A stretch of 64,000 nt of DNA from Thermoanaerobaculia bacterium (GCA_017883205.1 JADGNZ010000010.1:1-64000); one strand, 5' to 3'; positions 1 through 64,000 are shown, counted from the first letter of the stretch. Numbers and translations are program-made. The notes: generated by a model from the letters alone, not told the origin.

Positions 1-123
1 CCGGGCACCTCCGTGTCTCGAGCTTCGACAACCCGATTCTACGGGGACTCGGCGGTACTTCATCCCTCTCGTTTCAAAGCTGTTTTGGACACGTGTGGTG
101 GCGAAGTCACATTTCGGCGGCCG

Positions 124-3100
124 TCATCGCGCTGGAGAATTCCAGCGGCCTTGCGGATCACCGTTGAGCGTGAAGGCAGCCCACTGGCGCGGATCAGGAT
201 AGTCGCCGCGTAATAGCTGCAGTTGCGCGAACCGCAGAGCGTCGGCGGCGGAGACCCCCTGGAGGAGATGACCGTAGAAGTGGTTCATCAGCGCCGCCGC
301 CGCGTCGTCGTCGATTTCCCACAGCGTCGAGATCACGCCGGGAGTGCCGGCATACAGCAGTGCGCGCGTCAAGCCGACGATCTCGTCGCCGGCACTGACT
401 TTGCCGAGGGCGGTCTGACATGCGGAGAGGACGACGAGATTCACGCCCGTCAGGTCGACGTCCGACAGAATTTCATGGACCTCGAGATTGCCGTCACTTC
501 CATCGCCCTCGGCCAACGCGATGCGGCTGAAGAGCGGCGTGTCGGCCTCGTAGAAACCGTGCGCGGCAATGTGCACGAGATCGACGTCGCCCTTCAGCTG
601 ATACAGGAGGCTTTCCTTCGCCGCGGCCCCAACCATCGGCACCGAGTGCAGCCTGGTGCCGACCATGATGGCCTCACGCATCGCGCCGGGCAACTCCGGC
701 GAGACGCCTGCAGGCGCGCCGATCACCAGCGCCTTCCCTTTCACGGGTGTCTCCTTGTCGCGCAGGAAGCGGATCGAGCTGGCGCTTGGCGCGTAAGTGA
801 TCGTGTAGTCCTCGATCAAGTACCGCCTTGTGCGCGGGTCGCGAAACGCGCCAAACGGCAGGTAGTGCAGCACGCCGTGGGGCACGATGATCAAACGCGA
901 ATTGTGGATGTGAGCCCGAAGCGGCGCGAAGAGCTGTCCGTACAGCTCCTCGACAGTGGCCGGCTCGCAAGGCCTATCGAGCAAGCGGACGCCGCGGCCG
1001 CCGGCGCTGAACTGCCTCGCCGCACACTGGGCACGTTCAAGAGCCCTCGGACCGATTGGTAGCGAAACGTACCGCAACTTCACCCTATCGAGCGTCCAGG
1101 CATGCACAGAGTCTTGTGTGACGAAGTAACTGACCAGCGTGGTGCTGGGAGGGAGTGCGCCCTGAATCGCATCGAGTTTCAGCGGCTCGACGGTCGTCAT
1201 TGCCGCATACTCGGGGTTGGTGGCCTTCACGCGCGTCATCAGCGCCTCGTACCGCCGGCGTGCCTGGCGAATGTCGTCGTCGAGCTGTCCAGACGGCGCG
1301 AGGCGAGCCTGTTGCTGCCACTGCATCATCTGCATGCGCAAGGTCTCGGCTTCCTGCGCCGGAAGCGTGTTCTCCGCGCCGCGCGGGGATACGTGGGCGT
1401 TTCCCATCATCTGGAGAAACACTCGCGCGCGCGCACGCTCGGAGACCGCGAACGCCTCCTCGTGGCGGCCGTGCTTGACCAGCAGTTGGAGGAGCTCTTC
1501 ATAGGACGGCGATGCCCAGCCGGCGGCACCGGGAGAATTGCTGAGAAACGGATCGACCCGAGCGTCGCCAGTGGCAACGTCGAGCGCATCGATCGCCTTG
1601 CGGTAATAGGCGACCGCTTTGTCGTCATCACCCTCCTTGACGTAGGTCCCGCCGATCAAAGCCAGAGCGCCGGCGCGCTCCTTCGCGTTCGGAATGACGT
1701 TCAGTGCTTTCATCGCAAGCTCGCGAACCAACGCAAGTTCGCGGCTTTCACTGAAGAGAGCCGCCGCCTGAGTGAGCTCGAGCGTGCCGGGGTACAGCAT
1801 CCCGCTCCGGACAGGCAATTGCGGATCGGCGGGGGCCGAGCTGTCGATCGCCGCCACGACCTGCGCGATGTATTCCGAGCCTGGCACGCTCAGGGCGTCA
1901 GGTGTTCGGGACCATTGTTCCGTGGCTTTCTCGAAGTCCGCGAAAGAAATCTCATCTTTCAGAAACCTCCGGGTGGACTCGAGCAAATCGATCGTCGCGA
2001 CGTCGAGACAGCGGCCATTCTCTTCCGCCATCTGTCGTGCTCTCTCCAACAAGACGCGGGCGCTGTCGGACGCGTCGAGCAGGATGTAATTCATCGCCAG
2101 ATTGCCCAGGATCGCCGGCTCGCGAAAGGGCTCATTCGCTTGGGCGAGAGCCTCGAGCGACTTTTCCAAATCCGCTGCCGCCGCTCCATAGCGGCCACGC
2201 GTCCTGTTCATGTTCGCACTGCTGAGAGCAATCGAAACCTGCAGGTCGAAGTACTCAATCTCCTCGGCCAGCGCCCACGCCTGGGCGAACGCCTTCTCCG
2301 CCGCAGCGAACCGGCCGCCCCTCACGAGCGTCTCCGCGCGGCGGCTCAGAACAATGGCCTCCGTCTCCGGACTGTTCTCCGCGCGCACCAGTTCCAGCGC
2401 GCGATCGTTCCACGCCCGTGCGTCATCGATCCGGCCGCTGCGCATCTCGGTTTCGGCGAGCTCGCCGAAGACCGCGACCTTCAGGCGTTTCGGCGTGAGG
2501 ACTCCCACAGGCCGCAGCACCTTCAGACCTTCGAGCGCTCTCACGTAGCTCTCTCGTGCCTCTTCCAACCGCCACTGCCGCCGCCGCAGATTGCCGATCT
2601 GGAAATCGATCGGCGGGTCGACTCTCCCGCCAAAGATCGCCGCCGCATTCTTCGCGAGCCGCAGTTGCCCCTCGGCCTTTTCGAGCTCGCCGAACTGGAC
2701 GAATTCAGCGCCATAGCCCGTCCTCGTGAACGCCTCGAGAAGCTTTAGCACAATCGGTTTGCCGGCTCCCTCATACTCCGCGGGCGGCAGTCCCACGACA
2801 GGACCGACGACCATGAGCGCGTCGATGGAGAACGGGGCGGACGGCGACTTCGCTTTTTCCAGCATGGCGAGGGACTTCTCGTAAAACGCGAGAACCTGGT
2901 CGGACGGGCTCCCGCGTAAGCGCTCGTGCTCGGCAAGCAGCCAGTACGCCAGCCACGCCCCGATGTAATCGTCCGTCCCTTCGAGCCGGGTCGTCGCCTC
3001 GCCGATGTGCACACGAGCGTTTTGCGCGTCGTCAGCGCTTATATCGACCAGGCTGAGAAAGAGCCACGCGATCGCTTCGCGCCTCGGGTCGCGAGCCTCG

Positions 3101-3261
3101 TGGTACGCGGTCAGCGCCTCGTTGATCTGCACCCGCAGCGCCCCGAAGTCGCGCGAGGGCCAGTGCATCATGATCCTCTCCAGCCGGTCATCCGCACTCG
3201 AGGCGCGCGTGCCCGCCATCACGAGCAGCAGGATCGCGACCAGGACGTGTCGGTGCGTCAT
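124..3261 (-). CDS. Secreted TPR-repeat protein with C-terminal CHAT protease domain
   Basis: 1045 aa. A signal peptide (hydrophobic run at residues 7-16, cleavage near ASSAD) is followed by a long series of degenerate TPR-like helical pairs (about 25-620) and a C-terminal CHAT domain (about 780-1040). The catalytic His lies in HIAAHG and the Cys in LSACQTALG; the family signature GDEIVGLTRALLYAG follows. CHAT proteins are caspase-related cysteine peptidases (clan CD). TPR-CHAT fusions probably act in regulated proteolysis, but the substrate is unknown. It is transcribed away from the secreted and caspase-like genes to its right, which may be a functional cluster. No ribosome binding site is obvious. 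Domain call is strong; function is inference. Confidence 0.9.
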   Translation of the reverse strand: MTHRHVLVAILLLVMAGTRASSADDRLERIMMHWPSRDFGALRVQINEALTAYHEARDPRREAIAWLFLSLVDISADDAQNARVHIGEATTRLEGTDDYIGAWLAYWLLAEHERLRGSPSDQVLAFYEKSLAMLEKAKSPSAPFSIDALMVVGPVVGLPPAEYEGAGKPIVLKLLEAFTRTGYGAEFVQFGELEKAEGQLRLAKNAAAIFGGRVDPPIDFQIGNLRRRQWRLEEARESYVRALEGLKVLRPVGVLTPKRLKVAVFGELAETEMRSGRIDDARAWNDRALELVRAENSPETEAIVLSRRAETLVRGGRFAAAEKAFAQAWALAEEIEYFDLQVSIALSSANMNRTRGRYGAAAADLEKSLEALAQANEPFREPAILGNLAMNYILLDASDSARVLLERARQMAEENGRCLDVATIDLLESTRRFLKDEISFADFEKATEQWSRTPDALSVPGSEYIAQVVAAIDSSAPADPQLPVRSGMLYPGTLELTQAAALFSESRELALVRELAMKALNVIPNAKERAGALALIGGTYVKEGDDDKAVAYYRKAIDALDVATGDARVDPFLSNSPGAAGWASPSYEELLQLLVKHGRHEEAFAVSERARARVFLQMMGNAHVSPRGAENTLPAQEAETLRMQMMQWQQQARLAPSGQLDDDIRQARRRYEALMTRVKATNPEYAAMTTVEPLKLDAIQGALPPSTTLVSYFVTQDSVHAWTLDRVKLRYVSLPIGPRALERAQCAARQFSAGGRGVRLLDRPCEPATVEELYGQLFAPLRAHIHNSRLIIVPHGVLHYLPFGAFRDPRTRRYLIEDYTITYAPSASSIRFLRDKETPVKGKALVIGAPAGVSPELPGAMREAIMVGTRLHSVPMVGAAAKESLLYQLKGDVDLVHIAAHGFYEADTPLFSRIALAEGDGSDGNLEVHEILSDVDLTGVNLVVLSACQTALGKVSAGDEIVGLTRALLYAGTPGVISTLWEIDDDAAAALMNHFYGHLLQGVSAADALRFAQLQLLRGDYPDPRQWAAFTLNGDPQGRWNSPAR

Positions 3262-3502
3262 GTCATTGCTCCATCGCTTCCGCCGCGCCGCCGTTGCATT
3301 GTCCTCAATGTTACGCAGATGAGGAGCGGCGTGTCCGGTTCGGGGTGCGGCAACGGATGTTCATCGGACCTCATCACGCGAAGACACCGTTCCGAAGCAA
3401 CTGTGGCGAATCGTCTCGACGAATTCGGCTTCGACGACGGTCCCAGGCTGCATTCCCCACATTCTTTCAGCGAGCGTGTCTACACCTCTAACGGAGGGTC
3501 TC

Positions 3503-4288
3503 ATGAAGGTACGAAATTACATCGCGCTGCTCGTCGGTCTTCAACTTCTTTTCTCGCTGCCGCTGGCCGCTGCCGCACCCGTCGCTCCGGCCAAATCCGA
3601 AGCGGGGTTTTCCAACAAGGATGTGATCAAGCTCGTGAAGCTCGATCTTGGTGACGACGTTGTCATCGGGAAGATCAAACAGGCCGCTGACGCGGCGTTC
3701 GATGTGACGACCGATGGGCTCGTCCAATTGAAACAGGCCGGCGTCAGCTCCCGCGTGATCTCTGCAATGCTGGAGAAGACCACCCCGCCGGCTGCGCCGC
3801 CGGCGATGCCCTATGCCGGAGGCGGGAATCAGCCACAATTCTTCGCCGGCCCGGACGATGTGCGCATTGTGATCGACGACAAAGAAATTCGCCTTCCTGC
3901 CAACCGCGGCGATTTATCGACCACCGGTTTTTGGCCGGTAGTGTTCACGTTCCTCGACTATCCCGGCCTTCACGCGCGCACGAGAATCAAGAATGCCCGC
4001 CCCACACTCGTCATTCGTTCCGAGCACGATCCGAAAAACTACTATTACCTTGGGATGCTGGACGTAAACCACGAGTCAGACAACAACCGGTCGTTGAAGA
4101 TTGAACAGAAGGCAAGCGGCTTTTCAGCAACGACGAGGGTCGTTCCTGCTGGCCGATGGTATGTCGAGTACGAATCGTCGGAGAAAGCGCGCGGCATGTG
4201 GTACATCACTCCGAAACGCGATCTCCCTCCGGGCGAGTACGGTGTCGTCGTTCCCGGCGGCGTGCTCTACGAGTTCGGCGTGGATTGA
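3503..4288 (+). CDS. Secreted protein of unknown function
   Basis: 261 aa starting MKVRNYIALL, with GGAGGG 7 nt upstream deciding the start. A signal peptide runs to about residue 26 (LPLAAAAP). Residues 35-90 form a helical motif (DVIKLVKLDLGDDVVIGKIK then GVSSRVISAML), a pattern often seen in small secreted proteins of soil bacteria. The C-terminal half is beta-rich with a hydrophobic end (GEYGVVVPGGVLYEFGVD). It lies between the divergent CHAT gene and the caspase-like gene. Export is supported by sequence; function is not recognised. Confidence 0.85.
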   Translation: MKVRNYIALLVGLQLLFSLPLAAAAPVAPAKSEAGFSNKDVIKLVKLDLGDDVVIGKIKQAADAAFDVTTDGLVQLKQAGVSSRVISAMLEKTTPPAAPPAMPYAGGGNQPQFFAGPDDVRIVIDDKEIRLPANRGDLSTTGFWPVVFTFLDYPGLHARTRIKNARPTLVIRSEHDPKNYYYLGMLDVNHESDNNRSLKIEQKASGFSATTRVVPAGRWYVEYESSEKARGMWYITPKRDLPPGEYGVVVPGGVLYEFGVD

Positions 4289-4419
4289 TGGCACAACTCG
4301 CGGCTTGCGTCATCCTGAGCTGCGAAGACGGCGAATGCCGCTTCGCGGCCTGTGCCTCGGAGCACCGACCTCAATGAAGTTCTCCAGGTCTCGCGCAGCG
4401 GCGTCGGCGAACGGAGGAG

Positions 4420-6153
4420 TTGTGGGGCGACGCCACACACTTTTCCGCCTGGTGTCATTCTCATGACGTGAAGAGCTGGAAACCGCTGGCTCTCGGAGTC
4501 CTGCTCCTTGGCATCGCGACGGCGACGTTTGTGCCGTTCGCCTTGCGTAGCGCGCGTTCGGTGCGCACGCTGGCCGAGGCGCCGCGGAGCGCCAGCACGC
4601 GGTTCGATCGGAAGCAGTCGGCAGCGCTGTTCGTCGGCGTGCGCCGCTTCACCAGCGAGTCGGTCGAGGAGGTGCCGTACGCCGTCGACGACGCGATCGA
4701 TCTTGCCTACGTCTTCGCGCTCGAACGGCGCGTCAGTCTCGTGCCGCCGCGCCGGGTCGTGCTCGCGCTCTCCGGTCATCCGGTCAAACCGCAGTCGCGC
4801 CAGCGCCTTCGCGCATTGCGGGAAGCTGGCGCCGATGTGCGCGTCGCGGACGCCGCCGGCATTCGGGCCGCGCTGCGCGAACAGACGGCGCTGGCCGGAC
4901 GCGACGGCATCCTCATCCTCGCAGTGGCCACGCACGGTTTCCTCCGCGACGGCAGCGGATACATCCTCGGCGCGACCTCAGCCGTTCGCGATCCAGCGAC
5001 GATGATTCCCACCGCGGACATTTTCGAGATGATCGCGTCGTCGACCGCGCAGCGCTCGCTCGTCTTCGTCGACGCCTGCCGCGAGCGGATGGTGAACGGA
5101 ACGCGCGCGGTGCTGGGAAGCCCTATCAGCGCCGCGCCGCTCGTGCGGCGCCTGAGCCACACGCGCGGACAGGTCGTCTTCTATGCCGCTGCGGCCGGCC
5201 AGTGGGCATACGACGATCCCCAGGCGCACAACGGCGTCTTCACGAGTGCGGTGATCGGCGGCATGAATTGCGGCGCGGCGAAGGTCCGTGGTGTCGTGAC
5301 GGCGGAGACGCTCGCCAGCTACGTCGAGCGGAGTGTGCATACATGGATTCGCGACAATCGCGATCCGAACGTCGGTTCCGCCACGCAGGTCAGCATGGAT
5401 GGGGAAGCGCGGAATATGGCGCTTGCGCAGTGCTGGCCTTCCGGTCCCGGCTCCGGACCGGCGCGCGTCACCGTCAGCGGCACGACCATTCGCGCGTTTT
5501 CTGACGGGAACCAGCAGCTCTGGCAGAGAGAAGCCAGCGCCGAGGTGACGCATGCCGAAGCTGTCGATCTCGACGCCGACGGCAGGCGCGAGGTCGTCTT
5601 CGCCACGCGCGATACAGTCGCTGCGCTCGACGATGCAGGCAAACCGCTCTGGTCCGCTCGCGAAGCGATGAATCTGACGGCGTTCGTCACCGGCGATCTG
5701 TTCCGGCAGCATACGAACGAAGTCGTCGCGCTCTGGGCCGATGAACATAACGATGAGCATTCTCCGGCCTCGCGCCTCGTGGTGTATGGCCCCGACGGAG
5801 CCTCAGTTGGCGCCTTCGACTCCGACCGCCGCCTCGACCGCGTCACCATCGCACGCCCCACCAATCGTCACGCGCCCAGGATCGTAGCCACATCCGGCAA
5901 CATGTTGCTGCTCTTCGACCCGAAGAAACTTGCAGCCGGCAAGCCTCTCTGGGCCGGCCGCGTCTCGCCACGCGCCGGCGCGATCGAGTCAGTCGAGATC
6001 GTCGACTGCGACGGCGACGGAAAGAGCGATATCGCACTGACCACGGGCAGCGGCGGGAAAGTCTTCGTCGATTTCACGGGACGCGTTATTCACTCGCATT
6101 CGAGCGTGCGCTTCGAGCTGCTCGCTCCCAGCCGCGCACGCTCTAGAGGGTAG
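4420..6153 (+). CDS. Membrane-anchored caspase-like (C14) peptidase with FG-GAP-like C-terminus
   Basis: 577 aa. An N-terminal membrane anchor (LALGVLLLGIATATFVPFAL) precedes a caspase-fold domain (about residues 65-300). Its catalytic His is in VATHGF and its Cys in FVDACRE, followed by the small-subunit-like stretch GQVVFYAAAAGQWAYDD. The C-terminus (about 350-570) holds FG-GAP/VCBS-like beta-propeller pieces with Asp-rich loops (DLDADGRREVVFATRD, DCDGDGKSDIALTTG). The GTG at 4420 is chosen because GGAGGA lies 5 nt upstream; a GTG at 4468, just before the anchor, is the alternative. It is the second clan CD protease within 6 kb, next to the CHAT protein. Confidence 0.85.
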   Translation: MWGDATHFSAWCHSHDVKSWKPLALGVLLLGIATATFVPFALRSARSVRTLAEAPRSASTRFDRKQSAALFVGVRRFTSESVEEVPYAVDDAIDLAYVFALERRVSLVPPRRVVLALSGHPVKPQSRQRLRALREAGADVRVADAAGIRAALREQTALAGRDGILILAVATHGFLRDGSGYILGATSAVRDPATMIPTADIFEMIASSTAQRSLVFVDACRERMVNGTRAVLGSPISAAPLVRRLSHTRGQVVFYAAAAGQWAYDDPQAHNGVFTSAVIGGMNCGAAKVRGVVTAETLASYVERSVHTWIRDNRDPNVGSATQVSMDGEARNMALAQCWPSGPGSGPARVTVSGTTIRAFSDGNQQLWQREASAEVTHAEAVDLDADGRREVVFATRDTVAALDDAGKPLWSAREAMNLTAFVTGDLFRQHTNEVVALWADEHNDEHSPASRLVVYGPDGASVGAFDSDRRLDRVTIARPTNRHAPRIVATSGNMLLLFDPKKLAAGKPLWAGRVSPRAGAIESVEIVDCDGDGKSDIALTTGSGGKVFVDFTGRVIHSHSSVRFELLAPSRARSRG

Positions 6154-6239
6154 AGTAACCGGCGGCGCTTTCGGCCCTCGAAACCGGGCTGCGCCAAGAA
6201 GAGTCGGGGAGATCAGCGGCTAGGGCTTGTTTTCAGAGC

Positions 6240-6500
6240 TGGACACGTTTCAAAAGATTGGAGCGATCACGCCGGGTCCAACCACCGAGGCGAGACGCCC
6301 CGATGGCCGCGGGCGAGACGCCCACACTCCTCAGCGCTGCGAGGCATGCACGTCGGAAGGAGTGCGGTCGTCTCGACCGCGGGCACTCGGGCGTCCTCGC
6401 CCGAGTGCTGTCAGGGCGGCGGTCGAAATTCGTCGACGTTCTTGCTTGGGGTGAAGTACGGCCTCGTAGTTCTGCCGCGCAGGACTCCTAGCTACCCGCG
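6240..6500. repeat. Dispersed intergenic repeat, copy A
   Basis: Non-coding stretch 6154-6617. About 250 bp closely resembles 54,870-55,104, best between 6276 and 6435. It contains two perfect hairpins: GCGGTCG-TCT-CGACCGC (6365-6381) and an 11-bp stem GCACTCGGGCG with loop TCCT (6383-6408). No believable ORF crosses it. Likely a MITE- or REP-like element. Confidence 0.75.
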
Positions 6501-6617
6501 ATGCACGATGGCGTCGGCGATGGCCGCGGTCACTCGATCGACGACTCCTCCGTCCGTCGATGGATCGATCGGAATGATCGATAGACACCGCGCCCGGGTT
6601 TTTGTGGGAAGGGAGCG

Positions 6618-7469
6618 TCAGTGGCGGCGCGGACGCCGGGGATGCACCGGCGTGTCCTCGATCCGCGTCACGGTTCCCCAGAGCGTCCACCCGCCGGCCG
6701 CGTCGAAACGCTCGGAGACGAATGCGTCGTTCTCTTTGTCGAGCCAACTCTCGCCGTTCTCGCCGCGGCGCCAGTACCCGACGATGCCGCCGCGAACGCT
6801 GTCGTACACCGCTACGACATCGCCGTCCTTGGGCGTCACGAGGCGGGTATCGAACGTCACCTTGTCGCCGTCGCGCAGCACGGGTGACATCGACTCTCCG
6901 TTGACGCGGATAACGCGCAGTTGCCCGTTGTACACGTCGCGGATCGAGTGCAGGACTTCGGTTGTCTCGGTATCTCTATCGGCGTCGATGCCCGAACCCG
7001 CCGCGGCCTTTGCATGCGGAACGATCCAAACGTGGTGCGCGCGCGGATAGTCGAAGTCGCGCTCGATGAACTCGGCCTCCGTGACGTTGAGCGAACCCGC
7101 CTCGCGCGCTGCCGCCGCTTGTGTGCCAAAGAGGTCGAATCGCGTGATGAGAAACTCGACGAGCTCGCGGAGTTTCCGGAGATGGCCTTCGCCGAGCGGC
7201 GGCTCTTCGAGGAGGTCGCCGACCGTCGTCTTGAGATCATGGGCGCCCTGCAGAACCGTCGAAAGGTGCGGATCCTGGCTTCGCAATACGGCCAATTTGC
7301 GAAGGGGGCACGTGGAGCGACCGGCTTCGGCCACATGAGTCGGCGCATCTCCAAGCTTTGAGAAACCTCGGCGCCAGACCTTCGTCCTCGCATCGAGGCA
7401 GGGAAAGGTTTTCTTATCGCGAATAACTATCGCGTCTAGCGAACGCCGAAAACTGAAAGCACAAATCAT
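6618..7469 (-). CDS. S24/LexA-like regulator with degenerate N-terminus
   Basis: About 283 aa from the ATG at 7469. The C-terminus (last ~140 residues) is a LexA/CI-type S24 domain with the nucleophile motif GESMSPVLRDGD. Where the catalytic Lys should stand (normally in a VKRL-like strand) the sequence reads GIVGYWRR, so self-cleavage is doubtful. Upstream, RKLAVLRSQ then STVLQGAHDLKTTVGDLLEEPP resembles only the last helices of an XRE DNA-binding domain; the recognition helices are not seen in this frame. The true start is uncertain and the gene may be a truncated or frameshifted repressor. It is separate from the prophage. Confidence 0.6.
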   Translation of the reverse strand: MICAFSFRRSLDAIVIRDKKTFPCLDARTKVWRRGFSKLGDAPTHVAEAGRSTCPLRKLAVLRSQDPHLSTVLQGAHDLKTTVGDLLEEPPLGEGHLRKLRELVEFLITRFDLFGTQAAAAREAGSLNVTEAEFIERDFDYPRAHHVWIVPHAKAAAGSGIDADRDTETTEVLHSIRDVYNGQLRVIRVNGESMSPVLRDGDKVTFDTRLVTPKDGDVVAVYDSVRGGIVGYWRRGENGESWLDKENDAFVSERFDAAGGWTLWGTVTRIEDTPVHPRRPRRH

Positions 7470-7556
7470 TGAAAGACCGTTACTTGCAGGTTCGCCCTTT
7501 TGCAGTGGCAATGATCCCTCAGTTATCTGGACTTGGAAAGCAAGGGAGTCCGAAGG

Positions 7557-7632
7557 CCTGACCCTCGAATCACTTGACTCTGACCCTCGAATCACTTGAC
7601 TCGAATCACTTGACCCTCGATCACTGACCCTT
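7557..7632. repeat. Short imperfect tandem repeat
   Basis: Repeated words TGACCCTCGAATCACT and CGAATCACTTGACTC occur three to four times in the gap between the S24-type gene and the next secreted protein. Purely descriptive; no function seen. Confidence 0.6.
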
Positions 7633-7703
7633 GCGTTCCATACCTCCTGAACCTACGTTGTTTCTGCTCGCTTCATCGGAGCTCAAGACGCGGAGGTGCG
7701 TGG

Positions 7704-8489
7704 ATGCTGTTCGCCGCTGTCCTCTCTCTCTTTCTTCAGCCCACGTCGTCGCTCGTCGACGTGACGCGGCATTCCTCGATCATCTTCAGTGGCACGGTCG
7801 AGAAACTTCACGCGGCGACGCCGTCGGTGCCGCTGGCGCCGAATACGGTTGTCGTCCGCGCGGACGACGTCATTCGGCAGCCGCGCGACTTGATCAATCT
7901 GACTGGACGCCGGCTTACGGTTCGCCTCCGCGGAAACGACAAGGTGCAGGAGGGGCAGCGCGCCGTGTTCTTCACGAATGTCTATTCGGCCGGCGCGTCG
8001 GTCGGTGTCGACGTCGTGGCCATCGCCGGCGATCTCCCACCCGACCGCGCGCGTGACGAAGTCGTACGGGCGAGCGACACCGTCCTCGACCAGGACATTG
8101 CTGCGCGACTTGCCACTGCCGATCTCATCATCACCGGGACGGTCCGGCGCGTGTCGAAGCTCGATCGCGACGAGCGCCCAACCAGCGAGCATGATCCCGA
8201 GTGGGCGGCTGCCGAGGTTGCCGTTCAATCGGTCGAGGGGGGAAAGACTCCGCAGAACGCGCAAGTCGTCACGGTCTTCTTCTCGTCGTCGCGCGATCGC
8301 CTCTTCTATTTCTGGCCGAAACTTTCCGAAGGGCAGAGCGGCATCTTCATTCTTCAATCGAACGACGCGCGTCTTCGCTACGCGCGGGATCGGTCCCGGA
8401 AAATGCCGTCAGGTCCGTTCGTGGTCGATCGCAACGACGTGCAGCCGATCGATCGCCTCGAGCGCGTTCGCAAACTGATCAAACGGTAA
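7704..8489 (+). CDS. Secreted protein of unknown function
   Basis: 261 aa with GGAGGT 8 nt before the ATG. A short signal peptide (MLFAAVLSLFLQPTSS) is followed by two similar halves: SIIFSGTVEKL near residue 27 and DLIITGTVRRV near residue 147. Both open a beta-rich segment, suggesting an internal duplication of an OB-like or beta-sandwich unit. It ends 15 nt before the next secreted gene, so the two are probably co-transcribed. Function not recognised. Confidence 0.8.
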   Translation: MLFAAVLSLFLQPTSSLVDVTRHSSIIFSGTVEKLHAATPSVPLAPNTVVVRADDVIRQPRDLINLTGRRLTVRLRGNDKVQEGQRAVFFTNVYSAGASVGVDVVAIAGDLPPDRARDEVVRASDTVLDQDIAARLATADLIITGTVRRVSKLDRDERPTSEHDPEWAAAEVAVQSVEGGKTPQNAQVVTVFFSSSRDRLFYFWPKLSEGQSGIFILQSNDARLRYARDRSRKMPSGPFVVDRNDVQPIDRLERVRKLIKR

Positions 8490-8504
8490 GGAGAGAGCAC
8501 GACC

Positions 8505-11423
8505 ATGAAACGCGCTGCAGTCTTCGCCGCTCTTTTCGTCGTATTTGCGTCTTTCGTATCCGCGCAGGTCGTCGTTCACGACGCCGTTCCGTTGGTTCTC
8601 ACCAATGAAGAGAGCTCGGACATCGAGTCGTTCATCACGTTCGATCCCAACAACCCGCGGACGATCGTCATCAGCTCGAGCGAGCGCGCCGATCCGATGT
8701 CGACGTTGGGACCGTTGCTCGTCAGTTTCGACGGCGGCGATCACTGGGCTCGCCGCGACGTCATTCCGACCTGCATGGGCTGCTGGAACACCGGCGACAT
8801 CACGATCAGCTATGACGGCAGCGGACAACTTTTCGCCGCCATCTTGAGCGCCATTTCGGGGGCAATGCAGCTTCTCGGCACCACCGATCCGACGATCACG
8901 ACGGCGATGAGCGTCCTCTCCAATACGGCCGGCCGCGATCAGCCCGTCATCGAAAGCCGCACCGTTCTCGGGTGGTTCGATCCCGGGAAAGAGCGGGCCT
9001 ACGTCGGCAACAACATCCCCTCCGGAACCTCGAACGCGAAGCTCGATCAGACGCTCGACGCCGTCGGATCGCCCGCGCTCGCGACCGTGAATCTCGACGC
9101 CCGCAGCCCCGTGGTCTTCGACAACTACTACATCCGCCCGCTGATTCATGCCGACGGCGCGTCGTTCGGCGCCTTCATCCGCCAGCTCTCGAGCATCAGC
9201 GGCGGCGCGAATTGCGAGCTGGTGCTGCGACGCGATAACGCCTGGGGTGGTAGCTCGCCCGCGTACGAGAATCTCTCGACCTCCACAGGCGCGACCGTGG
9301 CGTCATTTCCGATGACCGTCGACTTCGGTTTCACCTACGGTGGTGAACGGGTGCCCGGCGAACTGGCACTGGCGATCGATCCGCGAGACTCGCAAGTCGT
9401 CTACGCGTCATATGCGAGCCGCGTCTCGAGCTCGAATCCGACGCGCTTGCACCTGGCTCGATCGACGACCGGCGGCACGTCATTCACGGATATCCTCACC
9501 GTCGATAACGCGCGTCTGGGTGCGATCGCGATCAACAGCCGAGGAGCGATCGCCTATCTGTATCAGCACCTCACCGGCACGACCGGAAGCCGCCATTGGG
9601 AGACGCACTTCCAGAGATCTCCCGACGGGACGACGTGGAGCGACGTCATCCTCTCCGACTTTCCCGGCGAAGGCGCCGGTGCGCCGCCGCACGATCTCGC
9701 GCCGTACATCGGCGATTACGAGAAGGTGATCGCCGTCGGAAAGAACTTCTACGGCGTTTTTTCCGCGAGCAACGACCCGGCGACGTTCCCTGCCGGCATC
9801 ACGTACGACCGCAACATCGCCTCCGGCGTTCTTGTGCGCGACGACAACACGACTCCCGTCGCGATCTCGATGGATCCGATTTTCTTTCGCTCGACGGAGA
9901 TGGCTGCCGACGCCGACGTCTATGTCCGCGACTGGACCGATTCCGCGACGTCGCACGACCCCGGGCTGGAGCCGTCGACACACAACGCGTTCTACGTGAC
10001 GAGCGACGTCTGGAATCGGCGCTCGAACGACCCGCAGCCGTTTGTGAACGATGCTCCGCAGCAGGAGGATCCGCATCCGGTAGCGTTCGGGCATAACTGG
10101 GCGTTCACGCGCGTCAGCCGCGAGGCTTCGGGATCAGCGCAGAGCGTGAACGTCGAGTTTCTCTTCTCCGACGGCGGCGTTGGAACGAACTTTGTCAGCG
10201 CGGGAACAACGACGCTCAGCCTTACCGCCGCCGAAATGCAGAAAACGCTGTCGACTGGAAACGGCCTGCAGTGGGATCTTCCGTCGGGGGCGTCGAATCA
10301 CGTCTGCCTCGCCACGCAGATTTGGACCGGCGGTGACAGCTACATTGGCCCGACGCTCGCCGGCCGCTCACCGGGTTGGCCGAACACCGATCTCGACGTC
10401 ATCAACGACAACAACAAAGCCCAACGGAACATGCATGTCTTCTTCGGCACGTCGCTCGGCACCGGAACGTCGCAGATTGCCGTGATCCACAACGCGTCGT
10501 CGAGCATTCGCGACATGGTCGTCGGTCTCGACTTCGACCCCAAACAGATCCGTCCACGCGTACGCATCCTCGGCGTCAATGGACCGCAGCCGACGTTCCA
10601 ATCGATCGAAGCGCATTCGACTTTGACGCTTCCGCGCATGTATCCCGGGGAGAGCCGCTGGATCGAGATCGCCGTTGAGGGTGCGGGCGGCGACAGGGGC
10701 GAGAGCATCGTAAATCTCTACGAGCTCATGAACGGACGTCCGCTGAACGGATTCGCATTCATCTTCCGCACAGGTTCGCTCGACGACGCCATCCGCAACG
10801 CGATGGTGGAGCACGGCGCGATCATCGCCCGACTCATCGCTCTGGGCATGAAGCCGGCTGGTTCACTCACTCCCTGGCGCGAGCCGATCGCGAAAGAGAA
10901 TGTGGCCGGCTACACCCAGTTGGTGAAGGACAGCCTGAAGGGCCTGCGTGACCGATGGCCGTTGCTTCCCGGTTACAAACAGACGATCGATCCCTTCGGG
11001 ATTCCTGCGGAGATCGCGGCGCTTTTGAAGACAGACGACGTCGGAACGTTCGTGAATCGACATCTCGCGTTCCTCAACCATCTCGACGCGGCGATCTCGA
11101 TGACGCGCGATCAGGCAGGCAACACGGCCGACGTTGCGCAGATGATGCGCGTGCAGCGCGAGCTCGCGTCGAAGGGGCGCTTCAAGAACGTCGACCTCGC
11201 TGCGCTTTCGGACAAATTCCTGCGCGGTTACGCGTCGCCAGAGTCGTATCCGAGTGTAGTCCGCGAGGCGCTTCCGATTCTGAAGGAGATCGCTACACGC
11301 AGCGGCGATTCCTCGCTGATCGCGCGATACCAGCTCCTTGGGGATGCGCACGACGTTCAACGAATCGAAGGAGCGCATCGGGCGTTTCTTTGGAGAGTCG
11401 AGGAGTTGGAGGAGAAGCGCTGA
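8505..11423 (+). CDS. Large secreted protein with BNR/sialidase-like propeller
   Basis: 972 aa, signal peptide to about residue 21 (FVVFASFVSAQ), GGAGAG upstream of the ATG. Residues ~30-480 carry motifs typical of BNR/sialidase-like propellers (LLVSFDGGDHWARRD, LHLARSTTGGTSFTDIL, RSPDGTTWSDVIL). A beta-sandwich-like region (about 510-760) follows, and the last ~200 residues are helical. It probably acts outside the cell or in the envelope; a glycosidase role is not shown because no catalytic set was recognised. It is the last host gene before attL. Confidence 0.8.
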   Translation: MKRAAVFAALFVVFASFVSAQVVVHDAVPLVLTNEESSDIESFITFDPNNPRTIVISSSERADPMSTLGPLLVSFDGGDHWARRDVIPTCMGCWNTGDITISYDGSGQLFAAILSAISGAMQLLGTTDPTITTAMSVLSNTAGRDQPVIESRTVLGWFDPGKERAYVGNNIPSGTSNAKLDQTLDAVGSPALATVNLDARSPVVFDNYYIRPLIHADGASFGAFIRQLSSISGGANCELVLRRDNAWGGSSPAYENLSTSTGATVASFPMTVDFGFTYGGERVPGELALAIDPRDSQVVYASYASRVSSSNPTRLHLARSTTGGTSFTDILTVDNARLGAIAINSRGAIAYLYQHLTGTTGSRHWETHFQRSPDGTTWSDVILSDFPGEGAGAPPHDLAPYIGDYEKVIAVGKNFYGVFSASNDPATFPAGITYDRNIASGVLVRDDNTTPVAISMDPIFFRSTEMAADADVYVRDWTDSATSHDPGLEPSTHNAFYVTSDVWNRRSNDPQPFVNDAPQQEDPHPVAFGHNWAFTRVSREASGSAQSVNVEFLFSDGGVGTNFVSAGTTTLSLTAAEMQKTLSTGNGLQWDLPSGASNHVCLATQIWTGGDSYIGPTLAGRSPGWPNTDLDVINDNNKAQRNMHVFFGTSLGTGTSQIAVIHNASSSIRDMVVGLDFDPKQIRPRVRILGVNGPQPTFQSIEAHSTLTLPRMYPGESRWIEIAVEGAGGDRGESIVNLYELMNGRPLNGFAFIFRTGSLDDAIRNAMVEHGAIIARLIALGMKPAGSLTPWREPIAKENVAGYTQLVKDSLKGLRDRWPLLPGYKQTIDPFGIPAEIAALLKTDDVGTFVNRHLAFLNHLDAAISMTRDQAGNTADVAQMMRVQRELASKGRFKNVDLAALSDKFLRGYASPESYPSVVREALPILKEIATRSGDSSLIARYQLLGDAHDVQRIEGAHRAFLWRVEELEEKR

Positions 11424-11487
11424 GCTTCTGCTCTCAGTCGGTCAGCTGTCCGGCTTGAAGTTCACCGTCAGATTGGGTGGGTGGGAG

Positions 11488-11515
11488 AAAATGAAAACGC
11501 CGCCAAATGGCGGCG
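11488..11515 (-). terminator. Stranded terminator of tRNA-Asp
   Basis: Read on the minus strand, CGCCGCC-ATTT-GGCGGCG is a perfect 7-bp stem followed by TTTTCATTTTC. In the uninterrupted chromosome this would lie about 16 nt after the tRNA-Asp 3' end. The prophage now separates the two by 40 kb. Confidence 0.75.
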
Positions 11516-11531
11516 AATCGTCGAGGAAATC

Positions 11532-11552
11532 TGGCGGGGCCGACGGGACTCG
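11532..11552. repeat. attL core
   Basis: A 21-nt perfect copy of the tRNA-Asp 3' end (CCA plus acceptor and T-arm half, in reverse complement). Identity with attR stops at 11553 and at 11531. Confidence 0.93.
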
Positions 11553-11749
11553 TACTTGGACAGCCTTCGATGCACGTGTAAGTTACTGATTCTACGATAC
11601 TCCCAATCCGGCAGAAGCTCCAAAACGGGCCCCGATGCCCACACGCAGCCCACGCGGGATGCTACCATTCTTCACGCTGAGAGTGAGCTTCGGCTGGCCC
11701 GCTTCATCGAGGGTCGCGGGGACTTCAACTATCCCTCTTCGGAGGGAAA

Positions 11750-11977
11750 ATGGAAACTAACCTCGATGAGAACTACTGCTACAGCGTGAAAGAACTTGCG
11801 TTCATCTGGAACCTTGACGCGGAGACGGTGCGTAGGATTTTCATCCGGGAGCCGGGTGTGATGATCTTCCGAAACCAGTCCCCCGGAAAGCGGGTCTACC
11901 GCCTCCTCAGAGTTCCAGGCCCAGTAGCCATCCGCGTGGCCCGGCGAGCCACGCTGGACGTCCGGCAAGCCAGTTAG
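11750..11977 (+). CDS. Small HTH protein, putative excisionase
   Basis: 75 aa with CGGAGGG 5 nt upstream. YSVKELAFIWNLDAETVRRIF followed by GKRVYRLLRVPGPVAIRV matches the winged-HTH layout of MerR/excisionase-type DNA binders. It is the first gene inside attL, the usual place for Xis or an early regulator at the end opposite the integrase. The fold call is reasonable; the excisionase role is inference from position. Confidence 0.7.
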   Translation: METNLDENYCYSVKELAFIWNLDAETVRRIFIREPGVMIFRNQSPGKRVYRLLRVPGPVAIRVARRATLDVRQAS

Positions 11978-12020
11978 AACCCCGCGCCGGCCACTCGGCG
12001 CGGAACTTTCGGAGGGACAC

Positions 12021-13247
12021 GTGAACAGGCGAGAGTGGGAACGAAAGCAGAGGCGAGCCAGCCGCGAAGAGTGGAAGCGCCTATACCTCTCGTTGGGTGT
12101 CCTCTTTCTGTCCGTCTCGGTCTTGGCCTTGCTGCTTACCATCTCTCGCCACCGACTGGGTGAAGCCAAAGCTCCTCTCATATGCATATTCCTCTTCTCC
12201 GGACTCTTCCTCCTGCCCGGGATCGTCATGCACTTTCGTACTCCTCCGGATGAGGAGCCTCCAGCATCCCCCAGCGCCGTCAAGGAACAGGTTCAGGACG
12301 CCTACGAAGACGTGAAGTACCGGCGACGCGACGCGGAGGAGAGGCGCCGCAAGAAGGTCCTCGGTCGGCTCACGTGGATGAATGTCGTTTTTTTCGGTTG
12401 CGCGATTCTCGGATGGGCTTTCCATTCCTCAGTAACTTTCTACGTGTTCATTGCTCTCGTGGCAGTCCTCGCTCTTTATGGCAAGTTGTATTACGACCGA
12501 CTCGCCTTCGAGTGGGCGGACGAGGACGCCCGCGGGCCAGTTGAAGAAGCATTCGAAGGCGCCGACCCTGCCGATCAGGAGAGATATGACGCCGCACGTG
12601 AAACCCTAATTAACTTGCTTCGGAATCGAGGAGGAGTAGACACTCGTCTCGCGAACAACTTCATCAAGTGGGCGGAGAACCGTTCTCAAAGGTTTCGCGA
12701 TGACCTGCACCGCCTGCCGACGTTCGCGGCGGAGTTCAGCGCGGAATACAGATTCAGCCCCGAGGAAACGCAAGCCCTGCTCGAAGTGCTGCTCGCCCGC
12801 GCGCGCCGACCGCCGGATGTTCCGCGGCAGGGGGATACGTACATCGACATCGTCGTAACCTCCAAGGGAGCTGTGGTCGTGACATGGCGACCGGCAACAC
12901 CAGACGTCGAACAATCTCTACGGGTCGCGCGTGAGAGAGCGAAGCAACCCATCACCCAGGCAATGACGCAGATTCTCCAGGCGAACCCTGAAACCGACCT
13001 CGCGAAGAAGGCGCTCACTTTCGGCGTCGAAGTTATGGAAGTGGAGCGTTCATGGACCGAGGGGAAAGACACGCTGCGCCTCGCGAAGGATGCCGCGAAC
13101 GAGGCAACATCCCTCATGCAGATCGCCGTTGCAGAAGCTGAGTTCATGGCGGCGCACAATCTTAAAGAAGGGACGCCAGAGTACTACGATGTCCAAGCCA
13201 TCTTCGAAAAAGCGAGAAACGCAATCAAGTCTCCGAACCGAGTGTGA
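12021..13247 (+). CDS. Membrane protein partner of HerA-type ATPase
   Basis: 408 aa from a GTG with GGAGGG upstream. There are two hydrophobic pairs: residues ~24-44 and 53-72, then ~117-133 and 137-155. A basic helix lies between them (KYRRRDAEERRRKK). The C-terminal ~250 residues are cytosolic, mainly helical, with a beta segment YIDIVVTSKGAVVVTW. Its stop overlaps the GTG of the ATPase gene (GTGTGA), so they are translationally coupled. A membrane anchor for the pump is a plausible role; no family recognised. Confidence 0.8.
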   Translation: MNRREWERKQRRASREEWKRLYLSLGVLFLSVSVLALLLTISRHRLGEAKAPLICIFLFSGLFLLPGIVMHFRTPPDEEPPASPSAVKEQVQDAYEDVKYRRRDAEERRRKKVLGRLTWMNVVFFGCAILGWAFHSSVTFYVFIALVAVLALYGKLYYDRLAFEWADEDARGPVEEAFEGADPADQERYDAARETLINLLRNRGGVDTRLANNFIKWAENRSQRFRDDLHRLPTFAAEFSAEYRFSPEETQALLEVLLARARRPPDVPRQGDTYIDIVVTSKGAVVVTWRPATPDVEQSLRVARERAKQPITQAMTQILQANPETDLAKKALTFGVEVMEVERSWTEGKDTLRLAKDAANEATSLMQIAVAEAEFMAAHNLKEGTPEYYDVQAIFEKARNAIKSPNRV

Positions 13248-14815
13248 AAGCCGACGACATCCTCCGCGCGCTTGAAGGCGACCGGTCCCATTCCGGTACG
13301 CACATGCACGTCATCGGCTCCTCCGGTGTCGGGAAGTCCTATCTCCTCGACTACCTGCTCCGCGAGGCGGTCCTCTCACCCACGAGGGGCTTCTGTTTTA
13401 TAGACCCGCACGGCACCACGTACGACCGCCTCTTGAACTTCATCGCCCACATCCGCCCGCGTAGACCTGTCATTCTCCTGAACCCGTCAGAGCCTCGCTA
13501 CGTTGTCGGCTTCAATCCCTTCATGAGTCCCGGCGAAGACATCACGACGACCGTGGGGCGGCGCGTCGATGCGACCGTGAAGCCCTGGGGCGCGCAGAAC
13601 ACAAATCCCACGCCCACATTGGAGCGTACCGCAAAGATGGCGTACCACTTCGCCGTCCGAGCCGGCGAGACGCTGCCGAACACCGCTCTTCTCCTCCGCT
13701 TCGCCCATCGAAACATCGCCGACTACGCTTCTTCCATCCTCCGGGAGCCAGAAGACGACGAGGTGCGCGAGGACATCGATGAGCTCCGCATGTCCCGCAC
13801 CGCGAAGGAATGGGGCGACAAGGTGCTCTCGACGAAGAACAGGTTTGCCCGCTTCGTCGGTCACACCGGCCTTCAGACGTTCCTCGGCCTCAAGGAAGGG
13901 AACATCGACATCCAGAAGCTCATCGAGCAGAACGCCATCATCCTCGTGAACCTTCGAAGATCTGGTTATCTCGATTTCGAGCCGGCGCGCGTGTTCGCGT
14001 CGCTCCTCATCAACGAGTTCCGCGAGGCCGCGATGCGCCGCGCTGGAACGCGCAAACACTTTTTCCTCGCGCTTGATGAGTTCCAGGAATACATCACCTT
14101 CGACCTCCCCGCGATGCTCGACGAAACGAGGAAGGGTGGCATTCACCTCATCATGGCTCATCAGCGTCTTGGACAGTTGGAGAACGACGCCCAACTTCAG
14201 GATGCCATCTTTACGAACGCCCAGGTCAAAGCCGTCTTCGGTGGACTGCCTTATAAGTCCGCCACGATTATGGCGAACGAGATGTTCCTCGACCGTATCA
14301 ATGAGCGGGACATAAAAGAGACCTTCTACGGCCAAAAGGTTATCGGCTACGACGTCTCGGAATACGAGAGCGAGAGCGTGACGGGCTCCGAAAGCTCCTC
14401 CGAAAGCCACAGCTCGGATGAGCGGGAGACCGTGACCGCCTCCGGGTCGGCGTCTACCACCAAGACCCGGCAAAGGGTTTCGACCCCGATCTACGGCGAG
14501 ACCGTGACCTCACGCTCAGAATGGAACCGCGAGGAAAAAGTCTCTCGCCTCGCCGCAGTGCTCCGAAACCAGCCGAGGCAGAACTGCGCCATCAAAATGC
14601 CCGGCCAGAAGCCTGTGCAGTTCGTCGTTCCCGACATACCTGACCACGCGACGCCGGAGGCGGTTGAAACCTACACCGTGCGGACCTACGAATCTCTCTC
14701 CGCGCTCCCGCTCGCGGAGGCGCGTCTTGCCGTTCAGAAATCGCGCGAAGACTTCCTCTCCAAAGCGAAGCCGCGCAGAAACAATCCGGGCTCCTCGAAC
14801 CGACCGAAACTCTGA
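13244..14815 (+). CDS. HerA/TraG-type DNA-pumping ATPase 1
   Basis: 523 aa from GTG. Walker A GSSGVGKS (25-32) is followed by the family-typical FIDPHGTTYDRLL; Walker B is FFLALDE (273-279), followed by the glutamine-bearing HLIMAHQRLGQL. The HerA/VirD4 superfamily forms hexameric motors that move DNA or end processing. An acidic Ser-rich stretch (about residues 370-405) looks like a flexible linker before the C-terminal part. The start overlaps the membrane gene's stop. The next gene has its own promoter-like sequence. Such an ATPase is usual in conjugative elements and rare in phages. Confidence 0.85.
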   Translation: MKADDILRALEGDRSHSGTHMHVIGSSGVGKSYLLDYLLREAVLSPTRGFCFIDPHGTTYDRLLNFIAHIRPRRPVILLNPSEPRYVVGFNPFMSPGEDITTTVGRRVDATVKPWGAQNTNPTPTLERTAKMAYHFAVRAGETLPNTALLLRFAHRNIADYASSILREPEDDEVREDIDELRMSRTAKEWGDKVLSTKNRFARFVGHTGLQTFLGLKEGNIDIQKLIEQNAIILVNLRRSGYLDFEPARVFASLLINEFREAAMRRAGTRKHFFLALDEFQEYITFDLPAMLDETRKGGIHLIMAHQRLGQLENDAQLQDAIFTNAQVKAVFGGLPYKSATIMANEMFLDRINERDIKETFYGQKVIGYDVSEYESESVTGSESSSESHSSDERETVTASGSASTTKTRQRVSTPIYGETVTSRSEWNREEKVSRLAAVLRNQPRQNCAIKMPGQKPVQFVVPDIPDHATPEAVETYTVRTYESLSALPLAEARLAVQKSREDFLSKAKPRRNNPGSSNRPKL

Positions 14816-14830
14816 ATCCCCAAGCCCCCC

Positions 14831-14858
14831 TTGTGCGGCGCAACGGGCGCGCTATGGT
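14831..14858 (+). promoter_or_regulatory. Promoter for replication-relaxation gene, leaderless
   Basis: TTGTGC-N16-TATGGT, with the ATG only 6 nt after the -10 element, so transcription would start at or next to the start codon. No ribosome binding site is present. Confidence 0.55.
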
Positions 14859-14864
14859 TAATCC

Positions 14865-15692
14865 ATGCCCGCGCGCCGCTCCGAAAAAGACGACGAACTC
14901 CTTCGCCTCATCACCGATTGGTACTTCCTCACAGCCGACGAGCTCGCGTATCTCACCGGCCGGAACGTCGTCGCGATTCGCGCACGTCTTCAGCAGCTCG
15001 GCACCGGCAAACGGAAGCTCGACGGCCGCGTTCTCGATGGCTTGAATTACCTCTACTCGATGGACACGCCGGCCGACAAGTTCGGGCCGAAGATCCACTA
15101 TCCGGCGCAGAAAGCGTTCGACCTAGCCTATGACGAGGGATGGGTAGCGGAGCGCGTGAACGTCGAGCAGCGCACGCCGAAGAACATGCCGCACGACCGC
15201 ATCGTCGTCGGCTATCGCTTCGCGCTGCTTAACGCGCTGGGCGACCGCCTCAGATGGACGCAGCATTACTACAACCTGCACCACCGCTGGGCCGACGGTG
15301 AGGACGACCATATCTACGCGGACGGCATGTTCTACATCGACAACCAGCCGAGCTATCCGACGTTCTTTCTTGAGGTCGAGAACACGAAGCAGGCGAAGTA
15401 CGACGCCCGCGGGCTCTCCGCAGGGATGCGGAAGGCCGAAGGCTACATGACGTACTACGAGCGCGGCCTCTTTCAGGAGAAGTTCCACGCGCAGGACTTC
15501 CGCGTCGTCTTCGCAGTGAACACCTGGCGGAAAGCAGAGAACCTTGCGAAGACGCTCGCCGGGCTCCCCACCATCGACCCCATGAAGTTTTGGATAACGG
15601 ATTTCGCCGGTCTCCGCGCCGGCGCCGAGGACAAGGTCTACATCACGCCGAAGAACTTCGAGCACAAGCGCTATGCACTCGTCGATGCCTAG
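14865..15692 (+). CDS. Replication-relaxation family protein
   Basis: 275 aa. The N-terminus reads as a winged HTH (LLRLITDWYFLTADELAYLTGRNVVAIRARLQQL), followed by the conserved core of the replication-relaxation family (FGPKIHYPAQKAFDLAYDEGW, then TFFLEVENTKQAKYDARGLS). Members occur in Gram-positive plasmids and integrative elements, often beside TraG/FtsK-like ATPases, and may act in plasmid replication or relaxation of DNA; biochemical evidence is thin. The PTFFLEVENTK segment looks like the nuclease-type strand seen in related proteins. It lies between two HerA-type ATPases, which supports one DNA-processing module. Confidence 0.75.
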   Translation: MPARRSEKDDELLRLITDWYFLTADELAYLTGRNVVAIRARLQQLGTGKRKLDGRVLDGLNYLYSMDTPADKFGPKIHYPAQKAFDLAYDEGWVAERVNVEQRTPKNMPHDRIVVGYRFALLNALGDRLRWTQHYYNLHHRWADGEDDHIYADGMFYIDNQPSYPTFFLEVENTKQAKYDARGLSAGMRKAEGYMTYYERGLFQEKFHAQDFRVVFAVNTWRKAENLAKTLAGLPTIDPMKFWITDFAGLRAGAEDKVYITPKNFEHKRYALVDA

Positions 15693-15821
15693 CGAAAGGA
15701 CGCACGCTTGCTACGATTGAATGGTCTGCGACCCGGCCATCGCGCAGGGTCAACCCTCCGGCCTGCCTGCCCGGAAGTGCGGCTTTCGCCGAGTCTGGGC
15801 AGGAGGCTAGAGGCCACTCCC

Positions 15822-17129
15822 ATGTACAAGATCGGCGAACTCGCCGCCACTCCTCATGTCCCCCTCTCGTTCGATGAGACCCGCCACGCGGCCATCTTCG
15901 GCGCGACCCGTTCCGGGAAGTCCACGATGCTCGCGAACATCGCCATCCAGAAGATGCGCGCAGGCGGGCCGCTCTTCGTCTGGGACCCGCATGGCACGCT
16001 GAACGATGACCTCCTCTGGTACGTCCCGCGCTCGCGCATCCACGACGTCATCCTCGTGGACCCGCTCGACGCCGAGAAACAGATAACGCTGAACCCCCTC
16101 CGGCCGAAGGACGAACCCGCGGCCCTCGACCTCATCGAGATACTCGCGAGCGTCGGCGGGGAAAACTCCTTCATGGCGCGGAGCCGCGACATCGCCACGA
16201 ACTTCCTCCTTGCCGCGATCTACACGCTTTCGAGCCCGACGCCCTTCGACCTGGCCCTCATGTTCCGCTTCGAGGACTACGCGAAGGACATCTTCGAACG
16301 GTGCCCGGAGCCCATGTACGCCGATTGGGGGAAGAAGCACTTCGCCCGAACCTCGAAGCAGAGGGACGACATCGAGGCCGCGCCGAGCAACAAGGCGAAC
16401 ACCCTCGTGACGCTCACGAGCCTGCGGCACGTCTTCAGCCAGCCGACAGGAGGGCTCGACTTCGACGAGTGCATCAGGACGAACAAGATCGTCCTTTTCA
16501 GCCTGCGCAAGGGCCAGCTCGGGGAGGAGGCCGCGAACATCCTCGGCTCCATCTCGCTCCGCATGTTCCTCGCCGCAACGCTCAGAAGGGAGCCGCACAC
16601 CGGCGAGCACGCGATGGCTTTGGTGGACGAGGCGCACACCTTCTCGAAGCTCGGGAACGCCATCGACCTTTTCCTCTCCGAGTCCGCGAAGTTCAACACC
16701 GCCTACATCCTCGCGGACCAGATATTCACGCAGTTCTCGGAGATGACCCGCAAGGAGATTTTCGCGAACGTATCGAGTCTCGTTTCCCTTCGCGTCTCTT
16801 CCGAGGATGCCCAGGTCCTCGGCCGGGAGATGCGCATGGACGAGCCGAACGCGCTCATCTCGCTCGCCACCGGCGAGTTCTGGGCGAAGCTCGTCCTTCC
16901 GACCGTAGCGCGAACTGCCCAGCATGCCTTTACACCCCGGTGGCACAGATCGGACGACCGCAAGCACAAGTTCCCGCAGTTCCTCGCACGAAAGGAGGGC
17001 AACGAAGCCACACCGGAGGAGGTCATCCGGTACAGCAAACAGCACTACGGAACACGCCGGACCCTCATCACCGAACGAATCACCCAGAGGTTAGAAGTCG
17101 CGTACGCGGCGGAAAGGAGGAGCCAGTGA
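15822..17129 (+). CDS. HerA/TraG-type DNA-pumping ATPase 2
   Basis: 435 aa from ATG (MYKIGELAAT). Walker A GATRSGKS (27-34) is followed by LFVWDPHGTLNDDLL; Walker B is MALVDEAH, followed by AYILADQIFTQF. Same superfamily as the upstream ATPase but clearly diverged, without its Ser-rich insert. The 129-nt gap before it has an extended -10 (TTGCTACGAT, 15708-15717) and AGGAGG at 15801-15806. It ends in a GTGA overlap with the AT-hook gene. Two paralogous pumps around a replication-relaxation protein suggest a hetero-oligomeric or two-step machine. Confidence 0.85.
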   Translation: MYKIGELAATPHVPLSFDETRHAAIFGATRSGKSTMLANIAIQKMRAGGPLFVWDPHGTLNDDLLWYVPRSRIHDVILVDPLDAEKQITLNPLRPKDEPAALDLIEILASVGGENSFMARSRDIATNFLLAAIYTLSSPTPFDLALMFRFEDYAKDIFERCPEPMYADWGKKHFARTSKQRDDIEAAPSNKANTLVTLTSLRHVFSQPTGGLDFDECIRTNKIVLFSLRKGQLGEEAANILGSISLRMFLAATLRREPHTGEHAMALVDEAHTFSKLGNAIDLFLSESAKFNTAYILADQIFTQFSEMTRKEIFANVSSLVSLRVSSEDAQVLGREMRMDEPNALISLATGEFWAKLVLPTVARTAQHAFTPRWHRSDDRKHKFPQFLARKEGNEATPEEVIRYSKQHYGTRRTLITERITQRLEVAYAAERRSQ

Positions 17130-17293
17130 GTGCAGACGTGATGCAGCCGGTATTCGATGCCCGGAAGACCCTCGCCGATGCGACCCAACGAGCGATTGAT
17201 TCGCTCCTGAAGCAGCGGGACGCGATCGACGAGAAGTTGAAGGACCTCGGCCATGGCAAGCGCGGAAGACCGCCGAAAGAGCCCGGAAAATAA
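17126..17293 (+). CDS. Small AT-hook-like DNA-binding peptide
   Basis: 55 aa from GTG overlapping the ATPase stop, with GGAAAGGAGG upstream. A short coiled helix (TQRAIDSLLKQRDAIDEKLKDL) ends in HGKRGRPPKEPGK, an AT-hook core (RGRP flanked by basic residues). Last gene of the ATPase operon; a terminator follows. DNA binding is inferred from the AT-hook only. Confidence 0.7.
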   Translation: MSADVMQPVFDARKTLADATQRAIDSLLKQRDAIDEKLKDLGHGKRGRPPKEPGK

Positions 17294-17314
17294 GGGCTCG
17301 CGGGGAAATCCACA

Positions 17315-17340
17315 GGGCGGCCTTGAGCCGCCCGTTTTAT
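17315..17340 (+). terminator. Rho-independent terminator of ATPase operon
   Basis: GGGCGGC-CTTGA-GCCGCCC, 7 bp perfect, followed by GTTTTATT. Confidence 0.85.
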
Positions 17341-17415
17341 TAAGGTTCAATTAAGGGGCATTCTTTCCAGTACGACGGTCCGCAGTTTCATCTGGTTGCG
17401 CAGATGGAACACAGC

Positions 17416-17589
17416 AGTGCTCGCGCGCAACCGCGGGCACTTTTGTTTCTTGAGATGGATGGAATGAGCGTCGCTGCTCCGCCATGGAAGGATTGCAACC
17501 CCATGACGCCATCCATCTCAGGGCGCAAAGCTCTGAGGATCGCCTGCTGGCCGGGGCGCCGGATTGATTTTTCCGGGAAGGCGGCCAGC
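17416..17589. ncRNA. Candidate structured non-coding RNA
   Basis: The gap 17294-17771 has no credible gene. Three strong helices follow each other: 17416-17425 with 17432-17441 (10 bp, one G-U, then a T-rich tract); 17451-17462 with 17509-17520 (12 bp perfect, closing 46 nt); and 17546-17553 with 17582-17589 plus 17559-17563 with 17572-17576 (8 and 5 bp around a symmetric 5x5 internal loop). Strand and ends are unknown; no known RNA family was recognised. Confidence 0.5.
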
Positions 17590-17771
17590 CCTTCAAAAAC
17601 TCACACTCGGCTCCATTGACCCAAGGCTTCCGTCAGGACCAGCACCTTTTGCTGGAGGGAAGACGCCTCTGGGGGATGGTGGGAGGAGAGGAAGAAGGGG
17701 CCTGGTCTGCCTGGAGGTGGGGGAGCCGAAGACTGTCGCACAATATACTTTTTACGACACCTGCCCTCGTT

Positions 17772-18224
17772 CTAATTCTTTCGTCTCCTTGAAGATCCAA
17801 TTCTCATTCCGGCAATTCTTTTGACCTGAAACTTCATTCTCTCTAGCCGACTCGGCGGGGGTCCTATGCCGACGTAATACCTCAAAAACTTGCCGGCCTC
17901 GTCGCCACTGTCCGTCGTATAGTTCACTGGCTTCTGTAGGATAACAATAAACGTGATTATCATTCCCACCATGGCAAAACCAATTCCGGGCGACGCATTT
18001 GTCAGCTTTGATGACAATGTATGCGGCGACTCCACGGCCCAGTTGAAAGTACCTTGAAGTCCGCGAAACACCATCCAAGCACCAGCCACGATCGATACGG
18101 CTGCAACCACGAGAGCTAGTATGCGCACGCCGTAAATGAAGAGCATGTGGCGCTCATGTGAACGCAGAGTAGCGAGCTGAATCTCAAGCCGCATCTCCTC
18201 GACGGTCCTGCCCTCGTTTGCCAT
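17772..18224 (-). CDS. Two-TM membrane protein, unknown
   Basis: 150 aa from MANEGRTVEEM. Two membrane segments (ILALVVAAVSIVAGAWMVF and GIGFAMVGMIITFIVIL) are joined by a ~30-residue loop; the C-terminus is basic (RIGSSRRRKN). The in-frame extension to 18296 would run through the primase terminator hairpin, so the shorter form is preferred. Probably an accessory (moron) gene; function not recognised. Confidence 0.65.
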   Translation of the reverse strand: MANEGRTVEEMRLEIQLATLRSHERHMLFIYGVRILALVVAAVSIVAGAWMVFRGLQGTFNWAVESPHTLSSKLTNASPGIGFAMVGMIITFIVILQKPVNYTTDSGDEAGKFLRYYVGIGPPPSRLERMKFQVKRIAGMRIGSSRRRKN

Positions 18225-18261
18225 CGTAAGCAAGAGGCTAGCACGGTTTACTGCCGGACTT

Positions 18262-18285
18262 AAAAACCCCACGTCTAAGGTGGGG
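18262..18285 (-). terminator. Terminator of the primase gene
   Basis: On the minus strand CCCCAC-CTTAGAC-GTGGGG (6 bp) is followed by TTTTT, 22 nt after the primase stop. Confidence 0.8.
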
Positions 18286-18307
18286 CTTCTGCTCACTTTG
18301 CGGCCAG

Positions 18308-19378
18308 TCAGGCGGGCGCCGCTTCGAGGAGGGAAAGAGCGTCGGAAGTAAGCGTGAGCGGCACTTCCGGCTCTGGTGGGATTCCGAGGAATACTCTGAG
18401 GCTTGCCGGGCGGATTGCGTCAGGTTGCACACCGTCTGCGAGCGTCTTCACCTCGGCATGAGGTAGGCGCGATTTCAGGTCAGCGGCACCCTTCCGTCCC
18501 GGTTCATCGCCGTCGAAAAGGATGCTGATTTCGCGGAACTTCGAGAGCTGGCGCACCTGGTCCGGCGTCGCGTAATTCGACATGATTGCGACCGCCTTCA
18601 TGATGCCGGCGCGGATGCACGCCAGGACGCCCCACATCGACTCGCAAACGATGACCGCATTCCCCTCTACTCGGTGCAGGTTGTAGAGCACCTTTCCACG
18701 CGCGAATCCAGCCGGGAAAAGCCACCGCTCGAGGTTCGGACATTCGGGAGCCACTTGCGCCGGGTCCTCGTCATGGAGCGAGTATTCGACGCGGCGCCCG
18801 GCGTACCCGATGAGCTGCCCGGCGGCGTCATGAATCGGGAAGACGACCCGCCCGGACATGGAGCCCTTTCCGGGGAAAAAGCCGACGCCGAGGTACTCGC
18901 ACTCCTCCTCGTCGAAACCACGGACGGTCAGGTACGGATGGACGTGTTGGATCCCCTGAAGTTGGAAGCCGAGCGGCTTATTTACGGTAGGCGCTTCGAC
19001 CACTTCGCGCGGAGGAACTTTCGGAGCGGGCGCGGAAGACCCTTCGGAGAACGGACCAAACCACGAATCCAAGAGTTCCCCGGCCTGACGAAGACCGCAC
19101 TTTTCCATAAAGCCGACGAACTCAATGAGATCACCCCCCTTTTTCTTTCCGCCACGAGCCGCGACGCATGACGCCGAGTGACACGACCACACCCACTGAC
19201 CCTTCAAAAGGGACGCGTGGAACGACTTGTCCTTTTCCGAGCTGTGCACCGGAAGCGGACAATGCCCCTCTTTGCGGGACTGATTCGTGCCCTTGAGCTC
19301 GACCTTGTACCGGGCCAGGACATCCAAGAGACTGACTGACTGCTTGATGCGCCGAAAATCCGGACGACCATCTGCCAT
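18308..19378 (-). CDS. DNA primase with CHC2 zinc finger and TOPRIM
   Basis: 356 aa, with AAGGAGGTG upstream of the ATG. The N-terminal zinc finger reads CPLPVH, then WVWSCHSASC (about residues 40-70), the CHC2 pattern of DnaG-type primases. The TOPRIM core follows: AVIVCESMWGVLACIRAG (Glu) and ISILFDGDEPGRKGA (DxD). No helicase domain is attached. Residues 150-215 (SMSGRVVFPIHDAAGQLIGYAGR) match the catalytic-core N-terminal part. It primes replication of the element. It is transcribed opposite to its neighbours, from a promoter whose spacer is a 21-bp palindrome (19442-19462). Confidence 0.88.
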   Translation of the reverse strand: MADGRPDFRRIKQSVSLLDVLARYKVELKGTNQSRKEGHCPLPVHSSEKDKSFHASLLKGQWVWSCHSASCVAARGGKKKGGDLIEFVGFMEKCGLRQAGELLDSWFGPFSEGSSAPAPKVPPREVVEAPTVNKPLGFQLQGIQHVHPYLTVRGFDEEECEYLGVGFFPGKGSMSGRVVFPIHDAAGQLIGYAGRRVEYSLHDEDPAQVAPECPNLERWLFPAGFARGKVLYNLHRVEGNAVIVCESMWGVLACIRAGIMKAVAIMSNYATPDQVRQLSKFREISILFDGDEPGRKGAADLKSRLPHAEVKTLADGVQPDAIRPASLRVFLGIPPEPEVPLTLTSDALSLLEAAPA

Positions 19379-19441
19379 ACGAGGACACCTCCTTCAAGGT
19401 CCTGACCTCATAATGAATCGCTTTCCGGAAATGAGAAGAGG

Positions 19442-19462
19442 ATAGGAACTGACCGTTCCTAT
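19442..19462. promoter_or_regulatory. Operator-like palindrome in primase promoter
   Basis: ATAGGAAC-TGACC-GTTCCTAT, perfect 8-bp arms. On the minus strand it starts within a weak -35 (TTCTAT) and ends in the -10 TATCCT, spacing 16. A protein bound here would block the primase. The half-site recurs at the lysis promoter (48,616). Confidence 0.6.
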
Positions 19463-19544
19463 AGAACCTCCGAGGAGCCCTATGCACAGTTGGGGATAAC
19501 TCCTAGCGCGCGCCTATTGCCGCCGCAAGGACTGTTGAACGTAT

Positions 19545-19866
19545 GCGCGAATTCGCGCGCGGACGCTATCGCGCGAATACACAAAGGCTTACCGCCATTG
19601 ACGGATGCGCCACCCGGTGCCCTGTCTAACGACGGGTACTTTTCACTCCTCTATCGAGGACCGGGCCTTATCAGTCCCGGCTACGCTCCGCTTCGGTGCA
19701 AAGTACCCGTCGTCCGACGCCTCAGCCCTGACCGGGCTTCAGTTCCGCTCACCGCTCCAGGCACCGGGTGGCGGACGGGATTGACGGGACCGCTGGACGC
19801 GGCATACTGAAGTTACTTTCCTCGCCGCCGTGCATCGACCGATCGGACGAACGCAGGCGGCTTTTT
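19545..19866. other. Highly structured non-coding region with nested perfect inverted repeats
   Basis: The gap 19379-20210 holds no credible gene. It carries the palindrome GCGCGAATTCGCGC (19545-19558); an outer 14-bp perfect stem (19608-19621 with 19760-19773); and an inner 14-bp perfect stem (19629-19642 with 19700-19713). Inside the inner stem are hairpins 19647-19660 and 19661-19680. A side hairpin AGCCC-TGACC-GGGCT lies at 19724-19738. The layout is that of a multibranched RNA, or a cruciform replication or transfer origin. ATTGACGG flanks the outer stem on both sides. Confidence 0.65.
19824..19866 (+). terminator. Terminator after the structured region
   Basis: GCCGCC pairs with GGCGGC across 26 nt, followed by TTTTT. 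It would end a plus-strand transcript through the nested inverted repeats, which supports an RNA product. A weak promoter (TTGACG-N16-CATACT) lies just upstream, near 19780-19807. Confidence 0.55.
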
Positions 19867-20049
19867 CGTGTGCCTATCGGATGCACCGGCACAATGTCGC
19901 CCACCCACATGCCAGCCCTCTCGGAGCGAGCACCGCTCGGCCTACCGTCTCCGCCGGCGTACCGGCAGAGCCGCTAACGGCACTTCACGGTGCGTCGCTC
20001 GATCTCTTGTTCCAGCGTCCACGCAGTAGCGTCGCTGTGTCTTCAGCGT

Positions 20050-20209
20050 AGCGTGCGGTCAAGGAACTACGACCCTTTGGCAATCCGGCAAACGAGTTGC
20101 CGGATATGCCACCCCAAGGACGTTCCTCCTTGACTTCGCACGCTCCCGCTGAGCCAGCAGCGAACGCTGCACCGGACCTCGTCGAATCCGGCAAATCAAA
20201 TCCGGCAAA
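20050..20209. other. Long cruciform and ATCCGGC iterons, possible origin
   Basis: Arms 20050-20057/20137-20144 (8 bp) and 20058-20064/20128-20134 (7 bp) enclose a 13-bp hairpin with one bulge (20079-20110). The word AATCCGGCAAA occurs at 20082, 20185 and 20199; the last two lie 14 bp apart and end beside the start codon of the next gene. Iterons, cruciforms and a nearby primase are common at replication origins. Confidence 0.5.
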
Positions 20210-20210
20210 C

Positions 20211-20396
20211 ATGCCTAATTACCTCGTCATGGGCACTCATCACCTGTGGTACGAGCTGAAGGTGTCCGCGCCCAACATCGACGCCGCGCGGCAGATCGCG
20301 GATGACACCGACATCGACGCCTGGACCGAAGACGGCGGCGATTTCCACGTCGAGGACATCGTCGAGGACGATGCCGATGACGAGAGCGAGCAGTAG
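20211..20396 (+). CDS. Small acidic protein
   Basis: 61 aa from ATG directly after the third AATCCGGCAAA word. A beta-strand/helix N-terminus (YELKVSAPNIDAARQIADDT) is followed by a very acidic tail (EDIVEDDADDESEQ). This layout recurs in small phage and plasmid proteins of unknown function. There is no ribosome binding site. Longer starts would run into the cruciform and were not used. Confidence 0.6.
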   Translation: MPNYLVMGTHHLWYELKVSAPNIDAARQIADDTDIDAWTEDGGDFHVEDIVEDDADDESEQ

Positions 20397-20439
20397 CAGT
20401 CCGGGCGCGTCGAACGCCCGAAATCATCAACCAGCGCAA

Positions 20440-20814
20440 ATGACTCAAGATCAGCGCACAGCGTTCGTGAAAGTCGTGGACGAAGTCCGCGCGAATGACG
20501 CCATCCTGTCGTGGGACTATTCGGCACAACAGGAGCGGCGGGCAGCGGTCCGAGCGGCGTCGGAGAAGCGGCACAAGATAGCGCCTCTCAGGGCCGCCGT
20601 AGCCGAAGCCGAAAAGCGGCTCGACCAGGCCAAGACCCGTTACCGGGCGATGGACGAACTTGTCGACCGTGACCTGAAAGCTGCCGACGAGGCGCGCAAC
20701 CGCGCGCAGGCCGCCACATCGCAGCGGTACATCCTCGCGCGGAGCGAGATACTGTCGCTCGACAGCGCCGCCGAGGCGCACGCCCTCGTGCAACGCCTAC
20801 TCGCGGCGAAGTGA
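20440..20814 (+). CDS. Coiled-coil protein, unknown
   Basis: 124 aa from MTQDQRTAFV. Almost wholly helical with a heptad-rich centre (RRAAVRAASEKRHKIAPLRAAVAEAEKRLDQAKTRY split by few breaks), charged, no membrane segment. It follows the acidic gene by 43 nt and ends just before a strong terminator. Function not recognised. Confidence 0.65.
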   Translation: MTQDQRTAFVKVVDEVRANDAILSWDYSAQQERRAAVRAASEKRHKIAPLRAAVAEAEKRLDQAKTRYRAMDELVDRDLKAADEARNRAQAATSQRYILARSEILSLDSAAEAHALVQRLLAAK

Positions 20815-20821
20815 AGAACGA

Positions 20822-20847
20822 CCCCGCCTCCTCACGGCGGGGTTTTT
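20822..20847 (+). terminator. Rho-independent terminator
   Basis: CCCCGCC-TCCTCAC-GGCGGGG (7 bp) followed by TTTTTC. Confidence 0.9.
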
Positions 20848-20971
20848 CTTTGCTCGCATCCCGAAAATAGGAAGGCTTGCGAAGGGGCTGCCTGCCCCTC
20901 TCGACACCCCGGCGGAATACCGCGAGGTTCCGTTTTCACCAACCTGTCGGGGATCCGCTCGAACCCTACGG

Positions 20972-20980
20972 TGCTATACT
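20972..20980 (+). promoter_or_regulatory. Extended -10 promoter
   Basis: TG-C-TATACT, 42 nt before the glycine-rich gene; no clear -35 element. Confidence 0.5.
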
Positions 20981-21021
20981 CGCGACTCTCCGAAAACCGG
21001 CTGTGAAGAGGAGGTATCTCG

Positions 21022-21960
21022 ATGCGTCGATCCTCGGTTAAGAAATGGACGGTATTCATCGCCATTCTTGTAATCGCATTTCTTCTAATGCCTCCTCAGG
21101 CTTCGGCTCAATTTACATGCCCCCCCAAGTCAACCACGTGCGATGTGTTATCCAAAGATCGCCTTGATTCGCCCACCAGGGGGACCGGTGCCACAAAAAT
21201 AACAATCATCGGTTGCGGAGGCGGAGGCGGAGGTGGTGGAGGTGGTGGGATAGCTAGCATGTATGGTGCTGGTGGCGGAGCCGGAGCGCCGATCATGGCG
21301 TACACGATACCGGTGCAAGGAGAAATGCGTGTGCATCTTTTCACATACGGTTCTGGCGGTAGCGGAGGTCGTGGTGGAAACGGAGACCCGCGAGACCCTA
21401 GAGCAGCCGAGGACGGACAGAGTGGCGACGCGACCATAGCTGAGATTCAGGTGTACACCGGGTCCAACCCTGGTGACCTCACCGATCCCAAATTTTGGAA
21501 ACCCGTGTTCTCCTTGAGCTTCCCCGGCGGTCAGGGAGGCAAGGGACCCACCGCCAAACACGTGGGAACCGGTGCTCCTAGTACCAGCGTTAGCGTGGGC
21601 ACGAGTCCCAGCGGTTTGGGTAAGGAGCTGACAGCCGAAGGTACCGCGGGCGGCGACGGTGGCACAAAGCATGAAGACGGAAAGTATGGCCAGGGCTCTT
21701 GGTACCTTATGGATACTAAGGGTCACCCCCTGGGCGGATTAGCGGGGCAACATGCGGGAGATAATGGAGGTGGAGGAGGTGGAGGAGGATCGGCCTTTGG
21801 TCAAGGCGGTCAAGGAGGCCGAACTGTTAACGCCGATCCGCAAACTCTCTTTGGCAGCCCTGGATCCCAGTGTTCAGGCGGAGGTGGTGGCGCTGGGTTG
21901 AACACCGGCGGCGGCAAGGGCGGAGATGGCGGCGCAGGTCAAGTAATCGTAATCTGGTGA
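21022..21960 (+). CDS. Secreted glycine-rich protein
   Basis: 312 aa, with GAGGAGGT upstream of the ATG. A signal peptide (FIAILVIAFLLMPPQASAQ) is followed by ATKITIIGCGGGGGGGGGG, the opening of the glycine-rich beta domain known from phage tail proteins and some secreted proteins. Several further Gly runs (GGSGGRGGNG, GGGGGGGGSAFGQGGQGG) follow, and the end is GDGGAGQVIVIW. It has its own extended -10 promoter and lies in the replication half of the element rather than with the virion genes. A signal peptide is odd for a virion protein, so a lysogen surface protein is plausible. Confidence 0.75.
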   Translation: MRRSSVKKWTVFIAILVIAFLLMPPQASAQFTCPPKSTTCDVLSKDRLDSPTRGTGATKITIIGCGGGGGGGGGGGIASMYGAGGGAGAPIMAYTIPVQGEMRVHLFTYGSGGSGGRGGNGDPRDPRAAEDGQSGDATIAEIQVYTGSNPGDLTDPKFWKPVFSLSFPGGQGGKGPTAKHVGTGAPSTSVSVGTSPSGLGKELTAEGTAGGDGGTKHEDGKYGQGSWYLMDTKGHPLGGLAGQHAGDNGGGGGGGGSAFGQGGQGGRTVNADPQTLFGSPGSQCSGGGGGAGLNTGGGKGGDGGAGQVIVIW

Positions 21961-21970
21961 TAACGCGCCC

Positions 21971-21998
21971 TTGCCGAATCCTGCCGGCTTGCTACGCT
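21971..21998 (+). promoter_or_regulatory. Promoter, leaderless
   Basis: TTGCCG-N16-TACGCT with extended TG (TTGCTACGCT); the ATG follows 7 nt later. Confidence 0.55.
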
Positions 21999-22005
21999 GA
22001 AGACA

Positions 22006-22149
22006 ATGTCACCAGAACTCAAACAGCATCTCGCAGCCCTTGGAAGGAAGGGAGCGAAAGCCCGCCGCAAGAAATACGGAAAGGGCATCTACGCCGAAAT
22101 GGCCCGGAAACGCTGGGCAAAACGGCCCTCCGAGTTATCCCCAAGCTAG
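22006..22149 (+). CDS. Small basic protein
   Basis: 47 aa, MSPELKQHLA then GRKGAKARRKKYGKGIYAEM and ARKRWAKR. Strongly basic and resembling KGG-type stress peptides and small phage nucleic-acid-binding peptides. Start fixed by a promoter whose -10 lies 7 nt upstream. No ribosome binding site, consistent with leaderless translation. Confidence 0.55.
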   Translation: MSPELKQHLAALGRKGAKARRKKYGKGIYAEMARKRWAKRPSELSPS

Positions 22150-22153
22150 CCGC

Positions 22154-22181
22154 TTGCATCTTCCTGACGGCTTGCTACAGT
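22154..22181 (+). promoter_or_regulatory. Promoter
   Basis: TTGCAT-N16-TACAGT with extended TG (TTGCTACAGT); nearest ATG at 22199. Confidence 0.5.
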
Positions 22182-22198
22182 AAGGTCAGATTCTTTTG

Positions 22199-22303
22199 AT
22201 GGCGGCGTGGCGGTCCCGATGCACTACAGGACCGGAGCGAAAGGACGGGGCATCAACGCTGCCCTTCAAGCGCCAACCTGCCGCCGCCATCGAGGAATCT
22301 TAA
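22199..22303 (+). CDS. Short peptide, possible
   Basis: 34 aa (MAAWRSRCTTGPERK...AAAIEES) directly downstream of a promoter-like sequence. Its stop codon is part of TAAAGGTCG, the same arrangement seen after other element genes. No motif; retained only because of this context. Confidence 0.35.
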   Translation: MAAWRSRCTTGPERKDGASTLPFKRQPAAAIEES

Positions 22304-22333
22304 AGGTCGCCCCAAACCAACCTCTCCCAATGC

Positions 22334-22477
22334 ATGAACCAGAAAATGATGGTGGACGGAGTACTCTTCCGCCCGAAGAAGTGGCACGAGAAGACGGCGG
22401 GCACGATAGCCTTGTCGATTGCCTTCCTTGCCGTGGCGGGGATTCTCTTCCTGATAGCCCTCGCCGCGTTCGGATAG
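22334..22477 (+). CDS. Single-span membrane peptide
   Basis: 47 aa: a positive N-terminus (MNQKMMVDGVLFRPKKWHEK) and then one membrane helix (IALSIAFLAVAGILFLIALAAF). An overlapping ATG at 22330 opens a hydrophilic, Cys-containing frame; the membrane frame is preferred because of its clear topology. It lies 32 nt after an AAAGGTCG octamer. Function unknown; small membrane peptides are common in phage early regions. Confidence 0.6.
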   Translation: MNQKMMVDGVLFRPKKWHEKTAGTIALSIAFLAVAGILFLIALAAFG

Positions 22478-22673
22478 AGCCCGACGAGATGGACGACGAT
22501 CGGTAGTTCTTTCCCGCACCAGTTCCTTCCCGTCAGTCAAATCAACCCGTGCATTCAGGAGGGCAAACATCTTAGGGCAGGGCTTCATGCACTCCTCGAC
22601 AGATGCCCGATAAGGGAATGAGAGTTTCCCGCACAGGTTCCTCTCACCCTCCCGAATACCAACATCAACTTAC

Positions 22674-22850
22674 ATGCAAATCTCAATACGCACACCGCTC
22701 GGCTGGCAGAAGAAGCGGAACCGCGACACGAAGACCTGTGACGCATGCGGAGCCCCGCTCTTCATCGCGCCGCACGGCGGCGTGTACTGCGAAGAAAGCC
22801 ACGAAATCTCCGACCTTGTCGAGTCGGGCACCCGCACTCCGAAACAATGA
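22674..22850 (+). CDS. Small zinc-ribbon protein
   Basis: 58 aa, MQISIRTPLGWQKK then CDACGAPLFIAPHGGVYC. A CxxC pair and a later Cys/His suggest a zinc ribbon. Stop and next start overlap (ATGA), so it is coupled to the nuclease gene. One of six small Cys-rich proteins in the element. Confidence 0.65.
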   Translation: MQISIRTPLGWQKKRNRDTKTCDACGAPLFIAPHGGVYCEESHEISDLVESGTRTPKQ

Positions 22851-23761
22851 AAAAAGAAATCGTTCACGTAGACAAGGAGCGCGGCATCGCGCGGGTCACG
22901 ACCCTCGACGAGCGATGGTACAGCCGCGAGATAGAGGACCCCACAACCGGCCTTCCCGTCATCCAGTTCCGACCGAGCATCACCTACATCGGCAAGTTCT
23001 ATCCGAAGGGCAAGGGCTACGAGAACTTCCTCAAGAAGAACGGCGACGAGGCGGAGATCATCCGCGACCTCGCCGGCGAGCGCGGCTCGAAGGTCCACCA
23101 AGCCATCGAGGTCCTGAACAACGGCGAGGAAGTGAAGATGGGCGACAAGTTCATGTCGAACATCACGGGCCAGCTCGAAGAACTCACGCCGGACGAGTAC
23201 TACGGCGTCATGACCTACAAGAAGTGGTGGGACGAGGAAGGCTCGAAGGAGTACGACATCATCGAGGCTGAGGACATCATCTGGCCGGACGTCCCGAAGA
23301 CCCCGGAGAACGGCGACCTCCACTCCGAGCCCGGCGGCATCCTCCACTTCGCCGCGACCCGTGACATCCGCCTCCGGCGGAAGTCGGACGGCACGACCGG
23401 CACGGTGGACGTGAAAACCTCGAAGGACATCTACCCCTCGCACATCATCCAAGTCTCAGCTATCGCGGAAGCCTGCGGCGACGCATGGCAGGCCATCCTC
23501 CAGGTGAACTACACCCGGACCCAAAAGGGGTACAAATTCACGGAAGTGGAGCGACGCCTCGACCTCTTGCGTGCGGCTATCACCATCCACTCCTACGAGA
23601 CCGGCGGTGAGAAACCGCTCCAGCGCGACTTCCCGCTGTCGCTCACGCTGAACCTGCCGAAGGAAGGCGACGTCGTCACTGTGGTGGCTGGAACCGGAAC
23701 CACGGCGAGGCAAGATGACCCGGCTCCGAAAGCCGCGAAACCCACGAAGAAAGCGGCATGA
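22847..23761 (+). CDS. PD-(D/E)XK (Cas4/RecB-like) nuclease
   Basis: 304 aa from MKKEIVHVDK. The core runs SKVHQAIE (His/Glu of motif I), then GTVDVKTSK (the Asp-x-Lys catalytic pair), then HIIQVSAIAEACGDAW (the Q-x3-A helix typical of Cas4/RecB-type nucleases). No iron-sulfur cysteine set is seen. Such proteins resect DNA ends in phage recombination and replication. Translationally coupled to the zinc-ribbon gene before it (ATGA) and to the next gene (ATGA at 23758). Confidence 0.8.
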   Translation: MKKEIVHVDKERGIARVTTLDERWYSREIEDPTTGLPVIQFRPSITYIGKFYPKGKGYENFLKKNGDEAEIIRDLAGERGSKVHQAIEVLNNGEEVKMGDKFMSNITGQLEELTPDEYYGVMTYKKWWDEEGSKEYDIIEAEDIIWPDVPKTPENGDLHSEPGGILHFAATRDIRLRRKSDGTTGTVDVKTSKDIYPSHIIQVSAIAEACGDAWQAILQVNYTRTQKGYKFTEVERRLDLLRAAITIHSYETGGEKPLQRDFPLSLTLNLPKEGDVVTVVAGTGTTARQDDPAPKAAKPTKKAA

Positions 23762-23943
23762 AGAAGCCTATCGAGTACAAGCCGAGGGTTCACGAGAACT
23801 GGGAAGACGTGGTGACCGCCGCCATCAACGGCGAAGTCAATGTGAGCTTCTACCCCAAGGATGGCGAAATCTACATCCCGCTCGGAGACGAGAGTATGTG
23901 GTCGCTCGTCGTGAAGCGCGATGGGACTTGGGACATCGCCTAA
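23758..23943 (+). CDS. Small conserved-looking protein
   Basis: 61 aa, MKKPIEYKPRVHENWEDVV followed by beta strands (VNVSFYPKDGEIYIPL, WSLVVKRDGTWDIA). Overlaps the nuclease stop (ATGA). Real by coupling and composition; function not recognised. Confidence 0.65.
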   Translation: MKKPIEYKPRVHENWEDVVTAAINGEVNVSFYPKDGEIYIPLGDESMWSLVVKRDGTWDIA

Positions 23944-23947
23944 GCCT

Positions 23948-24556
23948 ATGACCCCCAATCTCACCAACTGGAAAGAGGCCCTGCACGATCTCCTCGCCAC
24001 CTCCGGCGGTACGCCGACCGAACGGGCGCTTCAGGACCTCATCGCGGCGCTCCTCCGGCAGGCGCTCGAAGGCAAGAGCACGAAGGCGACGTGGTACCGG
24101 CTCACTCCCGCACACGTCCGTGCCCTCGTGAAGTTCCACCAGGCCATCCTGTACTACGGCCGGAACCGCATCCACATCAGGAAAGAGATGGCCGACACTA
24201 CCGCTCCTTTCGCGCTCACGAAAGACCAATGGACCAACTTCTCCTTCCTCCGCACGTTCGGGCTCGTCGCGCACTACGACCCGGAGAACCCGCGTGGCGG
24301 CGAGTGGAAGATGACGGAGCTCGGCGCGAAGTTCCTGAAGGGCAAGAGCGTCGTGCACACCCGGAAGCTCATCCTGAACGGCCGCATCATCGAGCGCGAC
24401 GAGAAGTCCTTGAAGCACGTGAACGAGTTCCGCGGCAAGGTGCCGGAGTACCCGAAGAACTTCCAGCACGTACTCGTGGCGACCGCCACGCCATCCCACC
24501 AACAAGCTTTTCTTCCCGTAAAGGTCGGTCAAATTCACCAAGCACCACAACGATGA
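23948..24556 (+). CDS. Unknown protein with winged-helix-like C-terminus
   Basis: 202 aa from MTPNLTNWKE, 4 nt after the previous stop. The first ~130 residues are helical; residues ~105-150 (DQWTNFSFLRTFGLVAHYD, then GGEWKMTELGAKFLKGK) read like a winged helix. The 3' end carries a TAAAGGTCG word and overlaps the next start (ATGA at 24553). Part of the DNA-metabolism run; role unknown. Confidence 0.65.
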   Translation: MTPNLTNWKEALHDLLATSGGTPTERALQDLIAALLRQALEGKSTKATWYRLTPAHVRALVKFHQAILYYGRNRIHIRKEMADTTAPFALTKDQWTNFSFLRTFGLVAHYDPENPRGGEWKMTELGAKFLKGKSVVHTRKLILNGRIIERDEKSLKHVNEFRGKVPEYPKNFQHVLVATATPSHQQAFLPVKVGQIHQAPQR

Positions 24557-24894
24557 AAGTCACCATAGATTCGGCCTTTCTGAAAGCAGGCGTGAACATC
24601 AAGGACGGAGAACTCATCACGTTCGCAGACGAAGGCAAGACCGAGCAGGACAAGAAGTCCGGGAAGGCCCGGACCATCTTCACCGTCACTACTCCTTCGG
24701 AGGACGACAAGCTCTACGGCCCGAACAACACCTCGCTTCGCGCGATGATCGAGCTGTACGGCGACGACACGAAGGATTGGGTCGGCAAGAAGGCGCGGGT
24801 CAACATCCTCTCCCAAATGATCGACGGCGAGATGACGAAGGTCATCTACCTCACCGCGCCGGACCGCGACCTGGAAGGAAACGTCGTCGGATAG
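24553..24894 (+). CDS. OB-fold-like small protein
   Basis: 113 aa, MKVTIDSAFLKAGVNIKDGE, then TIFTVTTPSEDDKLYGPNN, then WVGKKARVNILSQMIDG and KVIYLTAPD. The strand pattern suggests an OB-fold, as in single-strand-binding or accessory replication proteins. Overlaps the previous stop. Fold is inference from strand layout only; a separate canonical SSB is present at 47,922. Confidence 0.55.
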   Translation: MKVTIDSAFLKAGVNIKDGELITFADEGKTEQDKKSGKARTIFTVTTPSEDDKLYGPNNTSLRAMIELYGDDTKDWVGKKARVNILSQMIDGEMTKVIYLTAPDRDLEGNVVG

Positions 24895-24945
24895 GCAGCA
24901 ACATTCACCGGGGCCGGTATTCGGCCGGCCCCACATCACCAGCAA

Positions 24946-25149
24946 ATGAAAAAGAAAGTGAAGCTCACTCCCGCTGAGCAGCGCAAGAAGCTACGTGACG
25001 CTGCGATGCCGGAAGTGAAAAAGCTCGTTGCCAAGCACGGACGCTCGATCGTCGCTTCCTGTCTCAACCAGCTTAGGGATTACGAGAAGAAGTTACGTCA
25101 GCTAGCGTCGGCGGAAGCCGAGGTCGCGGCACTACGAAGGCAAATCTAG
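24946..25149 (+). CDS. Small basic coiled-coil protein
   Basis: 67 aa, MKKKVKLTPAEQRKKLRDAA then an amphipathic C-terminal helix (CLNQLRDYEKKLRQLASAEA). Highly basic N-terminus. It lies between the OB-like gene and the VRR-NUC gene with short gaps. Function unknown. Confidence 0.6.
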   Translation: MKKKVKLTPAEQRKKLRDAAMPEVKKLVAKHGRSIVASCLNQLRDYEKKLRQLASAEAEVAALRRQI

Positions 25150-25155
25150 CAGCAC

Positions 25156-25500
25156 ATGGCATATCGCGGTCCTGAAAAGGAGAGCGACATCCAGCGCACC
25201 ATCCTCGATTGGCTCGCCGCGAAGCGAATCTTCCACTACCGGCAGAACAGCGGGGCCGTGAAGACCGAGGACCGCTTCTTCCGGTTCGGAACCGTCGGCG
25301 CGCCTGACATCGTCGCGGTGATCGCAGGTCAGTACATCGGTATCGAGGTGAAGGCCCCGCGCGGCAGTCAGAGCCCAGGTCAGCGCGAGTTCGAAGGTCG
25401 CCTCCGGATGGCCGGGGGCACGTACGTGCTCGCGCGGTCGCTGGAGGACGTGGAGAAGGCGCTCGGGGCGCTCACCGAACCATCACAGAAAGCGGCATGA
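25156..25500 (+). CDS. VRR-NUC nuclease
   Basis: 114 aa. Complete small VRR-NUC layout: ESDIQRTILDWL (Glu of motif I), then FRFGTVGAPDIVAV (Gly-x-PD), IGIEVKAPRG (E-x-K) and SPGQREFEGRL (Q). Stand-alone phage VRR-NUC proteins are structure-selective nucleases, likely resolving branched DNA during replication or packaging. It follows the DNA-metabolism genes in the same direction. Confidence 0.88.
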   Translation: MAYRGPEKESDIQRTILDWLAAKRIFHYRQNSGAVKTEDRFFRFGTVGAPDIVAVIAGQYIGIEVKAPRGSQSPGQREFEGRLRMAGGTYVLARSLEDVEKALGALTEPSQKAA

Positions 25501-25529
25501 AGCTGCATCTCGACGTGTAACCTTCCCGG

Positions 25530-25676
25530 ATGAACGATACGCTCGCCAAACTCGCGCTCCTCTTCGCAACGGCGGTAACCCTTATTCACAAAGGTTCTCG
25601 CTCCGAGCTGATGGTGAATGACCTTCTCCGCGCGCTTCAGCTCTTCAAGGAAAACCGCCTCACCACGCCTCAGTAA
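25530..25676 (+). CDS. Small helical protein
   Basis: 48 aa, MNDTLAKLALLFATAVTLIH then KGSRSELMVNDLLRALQLFK. One hydrophobic helix plus an amphipathic helix; no ribosome binding site seen. Downstream of VRR-NUC by 29 nt. Function unknown. Confidence 0.5.
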   Translation: MNDTLAKLALLFATAVTLIHKGSRSELMVNDLLRALQLFKENRLTTPQ

Positions 25677-25786
25677 TGAACCCCCCGCCCGGAACCCCAA
25701 CTCTCCTCATGGCAGAAGGACCACGGACGGGCGAGGAGATCGAGAAAGACAACGAGCCGGCTAACGGGATACCCCCCGCTACGAAA

Positions 25787-26386
25787 TCATGGGCTGTCCT
25801 GGTGCTTGCCCTTCAGATTCCATACGCTGCCCACTTTTGAAGCTTTCACCAACGTTCTGGCCCAGATTTCGGCCCATTCCTTGCCCGGAAGCTCGCGCCG
25901 ATACTCTTTTCCCAGAGCGTCAAAAAATGAGGCTGCTATTGGCGGCTGAAACAGGCTGCCGTGGCTATAGTAATCGCACTCGTCCATGAAGACATGTGAG
26001 GCGGCCATTTGCAACGCACGAAGCAGCACTGCTATGTCGAGGACTACAATACATTCATCGGTGCCCTCTAACCGTTTCGGCAGATCTGACCGCAAGACCA
26101 CCGCATTGGTTAGGTCTGGCTGAGCTGGCGATACTTCGACCCACTGGTCTCTCCCGTCGAACCTCACCGGAAACCACAGGCGTGCGCGTGTCATTGTTAT
26201 CGCGCCGCCCCCTCGGTTGACACACTTCAACCGCATCGGTGCTTCCGAACGATAGGTGGAGTTGTATAGATAGCGCACAGAAACCTGGAGGCGTGCTCTA
26301 GAACGCCAAACCTGGTGAGCGCTGATGACAAACGCCAGCGCAGCAAACACCACGCCGAGCATCGCGAGGTTTGTCGTGTCAAACAT
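25787..26386 (-). CDS. Single-pass membrane protein, unknown
   Basis: 199 aa. An N-terminal membrane helix (LAMLGVVFAALAFVISAHQVW) is followed by a soluble domain starting with beta strands (ARLQVSVRYLYNSTY, MRLKCVNRGGGAITMTRARL) that resemble small Ig-like domains of anchored proteins. Opposite strand to its neighbours, so a lysogen-expressed accessory gene is likely. Function not recognised. Confidence 0.7.
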   Translation of the reverse strand: MFDTTNLAMLGVVFAALAFVISAHQVWRSRARLQVSVRYLYNSTYRSEAPMRLKCVNRGGGAITMTRARLWFPVRFDGRDQWVEVSPAQPDLTNAVVLRSDLPKRLEGTDECIVVLDIAVLLRALQMAASHVFMDECDYYSHGSLFQPPIAASFFDALGKEYRRELPGKEWAEIWARTLVKASKVGSVWNLKGKHQDSP

Positions 26387-26440
26387 TGCTGATGGCCTAC
26401 GAATCCTACTCGGGGATTCTATCGTACCAATGCCGGCGCG

Positions 26441-26677
26441 CTACTCCCACGTCCTAAACTCGCCCCGGAGCCGCTTCAGGAACTCCCGCCAGGCGAAGAC
26501 TTCATGCTTGAAGAAGCGGATGCCGACGATGAGGCACTCGCCGAAGAAGCGGCCCTCGTGCATCCACCCGTTCAGCAGGGGAATGGCCACGAAGACCAAG
26601 AGGGCCAAGGCGATCAGGGGATGATCGGCGGCAAGGGTGACTGCGGTCTCGACAGCTTTGCGCATCTTCCGCTCCAA
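26441..26677 (-). CDS. Small membrane protein
   Basis: 78 aa, MERKMRKAVETAVTLAADHP then a membrane helix (LIALALLVFVAIPLLNGWMH) and an amphipathic, basic tail. Same direction as the membrane gene at 25787-26386, 54 nt upstream of it. Unknown role; accessory gene. Confidence 0.6.
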   Translation of the reverse strand: MERKMRKAVETAVTLAADHPLIALALLVFVAIPLLNGWMHEGRFFGECLIVGIRFFKHEVFAWREFLKRLRGEFRTWE

Positions 26678-26731
26678 TCCCTCCGAAGAGGACTCGACGA
26701 GTTTGAGCGGCGATGGCGGTGGCTGTAAGAG

Positions 26732-26941
26732 TTAGGTTCGATGCTTTTTTTGCCGTGCCGTGCCGTTACTATTTGCCCGGAACTCGCGACCGGGCGTTGT
26801 TCTACGCGTTGGCTTGCTCATCGTGTCTCCGGTAGGTTCTCCCGTAGGGCGTCTCTTCCCGCCTAGCAACTTCGCGTGCGCCACTACCGGGTTTTCCTCT
26901 GCGGGCCATCCCGAGCGCCCGTAGCGTACCACATGAGTCAC
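26732..26941 (-). CDS. Possible basic peptide
   Basis: 69 aa; the C-terminal half (MSKPTRRTTPGREFRANSNG) is strongly basic and polar. No motif and no ribosome binding site. Kept at low confidence because the stretch is otherwise empty and the strand matches the preceding membrane genes. Confidence 0.25.
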   Translation of the reverse strand: MTHVVRYGRSGWPAEENPVVAHAKLLGGKRRPTGEPTGDTMSKPTRRTTPGREFRANSNGTARQKKHRT

Positions 26942-26957
26942 ATACCGGCGCCTCGCC

Positions 26958-26985
26958 TTGACGTAATTGGTGGGTGTTCTACGCT
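26958..26985 (+). promoter_or_regulatory. Promoter of packaging genes, leaderless
   Basis: TTGACG-N16-TACGCT; the ATG of the next gene follows after 6 nt. Confidence 0.6.
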
Positions 26986-26991
26986 GAAGGT

Positions 26992-27138
26992 ATGTCCCGG
27001 AAGTACGACCGCGCCCGGCAGACCCACGTCGCCGCGCTCGACATCCTCAAAGCCTCCGTCCGTCCGAAACCCCGGTGGCTTCCGAGGTTTCTCTGGGCGG
27101 CGATCTACTGGACCGCCACGCGCATCATTTTCAAATGA
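26992..27138 (+). CDS. Small basic protein before terminase
   Basis: 48 aa, MSRKYDRARQTHVAALDILK then PRWLPRFLWAAIYWTATRII. A basic helix followed by a Trp-rich hydrophobic end. The start sits 6 nt after a -10 element and the stop overlaps the TerS start (ATGA at 27135). First gene of the packaging operon; role unknown. Confidence 0.55.
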   Translation: MSRKYDRARQTHVAALDILKASVRPKPRWLPRFLWAAIYWTATRIIFK

Positions 27139-27548
27139 GGAAGCACCCCGGCGGCCGGCCACACAAGTTTCAAACGTTGAAAGACCTCGAACAGGCGATA
27201 GACGCTTTCTTCAAAGATTGCGACAAGAAGGGCAGGCCCTACACCGTGACCGGGCTGGCTCTCGCTCTCGACACTACCCGGGAAACCCTCCTCGACTACG
27301 AGAAGAACAACCCGAAGCTCGCTGAGTTTTCTGACGCCATAAAAAGGGCCAAGCTCCGCGTCCAGAATTACGCCGAGATCCAGCTCTTCGGCCGGAATCC
27401 GACCGGCCCCATCTTCGCCCTGAAGAACTTCGGCTGGCGCGACAAGCAGGAGATCGACCACACCACCGGAGGCAAGCCGCTCTACCTCCCGTCCGAAATC
27501 CTCGCGAAGAATGGTCTTGAGCCCGGCTCAGACGGAGATCGTTCGTGA
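27135..27548 (+). CDS. terS: Terminase small subunit
   Basis: 137 aa, MRKHPGGRPHKFQTLKDLEQ. An HTH-like N-terminus (YTVTGLALALDTTRETLLDYE) is followed by helices and NPTGPIFALKNFGWRDKQEI, the phrase common to P22 gp3-type and related small subunits (FxLKNxGWxDK). It recognises the packaging site and recruits the large subunit. Overlaps the gene before (ATGA) and the large subunit after (38 nt). Confidence 0.85.
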   Translation: MRKHPGGRPHKFQTLKDLEQAIDAFFKDCDKKGRPYTVTGLALALDTTRETLLDYEKNNPKLAEFSDAIKRAKLRVQNYAEIQLFGRNPTGPIFALKNFGWRDKQEIDHTTGGKPLYLPSEILAKNGLEPGSDGDRS

Positions 27549-28731
27549 CCGGCACAGGTTCAGGGTCGTCGATTGCGGCCGGCGATTCGGCAAGACCACC
27601 CTCGCAAGCCTTGAGATAGCTGGCAAGGCCGTCTCGAAGAACGACGCGCGGGTCTGCTACGTCGCGCCGACCTATCAGCAGGCGAGGGACATCCTTTGGC
27701 GGGACCTCAAGCGCACCCTCCGGCCTGCAGCCCTTTCCATCAACGAATCCCGGCTGGAGATCGAGGTCCGCACGAAGGACGGCGGCACGGGCCTCGTTTG
27801 GTTGCGCGGCTGGGAGTCCATCGAGACGCTACGCGGCCAGCGCTTCGACTTCCTCGTGCTCGACGAAGTCGCGTCGATGCGGAACTTCTGGCTCCATTGG
27901 CAGGAGGTTCTCCGCCCGACCCTGACCGACACGCGCGGCGAGGCGCTCTTCCTCTCGACCCCGAAGGGCTACAACCACTTCTACGACCTGTACGGCCTCG
28001 AAAGGACCGACCCGGACTTCAAGAGCTTCCACTTCACGAGCTACGACAACCCGCACATCCCACCGGAGGAGATCGAGGCGGCGAAGCGCCAGCTCACCGA
28101 GGACCGCTTCGCCCAGGAGTACCTCGCGGACTTCAGGAAGGTGCACGGGCTCGTCTACAAGGATTTCGACCGGCAGCGTCACGTCACGACCACGCTTCCC
28201 ACTAACCGTGCGGAACGCATTCTAGGCGTGGACTTCGGCTTCACGAATCCCACGGCCGTCCTCACGATCGACAAGGACCGTGACGGCACCTACTTCGTCG
28301 TTTCTGAGTGGTACAAGCCGGGGAAAACCAACATCGAGGTCGTCGAGTACGCGCGCTCGCAGCAGCCGAACGCGATCTACCCGGACCCCGCGGAGCCCGA
28401 CCGCATCGAGGAGATGCGCCGCCACAGCCTGAACGTCCGCGATGTGTCGAAGGACATCGAGGCCGGCGTCACGAAGGTACAGGAGCTCTTCCGCGCGAAC
28501 CGCATCAAGGTCCATCCCTCATGCGTGAACCTCATCTCAGAGCTTGAAAGCTACGCCTACCCCGAGCGGAAGCCGAATCAAAACGAGGCGGAAACGCCGG
28601 TCAAGGAGAACGACCATGCGTGTGACGCGCTCCGCTACGCGCTTTTCATGAACGCGCAGGGTGGGACGGGCTTCATCCCGCCGCCGACCACAGGACTTGT
28701 CAAACCCTTCTACCCTCAGATCGGGGTGTAA
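27511..28731 (+). CDS. terL: Terminase large subunit
   Basis: 406 aa. Walker A is GRRFGKTT (23-30), Walker B FLVLDE (114-119), and the coupling motif LFLSTPKGYN follows. The RNase H-like nuclease begins at GVDFGFTNP (Asp241), with a further Asp in NDHACDALRYAL near the C-terminus. It pumps DNA into the prohead and cuts it. The ATG lies inside terS. A roughly 560-nt non-coding stretch with the parS-like site follows. Confidence 0.95.
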   Translation: MVLSPAQTEIVRDRHRFRVVDCGRRFGKTTLASLEIAGKAVSKNDARVCYVAPTYQQARDILWRDLKRTLRPAALSINESRLEIEVRTKDGGTGLVWLRGWESIETLRGQRFDFLVLDEVASMRNFWLHWQEVLRPTLTDTRGEALFLSTPKGYNHFYDLYGLERTDPDFKSFHFTSYDNPHIPPEEIEAAKRQLTEDRFAQEYLADFRKVHGLVYKDFDRQRHVTTTLPTNRAERILGVDFGFTNPTAVLTIDKDRDGTYFVVSEWYKPGKTNIEVVEYARSQQPNAIYPDPAEPDRIEEMRRHSLNVRDVSKDIEAGVTKVQELFRANRIKVHPSCVNLISELESYAYPERKPNQNEAETPVKENDHACDALRYALFMNAQGGTGFIPPPTTGLVKPFYPQIGV

Positions 28732-28741
28732 ATTTTCCTAC

Positions 28742-28759
28742 TGCACAAGAACTTGTGCA
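28742..28759. promoter_or_regulatory. 18-bp perfect palindrome
   Basis: TGCACAAG-AA-CTTGTGCA, 11 bp after the terL stop. Operator-like; binding protein unknown. Three TGCGGAA words follow at 28805, 28817 and 28828. Confidence 0.45.
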
Positions 28760-28912
28760 ATTCACGTAAGCTCTTCAGAAAGCAACGGATCACTCCGTTC
28801 AGGCTGCGGAAAACGTTGCGGAAAAGCTGCGGAATACCTGTGCAAAACGTGTCAATAAGGGTAATTTTGAGACGCTTGCTTGCGACCCATGCCGTATTGT
28901 TTAAACGCATAT

Positions 28913-28937
28913 TGTTCCACGTGTTACACGTGAAACA
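28913..28937. promoter_or_regulatory. parS: Overlapping parS-like ParB sites
   Basis: TGTTACACGTGAAACA (28922-28937) matches the chromosomal parS consensus TGTTTCACGTGAAACA at 15 of 16 positions. TGTTCCACGTGTTACA (28913-28928), overlapping it by 7 bp, matches at 14 of 16, counting C as allowed at position 5. Together they form a 25-bp near-palindrome. No ParA or ParB gene is seen in the window, so host ParB is the likely ligand. Confidence 0.65.
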
Positions 28938-28989
28938 CCGTATGAAATTGCTTCCATCGAGTTGACACTGTCTTTTTTTTGCCACACGC

Positions 28990-29291
28990 CCAAAGAAAGG
29001 TTTGACTTTGGGAACTTACTGGGCGTACCCTCGCTGATGCTCGCCGCAAGGTGAGTCTGCTAGACGCAGCAAACCGCTCCTCCGGCGCGTGGCCGGCAGG
29101 AGACAAGGAAAGGAGACCAAAAGGAGGATAGGGTGCCCGCAGGTTGCACTGCGGGCCGGTGATCCAAAAGGGCAGTCACCACCGGGGGCTTTGGTAAAGA
29201 CGAGCCAGAAAGTAACTTTTCTTCAGCTCCAAGTCAAGCTCACTCAGGACTGCCCATAACTCTGAACCAAGAAGTTGTGGGAGATTCAAAC
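28990..29291 (+). promoter_or_regulatory. Structured leader of the virion operon
   Basis: The stretch 28732-29291 has no ordinary gene. A weak promoter (TTGACT-N18-TACCCT, near 28999-29028) is followed by a leader with hairpin GCCCGCAG-GTTGCA-CTGCGGGC and a second GGTGA/TCACC stem. A perfect AAAGGAGG (29120-29127) precedes a possible 9-codon ORF from GTG at 29133 to TGA at 29162 that overlaps the first hairpin. Attenuator-like. Confidence 0.4.
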
Positions 29292-29561
29292 GTGAAATCC
29301 ATATTCGGACAAACCATCAAGGGAGAGAACATCGTCATCGACGAGGACTCGAAGTTCTACGTCAACTGCACGCTGGTGAACTGCACGATCGTCTACCCGG
29401 GCGGCAAGACGCCGTTCGTAAATTGCAAGATCGACAACTGCCAGATCACCTTCGTCGGTGAGGCGCAGAACACTCTCGTGTTCATGCAGTCGATGGGGAT
29501 GATCGCGCCGCCGGTGCCACCCGCTATCGGTGGAGCTCCGGAGTCCGGCACTCTCCACTAG
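29292..29561 (+). CDS. Small beta-helix-like protein
   Basis: 89 aa from GTG, chosen because GGGAG lies 8 nt upstream; a GTG at 29277 is an alternative. Short repeats NCTLVNCTIVYPGGKTPF and NCKIDNCQITF form one or two turns of a right-handed beta-helix with aligned Cys/Asn, as in some small virion or adhesion proteins. The C-terminus is Pro/Gly-rich. Terminator follows. Confidence 0.6.
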   Translation: MKSIFGQTIKGENIVIDEDSKFYVNCTLVNCTIVYPGGKTPFVNCKIDNCQITFVGEAQNTLVFMQSMGMIAPPVPPAIGGAPESGTLH

Positions 29562-29579
29562 CTTTACCCGTGACCCCTA

Positions 29580-29607
29580 GGCGCCGGAACCCGCCGGCGC
29601 CGCTTTT
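29580..29607 (+). terminator. Rho-independent terminator
   Basis: GGCGCCGG-AACCCG-CCGGCGCC, 8 bp perfect, followed by GCTTTTC. Confidence 0.8.
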
Positions 29608-29671
29608 CACCTCGTGAAGCCGTTCTATCCGGGGTTGGGGGTTTGATGCTCGATGTACCATTCGCACACCG

Positions 29672-30259
29672 ATGTTCTGGAAACTGCTCGGCGGCGTAGC
29701 GTCGATGATCGCGATATTCGCGTTCGTTACCGGAATATCAAACCTCTCGCAGCTCCGTCACACTTGGTTGAATCGAGCATCGGCTCCGAAACCAACGAGA
29801 GAGCCGGTGCGACGGTCACCGGTAGACGACTGGTCTCCAGTCTTTGTTGCGCCGCGCTACCTGTTCCTTGTGCTTCTTTGTGCTATTGCCATCTCAGCCC
29901 TTGCTTATATGGTCCCGCCGCCACCGCTGCCAAGGTGGATACCTCCGATACTCAATTCCGAGATTCCCTCTAATCGAGCGTGGTTTTCCTTCTTCGAGAC
30001 CCTGGGATATGGACACATTCTGATTGCTTGCCTGCTGCGTCGAGCCGGCTCCATACCTAGCGCTGAATTCAACGGCGCGATGGCGCTTCCCCTCTTCCTA
30101 GGAGCATTCGGCGTCCTGGCGATCTTCGCGGACCCTCTCCCCGGAATAGCGACCTTCCTTGGCTTCGTGGGATTTGGTGGAGTCCTCCCGTTCGCGTTCC
30201 ACCTTCTTCTCGAAACCACAAACGCCGTGTATCACGCGATCACTCGTTGGCGCGCTTAA
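29672..30259 (+). CDS. Multi-pass membrane protein, unknown
   Basis: 195 aa, four hydrophobic segments (residues ~2-20, 63-82, 139-155, 158-182), no motif recognised. It lies between the beta-helix gene and the portal gene in the same direction but after a terminator. A superinfection-exclusion or accessory role is possible; this is inference from its type and place. Confidence 0.65.
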   Translation: MFWKLLGGVASMIAIFAFVTGISNLSQLRHTWLNRASAPKPTREPVRRSPVDDWSPVFVAPRYLFLVLLCAIAISALAYMVPPPPLPRWIPPILNSEIPSNRAWFSFFETLGYGHILIACLLRRAGSIPSAEFNGAMALPLFLGAFGVLAIFADPLPGIATFLGFVGFGGVLPFAFHLLLETTNAVYHAITRWRA

Positions 30260-30328
30260 GTCACTTATCCCCAGCCCCCGGCCTATCGCATAGACGCATG
30301 CGCGTTACGATGAAGGCAAAGCCCTTCC

Positions 30329-32044
30329 GTGCCGCAACCCACCGTCTCCATCGAAACGCTCCAGAAGAACCTTCTCTCCGACAGGTACTTCCGCGAGCGC
30401 CGGCATCCGCAGTGGACCGACAACTACTGCCTCTACCGCGACACGGTCATCGTGAACCGCCTGACCCAGCGCCAGAGCGTGAACGTCCCGCTCATGAAGG
30501 AGACCATCAAAACGATGCTCTCCCGCGTGGACGAACCGATCGACCTGGCCTTCGAGGAGCTTGACAACGACGGCGCGAAGGAGCTGTACCTGAACGCCCT
30601 CTGGGACGACGTGGCCGACAAGAATCACCTGGAACTCTTGGACATCGTGGACAAGAAACAGGTCTTCCTCTACGGCCGGAGCTTCTGGAAGCTGAACATC
30701 CTCGATGGCGAGTTCAAGCTGGAGGTCATCGACCCGCAGGACGTCCTCGTGGACCGCTACGTGAACCCCTGGGACCTCGAATCCGCGAACCACATCACGC
30801 ACGTCGGCATCTACCGCACGCTCGCGCAGATCTCCATGAACCCGATGTACGACGGCGCGGCCGTCACGAGGCTCAAGACTTTCTTCGCCACGCAGCAGGG
30901 TCTCGTCAAAGCCGGCGAAAACTCGCTCATCGTCGCCGACCGGAACCAGCGCATGCAGGACATGGGCGTGCCCGACGTTGAGAACCCCATCGTCGGCGAG
31001 ACCTACGTCGAGCTGAACGAGACCCAGATCAAAGTCTGGCACCCGGACGAGATGAAACTCGTCGTCCATGTGGTCGTGACGGCGAACGGCACCGAGATAC
31101 TCATGGACAAGCCGCTCCGCGACATCCTCGGCGTGAACTTCTTCACCTGGACGACCTGGGCCGACGACATCGAGCGCACCGACTTCTGGTCCGATGGCAT
31201 CGCCGACATCGTGCGCGTGCCGAACCAGATACTGAACGTCTACTTCTCCCAGCTCATCGAGAACGGCGTGCTTCGGGGCTACGGCATGCACTTCTACGAC
31301 GCGACCGCGAAGGAGGGCTGGAGCCCGATCGGTTATACGCCGACCCCCTTCGGCTTCTACCCCTTCCCTGGCGACCCGAACAAGGTCCTGAAGCAGGTGG
31401 ACATCCCCAAGCTCGAAAGCCACATGGAAGAGATGCAGATGATGCGAACGATGGTCGGCACCGCGACGGCCGCCACCCCAACCGAGGCGGGCGGCGTCCA
31501 GCCGGACGTGAAGACGCTCGGTGCCTTGGAGCTCATGACCCAGAAGGCCGAGGAGCGCATCAAGGACCTACCGAAGTACGCCCGCATCAACTCGAACGAG
31601 ATGGGCGACAAGTTCGCCAAGATCGTCACGTCCCCGATGGCCGCGAAGCTCCTGAGGCCCGTCACCTTGCACAAGAAAGGAGCCTCCGGCACGTATTACG
31701 AGAAGACCATCAAACCGTCCGCCCTCGCCTCGAAGAAGGGCTACAAATGCAAGGCGACCCAGAAGAGCCAGCAGGAGTCCGACTCCCTGAAGGAGATTCA
31801 GAAGCTGAAGATCGGGGCCGCTCAGTTCCCGATGAACATCCCGCTCCAAGAAATCCTCGGCGACCGCGTGCTCTCCTGGCTCGAACTCACACCCGAAGAG
31901 AAGAAGCGCGTTCAGGACTTCCAAGAGCAGAACCCGCAATCCATGCTGCCCCAGATGCCCGGCGCACCGGGTCAAGGTAATCCACCGGCTCCCGGTCCTT
32001 CTCCCGCACCAGTCGCCCAGCCTCAACCCGCCTTCGCGCAATGA
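30329..32044 (+). CDS. Portal protein
   Basis: 571 aa from GTG. The place (after terminase, before scaffold and coat), the length and the content fit a podovirus portal: a long helical N-terminus (DRYFRERRHPQWTDNYCLYR), mixed wing region with FKLEVIDPQDVLVDRYVNPW, a crown-side helix with EEMQMMRTMVGTATAATPTEAGG, and a Pro/Gln-rich tail (APGQGNPPAPGPSPAPVAQP). It forms the dodecameric DNA gate. Overlaps the next gene (ATGA at 32041). Confidence 0.8.
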   Translation: MPQPTVSIETLQKNLLSDRYFRERRHPQWTDNYCLYRDTVIVNRLTQRQSVNVPLMKETIKTMLSRVDEPIDLAFEELDNDGAKELYLNALWDDVADKNHLELLDIVDKKQVFLYGRSFWKLNILDGEFKLEVIDPQDVLVDRYVNPWDLESANHITHVGIYRTLAQISMNPMYDGAAVTRLKTFFATQQGLVKAGENSLIVADRNQRMQDMGVPDVENPIVGETYVELNETQIKVWHPDEMKLVVHVVVTANGTEILMDKPLRDILGVNFFTWTTWADDIERTDFWSDGIADIVRVPNQILNVYFSQLIENGVLRGYGMHFYDATAKEGWSPIGYTPTPFGFYPFPGDPNKVLKQVDIPKLESHMEEMQMMRTMVGTATAATPTEAGGVQPDVKTLGALELMTQKAEERIKDLPKYARINSNEMGDKFAKIVTSPMAAKLLRPVTLHKKGASGTYYEKTIKPSALASKKGYKCKATQKSQQESDSLKEIQKLKIGAAQFPMNIPLQEILGDRVLSWLELTPEEKKRVQDFQEQNPQSMLPQMPGAPGQGNPPAPGPSPAPVAQPQPAFAQ

Positions 32045-32352
32045 TCAGCGAAATCCTCCAAAAGCTCGGACTCAAGTACGAGAACCTCACGGACGAGGAG
32101 AAGAAGGTCTACGACGCGTGGAGCCAAGTTCTTCAGAAGCCCGACATCACCATCGACGACCTGAAGCGAATCCTCCCCGCTGAACTTCAGAAAGCCCGCG
32201 CCGAGCACGAGAAGTACGAGAACAGCGAGAAGGCGGAACTCTTCTGGAAGGCGTACGTCCGCATCCTTTCCATGCTGACCTCCATCATCACGACACCCGG
32301 CCAGGAGCGCGAGGCGCTCAAAGAGCAGCTTGCGAAAAAGTTCAGTCTCTAA
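32041..32352 (+). CDS. Small helical head-morphogenesis protein
   Basis: 103 aa, fully helical and charged (MISEILQKLGLKYENLTDEE, then a coiled segment ending LKEQLAKKFSL). Coupled to the portal gene by a 4-nt overlap. Unknown; likely structural or assembly related by position. Confidence 0.6.
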   Translation: MISEILQKLGLKYENLTDEEKKVYDAWSQVLQKPDITIDDLKRILPAELQKARAEHEKYENSEKAELFWKAYVRILSMLTSIITTPGQEREALKEQLAKKFSL

Positions 32353-32374
32353 AGGTCGCCCAACACTTCATCCC

Positions 32375-32602
32375 ATGGAACAAACCACAGAATCACAACT
32401 CTCGGCCATCCTCGCGAAGGAGCCCTCCGGCCTCACCGAAGCGGATGCGGCGTTCCTGCGGGCGCGCCGAGACTACCTGACCGAAGACCAGCAGATCACG
32501 TACGCCTCCGTGCTCGATGTTCCCACCGAGGCGCCGCCTTCCGCAGACCCTCACACGGACGAGGCGCCAGAGCCGACCGAGCCGAAGAAGAAAGCGAAGT
32601 AG
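32375..32602 (+). CDS. Small acidic protein
   Basis: 75 aa, MEQTTESQLSAILAKEPSGL then ADAAFLRARRDYLTEDQQIT and an acidic Pro-rich end (DEAPEPTEPKKKAK). The start lies 24 nt after AAAGGTCG and no ribosome binding site is present. Head-region gene of unknown role. Confidence 0.55.
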   Translation: MEQTTESQLSAILAKEPSGLTEADAAFLRARRDYLTEDQQITYASVLDVPTEAPPSADPHTDEAPEPTEPKKKAK

Positions 32603-32660
32603 CCCCTTCACACGTCGTAAACCAATCGCCCAAACCCCTTAAATGGGACGGGCACACAAC

Positions 32661-33362
32661 ATGTCAGACATTCCAAACCTCCCTACGGAGACGGAAGTGC
32701 AGCCGGAGACTGTCCAAACTCCGCAGCCGTCGAGCGAGACGACTGTCCCCCCGACCCCGCCAGCCCAGCCCGCAGCCGACCCCGTCGACTACCGGACGAA
32801 GTTCGCGGAATCGACCAGGGAAAATCAGGTTCTTGCCGCCCGGCTCGCCGAAGCGGAAAAGAAATCTCGCCAGGAATTGACAACTGAACCAACCGACTCG
32901 GATCTCCGGGCAGCATTCCCGGAGTGGGAGTACATGGACGATGTCGCGAAGCGCAGCGCCACTCTTGCCTTCAAAGCAGATAGGCGCTCCGCAGCCGTTG
33001 CCGCGGAACGTGAAGCCGAAAAGGCCGAGCGCTCCTGGCAGAACGACCTCGAGATTGCGGTCGCCGCTCACCCCGAATTAGGGGAGAAGTCTCGCGAGTT
33101 CAAAGACTACGCTTCGAAGCCCTCACACCGCGGCGCACCTATCGAAGTCCTCATCAGCGCATTCAAAAACGACAACAACACCATGACCACACCCACACCC
33201 GCAACGCCCACCCCCGGCCTTGAGCCAGGGAACGGCGGCCCACGAGAGCCCGAGAAGCCCGCGACGCTCACCGCCGATCAGCTTGCCACGCTCCGCACGA
33301 CCGATGAAAAGGCCTGGCGCGAGTACGTGAACACGCACGACATCGACGTAGAGGCGCTCTAA
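32661..33362 (+). CDS. Scaffold-like protein
   Basis: 233 aa from MSDIPNLPTE. A Pro/Thr-rich N-terminus, a long charged helix (residues ~45-140, TKFAESTRENQVLAARLAEA onward), then a Pro/Thr linker and a short helical end (WREYVNTHDIDVEAL). Size, acidity, coiled helix and position directly before the coat gene fit a scaffolding protein that directs procapsid assembly. Family not identified by motif. Confidence 0.6.
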   Translation: MSDIPNLPTETEVQPETVQTPQPSSETTVPPTPPAQPAADPVDYRTKFAESTRENQVLAARLAEAEKKSRQELTTEPTDSDLRAAFPEWEYMDDVAKRSATLAFKADRRSAAVAAEREAEKAERSWQNDLEIAVAAHPELGEKSREFKDYASKPSHRGAPIEVLISAFKNDNNTMTTPTPATPTPGLEPGNGGPREPEKPATLTADQLATLRTTDEKAWREYVNTHDIDVEAL

Positions 33363-33378
33363 GGCTTTCATCTTCGAC

Positions 33379-33426
33379 GGTTGGAGCCAGCCACCCCATG
33401 CGGGCCTGGTAACCCACATTCCAACC
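33379..33426 (+). promoter_or_regulatory. Hairpin before coat gene
   Basis: GGTTGGA (33379-33385) pairs with TCCAACC (33420-33426), closing 4 nt before the coat ATG; an inner CCAG/CTGG pair is possible. May set coat translation. Confidence 0.4.
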
Positions 33427-33430
33427 ACAC

Positions 33431-34519
33431 ATGAGTGCATACGCAACAAAGCTCGCCGAAGGTTTTTCGGCGAAGCTCTCAAAGGAACTGTACGCGACCG
33501 CTCTCTTCGACCAGCTCGTCAACCGAGACTACGAAGGGGACATCGTGAATGTCGGCTCTTTGCTGAACATCCTCGATTTCGCGCGGCTCTCTGAGAAGGA
33601 CTACTCGGGTTCCAACCTCTCGGTTGATGACCTGAACGAGAACAACGGCCAGCTCTCGATCGATAAGCAGAAATCGTTCTACTACCGCATCAAGAGCATC
33701 GACGTTTTCAAATCCTACATCAAGAACCCGCAGTCCACGCTCGTGCAGCAGACCGCCGAGGAACGCCGGAAGAACATCGACATTTATGTCTTTGGCAAGT
33801 ACGGCAAGACCGCGGCAGGCCAGCGCATCGGCACGGACTACACGACTGGCACCGTCACCGTCACCACGGGCACGGGCGCCGTCGTCGGTTCCGGTACGAC
33901 CTTCACCGCGGCGATGGTCGGTCGGGGCTTCAAGGCCACCGGCCACACCAAGTGGTATCGCGTCGCGACCTTCACGGACACGACCCATATCACCATCGAG
34001 AACGACCTGGACGACGTGGCTTCCACCTACGACGGCGGCTCCATCTCTGGAGGCACCGCGTACGTCATCGAAGCGAACACGCCCGTCCAGATGACCACCT
34101 CGAACGCGCTCCAGCTCTTGCTCCAATTAAAGCAAAAGCTCGACGCGGCGGAAGTGCCCGCAGCGGACCGCGTGCTCATCCTCCCCACGGAGGTCGGCAC
34201 CGTTCTCCCTCGCGGCACGAACATCAACATGGCGGTCCCCGCCGTGTACGATTCGCTCATCAAGACCGGATGGCTGACCGACCTGGCCGGCTTCCGCATC
34301 TACATGAGCGCCCGTCTCTCCGGCGACAACACCAATGGCTATCACAGCATCGGTGCGCAGAAGGGATGGCAGACCTTCGCTGACAAGGTGATCAAAGCCC
34401 AGATGGAAGAGGACCTGATCGGGAACTTCGGTTCCGCCTTCAAGGACCTTTACGTCTACGGCTCCAAGGTCAAGGACAACCGGCGCAAATTCGGCGCTGA
34501 GCTGTTCGTCTACGTCTAG
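33431..34519 (+). CDS. Major capsid protein
   Basis: 362 aa. The N-terminal helix (ATKLAEGFSAKLSKELYATA), the phrase FDQLVNRDYEGDIVNVGSLL and the C-terminal AFKDLYVYGSKVKDNRRKFG fit P22/gp5-like coat proteins of the HK97 fold. An inserted beta domain with repeated Gly/Thr (GTVTVTTGTGAVVGSGTTFT) spans about residues 137-215, like the I-domain or a surface domain. Flanked by leader and trailer hairpins. Role by position and size is strong; subfamily less so. Confidence 0.8.
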   Translation: MSAYATKLAEGFSAKLSKELYATALFDQLVNRDYEGDIVNVGSLLNILDFARLSEKDYSGSNLSVDDLNENNGQLSIDKQKSFYYRIKSIDVFKSYIKNPQSTLVQQTAEERRKNIDIYVFGKYGKTAAGQRIGTDYTTGTVTVTTGTGAVVGSGTTFTAAMVGRGFKATGHTKWYRVATFTDTTHITIENDLDDVASTYDGGSISGGTAYVIEANTPVQMTTSNALQLLLQLKQKLDAAEVPAADRVLILPTEVGTVLPRGTNINMAVPAVYDSLIKTGWLTDLAGFRIYMSARLSGDNTNGYHSIGAQKGWQTFADKVIKAQMEEDLIGNFGSAFKDLYVYGSKVKDNRRKFGAELFVYV

Positions 34520-34530
34520 ACCTTGCTCGC

Positions 34531-34566
34531 GTGTCTCTTCCGCCCTTTGGGGCGGAGGAAGGCACA
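34531..34566 (+). other. Stable hairpin after coat gene
   Basis: TCCGCCC-TTTG-GGGCGGA (34539-34556), extendable by GTG/CAC at the base. There is no T-tract, so it is more likely an RNA-stabilising or processing hairpin than a terminator. Confidence 0.55.
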
Positions 34567-34603
34567 CGAACAAAGGTCGCAACATTCATCAATCGCTCAA
34601 TCC

Positions 34604-35104
34604 ATGTCCCGATCCATCACTTCCAAGAATCTCCCGAACACCGAAGGCGAGCTCGCAACGCTCTTCGACAAGCTGCAACGCGCCGTGACGAACGTTCTCC
34701 ACGTCTCCGGAGCGCTCGCCATCCACGGCTCCGCTTCCGCGCTCGCGAAGACCGCCGCGACCATCTACGGTCTTGTTGACGGCGTTCCCTTCTCCAAGGC
34801 CGCCGCCGACTGCGCCGCCCTCGTCGGAACCATCACCAACGCGAAGTTCAACGTCTTCGTCTTCACCGTGAACGCCGCAGGCACGTTCAAGACGTACATG
34901 GGAACCGAGGCTGCGACCTTCGCGGCCGTCACGTTCCCGACTGTTGCTGACGGCGAGGTCGTCGTTGGCTACGTCATCGTGAACCCCACCGGCACCGGCA
35001 ACTTCGTCGGCGGCACCACCGCTCTCGATGACGCGACCGTCGTACCGAACGCGGTCTACGTCAACACCGTCGGCATGTTCGCTCCCTTCTGCAACCCTCT
35101 CTAA
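34604..35104 (+). CDS. Probable head decoration or fibre protein
   Basis: 166 aa, MSRSITSKNLPNTEGELATL. After a helical N-terminus come many small beta strands rich in Ala/Thr/Val (FNVFVFTVNAAGTFKTYMGT, GEVVVGYVIVNPTGTG). The layout fits a capsid-surface trimer or fibre protein. It follows the coat gene and has an AAAGGTCG octamer 32 nt before the start. No family recognised. Confidence 0.55.
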   Translation: MSRSITSKNLPNTEGELATLFDKLQRAVTNVLHVSGALAIHGSASALAKTAATIYGLVDGVPFSKAAADCAALVGTITNAKFNVFVFTVNAAGTFKTYMGTEAATFAAVTFPTVADGEVVVGYVIVNPTGTGNFVGGTTALDDATVVPNAVYVNTVGMFAPFCNPL

Positions 35105-35135
35105 GGTCGAATCACACTAACCAACCAACAACGAA

Positions 35136-35591
35136 ATGAAATATGTAGCATTCGGCGCGGCAGGTGCGGCCTCTATCACCGCCGCGACCGCAGGCATCAT
35201 CAAAGTGGACAACCCCGCGTCGGCCACCATGGCCGCAGCGAAGATCTACGAGTGGGCCATCGGTCCCGGCGCGAACAGCGCAGACAACAACTACGCCGTA
35301 CGTGCCAAGCGGCAATCCACCGCCGGCACCTGGACCGCCGTGACCCCTTCTCCGCTCGACGCAAAAGCCGGAGCATCCGTAACGACCGCTGGCGTGGCCT
35401 CGACCGCTGCCGGCACGGGCGGCGTCGTCCTCGGACAGTGGGGCTTCCACATGCGCGGCGGTTACCGCTGGGTAGCTATCCCTGGCGGCGAGCTGGTCGT
35501 ACCGCTCGTCTTCTCGAACGGCATCATCCTCGAGTACATCTTCGCCCAAGGCACCGATGTTCTCGAAGCTGAGCTGTACTTCGACGAATAA
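35136..35591 (+). CDS. Probable small virion protein
   Basis: 151 aa beta-rich protein (MKYVAFGAAGAASITAATAG, ends GIILEYIFAQGTDVLEAELY). AAGGTCG lies 33 nt upstream, fused to the previous stop. Likely a second structural protein of the head by position; unknown family. Confidence 0.55.
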   Translation: MKYVAFGAAGAASITAATAGIIKVDNPASATMAAAKIYEWAIGPGANSADNNYAVRAKRQSTAGTWTAVTPSPLDAKAGASVTTAGVASTAAGTGGVVLGQWGFHMRGGYRWVAIPGGELVVPLVFSNGIILEYIFAQGTDVLEAELYFDE

Positions 35592-35596
35592 CGCCC

Positions 35597-35752
35597 ATGA
35601 ACCCCTGCTGCGAAAAGCACGACCGCTTAGACCTGAAGCTCGGCGCCGCCGAGTACACGGCCGCGGAGTGCGGCAGCCAGAACGCCGGGACATCGAAACC
35701 GGAGTTCTGCTGCTTCGACTGTCCCACACTCAAGGAATCACTGAACGCATGA
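35597..35752 (+). CDS. Small Cys-rich (zinc-ribbon-like) protein
   Basis: 51 aa, MNPCCEKHDRLDLKL then CCFDCPTLKESLNA, with six Cys and one His. Overlaps the next start (ATGA at 35749), so the two Cys-rich genes are coupled. Function unknown. Confidence 0.5.
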   Translation: MNPCCEKHDRLDLKLGAAEYTAAECGSQNAGTSKPEFCCFDCPTLKESLNA

Positions 35753-36111
35753 TCCGCGGCGACAAACCTTCCGGCTACTTCCAAACCCACGACGGGCGCG
35801 GAATTAAGGTCGAAGGCGAGTCCCGACAGTGTGGACACTGCCAGTTCATCTGGGAGTACAAGCCCGGAAGCGGACGCCGCTACGGGCTTTGTACCTCCTG
35901 CAAATGCATGACGTGCGCGCGCGACGAATGCAAAGCCGACCAGCTTGAGAAGCGCGCCATCATCTGGCACGAGGACGGGAAGAACTACGACTGTGTCCCG
36001 TTCGACGAATGGAACTACCGCCTCATGAACAAGGCCGCGCACACGACCGGGACCATCGGCAAAGACTTTCTTATGAACGATTCCGGCATCGTCATCCCAC
36101 GCCCTGACTAA
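35749..36111 (+). CDS. Zinc-finger protein
   Basis: 120 aa from MIRGDKPSGY. The knuckles CGHC and CTSCKCMTCARDEC (about residues 30-65) bind one or two zinc ions by their spacing. The rest is basic and aromatic (IIWHEDGKNYDCVPFDEWNY). Overlaps the gene before (ATGA) and the next (TAATG). A Cys-rich protein among virion genes is unusual; role unknown. Confidence 0.65.
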   Translation: MIRGDKPSGYFQTHDGRGIKVEGESRQCGHCQFIWEYKPGSGRRYGLCTSCKCMTCARDECKADQLEKRAIIWHEDGKNYDCVPFDEWNYRLMNKAAHTTGTIGKDFLMNDSGIVIPRPD

Positions 36112-36800
36112 TGGCAATCGCCCGCGACAACTCAAAGTCCCAAAGCGGCTCCGGCTCAAGCCTGACCGTCACTTTTACATGTACCGGCGCGAACCGTATC
36201 GTGTTCGTCGCCATCGAGGCTGACAGCCACGACCCGACCGGCATCACCTACGACGGAGTCGCGATGACCCGCATCGACGGGCAGAGCCTCAACACGCACT
36301 TCTGGTCCCTTTGGTATCTCATCGCTCCCAGCACCACCACGAACGCGAACGTCGTCGCGAGCTACGGACAGTCCGAGTCGTACATCGACATGGAGATCAG
36401 CTCGTACACGGGCGTCAAGCAGACCTTGAGCTACTCGGGGGGAGGTGCGGAGAACTTTACTCACGGAGTTGGCGGTAGTCCTTTCACGACGAACCTCACC
36501 ACGATCAACGATAACTCGTGGACCATCCTGTTCGGAGCGGACATCACGAGCGGGACTCCACCGAGCGCGAGCACCGGCTCTAGCCTTGTCACGACCGCGA
36601 GCGACGGCGCCGCACTCTTCGACAGCAACGCCGCACTCTCGCCAGCCGGCGGCTGGGGAATGACGCTCACTTGGTCCGCAAACATCTACACCATCGGAGC
36701 GACGTTCTCACCCGCCGTCGCGGCAAGCACGAACACCGAATGGAGCCATCCGACGAACCAGCCATCGTCCCACTGGAACCAGAACATCGGCTTTGCCTAA
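36111..36800 (+). CDS. Beta-sandwich virion or fibre protein
   Basis: 229 aa. A repeated beta layout with Ser/Thr/Gly-rich strands (SGSSLTVTFTCTGANRIVFV, ITYDGVAMTRIDGQSL, TYSGAGG-like loops) resembles small carbohydrate-binding or fibre domains. The tail (NTEWSHPTNQPSSHWNQNIG) is Trp/Pro/Asn-rich like the protein encoded next. Stop of the previous gene and start overlap (TAATG). Receptor-binding role is inference. Confidence 0.55.
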   Translation: MAIARDNSKSQSGSGSSLTVTFTCTGANRIVFVAIEADSHDPTGITYDGVAMTRIDGQSLNTHFWSLWYLIAPSTTTNANVVASYGQSESYIDMEISSYTGVKQTLSYSGGGAENFTHGVGGSPFTTNLTTINDNSWTILFGADITSGTPPSASTGSSLVTTASDGAALFDSNAALSPAGGWGMTLTWSANIYTIGATFSPAVAASTNTEWSHPTNQPSSHWNQNIGFA

Positions 36801-36803
36801 ACG

Positions 36804-38057
36804 ATGCTGACCCAGATACCAAAACACAGCAACGCCGGCTCGATCCAAGGACCCACCATCCAGCCTTGGTACATCTATCCAACGAACCAGCCGGACCAAC
36901 CGCGCTATGCCCTGCGGTCCATGCTCCGCTACATCATCCCCGCAGCACCCCAACTCCACCAGGGCGCCACGGTCATACGCACCGACCCCATTCCACCGGT
37001 CACGGTGAGGCCGGAGCTTCGCTACTACGTTCCGGATCTAAACCGCTCTTGGATGTGGGAAGGTCCCGAACCGCAGCTTGATGGCGCGGCCGTCCAACAG
37101 ACTGCACCGATTCCGCCGGTCACCGTCCGGCCGGAGATGCGCTACTACCTGCCGGACATCAATCGCTACATCTCCGAAGGGCCTGAACCGCAAGTCGATG
37201 GAGCGACGAAGATGCGCACCGACCCTATCCCTCCTGTGTCGAAGCCGGAGATGGCCTACTTCTGGCGCGACGTAAACCGCATCCTCGCCGGCGGCGGTCC
37301 CACGAAGCAGTACACGGGTCCCACGAGCATGCAGACGCATCCCACGCCGCCTGTGACCGTGCGTCCCGAGATGAGGTACTACCTGCCAGACGAGAATCGC
37401 TACGTCTTCGAAGGTCCCGACCCCCAGACGACCGGCGCGACCCTGATGCGCACGGACCCGATTCCTCCAGTCACGACCCGGCCGGAGCTTCGCTACTACC
37501 TCCCGGACGAGAACCGCTATATCCCAGAAGGACCGCAGCCGCAGCTCGCCGGACCCATGGTCATGGACACCGTCCCAGTGCCGCCGGTGACCACCCGACC
37601 TGAGCTTCGCTACTACTTCCCTGACGAGAATCGGCACATACGCCAGGGACCGAAAGAGCAATTCGACGGAGCAACGGTCATGTCCACCGATCCGGTCCCG
37701 CCGGTCTCGAACCCTGAGATGTCCTACTGGCAGCGTGACAAGCGAAACCCTTCACACCTTCAGGGCGGCCTCGGACCCACTAAGCAGACGACCGGCCCCA
37801 TCTCGCAGCAGACCTACATCTTCCCGCCGAACAAGCCGGAGTTCTCTTACTACTTCCGCGACGTGAACCGCGTCATGTCGGGCTGGGACCGCCTGCTCTC
37901 CCATGTGACGGACTTCATCAGCCGCTACCGAAAGAAGTATCCGGGCGCGCCGGGAACCTACGCCTCGAAGTACGGAGCCAACCCCGGCACCTACGACGAA
38001 AAGTATCCCAAAGTCGAAGGCACATACACCGAGAAATATCCCTCGAATGGAGCCTAA
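36804..38057 (+). CDS. 39-residue tandem-repeat Pro/Tyr-rich protein
   Basis: 417 aa made of seven full repeats of about 39 residues with partial ones at each end. Consensus is PIPPVTxRPELRYYLPDENR, then about 5 residues, GPxPQxxGATxMRTD. The C-terminus changes to a short repeat (GAPGTYASKYGANPGTYDEK type). Repeats alternate between a YYLPDENR form and a YFWRDVNR form. No signal peptide, no Cys. A long fibrous or tail-sheath-like structural role in the virion is the best guess; I know no family with this repeat. Confidence 0.7.
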   Translation: MLTQIPKHSNAGSIQGPTIQPWYIYPTNQPDQPRYALRSMLRYIIPAAPQLHQGATVIRTDPIPPVTVRPELRYYVPDLNRSWMWEGPEPQLDGAAVQQTAPIPPVTVRPEMRYYLPDINRYISEGPEPQVDGATKMRTDPIPPVSKPEMAYFWRDVNRILAGGGPTKQYTGPTSMQTHPTPPVTVRPEMRYYLPDENRYVFEGPDPQTTGATLMRTDPIPPVTTRPELRYYLPDENRYIPEGPQPQLAGPMVMDTVPVPPVTTRPELRYYFPDENRHIRQGPKEQFDGATVMSTDPVPPVSNPEMSYWQRDKRNPSHLQGGLGPTKQTTGPISQQTYIFPPNKPEFSYYFRDVNRVMSGWDRLLSHVTDFISRYRKKYPGAPGTYASKYGANPGTYDEKYPKVEGTYTEKYPSNGA

Positions 38058-38328
38058 CCAACTACCAGAAGTGAAGGACGCTTTGCAAAAGCGGGACATC
38101 GAAGACCTTGTGAAAGAGGTCCGCGAAGGATTCGTGGGGGTCCACAACCGGCAGGACCAGACGAACGGCAAGGTCCTGAAGAACATCGCGGACATAAACG
38201 CCTTGCAGGTCTGGAACGAAAAGCAAGCCATCAAAGACAAGTACAACAAGCTGATTTGGTATCTCTTCACGGTGGCGCTCTCAACGATCGTCGGACTCGT
38301 CACCTACCTCCTTCTTCACCACCAATGA
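38047..38328 (+). CDS. Coiled-coil protein with C-terminal membrane helix
   Basis: 93 aa, MEPNQLPEVKDALQKRDIED then a heptad-rich middle and a C-terminal membrane helix (KLIWYLFTVALSTIVGLVTYLLL). The layout matches XhlA-type or holin-associated proteins. It overlaps the repeat-protein gene (11 nt) and the next start (ATGA). Lysis role plausible; insertion of a tail component is the alternative. Confidence 0.6.
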   Translation: MEPNQLPEVKDALQKRDIEDLVKEVREGFVGVHNRQDQTNGKVLKNIADINALQVWNEKQAIKDKYNKLIWYLFTVALSTIVGLVTYLLLHHQ

Positions 38329-39989
38329 GCAAACCCATTTCCTTCGGCTATCCCCGCATCTTCGGCTTCGCAGACGGCCGTCATTCGCGCGGCCGCTATC
38401 CGAGCGAGTATTACTTCTCCCAGGGCATGCAGAAGGGCCTCTGGGGCCTCATGACCGGCTACAACGTCGTGAAGCTCAAGGACTCCGTGGACCTTTCCGG
38501 CCTTGGGAACGTCCGATGGTTCGCTGACGCCGGCGGGTACGTATACGCCTTGGACGACGGCGGCAAGGTCTGGAAAGAGACGACCCCGGGAGCGGGCGAC
38601 TTCGCCGCCGAGCACACCGTCTCCGGCTCGACCTCCGGCGGTCAAGGGCTCATCGGCGACCAGAAGGGCCGCATGCTCGCATTCGCCTCGACGACCATTT
38701 CAAAAAAGGACGGGACCTGGTCAGACTCATGGAAGACCGGCCTCACGAGCTACGACCATCCCGCCGACACCTACGAAGACATGGTCATCTTCGGCAACAA
38801 GGACGCCGTGGGCCTCATCGACAACGCGGACAACGTGAACCTCACTGCGCTGAACCTTCCGTCCTCGATGACCGTGGATTGCCTCAAGTCCGGCAAGAAC
38901 GGCATTCTCATCGGAGCGAATCTCGGAAACCGAGGCGCTCTCCTCCTCTGGAACACGCAGACCGACCGCTCCATCGCGCCATGGATATGGACCAGTGGGA
39001 AAATCCAGTCCATCGAGCGCACCGACTCCGGCTGGGTCGTCGTCACGCAGAAGCAGATACTCCTCACGACAGGCTACTCCACGCGCGAGCTCTTTCCCAT
39101 TCTCGACGATCCCCTTGGCTACACGACCTACACCGTCGCACCCCAGGGCACGCTCGTCATCAACAACAAGCTCTTCATCCTGAACCAAGGCAACGGCTAC
39201 GCGCGGATGCGCTGCGGTGCCTACATCTTCGACCTCGGCACCCAGCTCTCCGAGTTCGTTCCCGTCTCCACGCAGAACGTCACCTCATCCATCCCGCAGG
39301 CCATCTACGCCGCAAAAACCATCGCCCAGGAAGTCTTCCTCGGATACCGGGACTCATTCCTCTCGAAGAACTACATCGGGAGCCTCATAGTTTCGGGCGG
39401 CACCATCGGGCACTACTACTCCGAGATACTCGCCGACAACGCGGAAGAGAAGGCCGTCGAAGCAGTCATTCTGAACATGGGCCTCGCCACGATCCTCTCG
39501 AACGTGCAGGACCTCTCGGCGACCATCGCCGTGAAGCTCTACAACTTTCGCAGACCTCTGTGGGGCGTGAACTTCACGAATGCGCAGATCGCGGGTCATC
39601 CTGAACAGGTCCGAGTGGACGGCTTGAACGCGGGTCTCACGCGCGCATCCGCAGGGGATGAGGTCACACCCCTTGAAGGCGCGAACGCCGGCTTGTCGAG
39701 GCACGTCACCGCCATCGCGAACGCGGGAACCGCAACCGAGACCTGGACGCTCGACGCGGCCTTCCCGAACGAGACCGAGACGAGCGTGCATCTCTCGGTG
39801 CAGCCCCTCGTCCTCATCGAGCGGAAGACCATCACTTCGCCCGCGCAAATCCCCGAGCTCTACTTCAACGCCAAGAACAAGTGCAACGGAAAGAAGTTTC
39901 TCGTAAAGGTCGTCATCGAATCGTCGAACGCCCAGCTTGAGCTCCACCGGTCCGACCTCATCCTGGACGACCTCGGGTACACCCCATGA
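38325..39989 (+). CDS. Predicted beta-propeller tail protein
   Basis: 554 aa. The first ~330 residues show repeating four-strand motifs with Trp/Tyr/Gly turns (VRWFADAGGYVYALDDGGKV, GWVVVTQKQILLTTGYSTRE), typical of a beta-propeller. The C-terminal ~200 residues are beta-sandwich-like (TSVHLSVQPLVLIERKTITS). Coupled to both neighbours by ATGA overlaps. Likely a tail hub or receptor-contact protein; no family recognised. Confidence 0.6.
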   Translation: MSKPISFGYPRIFGFADGRHSRGRYPSEYYFSQGMQKGLWGLMTGYNVVKLKDSVDLSGLGNVRWFADAGGYVYALDDGGKVWKETTPGAGDFAAEHTVSGSTSGGQGLIGDQKGRMLAFASTTISKKDGTWSDSWKTGLTSYDHPADTYEDMVIFGNKDAVGLIDNADNVNLTALNLPSSMTVDCLKSGKNGILIGANLGNRGALLLWNTQTDRSIAPWIWTSGKIQSIERTDSGWVVVTQKQILLTTGYSTRELFPILDDPLGYTTYTVAPQGTLVINNKLFILNQGNGYARMRCGAYIFDLGTQLSEFVPVSTQNVTSSIPQAIYAAKTIAQEVFLGYRDSFLSKNYIGSLIVSGGTIGHYYSEILADNAEEKAVEAVILNMGLATILSNVQDLSATIAVKLYNFRRPLWGVNFTNAQIAGHPEQVRVDGLNAGLTRASAGDEVTPLEGANAGLSRHVTAIANAGTATETWTLDAAFPNETETSVHLSVQPLVLIERKTITSPAQIPELYFNAKNKCNGKKFLVKVVIESSNAQLELHRSDLILDDLGYTP

Positions 39990-40819
39990 GCGACGCCCAA
40001 TCCCAAGGCTCCCAAAACCAAGGCGACCAATCGCTCGCGGACCTCGGCATCGAAGGCGGCGGTTCCCAACCGAACGCTCAACCCCCCGCCTACACGCTCG
40101 AAGACTTCCTGCCGGTCCTCCTCACGCTTCTCACACCGAGGAAAGCGCTCACCACCGTGCCGACGTTCACGCCGAAGACCTTCGCAGACTGCATCCAGCT
40201 CTACACGGACGGCACGAACTTCTTCCTCTACGTCTTCATGAACGGCACCTGGCATACCTTCCCGGCAAGCCCCGTCAGTCAGATCATCGCGGGCGACTCC
40301 GCCATCGGCATATCACCGAGTAGCGGCACCGGTGCGGTCAGCATCTTCAACCTCGGTGTGAAGAGCGTTCTCCCTGGCACAAACATCTCCGTCGCAAGCG
40401 ATGGCGCCGGCCACTACACGGTAAACGCCACGGCACCCGCCGCCGCTCTCTACGCGAGCGGTCTCGTCACTCAGGCTGGCAACGACAACACCGACATCGT
40501 CGTCCTCCACGGCCTCGGCGTCAAACCAAAACTCCTCAAAGTGACCGCCACCTACGGAGGCAGCACGCCCGCATATGGCTGGTCATCTGGAACATTCGAC
40601 GGGACCAATTACGCGGAAATCATGATGTGGGGCGTTGTCACTTCTGGCGGTGCCGCTGGGAGTGCCACGGACCGCATCATCCACATCACGCAAGGCAGCG
40701 CGGGAACGTTTGCTTGCACCGCTTCTATGGACAGCACCCAATTCACGCTCAGTCCCACAGTAGCTGGCAGTCCCGGTTTGACCGGCGACGTGAACATTCT
40801 CTGGGAAGCCTATGCATAA
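39986..40819 (+). CDS. Tail-fibre-like protein
   Basis: 277 aa. A low-complexity N-terminus (SDAQSQGSQNQGDQSLADLG), a hydrophobic attachment-like helix (YTLEDFLPVLLTLLTP), then fibre-type repeats (GDSAIGISPSSGTGAVSIFN, GTNISVASDGAGHYTVNA) and a jelly-roll-like C-terminal domain ending TGDVNILWEAYA. This arrangement is typical of short fibre proteins. Last gene before a promoter at 40,835. Confidence 0.65.
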   Translation: MSDAQSQGSQNQGDQSLADLGIEGGGSQPNAQPPAYTLEDFLPVLLTLLTPRKALTTVPTFTPKTFADCIQLYTDGTNFFLYVFMNGTWHTFPASPVSQIIAGDSAIGISPSSGTGAVSIFNLGVKSVLPGTNISVASDGAGHYTVNATAPAAALYASGLVTQAGNDNTDIVVLHGLGVKPKLLKVTATYGGSTPAYGWSSGTFDGTNYAEIMMWGVVTSGGAAGSATDRIIHITQGSAGTFACTASMDSTQFTLSPTVAGSPGLTGDVNILWEAYA

Positions 40820-40834
40820 TCCCCCGCACAGCCG

Positions 40835-40862
40835 TTGACCAATGAAACCTATCCTCTACAGT
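40835..40862 (+). promoter_or_regulatory. Promoter
   Basis: TTGACC-N16-TACAGT, 18 nt before the next ATG; the following TTAAATCAATCCCA also occurs after the 46,340 promoter. Confidence 0.6.
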
Positions 40863-40880
40863 TAAATCAATCCCACCTCA

Positions 40881-41621
40881 ATGCAGTTCTCCGAAGCCCA
40901 ACAGTACCTCATCGAAAATAAGTTGAATGGCAAGATGAGCGACCTCACCGCAGGCGCGAACGCGCTCTTCTCGCTCGCAGAAATAAAGACCGCCATCGAC
41001 CTCGCTGCGAAACGCGCCTGGGATTACCGACGCTGGACCTTCTCCGTCGATGCCCTGAAGCTCACCTACGCCGCGCCCGTGAGCGGCGAATACTACGTCG
41101 ATTACCCCAACACCTTCGCCGACGAGAGCGTGTATCTCCTAATGGTCAACGACGCCGAATGGGGGAAGCGGAACTTCGCCGATTACAAGAAGTGGTTCTC
41201 GGATTATCCGACCGCAACCGACAAAATCTGGGCGAACCTGAAGCGCCAGTGGTTCGCGAACAAGAACGCGCTCGTGAACGGCGACGAGATCGCACTCTTT
41301 GGCAAGCTGAAGGCTCCCGCTCTCGTAAACGACGCAGACCTCCTGCCGTTCTCACCGGACTCAGACAACAACGAGGACAGCGGCAACCAGGCGATCGTTC
41401 GGCTCGCATTCTCTGACCTCTTGGGTTCCGAGAAGAAGAAGGAGTACGCACAGGCTACGGCAGAGGAGAAGGGCGCTTACGCCATCTTGGATGCGCTCTG
41501 GGCTCCGATGGCCGAACGCGAATCGCGCGAGCAATCACAGAACCGCAGCTTCTTTGACACGCCTAATTTCTTCGGACGCAACGGCGGGCGTGGCCAAACC
41601 AACATCGGCAACTTCTCTTAA
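40881..41621 (+). CDS. Head-tail adaptor-like protein
   Basis: 246 aa. The opening (FSEAQQYLIENKLNGKMSDL) and ALFSLAEIKTAIDLAAKRAW DYRRWTF, then YYVDYPNTFADESVYLLMVN, resemble podovirus adaptor/tail accessory proteins that sit under the portal. The C-terminus is polar and Asn/Arg/Gly-rich (FFGRNGGRGQTNIGNF). Assignment is from strand/helix pattern and genome position, not a catalytic motif. Confidence 0.5.
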   Translation: MQFSEAQQYLIENKLNGKMSDLTAGANALFSLAEIKTAIDLAAKRAWDYRRWTFSVDALKLTYAAPVSGEYYVDYPNTFADESVYLLMVNDAEWGKRNFADYKKWFSDYPTATDKIWANLKRQWFANKNALVNGDEIALFGKLKAPALVNDADLLPFSPDSDNNEDSGNQAIVRLAFSDLLGSEKKKEYAQATAEEKGAYAILDALWAPMAERESREQSQNRSFFDTPNFFGRNGGRGQTNIGNFS

Positions 41622-41624
41622 TCC

Positions 41625-42677
41625 ATGTCCTCATTCCAATACGTCACCTCAGCAGGAGCCGCGAAGAACTTCGACGCTCCTGACCAGGAGAGCGCGATGA
41701 AGATGCTCTCCACCTTCGCCGACCGGGACCCGTCGAGCGGTATTCGCATGGTCACGGCTCCCGACGCAGCGGCGCCTCCTGTCGTGCAGCCCGGCCAAGG
41801 CGCGGCCTGGAACGCCGGCGCACCTCCAAACGGTGGGACCGGAGGAACCGGCGATACTCCGCCTCCACCTGCTCCCGTCGTAGACCCCAACCAGGCCGCC
41901 CGCGAGAACGCCGCGAAGGACCTCGGGTACGCAACGTTTGACGACTTCATGAAAGACGTGACGGCGAAGCCCTCGCAGTCCACGCAGGATTTCTACACGA
42001 CCGCCTACAACGCTGCCGGCCTGCCCGACCTCCTTTCGAAGATCGGCGCGAAGAAGGACGCCCTGAACTCAGCGCTCGGCACCGTGAACGACAACCCTTG
42101 GTACGACGAGGCGTTTCGCAGGGGCGAAGCCTCCCGCCTCCAGACCCTCGCGAACGGCGACATCGCGAACCTCCAGGCCGATTACAACGCGCGCCTCGCA
42201 AACGTGCATGACCTTGTGACCCGCGAAACGGCGGACCAGGCCGCGAACGACAAAGTGAATGCCACGAAGCTGAACTACCTACACCAAGCCGTTCAGGACT
42301 CCCTCGCAAACCAGAAAGCCGCTGATACTGTCGCAGTCGCCACCCAGAAGGCAGACGCCGCTCCGCCGAAGACGATCAGTTCCCCCACCACTTCGAACGT
42401 CTACCAGTACAACCCGACGACGAAGCAATTCGAGCAGGTACAGAAGGCCGTGCCAAAGCCCGTCGCGCCAGCAAAGCCAAAGAGTCCGACACCTCCGCCT
42501 ACCGACAAGACGGTCGCAACCTTCACGAAGGCGTTGGCGAACCGAACGACCCTCAACAAAGCTGGCACCCGTGAGCAGTTCATCCGCCAGCTCCAGGCGC
42601 AATTCCCCGGCATCGTCCCTGACGACATCGCCGCCGCGGTCTACAAGGCATACCCCGACCACTATGACGGCAAATGA
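41625..42677 (+). CDS. Probable internal virion (ejection) protein
   Basis: 350 aa. A Pro/Gly-rich linker (residues ~55-90), then long Ala-rich helices (EAFRRGEASRLQTLANGDIA, HQAVQDSLANQKAADTVAVA), a second Pro/Lys linker and a helical end. Elongated helices with flexible linkers fit ejection proteins. Overlaps the start of the 1185-aa gene (ATGATC at 42674), so both are co-translated. Confidence 0.5.
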   Translation: MSSFQYVTSAGAAKNFDAPDQESAMKMLSTFADRDPSSGIRMVTAPDAAAPPVVQPGQGAAWNAGAPPNGGTGGTGDTPPPPAPVVDPNQAARENAAKDLGYATFDDFMKDVTAKPSQSTQDFYTTAYNAAGLPDLLSKIGAKKDALNSALGTVNDNPWYDEAFRRGEASRLQTLANGDIANLQADYNARLANVHDLVTRETADQAANDKVNATKLNYLHQAVQDSLANQKAADTVAVATQKADAAPPKTISSPTTSNVYQYNPTTKQFEQVQKAVPKPVAPAKPKSPTPPPTDKTVATFTKALANRTTLNKAGTREQFIRQLQAQFPGIVPDDIAAAVYKAYPDHYDGK

Positions 42678-45600
42678 TCAGTCTCCCTCCGTCCCTTACC
42701 GGCAAGTCTGGAAGCGCGCCGACTCTCGTTAGTCTGCCGTCCTCGCTTACCGGAAAGACCCCAGCAGCTCCATCCAACGCCGCTGCCCCTGCGCCATTGA
42801 GGACCAACCCCTCCGCTCCCTCATACGGCGCTTCGGCAATCCCCGACATATCCGGCAAGCCGCTCGAAACTTTCAACAACCCGAAGGCCGCTCAGACACA
42901 GCTTCTGCGCGACCGCGTCTATCCCGGCTTCGACCCGACCGTTCCGCAGAAGCTCGACCCTTCCCATCTTGAGAACGGCCGTATGCCGCTCGCGGTAAGC
43001 GCTCCTCTCAAGGAAAAGATGGGCGGCGCGTACTCGGACGAACTGGACCACGCCATCGCACTTGAGCTCTCCGGCTCGAATGACAAGTCCAATCTTCAGA
43101 TCGAACCTGGCCGCACGAACGGCGGCATCTCCGCGCAGCATGACCAGCTCGAGAACAAGCTCGCGAAGGATGTCGTGAACGGCGACAAGACCGGCGTCTC
43201 GCTCCTCGATGCACAACGGACGCTCGCGAAGGCGAAGGGAAGGACACTCCTCGAAGACGGAGGCACGCCCACCGCGGCACCGGCCCGCCCTCCCAGCACC
43301 TTCTCCATCCCAAAGCTCGGCAAGAACAACCTTTCGAACCCCGACACCGCCGCACCAACGGCGGGCGAACAACTGGGCTCCGGCGCCCTCGCGGGCTTCC
43401 CGGGAACGATGCAAGCCATCGCGGACCTTCAGACGAACCCGCTCTCGCTCCACTCCTCGTTCAAAGACATCATCTCGACGCCGTTCAAAGACATGACGGA
43501 CGCGAGCGACCGCTTCAACGAAACCCTCGGCGCAACAATCAAAGGTTTCCAGAACCACGAGGGCGCAGCCGCGAACCTAAACCACGTCCTCGAAACCGCG
43601 ACCGCCTTCACGAGTTCCGCTCTCTCGCCCATCACTTCGATGTTCAACGCCGCGAGCAAGCTCCCCGTCGCCGGCACGCTCACGAAGCTGCTCTTCAACA
43701 TTCCCTTCGCCTTGGCCGGGGACGTCACCGGCGACAACGGCGTGCTCGCGCTCCAAGGACTACAGAAAGCCGGCGTCATTTCGCCCGATGCCGCGAAGAA
43801 GCTCGAACCCGGCGTCCGAGATTTCGCCGCCCTCGTCGGGCAGATCGCGCTCGGCAAAGGTGCGGATGTCCTTGAACGTGGCCTCGCCGACAAAGTGGGA
43901 CCAGAAGAAGCCGCCCAGCTCGTGAAGCATGCGGAGCAGGTCGTGAAGGAATCCGCGCCCGCGAAGGCCGAACCTCCCGCTGCGGAACATCCTTCTCCCG
44001 CACCAGTCTCGTTCCCCGAAAAGCCGCTGCCCGAACCAAACACCGCGCCGGCTGCCGAACGCGCCGGCTTCGTGAATCCCGAAGCGTTCACCGACAGCGC
44101 GAAGGAAGCGCTCGCAAAGTACAAGCAAGCCACCGAGGACGCCAAAGCAGGGGAGGCGCTCCGCACGTACTTCACCGGTGAACGTGATTCGCGCGTTGCC
44201 GAAACGAACCAGCTCCGCGACCAGCTCACGAAGGGTCTCTCATCCAAGGAGCAGGAAGCGCTCACGCTCATGCGGGACTTCAAGAACAAGCCCGGAGAAC
44301 TCGAAGCCTTCGCGAACGGTACGCACGAAATCTACGACAAGCTCCCGCCGGCCGAGCGCACGGCGGCGGTCGAGCGCGTCCAAACCTTGAAGCCAATCAT
44401 CGACCTCGCAACGAACCCGACCGAGAACATGAAGGCGGCAGACGCCGCACTCACCAAGTATTTCGAAACGCACCTCGCGGAAGGCAAGGGCTTGGGCTTC
44501 CTCGATTCGAAGATAGGCAACGACGAGTACATAAGCCATCTTCTGCAGCCGAAGGAAGACGCCGGAAAAGTTGTCTCGAAAGGCGGCTCCCTTCGCACCT
44601 ACAAGATAGGACGCCGCACTCCTTTCTCGAAAGAGCGCGTGTACCCCACGGTCCTCCACGCCATCGCAAACGGCGTTGAACCCCGCACGCTGAACGCGCT
44701 CGACGCGCTCACCATCTACGGCGACAAACACGCGACCGCCGCCGCGACGCACCTTCTGATAAACCAGCTCAAGGACTCCGAACTCGCGAAGTGGGGCTCG
44801 CACGGCTCGGAGAACATCCCCGCCGATTGGAAGCCCATCACTCCGGAGTCGCGTCTCTTTCAGAACCAGGTGCCCTTCGCCGACAAGGAGGGGAAGCCCG
44901 GCATCGCCCATCAGTCCCTCTTCGCCCCGGAGAAGGTCGTCGAAGCGCTCCGACCACTCACCGACCCGGATTACACGGACCGGATCCCCGGCTTCCGCAC
45001 GAGCAAGCTCTATCAGGGATACCTCAAAGCCGCCGAACTCTCGCTCTCCGTCTTCCACCTCAAGGCACTCAACCTGACCGCTATCGGCAATGAAGGCGTC
45101 ACCGGTCTAATCAAGAGCTACGCGACCGACATGAAGTCCCCGGTGTTCCTCGAGAACGAGAGAGCCTTCATCAAAGCAGGCGGCACGTCACCCGTCCTCG
45201 GCCGCACCATCGAGGCTTACCGCGAGCTATCGCCGAGTTCCATCCCGACCCGCATGGAGATCCTTCGCAACATGCCGGGCTTCAAGCAGCTTGACCAACT
45301 CGCCGCCGGCACTTCGAAGCTCACCTTCGACATCGTTCAGCGCAAGATGAAGGTCACTGACTTCGCCATGAAGGACGCGAAGTGGATGGCCGACCATCCC
45401 GAGGCTTCGCCTGAAGAGCACTACACCGCTCAACGAGCCCTCGCGAAGGAGGTGAATTCCGCGTACGGCGGCCTGAATTGGGAAGCGCTCGGCATCAACA
45501 AGATGACGCAGTCCATCCTCCGCTTCGGACTTCTCGCTCCCGACTGGACCTTCTCGAACTGGTTCAACCTCAAAGGCGCATTCGAAGGCGGCCCGGGAGG

Positions 45601-46231
45601 CAAGGCCGCGCGCGCTTTCTGGATTCGCTCGGCCATCACCGGCGCCATCGCGACCCAGCTCACGAGCGTCCTCATGTCCGGCAAAGCATCCAAGAATCCG
45701 ACAAACGTCTACCTCGGCAAGGACAAGAACGGGAAGGACATCTACCAAAACCTCTTCTTCGCAGGGGCACCGAACGATGCCGTGAACCTCATGAACAACA
45801 TCCGCGACTTCGGAGTCGTAGGCGGCTTCGCGCAGACGCTCTACGGAAAATCGAACGCAATCATTCGCACCGGCGTCGAGGTCGGGACGAACCGCAACTA
45901 TCTCGGCCAGACCATCGTCCCGAAGGGTTCCGGCGTCGTCGCAGGGACCGGGCGAAGCCTCGCGAACCTCGGTACTGAACTCGGCCCGATTCCTTTCAGC
46001 CTCACGAACTTCTATCAGATGTTCCGCGACCCCCAGAAGCAGTACACCGAAAAGGAGTACATCACGACGCTACTCGGCGGCACGCGACCCCGCCACGTCG
46101 TTCCCGACGGCATGCGCCAGGTCACGGCCGGCAAGAAGAAGGGTGCCATCGTTCCCGCCGCGCCGAAGCAGAAGAACTCCACCCTCGACATCATCAAAGG
46201 CCGTCCTCTCTATCAAACCAAGAAGAAATGA
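42674..46231 (+). CDS. Large internal virion / polyvalent protein with HNH-like segment
   Basis: 1185 aa. The Pro/Ser-rich N-terminus is followed by an HNH-like segment at residues ~120-168: SDELDHAIALELSGSNDKSN (Asp125-His126, Asn140), then LENKLAKDV. Hydrophobic/amphipathic stretches lie near 300-375 and at about 985-1005 (AITGAIATQLTSVLMSG). The middle (GKGLGFLDSKIGNDEYISHL) recalls large polyvalent phage proteins. Position and size match the ejection protein of podoviruses that crosses the envelope with the DNA. Coupled on both sides. Confidence 0.65.
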   Translation: MISLPPSLTGKSGSAPTLVSLPSSLTGKTPAAPSNAAAPAPLRTNPSAPSYGASAIPDISGKPLETFNNPKAAQTQLLRDRVYPGFDPTVPQKLDPSHLENGRMPLAVSAPLKEKMGGAYSDELDHAIALELSGSNDKSNLQIEPGRTNGGISAQHDQLENKLAKDVVNGDKTGVSLLDAQRTLAKAKGRTLLEDGGTPTAAPARPPSTFSIPKLGKNNLSNPDTAAPTAGEQLGSGALAGFPGTMQAIADLQTNPLSLHSSFKDIISTPFKDMTDASDRFNETLGATIKGFQNHEGAAANLNHVLETATAFTSSALSPITSMFNAASKLPVAGTLTKLLFNIPFALAGDVTGDNGVLALQGLQKAGVISPDAAKKLEPGVRDFAALVGQIALGKGADVLERGLADKVGPEEAAQLVKHAEQVVKESAPAKAEPPAAEHPSPAPVSFPEKPLPEPNTAPAAERAGFVNPEAFTDSAKEALAKYKQATEDAKAGEALRTYFTGERDSRVAETNQLRDQLTKGLSSKEQEALTLMRDFKNKPGELEAFANGTHEIYDKLPPAERTAAVERVQTLKPIIDLATNPTENMKAADAALTKYFETHLAEGKGLGFLDSKIGNDEYISHLLQPKEDAGKVVSKGGSLRTYKIGRRTPFSKERVYPTVLHAIANGVEPRTLNALDALTIYGDKHATAAATHLLINQLKDSELAKWGSHGSENIPADWKPITPESRLFQNQVPFADKEGKPGIAHQSLFAPEKVVEALRPLTDPDYTDRIPGFRTSKLYQGYLKAAELSLSVFHLKALNLTAIGNEGVTGLIKSYATDMKSPVFLENERAFIKAGGTSPVLGRTIEAYRELSPSSIPTRMEILRNMPGFKQLDQLAAGTSKLTFDIVQRKMKVTDFAMKDAKWMADHPEASPEEHYTAQRALAKEVNSAYGGLNWEALGINKMTQSILRFGLLAPDWTFSNWFNLKGAFEGGPGGKAARAFWIRSAITGAIATQLTSVLMSGKASKNPTNVYLGKDKNGKDIYQNLFFAGAPNDAVNLMNNIRDFGVVGGFAQTLYGKSNAIIRTGVEVGTNRNYLGQTIVPKGSGVVAGTGRSLANLGTELGPIPFSLTNFYQMFRDPQKQYTEKEYITTLLGGTRPRHVVPDGMRQVTAGKKKGAIVPAAPKQKNSTLDIIKGRPLYQTKKK

Positions 46232-46323
46232 CCCTCAAGAGCACTCTCGCCTTCCTCGCTATCCTCACCGGCTACTACCTCATTTGCTTCGGGATCGGCT
46301 GGCAGCTCGGCTATTACAGGTAA
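46228..46323 (+). CDS. 31-residue membrane peptide
   Basis: MTLKSTLAFLAILTGYYLIC then FGIGWQLGYYR: one membrane helix with a positive start. Overlaps the stop of the 1185-aa gene (ATGA). Holin-like in size, but no holin family recognised. Confidence 0.5.
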   Translation: MTLKSTLAFLAILTGYYLICFGIGWQLGYYR

Positions 46324-46339
46324 TCCCCAGAACACCATC

Positions 46340-46367
46340 TTGTGCGCTTCGTCGCAAGAGCTACCCT
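46340..46367 (+). promoter_or_regulatory. Promoter of cysteine peptidase gene
   Basis: TTGTGC-N16-TACCCT; the ATG follows 12 nt later, after TTAAATCAATCCC. Confidence 0.6.
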
Positions 46368-46379
46368 TAAATCAATCCC

Positions 46380-47210
46380 ATGCCCGACATCCCACTCATT
46401 CTCGGCGCGCTCGAATCCAAAGACCCCCGGAACGTCCCCTTGGGCGCCGTTCAAGCTCCCGCTCCATATCCCGTCCGTCTGAAGCCCGATGTCTCTCAGG
46501 TTCCGACCTACTACCAGAATGGCCAGCCCGCATGCGGCGGACACGCCTTGGCCTGGTACAAGAGCTATCTCGACTTCCTGAACCTTCAGCTTGTAATCCC
46601 GCGCTCTCCACGCTTCCCGTACGCCATCGCGAAGACTCTGGACGGCGTTCCGAACGTCGAGGGCACGACCGGCGAAGCCCTCTTCAAGACCGGCCGCGAC
46701 TACGGCCTTCCTCAGCTTTCCCTCTATCCGAACGACATCCACCTTCCGAAGCCCCAGTACGCCGACGCCTCGCAGATTCCCCAGCCCGCGAAGGACGACG
46801 CGCTCCAGAACAAGACCGGCCCGCACTTCGCCGTAACCTACGCGCCGAGCCTCGATCGTACCAAACAGATCGTCTTCCAAAATCAGGCTTCTATCCTTCT
46901 TATCTACTGCGACGACGGGTTCTTCGGGACGAACAGCCCGACCTTCACCGAGCAGAAGTATGGTCACTTTGTCGTCGCGTACGGCTACGACGAGGACGGC
47001 ATCTACATCGTCGATTCCACCGAACCGACGAGCGCCTACTCCTACAAGTACATTCCGCGCGCCGCATGCAATACCGGTTACGTCCGCGAAGCATGGACCG
47101 GCGTTGACATCCCGAACTGGCAGCTCAAGGGCATCACCTCGAACAACGACCTGGTTCGCTACCTCACGACCACCATTGCCTTCCTTCAGTCCCGCCTCAA
47201 AGGTCGGTGA
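46380..47210 (+). CDS. Papain-like cysteine peptidase
   Basis: 276 aa, no signal peptide. Papain-fold catalytic layout: Gln46 and Cys52 (QNGQPACGGHALAW, Q-x5-C), His196 (YGHFVVAYGYDED) and Asp212 in IYIVDST, where papain has Asn. Residue spacing fits C1A/C39-like enzymes. It has its own promoter and follows the internal virion genes. Possible roles: virion maturation, cleavage of a host target, or, if its fold is amidase-like, wall digestion. The triad is clear; the substrate is unknown. Confidence 0.75.
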   Translation: MPDIPLILGALESKDPRNVPLGAVQAPAPYPVRLKPDVSQVPTYYQNGQPACGGHALAWYKSYLDFLNLQLVIPRSPRFPYAIAKTLDGVPNVEGTTGEALFKTGRDYGLPQLSLYPNDIHLPKPQYADASQIPQPAKDDALQNKTGPHFAVTYAPSLDRTKQIVFQNQASILLIYCDDGFFGTNSPTFTEQKYGHFVVAYGYDEDGIYIVDSTEPTSAYSYKYIPRAACNTGYVREAWTGVDIPNWQLKGITSNNDLVRYLTTTIAFLQSRLKGR

Positions 47211-47236
47211 CATCATTCACTCTTGACTATCGCACC

Positions 47237-47413
47237 ATGAAACCTTGGTATCAATCCTGGACCGTATGGGTCGCCTTCATACAAGGCATCGGTGGCGTCA
47301 TCGCCGCCGTCCTCGTCGCCGACCCCACAATTAGGACCGCCGGCATCCTCGCCGCTATCAAAGCGGCAATTGACCTCGTCCTTCGCTTGAAGACGACGCA
47401 GGCCATCGTTTAG
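47237..47413 (+). CDS. Small membrane protein, holin-like
   Basis: 58 aa, MKPWYQSWTVWVAFIQGIGG with one hydrophobic helix (VWVAFIQGIGGVIAAVLVA) and a second weaker one (AGILAAIKAAIDLVL). AAAGGTCG lies 38 nt upstream. Size and topology fit a small holin; placed between peptidase and SSB genes. Confidence 0.5.
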   Translation: MKPWYQSWTVWVAFIQGIGGVIAAVLVADPTIRTAGILAAIKAAIDLVLRLKTTQAIV

Positions 47414-47425
47414 CACTCTGGCAAA

Positions 47426-47466
47426 TTGCCCGGCTCACTCCGGGCAAGAGCCAGCGCGTTAGCTGG
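47426..47466 (+). other. Paired hairpins in leader
   Basis: TTGCCCG/CGGGCAA (47426-47447) and CCAGC/GCTGG (47451-47466) before a strong AAAGGAGG and the next gene. No T-tract; perhaps leader control or mRNA processing. Confidence 0.4.
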
Positions 47467-47509
47467 ACGCAACTTCCCAATCTCATAAACCGAAAGGAGG
47501 AACCTGCCT

Positions 47510-47731
47510 ATGCAGGCGACTGTGGCCGTGCCCTGTCCCGATTGCTACCGCAAGATCCAAACGTTCCAACTCTCCGTTGCCCCCGACAACACCATCACGC
47601 TCCGCGCGACCTGTGAGCCGTGCAAGGTCATCACCGAGCTACACCTCACGCTCGACGACCTGAAAGAGCTCGGCGCCGGCCGCGAAGTGCCCATGCAGCC
47701 GGTCAACACCCACCACGAGTTCGTCATGTGA
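47510..47731 (+). CDS. Zinc-ribbon protein
   Basis: 73 aa, AAAGGAGG 8 nt upstream of the ATG. CPDC (residues 9-12) and CEPC (35-38) form a standard two-knuckle zinc ribbon between beta strands. Likely a regulator or RNA-polymerase-interacting peptide; function unknown. Confidence 0.65.
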   Translation: MQATVAVPCPDCYRKIQTFQLSVAPDNTITLRATCEPCKVITELHLTLDDLKELGAGREVPMQPVNTHHEFVM

Positions 47732-47742
47732 GGAGACGGCCC

Positions 47743-48024
47743 ATGCTCCGATTCGAACGCTATCTCCACTCCCGCTTCTGGGCCGTCTTCAACGACAAAG
47801 AACTGATCGCAGTCGTCGTCTACAAGCGCGGCGCTCAAGCCCTCATCAACTTCTGCACGACCGGCGACCCCTACCAAGGTCCATTTGACCTCAAGCCGCC
47901 GAAAGACCGAAAGGAATCTCAATGCGAAGTCTCAACCGCGTCATCGTCTCTGGACATCTGGGGAAGGACCCGGAAACGTCCCCGGCAGGAACCACTACCG
48001 TTACTAAGTTCTCGATTGCTGTGA
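47743..48024 (+). CDS. Small protein overlapping ssb
   Basis: 93 aa from ATG with GAGGAG upstream. The first ~60 residues (MLRFERYLHSRFWAVFNDKE, LIAVVVYKRGAQALINFCTT) look like a real small fold. The last 34 codons overlap the ssb gene out of frame and are basic/Ser-rich. The overlap makes the C-terminus doubtful. Confidence 0.5.
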   Translation: MLRFERYLHSRFWAVFNDKELIAVVVYKRGAQALINFCTTGDPYQGPFDLKPPKDRKESQCEVSTASSSLDIWGRTRKRPRQEPLPLLSSRLL

Positions 48025-48290
48025 ACGACCGCTGGAAGGACGCGACCGGCGAGAAGCAAGAGCGCGTCAACTGGCTGAACGTCGCCGTGTTCAATGGCAA
48101 CGGCGAGAACGTCGCAGAGTTCCTAAAGAAGGGCTCGCACGTCCTCATCGAAGGCTCGCTCCGCACCTCGGAGTGGGACGACAAGGAATCCGGCCAGAAG
48201 CGCTGGGCCGTGGAGATCGTCGCCTCGCAAGTCATCTTCCTCGAGAAGAAACCGCAGGAGACACAGCGGAAGCTGAAGAAGGTGAAGTGA
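47922..48290 (+). CDS. ssb: Single-stranded DNA-binding protein
   Basis: 122 aa, AAAGGAAT upstream of the ATG. Classic OB-fold: MRSLNRVIVSGHLGKDPETS, FSIAVNDRWKD, ERVNWLNVAVFNGNGENVAE, FLKKGSHVLIEGSLRT, and VEIVASQVIFLE. The acidic C-terminal tip that recruits partners in bacterial SSB is missing; the end is basic (RKLKKVK). Binds ssDNA during element replication. Confidence 0.92.
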   Translation: MRSLNRVIVSGHLGKDPETSPAGTTTVTKFSIAVNDRWKDATGEKQERVNWLNVAVFNGNGENVAEFLKKGSHVLIEGSLRTSEWDDKESGQKRWAVEIVASQVIFLEKKPQETQRKLKKVK

Positions 48291-48505
48291 GCCTCGACCA
48301 GCGCGTCCTTGTCTGCCAATGTGGGGACCACAAGCGCGTCCACCTCATCACGAAGCAGTCACCCGCCGGTCCCTGCACCTCCTGTCCATGCAAGTCCTTC
48401 ACACCGGAACCCGTCTGTATTTGCGGCCACGGCAAGAAGGCGCACCGTAAAGGTCCATGTCACGAAGGCGACGGATGCAAAGTCTTCCGTCCCAGAAAGG
48501 AGTAA
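48287..48505 (+). CDS. Cys-rich multi-knuckle protein
   Basis: 72 aa from GTG overlapping the ssb stop (GTGA). CQCGDHKR, CTSCPCKSF, CICGHGKKAH and a last CHEGDGC give nine Cys and several His in repeated knuckles, likely two zinc sites. Translationally coupled to SSB, so a nucleic-acid role is plausible. Confidence 0.6.
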   Translation: MSLDQRVLVCQCGDHKRVHLITKQSPAGPCTSCPCKSFTPEPVCICGHGKKAHRKGPCHEGDGCKVFRPRKE

Positions 48506-48583
48506 AGCGACCCTCGGAAGTCCCATATAAGCCGCTCAATACACCGGGCGGCTTTGTGTTACGAGGCGTCACTCGCTATCCAC

Positions 48584-48626
48584 TTGCTCTTTCCCGCACC
48601 CGTTTTACCCTTAATAGGAACTTCCT
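48584..48626 (+). promoter_or_regulatory. Promoter and operator of the lysin gene
   Basis: TTGCTC-N16-TACCCT (48584-48611), then AGGAA-C-TTCCT (48616-48626), preceded by AAT: it shares the ATAGGAAC half-site of the primase operator. Confidence 0.5.
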
Positions 48627-48667
48627 GCCCTAGCTGAACTGCAACGCCCCATGTGTCCGGGGACCCG

Positions 48668-49063
48668 ATGCATCCCTGCATCAAAATCCTCTTCGTGAGC
48701 GCGCTAGTAATCGCCATTCTTGGGATGAACGCAACGACCGCGAAGACTTCAAATGAAGCAACGCTCACAGTTACCAGCCCCGACGCCCTCGACCTCTACA
48801 TCGAGCGGCTTGCCTTCGCAGAATCCTCTGGCCGCGAGGACATCGTGATCATCGACACCAATGGCCAGAAAAGCTACTCGTGCCTCCAGTTTCAACGACC
48901 AACCTTCGAGAGCTACGCGAAGAAGTACAAGATTGCCGGCGACATCCGTGACTGCGCCGCTCAACGCCGTCTCGCACGAGCGATTCTTCTCAACGAGCCA
49001 GGAGGCTGGCGTAATTGGTGGACGTCCGTTCAGCGTATCGGTCGCCCGCCCGTTTCACTGTGA
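48668..49063 (+). CDS. Transglycosylase-like lysin with N-terminal anchor
   Basis: 131 aa from MHPCIKILFV. A hydrophobic N-terminus (ILFVSALVIAILGM), then an SLT-like fold: RLAFAESSGRED (catalytic Glu in ESSG), KSYSCLQFQRPTFESYAKKY (the G/S-x-x-Q-F motif) and helices to the end. A signal-anchor lysin would reach the periplasm by Sec and cut peptidoglycan. It has its own promoter with an operator-like palindrome. Short for the family, so some risk that it is an inactive relative. Confidence 0.65.
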   Translation: MHPCIKILFVSALVIAILGMNATTAKTSNEATLTVTSPDALDLYIERLAFAESSGREDIVIIDTNGQKSYSCLQFQRPTFESYAKKYKIAGDIRDCAAQRRLARAILLNEPGGWRNWWTSVQRIGRPPVSL

Positions 49064-49269
49064 TGCTTGTAAGGAAGCGTGCAATGTGTTGCGGTCAGGC
49101 CCTGGCATCGAAGGCCAGGTCTGCGACAGATGCGCCGGGCTCTAGCTTGCCACCACTCGCGTCCTGCTTACTTATAGGCCGTCCTGACCCTTCATACGAT
49201 GTTCGGGGGCGGTTTGCTACTATCCCACGCTTAAAACGCGATTTCTGACGGTTGCGGAAAAGAACAGTA

Positions 49270-49407
49270 TCACCCCTCTGCGTCAAGCCTCGCCACGATC
49301 CGCTCGACCTTCTGCCGCGCGATGTCCTCAGTGAGCGCCCGCTCGTCCACCTCCGGATGTCCTTCGAGGTAGCCGTGCCAGATTCCCCCGGTCTTCTCGA
49401 CCGTCAC
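49270..49407 (-). CDS. HicB-like small protein 2
   Basis: 45 aa from GTG overlapping the stop of the preceding gene (GTGA). VTVEKTGGIWHGYLEGHPEV then QKVERIVARLDAEG: the strand-strand-helix of HicB-type antitoxin N-domains. No HicA toxin is seen on either side. Confidence 0.5.
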   Translation of the reverse strand: MTVEKTGGIWHGYLEGHPEVDERALTEDIARQKVERIVARLDAEG

Positions 49408-49640
49408 GCGCAGATGACCGTGAGTTCCCCGCGCAGGTTCCCCACCTTCCTCTCCCGCGCGACGTACGCGGCGAACCGTCTCTTTAGATTCCATTCCGCC
49501 TCCTCCCGCGAAGAGCCCCACGCCATCAAAGCGGGGACCTCTTCGATGAACGTGATGTAGCCAACGTTCCCTTGTCTCACCGTCTGCTGAGTGAACGTTT
49601 TCCGCTGAGACTGCGGATTTCTTGATGAAAAGTCGAGCAT
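49404..49640 (-). CDS. HicB-like small protein 1
   Basis: 78 aa. VGYITFIEEVPALMAWGSSR then EEAEWNLKRRFAAYV is the HicB partial RNase-H-like fold (strand, strand, helix). The last strand ends GELTVICA. Coupled to a second HicB-like gene. It is divergent from the XRE regulator, so it may belong to the lysogeny control region. No DNA-binding tail is visible. Confidence 0.55.
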   Translation of the reverse strand: MLDFSSRNPQSQRKTFTQQTVRQGNVGYITFIEEVPALMAWGSSREEAEWNLKRRFAAYVARERKVGNLRGELTVICA

Positions 49641-49742
49641 GAAAGGACCCTAGCTCGGTTCTTCCCTCACGTCGGAGCGTTCTGCACAGCATCTTGTTCT
49701 ACCGCCTGTAGTTAGTCGCGAATAGGTGTCTTAAAAAATTGC

Positions 49743-49802
49743 TTGCGTAGACGCCTTTCCGAGTTACGGTTTTTTCGGCCGGTCCCGCTTGGACGTTCCA
49801 AG
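49743..49802 (+). promoter_or_regulatory. Promoter and operator of the XRE regulator
   Basis: TTGCGT-N16-TACGGT (49743-49770), then the palindrome CTTGGA-CGT-TCCAAG (49788-49802), 57 nt before the start. It suits autorepression. Confidence 0.5.
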
Positions 49803-49858
49803 CCAGGGCTGTCACACCCGCGGTGCCTTGTAACCCGACCGGGGCCGGCCAACTCGAT

Positions 49859-50080
49859 ATGACAAAGCTCGAAGCGTATCTGAAAGAGAAGGGCATCAAG
49901 CCCGCGCACCTCGCGGTGCGTTCGGAGTACTCCCGGCAACACCTTCTGCGGGTCCGTATGGGGCGGATGGAGCCCTCGCGGAAGTGCATCAAGGCAATCG
50001 TCTCCGCATGCCGGGCACTCGCCCGCGAGAACGTCACCGCGGCGGAACTATTCGACCTGGAGGAAGATGATCGCTCGTAG
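49859..50080 (+). CDS. XRE/Cro-type regulator
   Basis: 73 aa from MTKLEAYLKE. HTH: IKPAHLAVRSEYSRQHLLRV then RMEPSRKCIKAIVSACRAL fits a Cro/CI-like five-helix domain without an S24 domain. The start is decided by the position of the HTH; no clear ribosome binding site. Between divergent HicB-like genes and the integrase; probably a lysogeny repressor or Cro. Operator candidate just upstream. Confidence 0.7.
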   Translation: MTKLEAYLKEKGIKPAHLAVRSEYSRQHLLRVRMGRMEPSRKCIKAIVSACRALARENVTAAELFDLEEDDRS

Positions 50081-50095
50081 TTCAGCTATGCGGTT

Positions 50096-50314
50096 TTACA
50101 ACCTTACGGGTACGCGGAGCGCCGCAGCAATCACCTTCAAAGCCACATTTTGGTCCTCCAGCATGGCGCCTACATTCATAAAGTCCATCGCGCCGACAAC
50201 CCCACCGCACGACGAACACTGAACGAACTGGAATTTGAATTTTGAAGACGTTGGCGTGTACTCCGCCAACTCGAAACGGCTACCGTCGCACTTCATGCAC
50301 GTTGACCTTGCCAT
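50096..50314 (-). CDS. Zinc-ribbon protein
   Basis: 72 aa, AAAGGAG 9 nt upstream of the ATG. CMKC and CSSC with beta strands between (FKFQFVQCSSCGGVVGAMDF), then a helical tail. Convergent with the XRE gene; immediately before the integrase stop in the same strand. Function unknown. Confidence 0.65.
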   Translation of the reverse strand: MARSTCMKCDGSRFELAEYTPTSSKFKFQFVQCSSCGGVVGAMDFMNVGAMLEDQNVALKVIAAALRVPVRL

Positions 50315-50378
50315 CTGTCACTTCTCCTTTCTGGCTAGTATGCGCTCCTCTCCGTTTCTCACGAAAAAAAGGGAGCGG

Positions 50379-51518
50379 TTACCCGCCCCCTTGAATCACT
50401 TTGAGTCTCGGTTTCGGTTCTTCCCACGTCATTCGCACGGCTTCTTCGAGCTTGTCCTGCCGCGCCTTGATCCACGGCGCGTAGCTCTGTTCCGTCACCT
50501 TCGTCGAAGTGTGACCGAGGAGCTGCGAGACGGTTTCGAGAGGAACACCTTTGAGAAGCAACGACACAGAGAAGGTGTCCCGGAACCTGTGCGCGTGGCC
50601 GCCTGTCACCTGCGCGATCTCGAAGATTCGGGCAAGCGTCCGCTTCCAGCTCTTCACGGCTGTCTCGAGCTTCCCCGTGCCGGTCCAGAAGTAGTACGGC
50701 CGGTCAGGGAAGAGCTCGTGCAGCTCGCGGAGCGCCTGGACGACGAACGGCGGAAGGGGAACGTAGACCGGCACCCGCGTCTTGAACTGCATGTGCAGAA
50801 AGAGGCGCCCGTCCTCCGTCACGCGGTCCTTCGCCAAGCCCGTAGCGTCCGAGATGCGGAGCCCGGAGTAGCGGAGGAGGTAGACGTACGCGAGGACCCG
50901 GATGGGATTGTCCTTGCCGTAACTCCCTTGAATCTTGAACCCTCGCGCCGCTTCAAAGACGCGGTTCACTTCCTCATCCGAGAAGGGGAGCGTCGGCGGC
51001 GTGTCCACCTTCGGCGCCTTCATCGCGGCCGTCGGGTTCTCCGTGACCCACTTCGCCGCGGTGCAAAAGCGGAAGAAGGAGCGCAGCCGCTCGAACTTCT
51101 TGAGCGCCGTGAGCGGCGCGTAGTTCCAGCCCGCGCGGTAGCGGATCATCGCGCGCACGTCGAGCCGGTTCATCATCTTCAGCCCTTCGGATTCGCACCA
51201 CGGAAGGAGCGAGTCTTTGAGGAGGACGCGATGAAGGCGGACGGTGGATGGTCGCACGCGCGCGGCGACATCCGACAGGTAGAGCTCGACCGCCTCTTTG
51301 ACGGTCACGGGCTCCACGCGGTCGCCGCCGACCCTGCCGGCGCGGTTCCACTCGGCGATGAGGTTCTGAGCCGCTTCCCAGGACGTGAGGTTCAGACCTC
51401 TCCGAACCTCTTCGGTGCCGAGCGTGCCCTCGACGTGGATGGGACACTGACAGCGGCGGAAGTACCTATCCTTCTGAGCGCAACGCTTGAGGTGGCGACG
51501 AAAGATGGTGAGAGCCAT
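50379..51518 (-). CDS. int: Tyrosine-type site-specific integrase
   Basis: 379 aa from MALTIFRRHL (GGAG 7 nt upstream; a longer ATG at 51548 exists). The N-terminus has a CAQKDRYFRRCQCP zinc-knuckle-like arm; the core-binding domain is at ~65-160. Catalytic set: Arg in YSGLRISDATGL, a Lys in the beta hairpin MQFKTRVPVYVPL, His-x-x-Arg in HAHRFRDTFS, His in LLGHTSTKVTEQ and Tyr in EQSYAPWIK. It joins attP to the tRNA-Asp 3' end. It lies downstream of, and in the same direction as, the tRNA. Confidence 0.93.
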   Translation of the reverse strand: MALTIFRRHLKRCAQKDRYFRRCQCPIHVEGTLGTEEVRRGLNLTSWEAAQNLIAEWNRAGRVGGDRVEPVTVKEAVELYLSDVAARVRPSTVRLHRVLLKDSLLPWCESEGLKMMNRLDVRAMIRYRAGWNYAPLTALKKFERLRSFFRFCTAAKWVTENPTAAMKAPKVDTPPTLPFSDEEVNRVFEAARGFKIQGSYGKDNPIRVLAYVYLLRYSGLRISDATGLAKDRVTEDGRLFLHMQFKTRVPVYVPLPPFVVQALRELHELFPDRPYYFWTGTGKLETAVKSWKRTLARIFEIAQVTGGHAHRFRDTFSVSLLLKGVPLETVSQLLGHTSTKVTEQSYAPWIKARQDKLEEAVRMTWEEPKPRLKVIQGGG

Positions 51519-51608
51519 ACGCTTCTCCGATCTTGCATCGAAGCCCACGTACAGCCCACATCGGTAATCCGTATAAACCTAAACTACTGAGAGAATTGCA
51601 GTTTAGAT

Positions 51609-51685
<77 letters not shown>

Positions 51686-51744
51686 GCGTCGTAGGGAAAC
51701 CTCGCTAACCTGACCTCTGCTGGCGGCATTCCCGAGAGGCGCGC

Positions 51745-51773
51745 ATGCTACGGGCGGGGGAGCGGGGTGTCAA
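51745..51773 (-). promoter_or_regulatory. Promoter of tRNA-Asp
   Basis: On the minus strand TTGACA (51768-51773), 17-nt spacer, TAGCAT (51745-51750). The -35 overlaps the last codons of rmlC. Confidence 0.75.
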
Positions 51774-52318
51774 GGATGCGTGGGAAGAAAGGTCGCATCG
51801 CGCAGCCGCGGTGCGGCGGCGTCCTTCGTCGAAAGCAGCGGCGATGCGATCGGCCACTGGATTCCGATGTCGGGATCGTTCCAGAGGATGGCGCGGTCGG
51901 CGGGGGGGTCGTAGAGCGTGGTGCATTTGTAGACGAGGTCGGAGGTGTCCTCGAGGGCGCAGAAGCCGTGCGCGAAGCCGGGGGGGACCCAGAGCATCCG
52001 CTTGTTCGATTCGGTCAGTTCGGTTCCGAACCAGCGGCCGAACGATGGCGAGCCGCGGCGGATGTCGACGGCGACGTCGTAGAGTGCGCCACGCGTGCAG
52101 CGCACCAGCTTTCCCTGCGCGTTCGGCTCCTGGTAGTGCAGGCCGCGCAGGACGCCTTTGGCCGAGCGGGAGTGGTTGTCCTGCACGAAGACTGCGTCGA
52201 TGCCGGCGTCGCGGAAGGCGTCGAGGCGATAGGTCTCCATGAAGAAGCCGCGATCGTCGCCGCGGACGTTCGGCTCGATGATGAAGACTCCGGGAAGGGT
52301 GGTTTCTCGTATGTTCAA
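51770..52318 (-). CDS. rmlC: dTDP-4-dehydrorhamnose 3,5-epimerase
   Basis: 182 aa, the usual length, from TTG (NIRETTLPGVFIIEPNV). Hallmarks: GDDRGFFMETYR, the catalytic region VQDNHSRSAKGVLRGLHYQE with His, GALYDVAVDIRRGSPSFGRW, VPPGFAHGFCALEDTSDLVY and CTTLYDPPADRAILWNDPDI. It converts dTDP-4-keto-6-deoxyglucose toward dTDP-L-rhamnose for surface polysaccharide. No other rml genes are near. The start is inferred from family N-termini. Confidence 0.92.
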   Translation of the reverse strand: MNIRETTLPGVFIIEPNVRGDDRGFFMETYRLDAFRDAGIDAVFVQDNHSRSAKGVLRGLHYQEPNAQGKLVRCTRGALYDVAVDIRRGSPSFGRWFGTELTESNKRMLWVPPGFAHGFCALEDTSDLVYKCTTLYDPPADRAILWNDPDIGIQWPIASPLLSTKDAAAPRLRDATFLPTHP

Positions 52319-52517
52319 GGGCGCGGATGATAGCAAGGGATTTGAAAAGCGTTTCACGCGGAGACGCGGAGGACGCGGAGTCATGTTTTTCTCCGCGCTC
52401 TCGTGACAACGGTCTATCCTGATCTGTTAGCCAAAGCGCGAGAAAAATAACGGCAGCGGCGAGTCAGGAGGACAGCCGCGGGGAACACGGACCCTCGTTT
52501 TGCTGTATTGTTTATTC

Positions 52518-53135
52518 ATGCGCGCGCATCCGGCATTCAGTTCCAACGCTCTCGAAAGCCATGCACCGGATGTTCTGCGCGTGGTTGTCGTCAGCAGCGC
52601 GCCGTTGGTGCGGGCCAGTCTTCGCACGATTCTGGGCGAGTTCGATGATCTCGATGTCACGGAAGCGGAGCCTTCGCGGCTGCGCGCTGTGAATGCCGAG
52701 GTGATGCTTTGCGATGGCAATGCGCCCGATGTCGACGTTCCCGCGCTCGTGCTGGTGCGCGATGCTGCCGGAGCCGCGGAAGCGCTGGCGTGCGGCGCCC
52801 GGGGCGTGCTGGCGCGGACGGCGGCGCCGCGGCGGATGCATGCGGCGTTGCACGCGGTGGCCGAGGCCGAGATCGTGATCGATGATGCGTTTGCTGACTC
52901 GCTGCTGCGGAATCCCCGCGCCGAGGTCGAGATGATCGAGCCGCTGACGGCGCGCGAGCGGGAAGTGTTGCGCCTCCTCGCTTCCGGTCAGACGAACAAG
53001 GAGATCGGCCAGCGCCTCGGCGTCACGGATCACACGATCAAGTTCCATGTGAACGGCATCCTCGGCAAGCTCGGCGCGCAAACGCGTACCGAGGCGGTGG
53101 TGGAAGCGGCGCGGCGCGGCATCATCGCGGTTTAG
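52518..53135 (+). CDS. LuxR-family regulator with atypical receiver
   Basis: 205 aa from MRAHPAFSSN. The N-terminal receiver-like domain (VLRVVVVSSAPLVRASLRTI) lacks the usual acidic pair after the first strand; only the middle Asp (VMLCDGNAPD) remains, so phosphorylation is doubtful. The C-terminus is a full LuxR HTH (LTAREREVLRLLASGQTNKE, TDHTIKFHVNGILGKLGAQT). 15 nt before the transporter gene, so probably co-transcribed. Confidence 0.85.
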   Translation: MRAHPAFSSNALESHAPDVLRVVVVSSAPLVRASLRTILGEFDDLDVTEAEPSRLRAVNAEVMLCDGNAPDVDVPALVLVRDAAGAAEALACGARGVLARTAAPRRMHAALHAVAEAEIVIDDAFADSLLRNPRAEVEMIEPLTAREREVLRLLASGQTNKEIGQRLGVTDHTIKFHVNGILGKLGAQTRTEAVVEAARRGIIAV

Positions 53136-53150
53136 TGCGGTATCGAGCGC

Positions 53151-54272
53151 ATGACCGAGCTCACGCCGGCCCCTGATCCCAAAGAGAAACAGCAGGAGTG
53201 GCGGCTGGCCGGTGTCGTCTTTTTCGCGATACTGGCGCTCGGGATTCTCTACGCCGCCTTCGTCATCCTCGAGCCGTTTCTTGCGCCGATCATGCTCGGC
53301 GCGGTGCTGGCGACCGTCACGTTTCCCATCTACCGGCGGCTCCGCGATCGCATGCACGGAGCGAATCGCGCGGCCTCGGTGATGCTGATCCTCATCACCT
53401 TCACTGTTCTCCTTCCCGCGTTTCTGATCATCGTGCTGCTCGTGCAGGAAGCCAACGTCGTGGTGAAGCATCTGCAGTCGGGCGACATGGAGCGGACGCT
53501 TCATCGCCTCGACATCGACAACCGGATGCCGTGGCTGAAGCGCGTTGCGCCCAACTTCGATCCTGCCGCGATCAATCCGGCGCACGTGATCATACCCGTC
53601 GTGCAGAGAGCTCCTGCGTGGATCGCGGCGCATGGCGCATCGGTCATCGGCGGGGTCGCCGGCCTGGTGATCGCGCTGTTTCTCGTTCTTCTCTCGGCGT
53701 ACTTTTTCTACGTGGAGGGGGAGACGATCGTGGCCGAGGCGTCGGCGTTGTCTCCGCTGCCGGCGCGTTACAACACGCAGTTCGCGGAGAACTTCAAAGG
53801 TGTGGTCGACGCCACCTTTCGCGGTCAGGTGATCACGTCATTGACGCAGGGCGTCTTCATCGGCTTCGGTCTGGCCGTTGCCGGGATTCCGGGCGCGATC
53901 CTGTGGGGCGCGGTGGCGACGGTGTTGTCGCTGCTGCCGGTGGTCGGTTCGGCGGCGGTGTGGATTCCGGCGGCGCTCTACCTCTGGGTGGCTGCATCGA
54001 TCGGCGACCGAAGCTACTTCGGGGCGATCTTCCTCACCGTCTGGGGCGTAGTCGTCGTTCCGATCATCGAGCACGTGGTGAGGCCGTGGGCGATGAAGGG
54101 AAAGATGCAACTCCCTGCGATTCCACTACTTGTTTCCGTCCTCGGCGGGATGGAGGCCTTCGGATTCGTCGGTCTCGTCGTCGGGCCGCTGGTGTTCTCG
54201 CTCCTGATCTCGGTGATCGACATCTACAAACGGTCGTTCCGGATCCCGCCGAGCGAGGGGATCGTGGCGTAA
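53151..54272 (+). CDS. AI-2E family transporter (PerM-like)
   Basis: 373 aa, eight hydrophobic segments in the family arrangement: two pairs at the N-terminus (VVFFAILALGILYAAFVILE; VMLILITFTVLLPAFLIIVL), a soluble insert, then VVDATFRGQVITSLTQGVFI and the C-terminal pore half ending SLLISVIDIYK. Family members export small molecules or ions; the autoinducer role of the founding member does not generalise. Confidence 0.88.
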   Translation: MTELTPAPDPKEKQQEWRLAGVVFFAILALGILYAAFVILEPFLAPIMLGAVLATVTFPIYRRLRDRMHGANRAASVMLILITFTVLLPAFLIIVLLVQEANVVVKHLQSGDMERTLHRLDIDNRMPWLKRVAPNFDPAAINPAHVIIPVVQRAPAWIAAHGASVIGGVAGLVIALFLVLLSAYFFYVEGETIVAEASALSPLPARYNTQFAENFKGVVDATFRGQVITSLTQGVFIGFGLAVAGIPGAILWGAVATVLSLLPVVGSAAVWIPAALYLWVAASIGDRSYFGAIFLTVWGVVVVPIIEHVVRPWAMKGKMQLPAIPLLVSVLGGMEAFGFVGLVVGPLVFSLLISVIDIYKRSFRIPPSEGIVA

Positions 54273-54313
54273 GTTACTGAGTCGGAAGGTGTTCTTGGCT
54301 TAGCCGCCTCGTA

Positions 54314-54696
54314 CATGCATGAAGCTCTGAGTTTCATGCATGGAACTCCGAGTCTCATGCATGAAACTCCGAGTCTCATGCATGGAACTCCGAGTCTCAT
54401 GCATGGAACTCCGAGTCTCATGCATGAAGCTCAGGGTCTCATTCATGAGACTTCGAGTCTCATGCATGAAGCTCCGAGTCTCATGCGTGGAACTCCGAGT
54501 CTCATGCATGGAACTCGCGGGTCTCATGCATGGAACTCAGAGTCTCATGCGTGAAACTCATGGGTCTCATGCATGAGACTCAGAGTCTCACTCATGAAAC
54601 TCATGGGTCTCACGCATGAGACTCCAAGTCTCACGCATGAAACTCACTGGTCTCATGCATGAGACTCAGAGTCTCACGCATGGAACTCAGGGGTCT
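54314..54696. repeat. 21/22-bp minisatellite, 18 copies
   Basis: Unit CATGCATGGAACTCCGAGTCT. Eighteen head-to-tail copies. Copies 1-9 are 21 bp; from copy 10 every even copy is 22 bp (for example CATGCGTGAAACTCATGGGT plus CT). The 22-bp copies shift the frame, so the open stretches of Met-His-Glu/Gly-Thr repeats are not coding. Gap 54273-55104 otherwise holds the dispersed repeat. Confidence 0.9.
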
Positions 54697-54869
54697 TTCG
54701 CAAGAATTTCGTTGTCTTTTGCTGTGTGACGACGTTCCAGCCGAGGTGAGCCCATCGCGCCGCTCCCATCTGGCAACGTTGTCGCGACAGCCACATGCCG
54801 GTCGGTCGCACCACCCCCGTTGTGCGTTGGGAAGAGTTTGGAATGGGGATAATCGTCAGCCAGGCTTGC

Positions 54870-55104
54870 TTCAGATCTGGACCATTGGAGCTGTCAGGTC
54901 GGATCCAACCATCGAGGCGGGACGCCCCGATGGCCGCGGCCGAGACGGCCACACTCCTCTGTAGCCCCGCCGCCCGAGGAAAGGAGTGCGGTCGTCTCGA
55001 CCGCGGGCACTCGGGCGTCCTCGCCCGAGTGCTGTCAGGGCGGAGGTCGAAATTCGTCAACCCCTTGCGTGAGGTACGGGCTTCGTAGTTTCTGTCGCAA
55101 ACTC
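54870..55104. repeat. Dispersed intergenic repeat, copy B
   Basis: Same family as 6240-6500, best between 54901 and 55058, with the same two perfect hairpins (GCGGTCG stem and GCACTCGGGCG stem). Ends beside the TIR gene. Confidence 0.75.
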
Positions 55105-56097
55105 CTAACCGCCCTTCATGATGATCGGGGGCTGGGACTTCTTGAGGTCGCGGACCAGGCGGTCGAAGGCGGTGGTGTAGTCGTCGTGCGACTTCCATTT
55201 GCGGAAGTCGCCGATGTGGCGTTTGCGGCGGATGTCGGCGGCCCACGACTGCTGCGAGGTGAAGGCCTCATCGTCGATGGCGATGGGGAAGAGGACGTCC
55301 TTCCCTTCCTTTCGCTCGCGCTCCATGGCCGACTCGACTTCCGTCTCCACCCAATCGCTGTTGACGGAGTTGGCGGAGAGGATGATCACGAGCTTGTCGT
55401 GGATGCGGATGGATTCGTCGATCCGCGAGCGGAAGCGGTCGCCGATCTTCAGATCCTCGGGGGCGAACCAGGTGCGGACGTTCTTCCCTTGCAGGTCGTT
55501 GTAGAGCCGTCGCGCGAATTCATCGTCCTTCGACGAGTAGCTGAGGAAGCAGGAGTAGTACTCGATTGCTTTGCCGACGAGCGACGAGGCGTATTGGATG
55601 AACTCCTCGGGGACACCGGATTCGCGAAGGAAGAACTCGGGAAGGCCACCCGACTTGAAGAAGGTGTCGATGCCGATCGAATTGCCTTCCGAACGGGCCG
55701 CTGTGAGCCCTCGGGCAGTTCGCAAGGAAACGCTTGAGAATGTGCAGCCGGTGAGCCTTGCATCAGTGAAGTCAGTTTCATCGAGATCACACGAGACGAA
55801 TGTGCTGAGTCCTACGGATGCGCTCCGGAATGTGGCTCTATTAAGCTCCGCGTAGTTGAATATGGTTTCGACGATCGCGGCCCGATCAAAGGAAGCCTCG
55901 CCGCACCGAGACGAACTAAAATCAATGCCAAGGAGTTTGGCAGCGGAGAAGTCGGCTCCTTCCAGGTCGTAATACGCGAGTGATTCGCCTACGAGGTAGA
56001 CGTCTGAAAGATCAGGGTCCCCTCCACTTTTCCGTCGCCATTCGTTCCACGCCTCCCGCCCCTCCTTCAACTTCTTGACATGCTCCGGATTCGCCAT
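55105..56097 (-). CDS. Pentapeptide-repeat protein with C-terminal TIR domain
   Basis: 330 aa from MANPEHVKKL. Residues ~45-150 are pentapeptide repeats (LEGADFSAAKLLGIDFSSSR, AELNRATFRSASVGLSTF). Residues ~205-325 are a TIR domain: YSCFLSYSSKDDEFARRLYN (box 1), VRTWFAPEDLKIGDRFRSRI, DKLVIILSANSVNSDWVETE with the Glu expected for NAD+ cleavage. Bacterial TIR proteins are often immune NADases or signalling proteins; no partner (Thoeris, CBASS, pAgo) is adjacent, so the role is open. Confidence 0.88.
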   Translation of the reverse strand: MANPEHVKKLKEGREAWNEWRRKSGGDPDLSDVYLVGESLAYYDLEGADFSAAKLLGIDFSSSRCGEASFDRAAIVETIFNYAELNRATFRSASVGLSTFVSCDLDETDFTDARLTGCTFSSVSLRTARGLTAARSEGNSIGIDTFFKSGGLPEFFLRESGVPEEFIQYASSLVGKAIEYYSCFLSYSSKDDEFARRLYNDLQGKNVRTWFAPEDLKIGDRFRSRIDESIRIHDKLVIILSANSVNSDWVETEVESAMERERKEGKDVLFPIAIDDEAFTSQQSWAADIRRKRHIGDFRKWKSHDDYTTAFDRLVRDLKKSQPPIIMKGG

Positions 56098-56303
56098 GCG
56101 CGAAGTGTACTTCCACACGAAATTCGCCGACGGCTTCCGCGTTCTGGAACTAACTTGCTGTAACCAGTAAGCGTCCAACACGTCGAATCAGTAGTACATG
56201 AGCAGATCGGCCACCGCGCCGCTAACCTTTTTCTGCCGCATGCGTCTTAACCATTGCGTTACGAAGGTTGTACGAAGTTGGTCGTACAATCGAGGACCTC
56301 GAC

Positions 56304-57485
56304 ATGACCCTGTTCCGTACCTGCGCCTCGGTGGCGCTTGCGCTTTTCGCAGCATCCTGCTTCTCGGGTTATCGCACCGAGGCGGATGCGAAGGCGTTGC
56401 GTGTGCATCGTGGCACCTTTGCCAGCGACGTCGTTCTCACCGGTGAGTTGCGTGCGGCACGCGGCGAAGAGCTGGCTGTGCCGCGGCTGCCGCAGTGGCA
56501 GACGACGATCAAGTGGATTGCGCCCGAGGGGGCGGAGATGAAGCAGGGCGACCGGGTCATCGAGCTCGACAACTCCACTTTCTCCGCGAACCTCGATGCG
56601 AAACGTCAAGCAGTAGAGCAGGCGCAGCAGCAGTTGCAGCAGAAGGATGCGGAGTGGGCAGCGGACACGCTGGAGAAGCAGCTTGACGTGGAGCGCAAAC
56701 GTTCCGAGTATGACAAGGCGAAGATCGATGCTGCGATGCCGAAGGAGATCATTTCGGCGCGCGACTACAACGACCGGCAGATCAAGTTCAAACGCGCCGA
56801 GGTAGAGCGGGCCAAGGCGATCGACGTGCTCAAGTCGCAGACGATGTCGGTCAAATCGGACCGCGACAATCTGTTGCTAACCTTGCAGAAAGCGCAACGC
56901 GAGCTGACGACCGCCGAGCAGGCCATCAACGAGCTGATTCTTCGTGCGCCGACAAACGGAATCGTCGTCATCCGCGATCATCCATGGGAAGGGCGGAAAC
57001 TCCAGGAAGGAGATGGAGTCTTCGTCGGATGGACGCTGGCGCAATTTCCGGAGATGCAGTCGTTGCGCGTCGAAGCCGATCTCGCCGATGTCGACGACGG
57101 ACGCATCGGCGCAGGAATGCCGGCGACGATCGTCATCGACGCCTATCCGGGGATGTCGTTTCCCGGCCGGGTCACATCGATCTCCGCGGTGGCGCAAGAG
57201 GCCAGCCGCACGTCGCTGAAACGCGCGTTCCGCGTGCTCGTCGCACTCGACAAGCTCGATCTGTCGCGCATGCGGCCGGGCCTGTCGTCCCGTGTGGTCG
57301 TGCATGCCGTATTGCAGCGCGATGCGTTGCTTGTTCCGCGCGCGGCGCTCGACTTCGCCAGCGCAAAGCCGCGCGTCCATCTCGCCACCGGCAAGAGCGT
57401 CGACATCGTCCTCGGCGCTTGCAACGCGCAGGAGTGTGTCGTGAAAAGCGGGTTGAACGAAGGGGAGACGCTGGGACATGCGTAA
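56304..57485 (+). CDS. HlyD/MacA-type periplasmic adaptor 1, lipoprotein
   Basis: 393 aa from MTLFRTCASV. The lipobox FAASC gives a lipid anchor. Barrel-sandwich halves (IKWIAPEGAEMKQGDRVIEL; ILRAPTNGIVVIRDHPWEGR) flank a long coiled-coil hairpin (~residues 100-215). A beta-barrel region follows (LRVEADLADVDDGRIGAGMP). It links an inner-membrane transporter to outer steps of efflux or export. First of three consecutive adaptor genes; overlaps the next by 8 nt. Confidence 0.88.
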   Translation: MTLFRTCASVALALFAASCFSGYRTEADAKALRVHRGTFASDVVLTGELRAARGEELAVPRLPQWQTTIKWIAPEGAEMKQGDRVIELDNSTFSANLDAKRQAVEQAQQQLQQKDAEWAADTLEKQLDVERKRSEYDKAKIDAAMPKEIISARDYNDRQIKFKRAEVERAKAIDVLKSQTMSVKSDRDNLLLTLQKAQRELTTAEQAINELILRAPTNGIVVIRDHPWEGRKLQEGDGVFVGWTLAQFPEMQSLRVEADLADVDDGRIGAGMPATIVIDAYPGMSFPGRVTSISAVAQEASRTSLKRAFRVLVALDKLDLSRMRPGLSSRVVVHAVLQRDALLVPRAALDFASAKPRVHLATGKSVDIVLGACNAQECVVKSGLNEGETLGHA

Positions 57486-58710
57486 GTCGCTGATCGGTGC
57501 CGGCATTGCCATCGCCGCCGTTCTGGCGGGAGCGGGATGGACGCGCAATAAGCTGGCCGCGGACCGGCAGGGCGATTGGGTCCGCGTGTCGCGCGGTGAT
57601 CTCGTCACCGGCATCGACGTGACCGGCACGCTCTCCGCCGTCGACTCGGGCAGCTTCGGACCGCCGCAAGTCAACGACGTCTGGGAGTACAAGATCTCGA
57701 TGATCGCTCCCGAGGGGAGTGACGTGAAGCAGGGGGAGCCGGTGCTTGGCTTCGACACGGCCGAACTGCAGAAACGTCTCGACGAAAAAAGCGCCGAGAG
57801 CGAACAGGCGCGCAAAGAGATCGAGAAAAACCGCGCCGATCTTGCTCTGCGGCGCGAGGATGAGAAGCTGAAACTCGCGGACGCCGAGGCGCGGTTGCGG
57901 AAGGCGCAACTGAAGCTGGAAGGACCGCCCGACATCGTCAGCTCGAACGAGCGCAGGCAGATCGAGCTCGACTTCGCGTTGGCGAAGCAGGAGACGGAGT
58001 CGATTCGGCAACGGATCGCGTCGTTCGAGCGCGCAGCCGCAGCGCAGATCGCGCTGCTGACGAGCAAGCAACTGACGGCCGCATCGGTCGTCAACGAGAC
58101 GCAGAACGCGATCAAGGCGATGACGATCACGGCGCCCCGCAATGGAACGATCGTCTACGTGATCAACTGGCGCGGCGACAAGAAGAAGGTCGGCGACTCC
58201 TGCTGGCGCATGGAGCGCGTGATCGAGATCCCTGACCTGGCCCGCATGATGGCGAAGGGCGAGGTCGACGAAGCGGATGCCGGCAAGATCGCGGTGGGGC
58301 AGCGCGTGGTCTTCAATCTCGACGCGCATCCGGACGAGGAGTTCGCGGGCACGATCCGCGAGGCTGGAAGGACCGTGCAGCAGCAACAGGGAACGAAGGA
58401 TCCGATCAAGGTGCTCAAGGTAAACATCGTTCTCGATCGCACCGACCCCGCCAAGATGCGGCCGGGAATGCGCTTTCACGGCACTGTCGAGTTGGCGCGC
58501 GCGAAGAATGCGCTGCTGATTCCGCGCAGCGCGGTGTTCGTGACAGGAAGCGGCCCGGTCGCCTATCGCCGCAGCACGTTTTCGGTGACGGCGGTGCCGC
58601 TGAAGCTCGGCCGCGAGAACGAGAAGACGGTCGAGGTGGTCAGCGGACTCTCCGCAAGCGACCGCGTGCTGGTGCCGAAGGTCGCCGACAAGGAGCCGCA
58701 GAAATCGTGA
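57478..58710 (+). CDS. HlyD/MacA-type periplasmic adaptor 2
   Basis: 410 aa from MRKSLIGAGI. An N-terminal anchor (LIGAGIAIAAVLAGAGW), lipoyl-like halves (MIAPEGSDVKQGEPVLGFDT; MTITAPRNGTIVYVINWRGD) around a coiled-coil hairpin (~105-215), then barrel (EVDEADAGKIAVGQRVVFNL) and a membrane-proximal domain (LLIPRSAVFVTGSGPVAYRR). Sequence differs strongly from adaptor 1. Its stop overlaps the upstream GTG start of adaptor 3. Confidence 0.88.
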   Translation: MRKSLIGAGIAIAAVLAGAGWTRNKLAADRQGDWVRVSRGDLVTGIDVTGTLSAVDSGSFGPPQVNDVWEYKISMIAPEGSDVKQGEPVLGFDTAELQKRLDEKSAESEQARKEIEKNRADLALRREDEKLKLADAEARLRKAQLKLEGPPDIVSSNERRQIELDFALAKQETESIRQRIASFERAAAAQIALLTSKQLTAASVVNETQNAIKAMTITAPRNGTIVYVINWRGDKKKVGDSCWRMERVIEIPDLARMMAKGEVDEADAGKIAVGQRVVFNLDAHPDEEFAGTIREAGRTVQQQQGTKDPIKVLKVNIVLDRTDPAKMRPGMRFHGTVELARAKNALLIPRSAVFVTGSGPVAYRRSTFSVTAVPLKLGRENEKTVEVVSGLSASDRVLVPKVADKEPQKS

Positions 58711-58735
58711 GCAGGCACCTAAATGCCGAGGAGAA

Positions 58736-58805
58736 GAATCACCACAGAGGCACAGAGAGCACAGAGACCCCACTCTCTGTTCTCTGTGTCTCGGTGGTGA
58801 ATCGC
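58736..58805. repeat. Palindromic repeat at the 5' end of adaptor 3
   Basis: Imperfect inverted repeat of about 30-nt arms (outer words AATCACCACAGAGGCACAGA and TCTCGGTGGTGAATC) around CCCCAC. Read through in frame it gives HHRGTESTE...SVLCVSVV, a peptide that recurs in databases as a by-product of this repeat type. Confidence 0.7.
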
Positions 58806-60002
58806 GTGACGGCGCGGCTGGGCGCATTCGTGTTTCTGGCGCTGCTGGCCGCGTCGTGTCGTCAGGAATCCGAGGTCCCCACATTTCGCGTCGAGCCCGT
58901 TCGCTTCGCGCGGCGCGTGACCGCGGAAGGGAATCTGAAGTCGACAAAGGCGACGCCGCTCACCGCGCCGACCGAAGCGCCGGGACAACTCAAGATCGCC
59001 TGGCTCGTTCCGGACGGCTCATTGTTGAAGAAGGATGAAGTCATCGTTCGTTTCGATCCGACGGATTTCGAGACGCAACTCGTCGCCGGACGCGAGGATC
59101 ACGACACCGCCGGCAACAAGATGCTCAAGACGAACAGCGAGTCGTCGACGACGCGCACGAACCTTCGCCGCGATGCGCATCAGGCGAGCGATGAGCTCCT
59201 GGCGGCGCGGCAATTCAAGTTTGACGATGCTGAGATTTTCTCGCGCTATCAGCGAGTCGAGTCGCAGATCGACGAGACGCTGGCCGGCAGGAAGAAGGAG
59301 CACGCGGAAGGCGTACTCGGCGTGCGCGCGAAGCTCTCCGCGGCCGACCGCGATCTCGTTTCGATCGAGCAGCGCAAGGCCGATCTGAAAATCCGTAACG
59401 CCGAGCAGGGGCTGCACGCGCTGGAGATGCGCGCGCCGTATGACGGTATTCTCGTCCTGCAGCACGACTGGCGGGGCGACATCGTCCGCGTCGGCGACTC
59501 GGTCTGGCCGGGCAGTCCGATCGGCGAGATTCCTGACCTCAGCTCGATGAAGGCGGAGGTGTTCGTCCTCGAAGCCGATGCGGCCGGTCTCGCTGTCGGC
59601 GAGAAGGCGACGCTGTCGGTCGAAGGGAAGCCGGGCTCGGTGATCACCGGCAAGATCACGCAGGTGGACAAGCTGGCCCGTCCGCGCTTCCCGCGCGTGC
59701 CGGTGCAGTATTTCGGGGCGACGATCACGCTCGACAAGACCGATCCGTCGATGATGAAACCGGGCGCACGCGTCCGTGCCGTGCTCGACGTCGAAGACCG
59801 CCAGAGCGCGTTCTCGATCCCGCGCCAGGCGATCTTCGAAAAGCAGGGCAAGAAGCTGGTGTACTGCAAACGCCGCGGCAAGTTCGAGCCGGTCGTCATC
59901 GAGATCGGCTCCTCCTCGGCAGGCCGTGTCGTCGTCACGAAGGGCCTCGTCAAAGGCGACGAGATCGCGCTGAGGGATCCGACGGAGGAGAAGGATGCGT
60001 AG
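58806..60002 (+). CDS. HlyD/MacA-type periplasmic adaptor 3, lipoprotein
   Basis: 398 aa from GTG (VTARLGAFVFLALLAASC, lipobox LAASC); GTG at 58707 or 58797 would add residues encoded by a palindromic repeat and is less likely to be the functional start. Lipoyl-like halves (IAWLVPDGSLLKKDEVIVRF; LEMRAPYDGILVLQHDWRGD), a coiled-coil hairpin (~100-210) and barrel (AEVFVLEADAAGLAVGEKAT). Third adaptor in a row, close to the permease gene; together they suggest an export system. Confidence 0.85.
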   Translation: MTARLGAFVFLALLAASCRQESEVPTFRVEPVRFARRVTAEGNLKSTKATPLTAPTEAPGQLKIAWLVPDGSLLKKDEVIVRFDPTDFETQLVAGREDHDTAGNKMLKTNSESSTTRTNLRRDAHQASDELLAARQFKFDDAEIFSRYQRVESQIDETLAGRKKEHAEGVLGVRAKLSAADRDLVSIEQRKADLKIRNAEQGLHALEMRAPYDGILVLQHDWRGDIVRVGDSVWPGSPIGEIPDLSSMKAEVFVLEADAAGLAVGEKATLSVEGKPGSVITGKITQVDKLARPRFPRVPVQYFGATITLDKTDPSMMKPGARVRAVLDVEDRQSAFSIPRQAIFEKQGKKLVYCKRRGKFEPVVIEIGSSSAGRVVVTKGLVKGDEIALRDPTEEKDA

Positions 60003-60010
60003 CTCGGAAA

Positions 60011-60071
60011 CGTAGGTCGGACTCTCTAGTCCGACTGGCCCGTGTTGTCGGACTTGAGAGTCCGACCTACG
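60011..60071. repeat. REP-like palindrome, copy 1
   Basis: 16-bp perfect arms CGTAGGTCGGACTCTC (60011-60026) and GAGAGTCCGACCTACG (60056-60071), with an inner AGTCCGAC/GTCGGACT stem. Confidence 0.85.
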
Positions 60072-60085
60072 TAAACAAAAAACCA

Positions 60086-60289
60086 ATGACCGGCACCGAA
60101 ACCTTCACCACTGCGCTTCAAAACCTGGCCACGCACAAGCTGCGGACGGCGCTGACGATGCTGGGGATGATCTTCGGCGTCGGTGCCGTCATTGCGATGC
60201 TGTCTCGGAAACGTAGGTCGGACTCTCTAGTCCGACTGGCCCGTGTTGTCGGACTGGAGAGTCCGACCTACGTAAACAAACCTACGTAA
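60086..60289 (+). pseudogene. Truncated copy of the permease gene start
   Basis: The first 40 codons (60086-60205) encode the same 40 residues as the intact permease downstream, with ten nucleotide differences, all synonymous. Codon 41 onward runs into the second REP-like palindrome and stops at 60289. Looks like the remnant of a former full-length paralogue cut off by the repeat. Confidence 0.8.
60212..60272. repeat. REP-like palindrome, copy 2
   Basis: Near-identical to 60011-60071 (one change in the right inner part), followed by a second CCTACGTAAACAAA word. It interrupts the truncated permease fragment. Confidence 0.85.
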
Positions 60290-60301
60290 ACAAAACCACC
60301 A

Positions 60302-61537
60302 ATGACAGGCACCGAGACCTTCACCACCGCGCTTCAAAACCTGGCCACGCACAAGTTGCGGACGGCGCTGACGATGCTCGGGATGATCTTCGGCGTCGGA
60401 GCGGTGATCGCGATGCTGTCGATCGGTGCGGGGGGCGAGAAGAAGGCGCTCGAAGCGATCGGCAGGCTGGGATTGCGTAACGTCATCGTCCGTGCCAAGA
60501 CCGTCAAGCCGGACGAGCGCGCGGAGCTGCGCAAGAAATCGCTCGGCGTGTCGTTGCGCGATGGCGAGGCAATCAGCGAAGCGGTGCCCGGCGTCGAGAT
60601 GGTTCTTCCGCGCGTCGAGGTGAAGCCGTACAAGATCATCGCTCCCGGCACCAAGACGAAGGCAAAAGTCCTCGGCATCTCGTGGCGCTATCCGCGCGTG
60701 GCCACGGTGTCGCTTGCCGAGGGACGGATGTTTGATATGAGGGACGAGCAGGAGTACGCGCAGGTCTGCGTCATCGGCCAGGAAGTGCGCCGCAGTCTCT
60801 TCGGATACGGACCGGCCATCGGCAAGCATCTCAAGGTCAACGACGTCTGGCTCGAGGTGATCGGGCTCTTCACCGGCGATGAGCCGGGGTCGGCGTCGTC
60901 GAAAGATGTTCCGGTCGCATCGAACGCGCAGGAGATCTGGATTCCGGTGTCGACGGCGATGCGCAAGTTCGACCGCGATCCGCTCGATGCGCCGGTCGAC
61001 GAGCTGCTCGTCGAGCTGAAGGAAGGCGCTTCCACGCGCGACGCGGCGACGCTCATCCATCCGCTGCTGGAGCGGCTGCACGGCGGCGCAGACGACTACG
61101 AGATCGTGGTGCCGGAAGCGCTGCTCGAACAGAGCCGGCAAACGCAGAGGATCTTCTCGATCGTGATGGGCTCGATCGCCGGCATCTCGCTTCTCGTCGG
61201 CGGTATTGGCATCATGAACATCATGCTGGCCTCGGTGATGGAGCGAACGCGCGAGATCGGAATCCGCCGCGCCATCGGCGCGCGCAAGCGGGACATCCGC
61301 GCGCAATTCGTGATCGAGTCGTTCACCATCAGCCTGATCGGCGGTATGTCCGGCATCATCATCGGCATCATCCTGGCGCGCCTCGTGGCCGCGTATGCAG
61401 GATGGCCAACGGTGATCACGGTGAGCTCGCTGCTGCTGTCGTGCGGCGTCTCGATCACAGTGGGGTTGGTGTCGGGGATCTATCCGGCGGCGCGGGCCTC
61501 GGAGCTCGATCCAATTCAGGCGCTGCGATACGAGTAG
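60302..61537 (+). CDS. MacB/FtsX-type ABC transporter permease
   Basis: 411 aa. N-terminal helix (ALTMLGMIFGVGAVIAMLSI), a MacB periplasmic core (about 45-285, containing PRVATVSLAEGRMF and VNDVWLEVIGLFTGD), and three C-terminal FtsX helices (IVMGSIAGISLLVGGIGIMN; ISLIGGMSGIIIGIILARLV; LLLSCGVSITVGLVSGIYPA). The ends ARASELDPIQALRYE and ERTREIGIRRAIGARKRDIR are family signatures. There is no fused ATPase domain and no ATPase gene nearby, so the energising subunit must be elsewhere. A truncated copy precedes it. Confidence 0.92.
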   Translation: MTGTETFTTALQNLATHKLRTALTMLGMIFGVGAVIAMLSIGAGGEKKALEAIGRLGLRNVIVRAKTVKPDERAELRKKSLGVSLRDGEAISEAVPGVEMVLPRVEVKPYKIIAPGTKTKAKVLGISWRYPRVATVSLAEGRMFDMRDEQEYAQVCVIGQEVRRSLFGYGPAIGKHLKVNDVWLEVIGLFTGDEPGSASSKDVPVASNAQEIWIPVSTAMRKFDRDPLDAPVDELLVELKEGASTRDAATLIHPLLERLHGGADDYEIVVPEALLEQSRQTQRIFSIVMGSIAGISLLVGGIGIMNIMLASVMERTREIGIRRAIGARKRDIRAQFVIESFTISLIGGMSGIIIGIILARLVAAYAGWPTVITVSSLLLSCGVSITVGLVSGIYPAARASELDPIQALRYE

Positions 61538-61581
61538 GCGGGAACGCGCGTCGCGGTGTTAGGGTTCTGACCGGCAACCGC

Positions 61582-62853
61582 ATGTCAGAACTTGGCTGGA
61601 AATACCTCACCGCTGCCGACAAGCAGGAGATTCTGCGTGGCGTGCGCGATGGCGTCGCGTACGGTGGGCCGTATCACGTCGAGATCCATCCGGCCGACCG
61701 CTGCAATATCGAGTGCTTCTTCTGCTCGACGGCCACTCTTCGCGGAACTGATGAGCTGCCACTCACGCGCCTCGAGGAGTTGATCGCCGAGCTGAAAGAG
61801 TGCGGCACGCGCTCGATCCGTCTCTCCGGCGGCGGCGAGCCGCTCTTTCATCGCAAAGTCAAAGATGTGCTGCAGGCCATCGCGGACAGCGGCATTCCGA
61901 TCGAGAACATGACGACGAACGCGGTGCTGATGGGTGAGGAGATCGCCTCGATCCTCATCGACTGCTGCGATCAGATCACCGTCAGCCTCAACACCGGCGA
62001 TGCTGAGACCTACGCCAGCATGATGCAGACGCCGGCGCGCAACTTCGACCGCGTGCTGAAGAACGTCCGCCACGTCATCGAAGAGAGGACCCGGCGCAAG
62101 AGCGCCACTCCCAAGGTCAACCTGCAATTCCTCGTCTGGCGCGACAACTTCCGGACGATCCCGCGCATGTACGCGCTGGCGCGCGAGCTCGGCGCCGACT
62201 CCATCATCTTCAACGGCCTGTCGTTCCTGAAGCCGGAGGAGAAGATGTCGGAGGCCGAGATTGCCGAGATGCTGCGCCTTTACGAAGAGGTCGTGCGCAT
62301 CGACGAGCTACGCCGCATCACCTCGATCGAAAGCTTCGAGAGCGACATCCGTCCGATGCTGGCCGAGATGAGCGCGCGCCTCGATGCCGAGCGCCGCGCC
62401 CGCAATCCGCTGGCGCGTCTCATTCACCTGGCAGCGCGGCGCGACCTGACTCTGCGCGAAAAACTCGCGCACCGCCGCCGCGTCGCGGAGATGCGGCGCG
62501 TCGATCGCGAGACCGCGGGACTCGATGAGCCGTGCATCATCGGCTGGCACTCCATGCTGGTCCGCACCAGCGGGATGGTCGCGCCATGCTGCATCCTGCA
62601 GGGCGCGCCCCTCGGCAATGTCTACAAGCAATCGCTCCGCGACGTCTGGCTCGGCGCCGGGTACCAACAGTTCCGCGCCGAGCTCTCCCGGATCATGAAG
62701 GCCGGCGACGATTGGTCGCTCGATGCCTCCGGCGATCACACGGTCGTGGCCATGTGCGGGGGGAAGGGCTCCGAGGTTTGCCCGATCAAGAGCTTCTACT
62801 TCCGGCCGGATGTGGGGTTCATGAAGGAACTGCACTCGTCGCTGCCGCGGTGA
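61582..62853 (+). CDS. Radical SAM protein with SPASM-like C-terminus
   Basis: 423 aa from MSELGWKYLT. CNIECFFC (C-x3-C-x2-C) binds the SAM-cleaving cluster; RLSGGGEPLFH is the SAM-binding GGE motif. A C-terminal cluster of Cys (CIIGWHSML..., APCCILQGAPLGNV, MCGGKG..VCPIK) fits a SPASM or twitch domain with auxiliary clusters. Such enzymes modify peptides or sugars. Not obviously coupled to the transporter, though it follows by 44 nt. A peptide-maturation and export pairing with the upstream adaptors is possible but unproven. Confidence 0.85.
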   Translation: MSELGWKYLTAADKQEILRGVRDGVAYGGPYHVEIHPADRCNIECFFCSTATLRGTDELPLTRLEELIAELKECGTRSIRLSGGGEPLFHRKVKDVLQAIADSGIPIENMTTNAVLMGEEIASILIDCCDQITVSLNTGDAETYASMMQTPARNFDRVLKNVRHVIEERTRRKSATPKVNLQFLVWRDNFRTIPRMYALARELGADSIIFNGLSFLKPEEKMSEAEIAEMLRLYEEVVRIDELRRITSIESFESDIRPMLAEMSARLDAERRARNPLARLIHLAARRDLTLREKLAHRRRVAEMRRVDRETAGLDEPCIIGWHSMLVRTSGMVAPCCILQGAPLGNVYKQSLRDVWLGAGYQQFRAELSRIMKAGDDWSLDASGDHTVVAMCGGKGSEVCPIKSFYFRPDVGFMKELHSSLPR

Positions 62854-62854
62854 T

Positions 62855-62919
62855 CACGCGAAGACGCGAAGACGCGAAGACGCGAAGGTGCTTTTTTCGC
62901 GTCTTCGCGTCTTCGCGTG
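62855..62919. terminator. Long palindrome between radical SAM and M16 genes
   Basis: 24-bp perfect arms built of GACGCGAA repeats (62855-62878 and 62896-62919), loop with T6. Likely a bidirectional terminator or REP-like element. Confidence 0.65.
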
Positions 62920-62975
62920 AAACAGGTTCGAACCTCGTTGATATAGTCTGCATCGTCGTCACAAGGGGTGTTCCG

Positions 62976-64000
62976 ATGCTCGCAAATCGTCTCGCCATCG
63001 CGCTGGTCGCACTCGCCCCGCTGGCGTTCGCGGCCACTCCGGCCAAGGGCCCGGCCGTCGCGCCGATCAACTACCAGCACCGCTCGCTCGCGAACGGACT
63101 CGAGGTCTACTCGATCGAGAATCACGCCACGCCGACCGTCTCGATTCAGGTCTGGTATCGCGTCGGCTCGAAGAACGACCCGGAAGGGCGCAGCGGTTTC
63201 GCCCATCTCTTCGAGCACATCATGTTCAAGGCGACCGCGCACATGAAGTCGGAGATGCTCGACCGGCTCACCGAAGATGTCGGCGGGATGAACAACGCGT
63301 ACACGCATCCCGATCGGACGGTCTACTACGAGATCGTTCCGTCGAACTACCTGCAGACGCTGCTGTGGGCGGAAGGTGAGCGGCTCGGATCGCTCAAGAT
63401 CGACGAAGACACGTTCAAGTCGGAGCGCGACGTCGTCAAGGAAGAGTACCGATCGCGGATCCTGGCGCCGTCGTACGGCCGGCTGAGCTACGCGATCACG
63501 AAAGACTCCTTCGCCGTTCATCCGTACCGGCGCCCGGGCATCGGCTCGATCGAAGAGCTCGACGCGGCGACCGTCCCCGACGTCACAGCCTTCCACGCGA
63601 CGTACTACCGGCCCGACAACGCCGTCGTCATCGTCGCCGGTGACTTCGATCCCAAACAGCTCGACACCTGGGTGGACCGCTATCTCGGAACGATCCCGAA
63701 ACCATCCACGCCGATTCCTCGGGTCACGGTGCAGGAGCCGGCGCGCACCGAAGAGAAGCACTTCGCTGAACATGGCGCGAACGTGCCGCTGCCGGCCGGA
63801 GCGCTGACGTGGCTTATCCCATCGGCCCGAAGCGACGACGCCGAACCGCTGGAGATCGCCGCGACGATCCTTTCCGACGGCGATTCATCGCGGCTCTATC
63901 AATCGCTCGTCTATCGGAAGCAGTTGGCGCAGAGCGCGGGAGCGTCGGCGAATCTGCAAGAGGATGTCAGCCTCTTCACTGCCAGAGCGATCATGGCCAG
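62976..64000 (+). CDS. M16-family zinc peptidase, 3' end outside window
   Basis: First 341 codons, open to the window edge. Signal peptide (LAIALVALAPLAFAATP), then the inverted zinc motif HLFEH (GFAHLFEHIMF) and a Glu downstream (ERDVVKEEYRSR), the HxxEH...E set of M16 peptidases, with family phrases VWYRVGSKNDPEGRSG and NAVVIVAGDFDPKQ. An exported processing protease. A -10-like TATAGT lies about 30 nt upstream. Confidence 0.92.
   Translation, partial: MLANRLAIALVALAPLAFAATPAKGPAVAPINYQHRSLANGLEVYSIENHATPTVSIQVWYRVGSKNDPEGRSGFAHLFEHIMFKATAHMKSEMLDRLTEDVGGMNNAYTHPDRTVYYEIVPSNYLQTLLWAEGERLGSLKIDEDTFKSERDVVKEEYRSRILAPSYGRLSYAITKDSFAVHPYRRPGIGSIEELDAATVPDVTAFHATYYRPDNAVVIVAGDFDPKQLDTWVDRYLGTIPKPSTPIPRVTVQEPARTEEKHFAEHGANVPLPAGALTWLIPSARSDDAEPLEIAATILSDGDSSRLYQSLVYRKQLAQSAGASANLQEDVSLFTARAIMA

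What the first reader, a model, noticed from the sequence alone, without database searches (positions are those of the whole stretch)
12021..17293. Conjugation-type DNA pump module inside a phage
Five consecutive genes encode a four-TM protein, HerA/TraG ATPase 1, a replication-relaxation protein, HerA/TraG ATPase 2 and an AT-hook peptide, with GTG/TGA coupling at two junctions. Such sets belong to conjugative elements, not to phages with their own packaging motor. The element may be a phage-ICE hybrid, a phage that segregates or transfers as an episome, or a carrier of an undescribed HerA-based defence system.
Basis: partly seen in the sequence, partly recalled or inferred. Interest (0 to 1): 0.78.

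Follow-up and report, generated by a model that had tools for sequence, protein, structure and literature searches.

The report
Phage-borne relaxase and DNA-pump module
A bacterial virus that sits in its host's chromosome carries, besides its own DNA-packaging motor, a small gene set of the kind plasmids use to nick and pump their DNA through a membrane; three other viral genomes carry the same set or part of it, one of them with an unrelated packaging motor, so it is a real part of these viruses and raises the testable question whether they can also spread by cell-to-cell DNA transfer.

Summary
The five genes at 12021-17293 are real. They lie inside an integrated 40-kb prophage bounded by 21-bp att repeats (11532 and 51609, 3' end of tRNA-Asp) that has its own TerS/TerL, capsid gene and integrase. 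The two ATPases (P2, P4) are VirD4-class coupling proteins, not VirB4 and not terminase; structure and profile tests put them nearer to TrwB/DotL than to HerA. P3 is a divergent Replic_Relax (MOBC-type relaxase) protein with a winged HTH. P1 is a translationally coupled four-TM protein; P5 a 51-55-aa AT-hook peptide. The order recurs in three viral contigs: IMGVR_3300044839_000032 (tRNA-Phe prophage with an unrelated terminase), IMGVR_3300014745_000136 (relaxase, ATPase, AT-hook; contig cut) and IMGVR_3300006917_000008 (TM, ATPase, relaxase, ATPase, near ArdC). It is thus a conserved phage cassette, not a random insertion. No VirB4 was found in the phage or its near-complete host genome, so 'conjugative pump' is too strong: a mobilisation-type relaxase/coupling module (IME-like) fits best. 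Relaxase/ATPase genes in Bacillus phages are published, so this is a fuller variant of a known kind. Transfer itself is untested.

The parts
11532..11552 (+). attL core: 21-bp direct repeat TGGCGGGGCCGACGGGACTCG, copy of the tRNA-Asp 3' end
11750..11977 (+). P0: 75-aa small protein, read as an HTH/excisionase-type protein from its sequence only (no Pfam hit); first gene of the operon; counterpart in L205 (E 8e-31)
   Evidence: role inferred
12021..13247 (+). P1: four-TM protein with large cytoplasmic C-terminal part; GTGA overlap with P2; conserved in position and TM content, not in sequence
13244..14815 (+). P2: VirD4/TrwB-class coupling ATPase without TM (Walker A GSSGVGKS, Walker B LALDE); 40% identical to the counterpart in phage contig G491
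14865..15692 (+). P3: divergent Replic_Relax/MOBC-type relaxase-like protein; MarR-like winged HTH plus putative PD-(D/E)XK-like nuclease part
15693..15821 (+). intergenic hairpin element shared with phage contig G460 (identical TTGCTACGATT and GCGGCTTTCGCCG, 3 two-sided stem changes); candidate oriT or leader RNA
15822..17129 (+). P4: second VirD4/TrwB-class coupling ATPase without TM (Walker A GATRSGKS); 44% identical to the counterpart in G460
17126..17293 (+). P5: 51-55-aa AT-hook peptide (KRGRPPK), GTGA overlap with P4; counterpart in G460 (54 aa, KKRGRPTK)
17315..17441 (+). two terminator-like hairpins after P5
   Evidence: consensus scan only
18308..19378 (-). phage primase, convergent neighbour of the module; conserved beside it in G460 and G491
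27135..28731 (+). phage terminase small and large subunits: the phage's own packaging motor
33431..34519 (+). major head protein (phrog_267)
50379..51518 (-). tyrosine integrase at the other end of the prophage; counterparts in G489 and G491
51609..51629 (+). attR core inside tRNA-Asp (51609-51685, - strand)

Best explanation
The block is a conserved phage cassette for processing and pumping DNA of the mobilisation (relaxase plus coupling protein) type. Shown: an operon in a tRNA-integrated prophage encoding a small putative HTH protein, a membrane protein, two VirD4-class ATPases, a MOBC-type relaxase-like protein between them, and an AT-hook peptide. Inferred: on excision P3 nicks the circular phage DNA at a site on it (candidate: the 15693-15821 hairpin); P1 holds the P2 (and/or P4) hexamer at the membrane; the two motors draw the relaxase-DNA complex to and through the membrane, with P5 bending or holding the DNA. 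Since the phage has no VirB4 or pore, export would use the secretion channel of a co-resident conjugative element, as integrative mobilizable elements do. This would give the phage a second, virion-free route of spread.
For: ATPase class: profiles of the P2 and P4 families hit the VirD4 of an actinobacterial conjugation cluster over most of the ATPase domain (2.4e-22, 8.2e-51) but its VirB4 hardly (0.53, 2e-6); best solved relatives are DotL/IcmO and TrwB; the P2 model's top structural hits are TrwB, DotL and Cag-beta, ahead of HerA and VirB4. Relaxase: PF13814 in phage counterparts, which CONJscan types as MobC (PMC5357655); MOBC is a PD-(D/E)XK relaxase class whose prototype has an N-terminal winged HTH (PMC12857230); P3 shows a winged HTH (Z 10.9), E170 is invariant and the D, D/E and K expected of such enzymes can be traced by eye in most rows, and its nuclease part meets nickase N.BspD6I weakly. 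Conserved order in phages, one with an unrelated terminase. Same gene kinds in transfer loci: Embleya plasmid PrgI-VirB4-VirD4-Replic_Relax-NlpC/P60; G185 element with ParAB, Replic_Relax and a TM protein overlapping an ATPase gene. G468 carries an ArdC-type gene near the module. An IME class with VirD4 CP, MobC relaxase, excisionase and integrase is known (PMC5357655).
Against: No VirB4 in the phage and none found in the 99.7% complete host genome or its family, so a helper would have to arrive. No oriT shown. P3 itself falls below the PF13814 cut-off, and the nuclease fold rests on a weak match (E 0.08). P1 is not conserved in sequence. G468 has the module but no integrase was recognised, so excision coupling is not general. 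DNA transfer has not been observed for this or any related phage.
Confidence: 0.5

Rival explanations
1. Intracellular DNA processing: P3 is a replication initiator or nickase and P2/P4 are membrane-tethered translocases that help the excised phage genome replicate (rolling circle), resolve or segregate, with no transfer between cells.
For: The module is next to the phage primase in three of the four phages and the prophage has an SSB. G185 pairs the same kinds of genes with ParA/ParB, primase and SSB. Bacillus phage authors read their Replic_Relax/FtsK genes as plasmid replication and maintenance genes (PMC9658697, PMC9703825). No VirB4 in the host.
Against: No partition gene was noticed in this prophage; it is integrated at a tRNA gene. 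Two VirD4-class motors plus a membrane protein are more than known rolling-circle initiation needs. Closest homologues are coupling proteins, not FtsK.
Confidence: 0.25
2. Defence or superinfection exclusion: a membrane-bound HerA-like ATPase pair with a nuclease attacks incoming DNA.
For: The module lies just inside attL, where accessory genes often sit. All six ATPases tested match the PADLOC mad8 profile (4e-9 to 5e-17) and most weakly match HerA profiles. P3 looks like a nuclease partner.
Against: mad8 appears to be a member of the same ATPase superfamily and no other complete MADS set was hit; P3 has no PADLOC hit. The ATPases lack the HerA N-terminal extension (they start about 20 residues before Walker A) and rank nearer to TrwB. 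PF13814 is a relaxase family.
Confidence: 0.12
3. The ATPases assist virion assembly or DNA ejection/packaging (a second packaging motor).
For: FtsK-HerA ATPases package DNA in some membrane-containing viruses (established knowledge).
Against: The phage has TerS/TerL and a head protein. The module persists where the terminase is unrelated and is absent from most related-terminase contigs (though these may be fragments).
Confidence: 0.05
4. Self-sufficient DNA export without T4SS: the P1/P2/P4 assembly is itself a membrane DNA pump, comparable to Thermus TdtA transjugation or Streptomyces TraB.
For: TdtA, a HerA-like hexamer with a nuclease partner in an element inserted in a tRNA 3' end, pushes DNA out without a known T4SS (PMC5365140). 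No VirB4 in host or phage. Two motors and an own membrane subunit.
Against: The ATPases are VirD4-class rather than HerA or FtsK/TraB type. No pore or wall-crossing component recognised.
Confidence: 0.08

Closest known systems
MOBC mobilisation modules (CloDF13 MobB/MobC; pAD1 TraX; streptococcal IME class 8: VirD4 + Replic_Relax + excisionase + integrase)
   Same: Relaxase of the PF13814 family beside a VirD4-class coupling ATPase, in an integrative element with a small putative excisionase-type protein and integrase (PMC5357655, PMC12857230).
   Different: Here two coupling ATPases flank the relaxase, the TM part is a separate protein, an AT-hook peptide is added, and the carrier is a phage with a tyrosine integrase; the P3 sequence is divergent.
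Bacillus Tyrovirus/Kirov/Izhevsk plasmid-like region (gp17 T4SS protein, gp18 replication-relaxation, ParM)
   Same: A T4SS-type protein gene next to a Replic_Relax gene in a tailed phage (PMC9703825, PMC10454425).
Bacillus phages Novomoskovsk/Bolokhovo (FtsK/SpoIIIE, Replic_Relax, TrbC/VirB2)
   Same: Pump ATPase followed by a Replic_Relax-annotated protein in a phage (PMC9658697).
   Different: The ATPase is FtsK-type (PF01580), the 'Replic_Relax' protein is 91 aa with no Pfam hit here; single ATPase.
Actinobacterial conjugation cluster (Embleya plasmid: PrgI, VirB4, VirD4, Replic_Relax, NlpC/P60)
   Same: VirD4-class ATPase next to Replic_Relax; P4 family matches it at 8e-51.
   Different: It has VirB4, PrgI and a wall hydrolase, all missing in the phage.
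Thermus TdtA/NurA-like transjugation element
   Same: tRNA-inserted element with a DNA-pump ATPase and a nuclease partner (PMC5365140).
   Different: TdtA is HerA-type with a NurA-like nuclease; generalised DNA donation; no phage genes described.

Membership tests
MOBC relaxase / Replic_Relax (PF13814) | sequence match above the family's gathering score | tested here: inconclusive
   P3 18.3 bits, below the 25.3 cut-off; its phage counterparts reach 30.3 and 65.6 and align with it (35% and 16% identity)
MOBC relaxase / Replic_Relax (PF13814) | N-terminal winged helix-turn-helix | tested here: met
   AF2 model pLDDT 81.8; MarR-type wHTH over residues 1-97, Z up to 10.9
MOBC relaxase / Replic_Relax (PF13814) | PD-(D/E)XK nuclease core with acidic/lysine active site | tested here: inconclusive
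   E170 invariant in nine proteins, with D, (D/E) and K traceable by eye in most rows; fold match to nickase N.BspD6I only E 0.08
MOBC relaxase / Replic_Relax (PF13814) | site-specific nicking at an oriT | not testable with these tools
   only a candidate hairpin at 15693-15821
Type IV coupling protein (VirD4/TrwB) | FtsK-HerA class ATPase with intact Walker A and B | tested here: met
   P2 GSSGVGKS/LALDE, P4 GATRSGKS/ALVDE
Type IV coupling protein (VirD4/TrwB) | closer to VirD4/TrwB than to VirB4, HerA or FtsK | tested here: met
Type IV coupling protein (VirD4/TrwB) | membrane anchoring | tested here: inconclusive
   no TM in P2 or P4; a separate TM protein P1 overlaps P2 by 4 nt, as in the G185 element
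Type IV coupling protein (VirD4/TrwB) | binds relaxase and DNA and is needed for transfer | not testable with these tools
   needs biochemistry and mating assays
Conjugative element (ICE/T4SS) | VirB4 ATPase and mating-pore genes | tested here: not met
   P2 and P4 are the only pump-family ATPases seen in the prophage; no VirB4 in the host genome
Integrative mobilizable element | integrase, att repeats, relaxase/coupling genes, no own pore | tested here: met
   by homology only
Integrative mobilizable element | oriT and mobilisation by a helper | not testable with these tools
   needs a mating assay; not claimed as a member on homology alone
Tailed temperate phage | terminase, head protein, integrase within att sites | tested here: met
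HerA-NurA / HerA defence systems | HerA with N-terminal HAS-barrel and a known partner | tested here: not met
   P2 and P4 start about 20 residues before Walker A; no complete PADLOC system
Phage-plasmid | partition and plasmid replication genes, extrachromosomal prophage | tested here: not met
   integrated at tRNA-Asp; no partition gene among the prophage proteins scanned (not every small ORF was scanned)

The most novel reading that the evidence does not exclude
A lineage of temperate phages with two horizontal routes: virions, and a relaxase-guided, two-motor membrane DNA export that is part of the phage itself and is swapped as a cassette (with primase, SSB and integrase) between phages with unrelated capsids.
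Probability: 0.3. Interest if true: 0.85.

Novelty: new variant of a known kind. Interest (0 to 1): 0.55.

Why it matters
Phages and conjugative elements are usually treated as separate routes of gene spread. A conserved relaxase-plus-coupling-protein cassette in temperate phages that also keep their own terminase would mean that some phages may travel both as virions and as mobilised DNA, escaping receptor limits. Even if the module only serves replication, it shows where 'relaxase' and 'coupling protein' calls in genome surveys mislead. The module is compact (about 5 kb) and the question can be tested with a mating assay.

Tried and rejected
Terminase or portal-associated identity of the ATPases: rejected. 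Random insertion into one prophage: rejected, order found in three other viral contigs. P2 as a VirB4 with P1 as PrgI/VirB3 (suggested by the Embleya order): tested with profiles and rejected for the ATPases; P1-PrgI similarity only 0.026, over the TM helices. Known RNA family at the P3-P4 gap: none. Direct searches of viral contigs with P2, P4 and with the G468 ATPase, and of 84,980 genomes with the P4 alignment, found no further close relatives; the primase and terminase queries brought the informative contigs. Search with P3 over 396 genomes of the phylum found only the window itself. tblastn in the phage collection gave only distant ATPases. PNAS 2013 paper on TraX and the Kirov and Izhevsk records were not held. 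The laid-out host genome was not available, so gene calls in relatives were made with a small home-made caller and are approximate.

Full report
WHAT IS THERE. The five genes are at the stated place: P1 12021-13247, P2 13244-14815, P3 14865-15692, P4 15822-17129, P5 17126/17138-17293, all on the + strand, with GTGA overlaps P1/P2 and P4/P5. A 75-aa gene at 11750-11977 precedes them; its counterpart in another phage shows it belongs to the set. Two terminator-like hairpins follow P5.

WHERE IT LIES. A 21-bp repeat occurs at 11532 and 51609; the second copy is the 3' end of tRNA-Asp. Between them are a tyrosine integrase beside attR, TerS and TerL, a major head protein, an exonuclease, an endonuclease/resolvase-type gene, SSB and primase. 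So the module is the attL-proximal part of an integrated phage of about 40 kb, and would lie next to the integrase gene in the excised circle. The genome (6.37 Mb, 99.7% complete) holds no other match to P4 besides P2.

RELATIVES. Contigs were found through the terminase, portal and primase genes, then searched for the module. (a) G460, IMGVR_UViG_3300014745_000136: TerL 89% identical; the contig begins at the relaxase gene and continues with P4 (44% identical), a 54-aa AT-hook peptide and the convergent primase. (b) G491, IMGVR_UViG_3300044839_000032: 75-aa protein (8e-31), two-TM protein, P2 (40% identity over 551 aligned positions), P3 (8e-27), P4 (5e-45), primase (8e-99), SSB and integrase counterparts, bounded by 24-bp repeats in the 3' end of tRNA-Phe; its terminase is not related to the window's by these searches. 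(c) G468, IMGVR_UViG_3300006917_000008: circular by a 123-bp end repeat, TerL 37% identical; TM protein, 167-aa protein, ATPase, Replic_Relax (8e-18), ATPase, with an ArdC-type gene further on; no integrase recognised. In the window and G491 the module travels with primase and integrase while the terminase and head genes differ, so it is a cassette maintained in phages. Most other contigs with related terminases lack a P4 match, but they may be fragments.

WHAT THE PROTEINS ARE. P2 and P4 are VirD4-class: best solved relatives by profile are DotL/IcmO and TrwB; the P2 model (mean pLDDT 64.9, so only the core is trusted) meets TrwB at 1.9e-10, then DotL and Cag-beta, and HerA and VirB4 later; against an actinobacterial conjugation cluster both families match VirD4 and not VirB4. 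In a tree the window and G491 P2 form one clade and the three P4 another (support 99/97 and 100/98), so the pair is old and not a recent duplication; the deeper placement, and the G468 proteins, are uncertain. P3 is below the PF13814 cut-off on its own, but counterparts pass. Its model shows a MarR-like winged HTH (Z 10.9), and the C-terminal part meets the nicking enzyme N.BspD6I weakly. In an alignment of nine such proteins E170 is invariant and the D, D/E and K positions expected of PD-(D/E)XK enzymes can be traced by eye in most rows. PF13814 is the relaxase family that CONJscan calls MobC (PMC5357655), and MOBC relaxases are PD-(D/E)XK-type with an N-terminal winged HTH in TraX (PMC12857230). 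P1 has four TM helices; the counterparts have one or two and no detectable sequence similarity, so only position and membrane nature are conserved. P5 is named AT-hook from its KRGRPPK core only.

CIS ELEMENT. Within the operon the 129-nt gap between P3 and P4 keeps a strong hairpin (z -2.3 in the window, -1.7 in G460), an identical TTGCTACGATT and an identical GCGGCTTTCGCCG, with three two-sided changes among 14 shared pairs. It matches no Rfam family. It may be an oriT, a leader RNA or a promoter region; two sequences do not decide, and G468 has no such gap (its two genes overlap).

HOW IT MOST LIKELY WORKS. Best supported is relaxase-guided pumping of the phage's own DNA at the membrane, as in mobilizable elements. 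Steps shown: gene content, families, conserved order, integration. Steps inferred: nicking by P3, anchoring by P1, export through a helper's secretion channel. The main weakness is that no VirB4 was found in this host genome, and among 61 relatives only one genus of another family has one; a helper would have to come from outside, or the module does something inside the cell. Rivals are listed with their tests.

NOVELTY. Phage-borne Replic_Relax and T4SS/FtsK genes are published for Bacillus phages (PMC9703825, PMC9658697, PMC10454425); a record checked here has an FtsK-type ATPase and a 91-aa 'Replic_Relax' protein without Pfam match. The window's set is fuller: two VirD4-class motors around a full-length relaxase-like protein, with TM and AT-hook partners, in tRNA-integrated phages. 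Relatives of the single parts occur in integrative elements of the same phylum. It is a new variant of a known kind.

Noticed in passing
window 54334-54670: Tandem array of 21-bp units (TCATGCATGGAACTCCGAGTC-like) with palindromic ATGCAT cores, in the host DNA right of the prophage.
   Followed up: no
window 60003-60079 and 60204-60280: A repeat of about 75 bp with internal inverted repeats, followed by partly repeated sequence at 60113 and 60329 near the start of ORF 60302-61537; looks like a local duplication.
   Followed up: no
window 6357-6419 and 54981-55043: A stretch of about 60 identical bases shared by two distant host loci.
   Followed up: no
L061, L077, L080, L082, L085, L087, L089: Relatives in the same class carry a recurrent uncharacterised set: XRE-type HTH, about 250-aa protein, about 480-aa VirD4-like ATPase, with a Replic_Relax gene often divergent nearby and tyrosine recombinases; possibly a family of integrative elements.
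   Followed up: partly
L048/L097 (G185:C43): Integrated element with SSB, primase (2.5e-38 to the phage primase), ParA/ParB, Replic_Relax, TM protein overlapping an ATPase gene, and RadC: shares replication genes with the phage.
   Followed up: partly
window 11580-11700; L205 16874-16887: The att flank of this phage shares GTGTAAGTTACTGA and neighbouring words with the G491 prophage; probably integrase arm sites.
   Followed up: partly
G491 (L205, L217, L218) against the window prophage: Two tRNA-integrated phages share integrase, SSB, a small regulator, primase and the module but not the terminase: capsid genes swapped around a common replication/integration core.
   Followed up: partly
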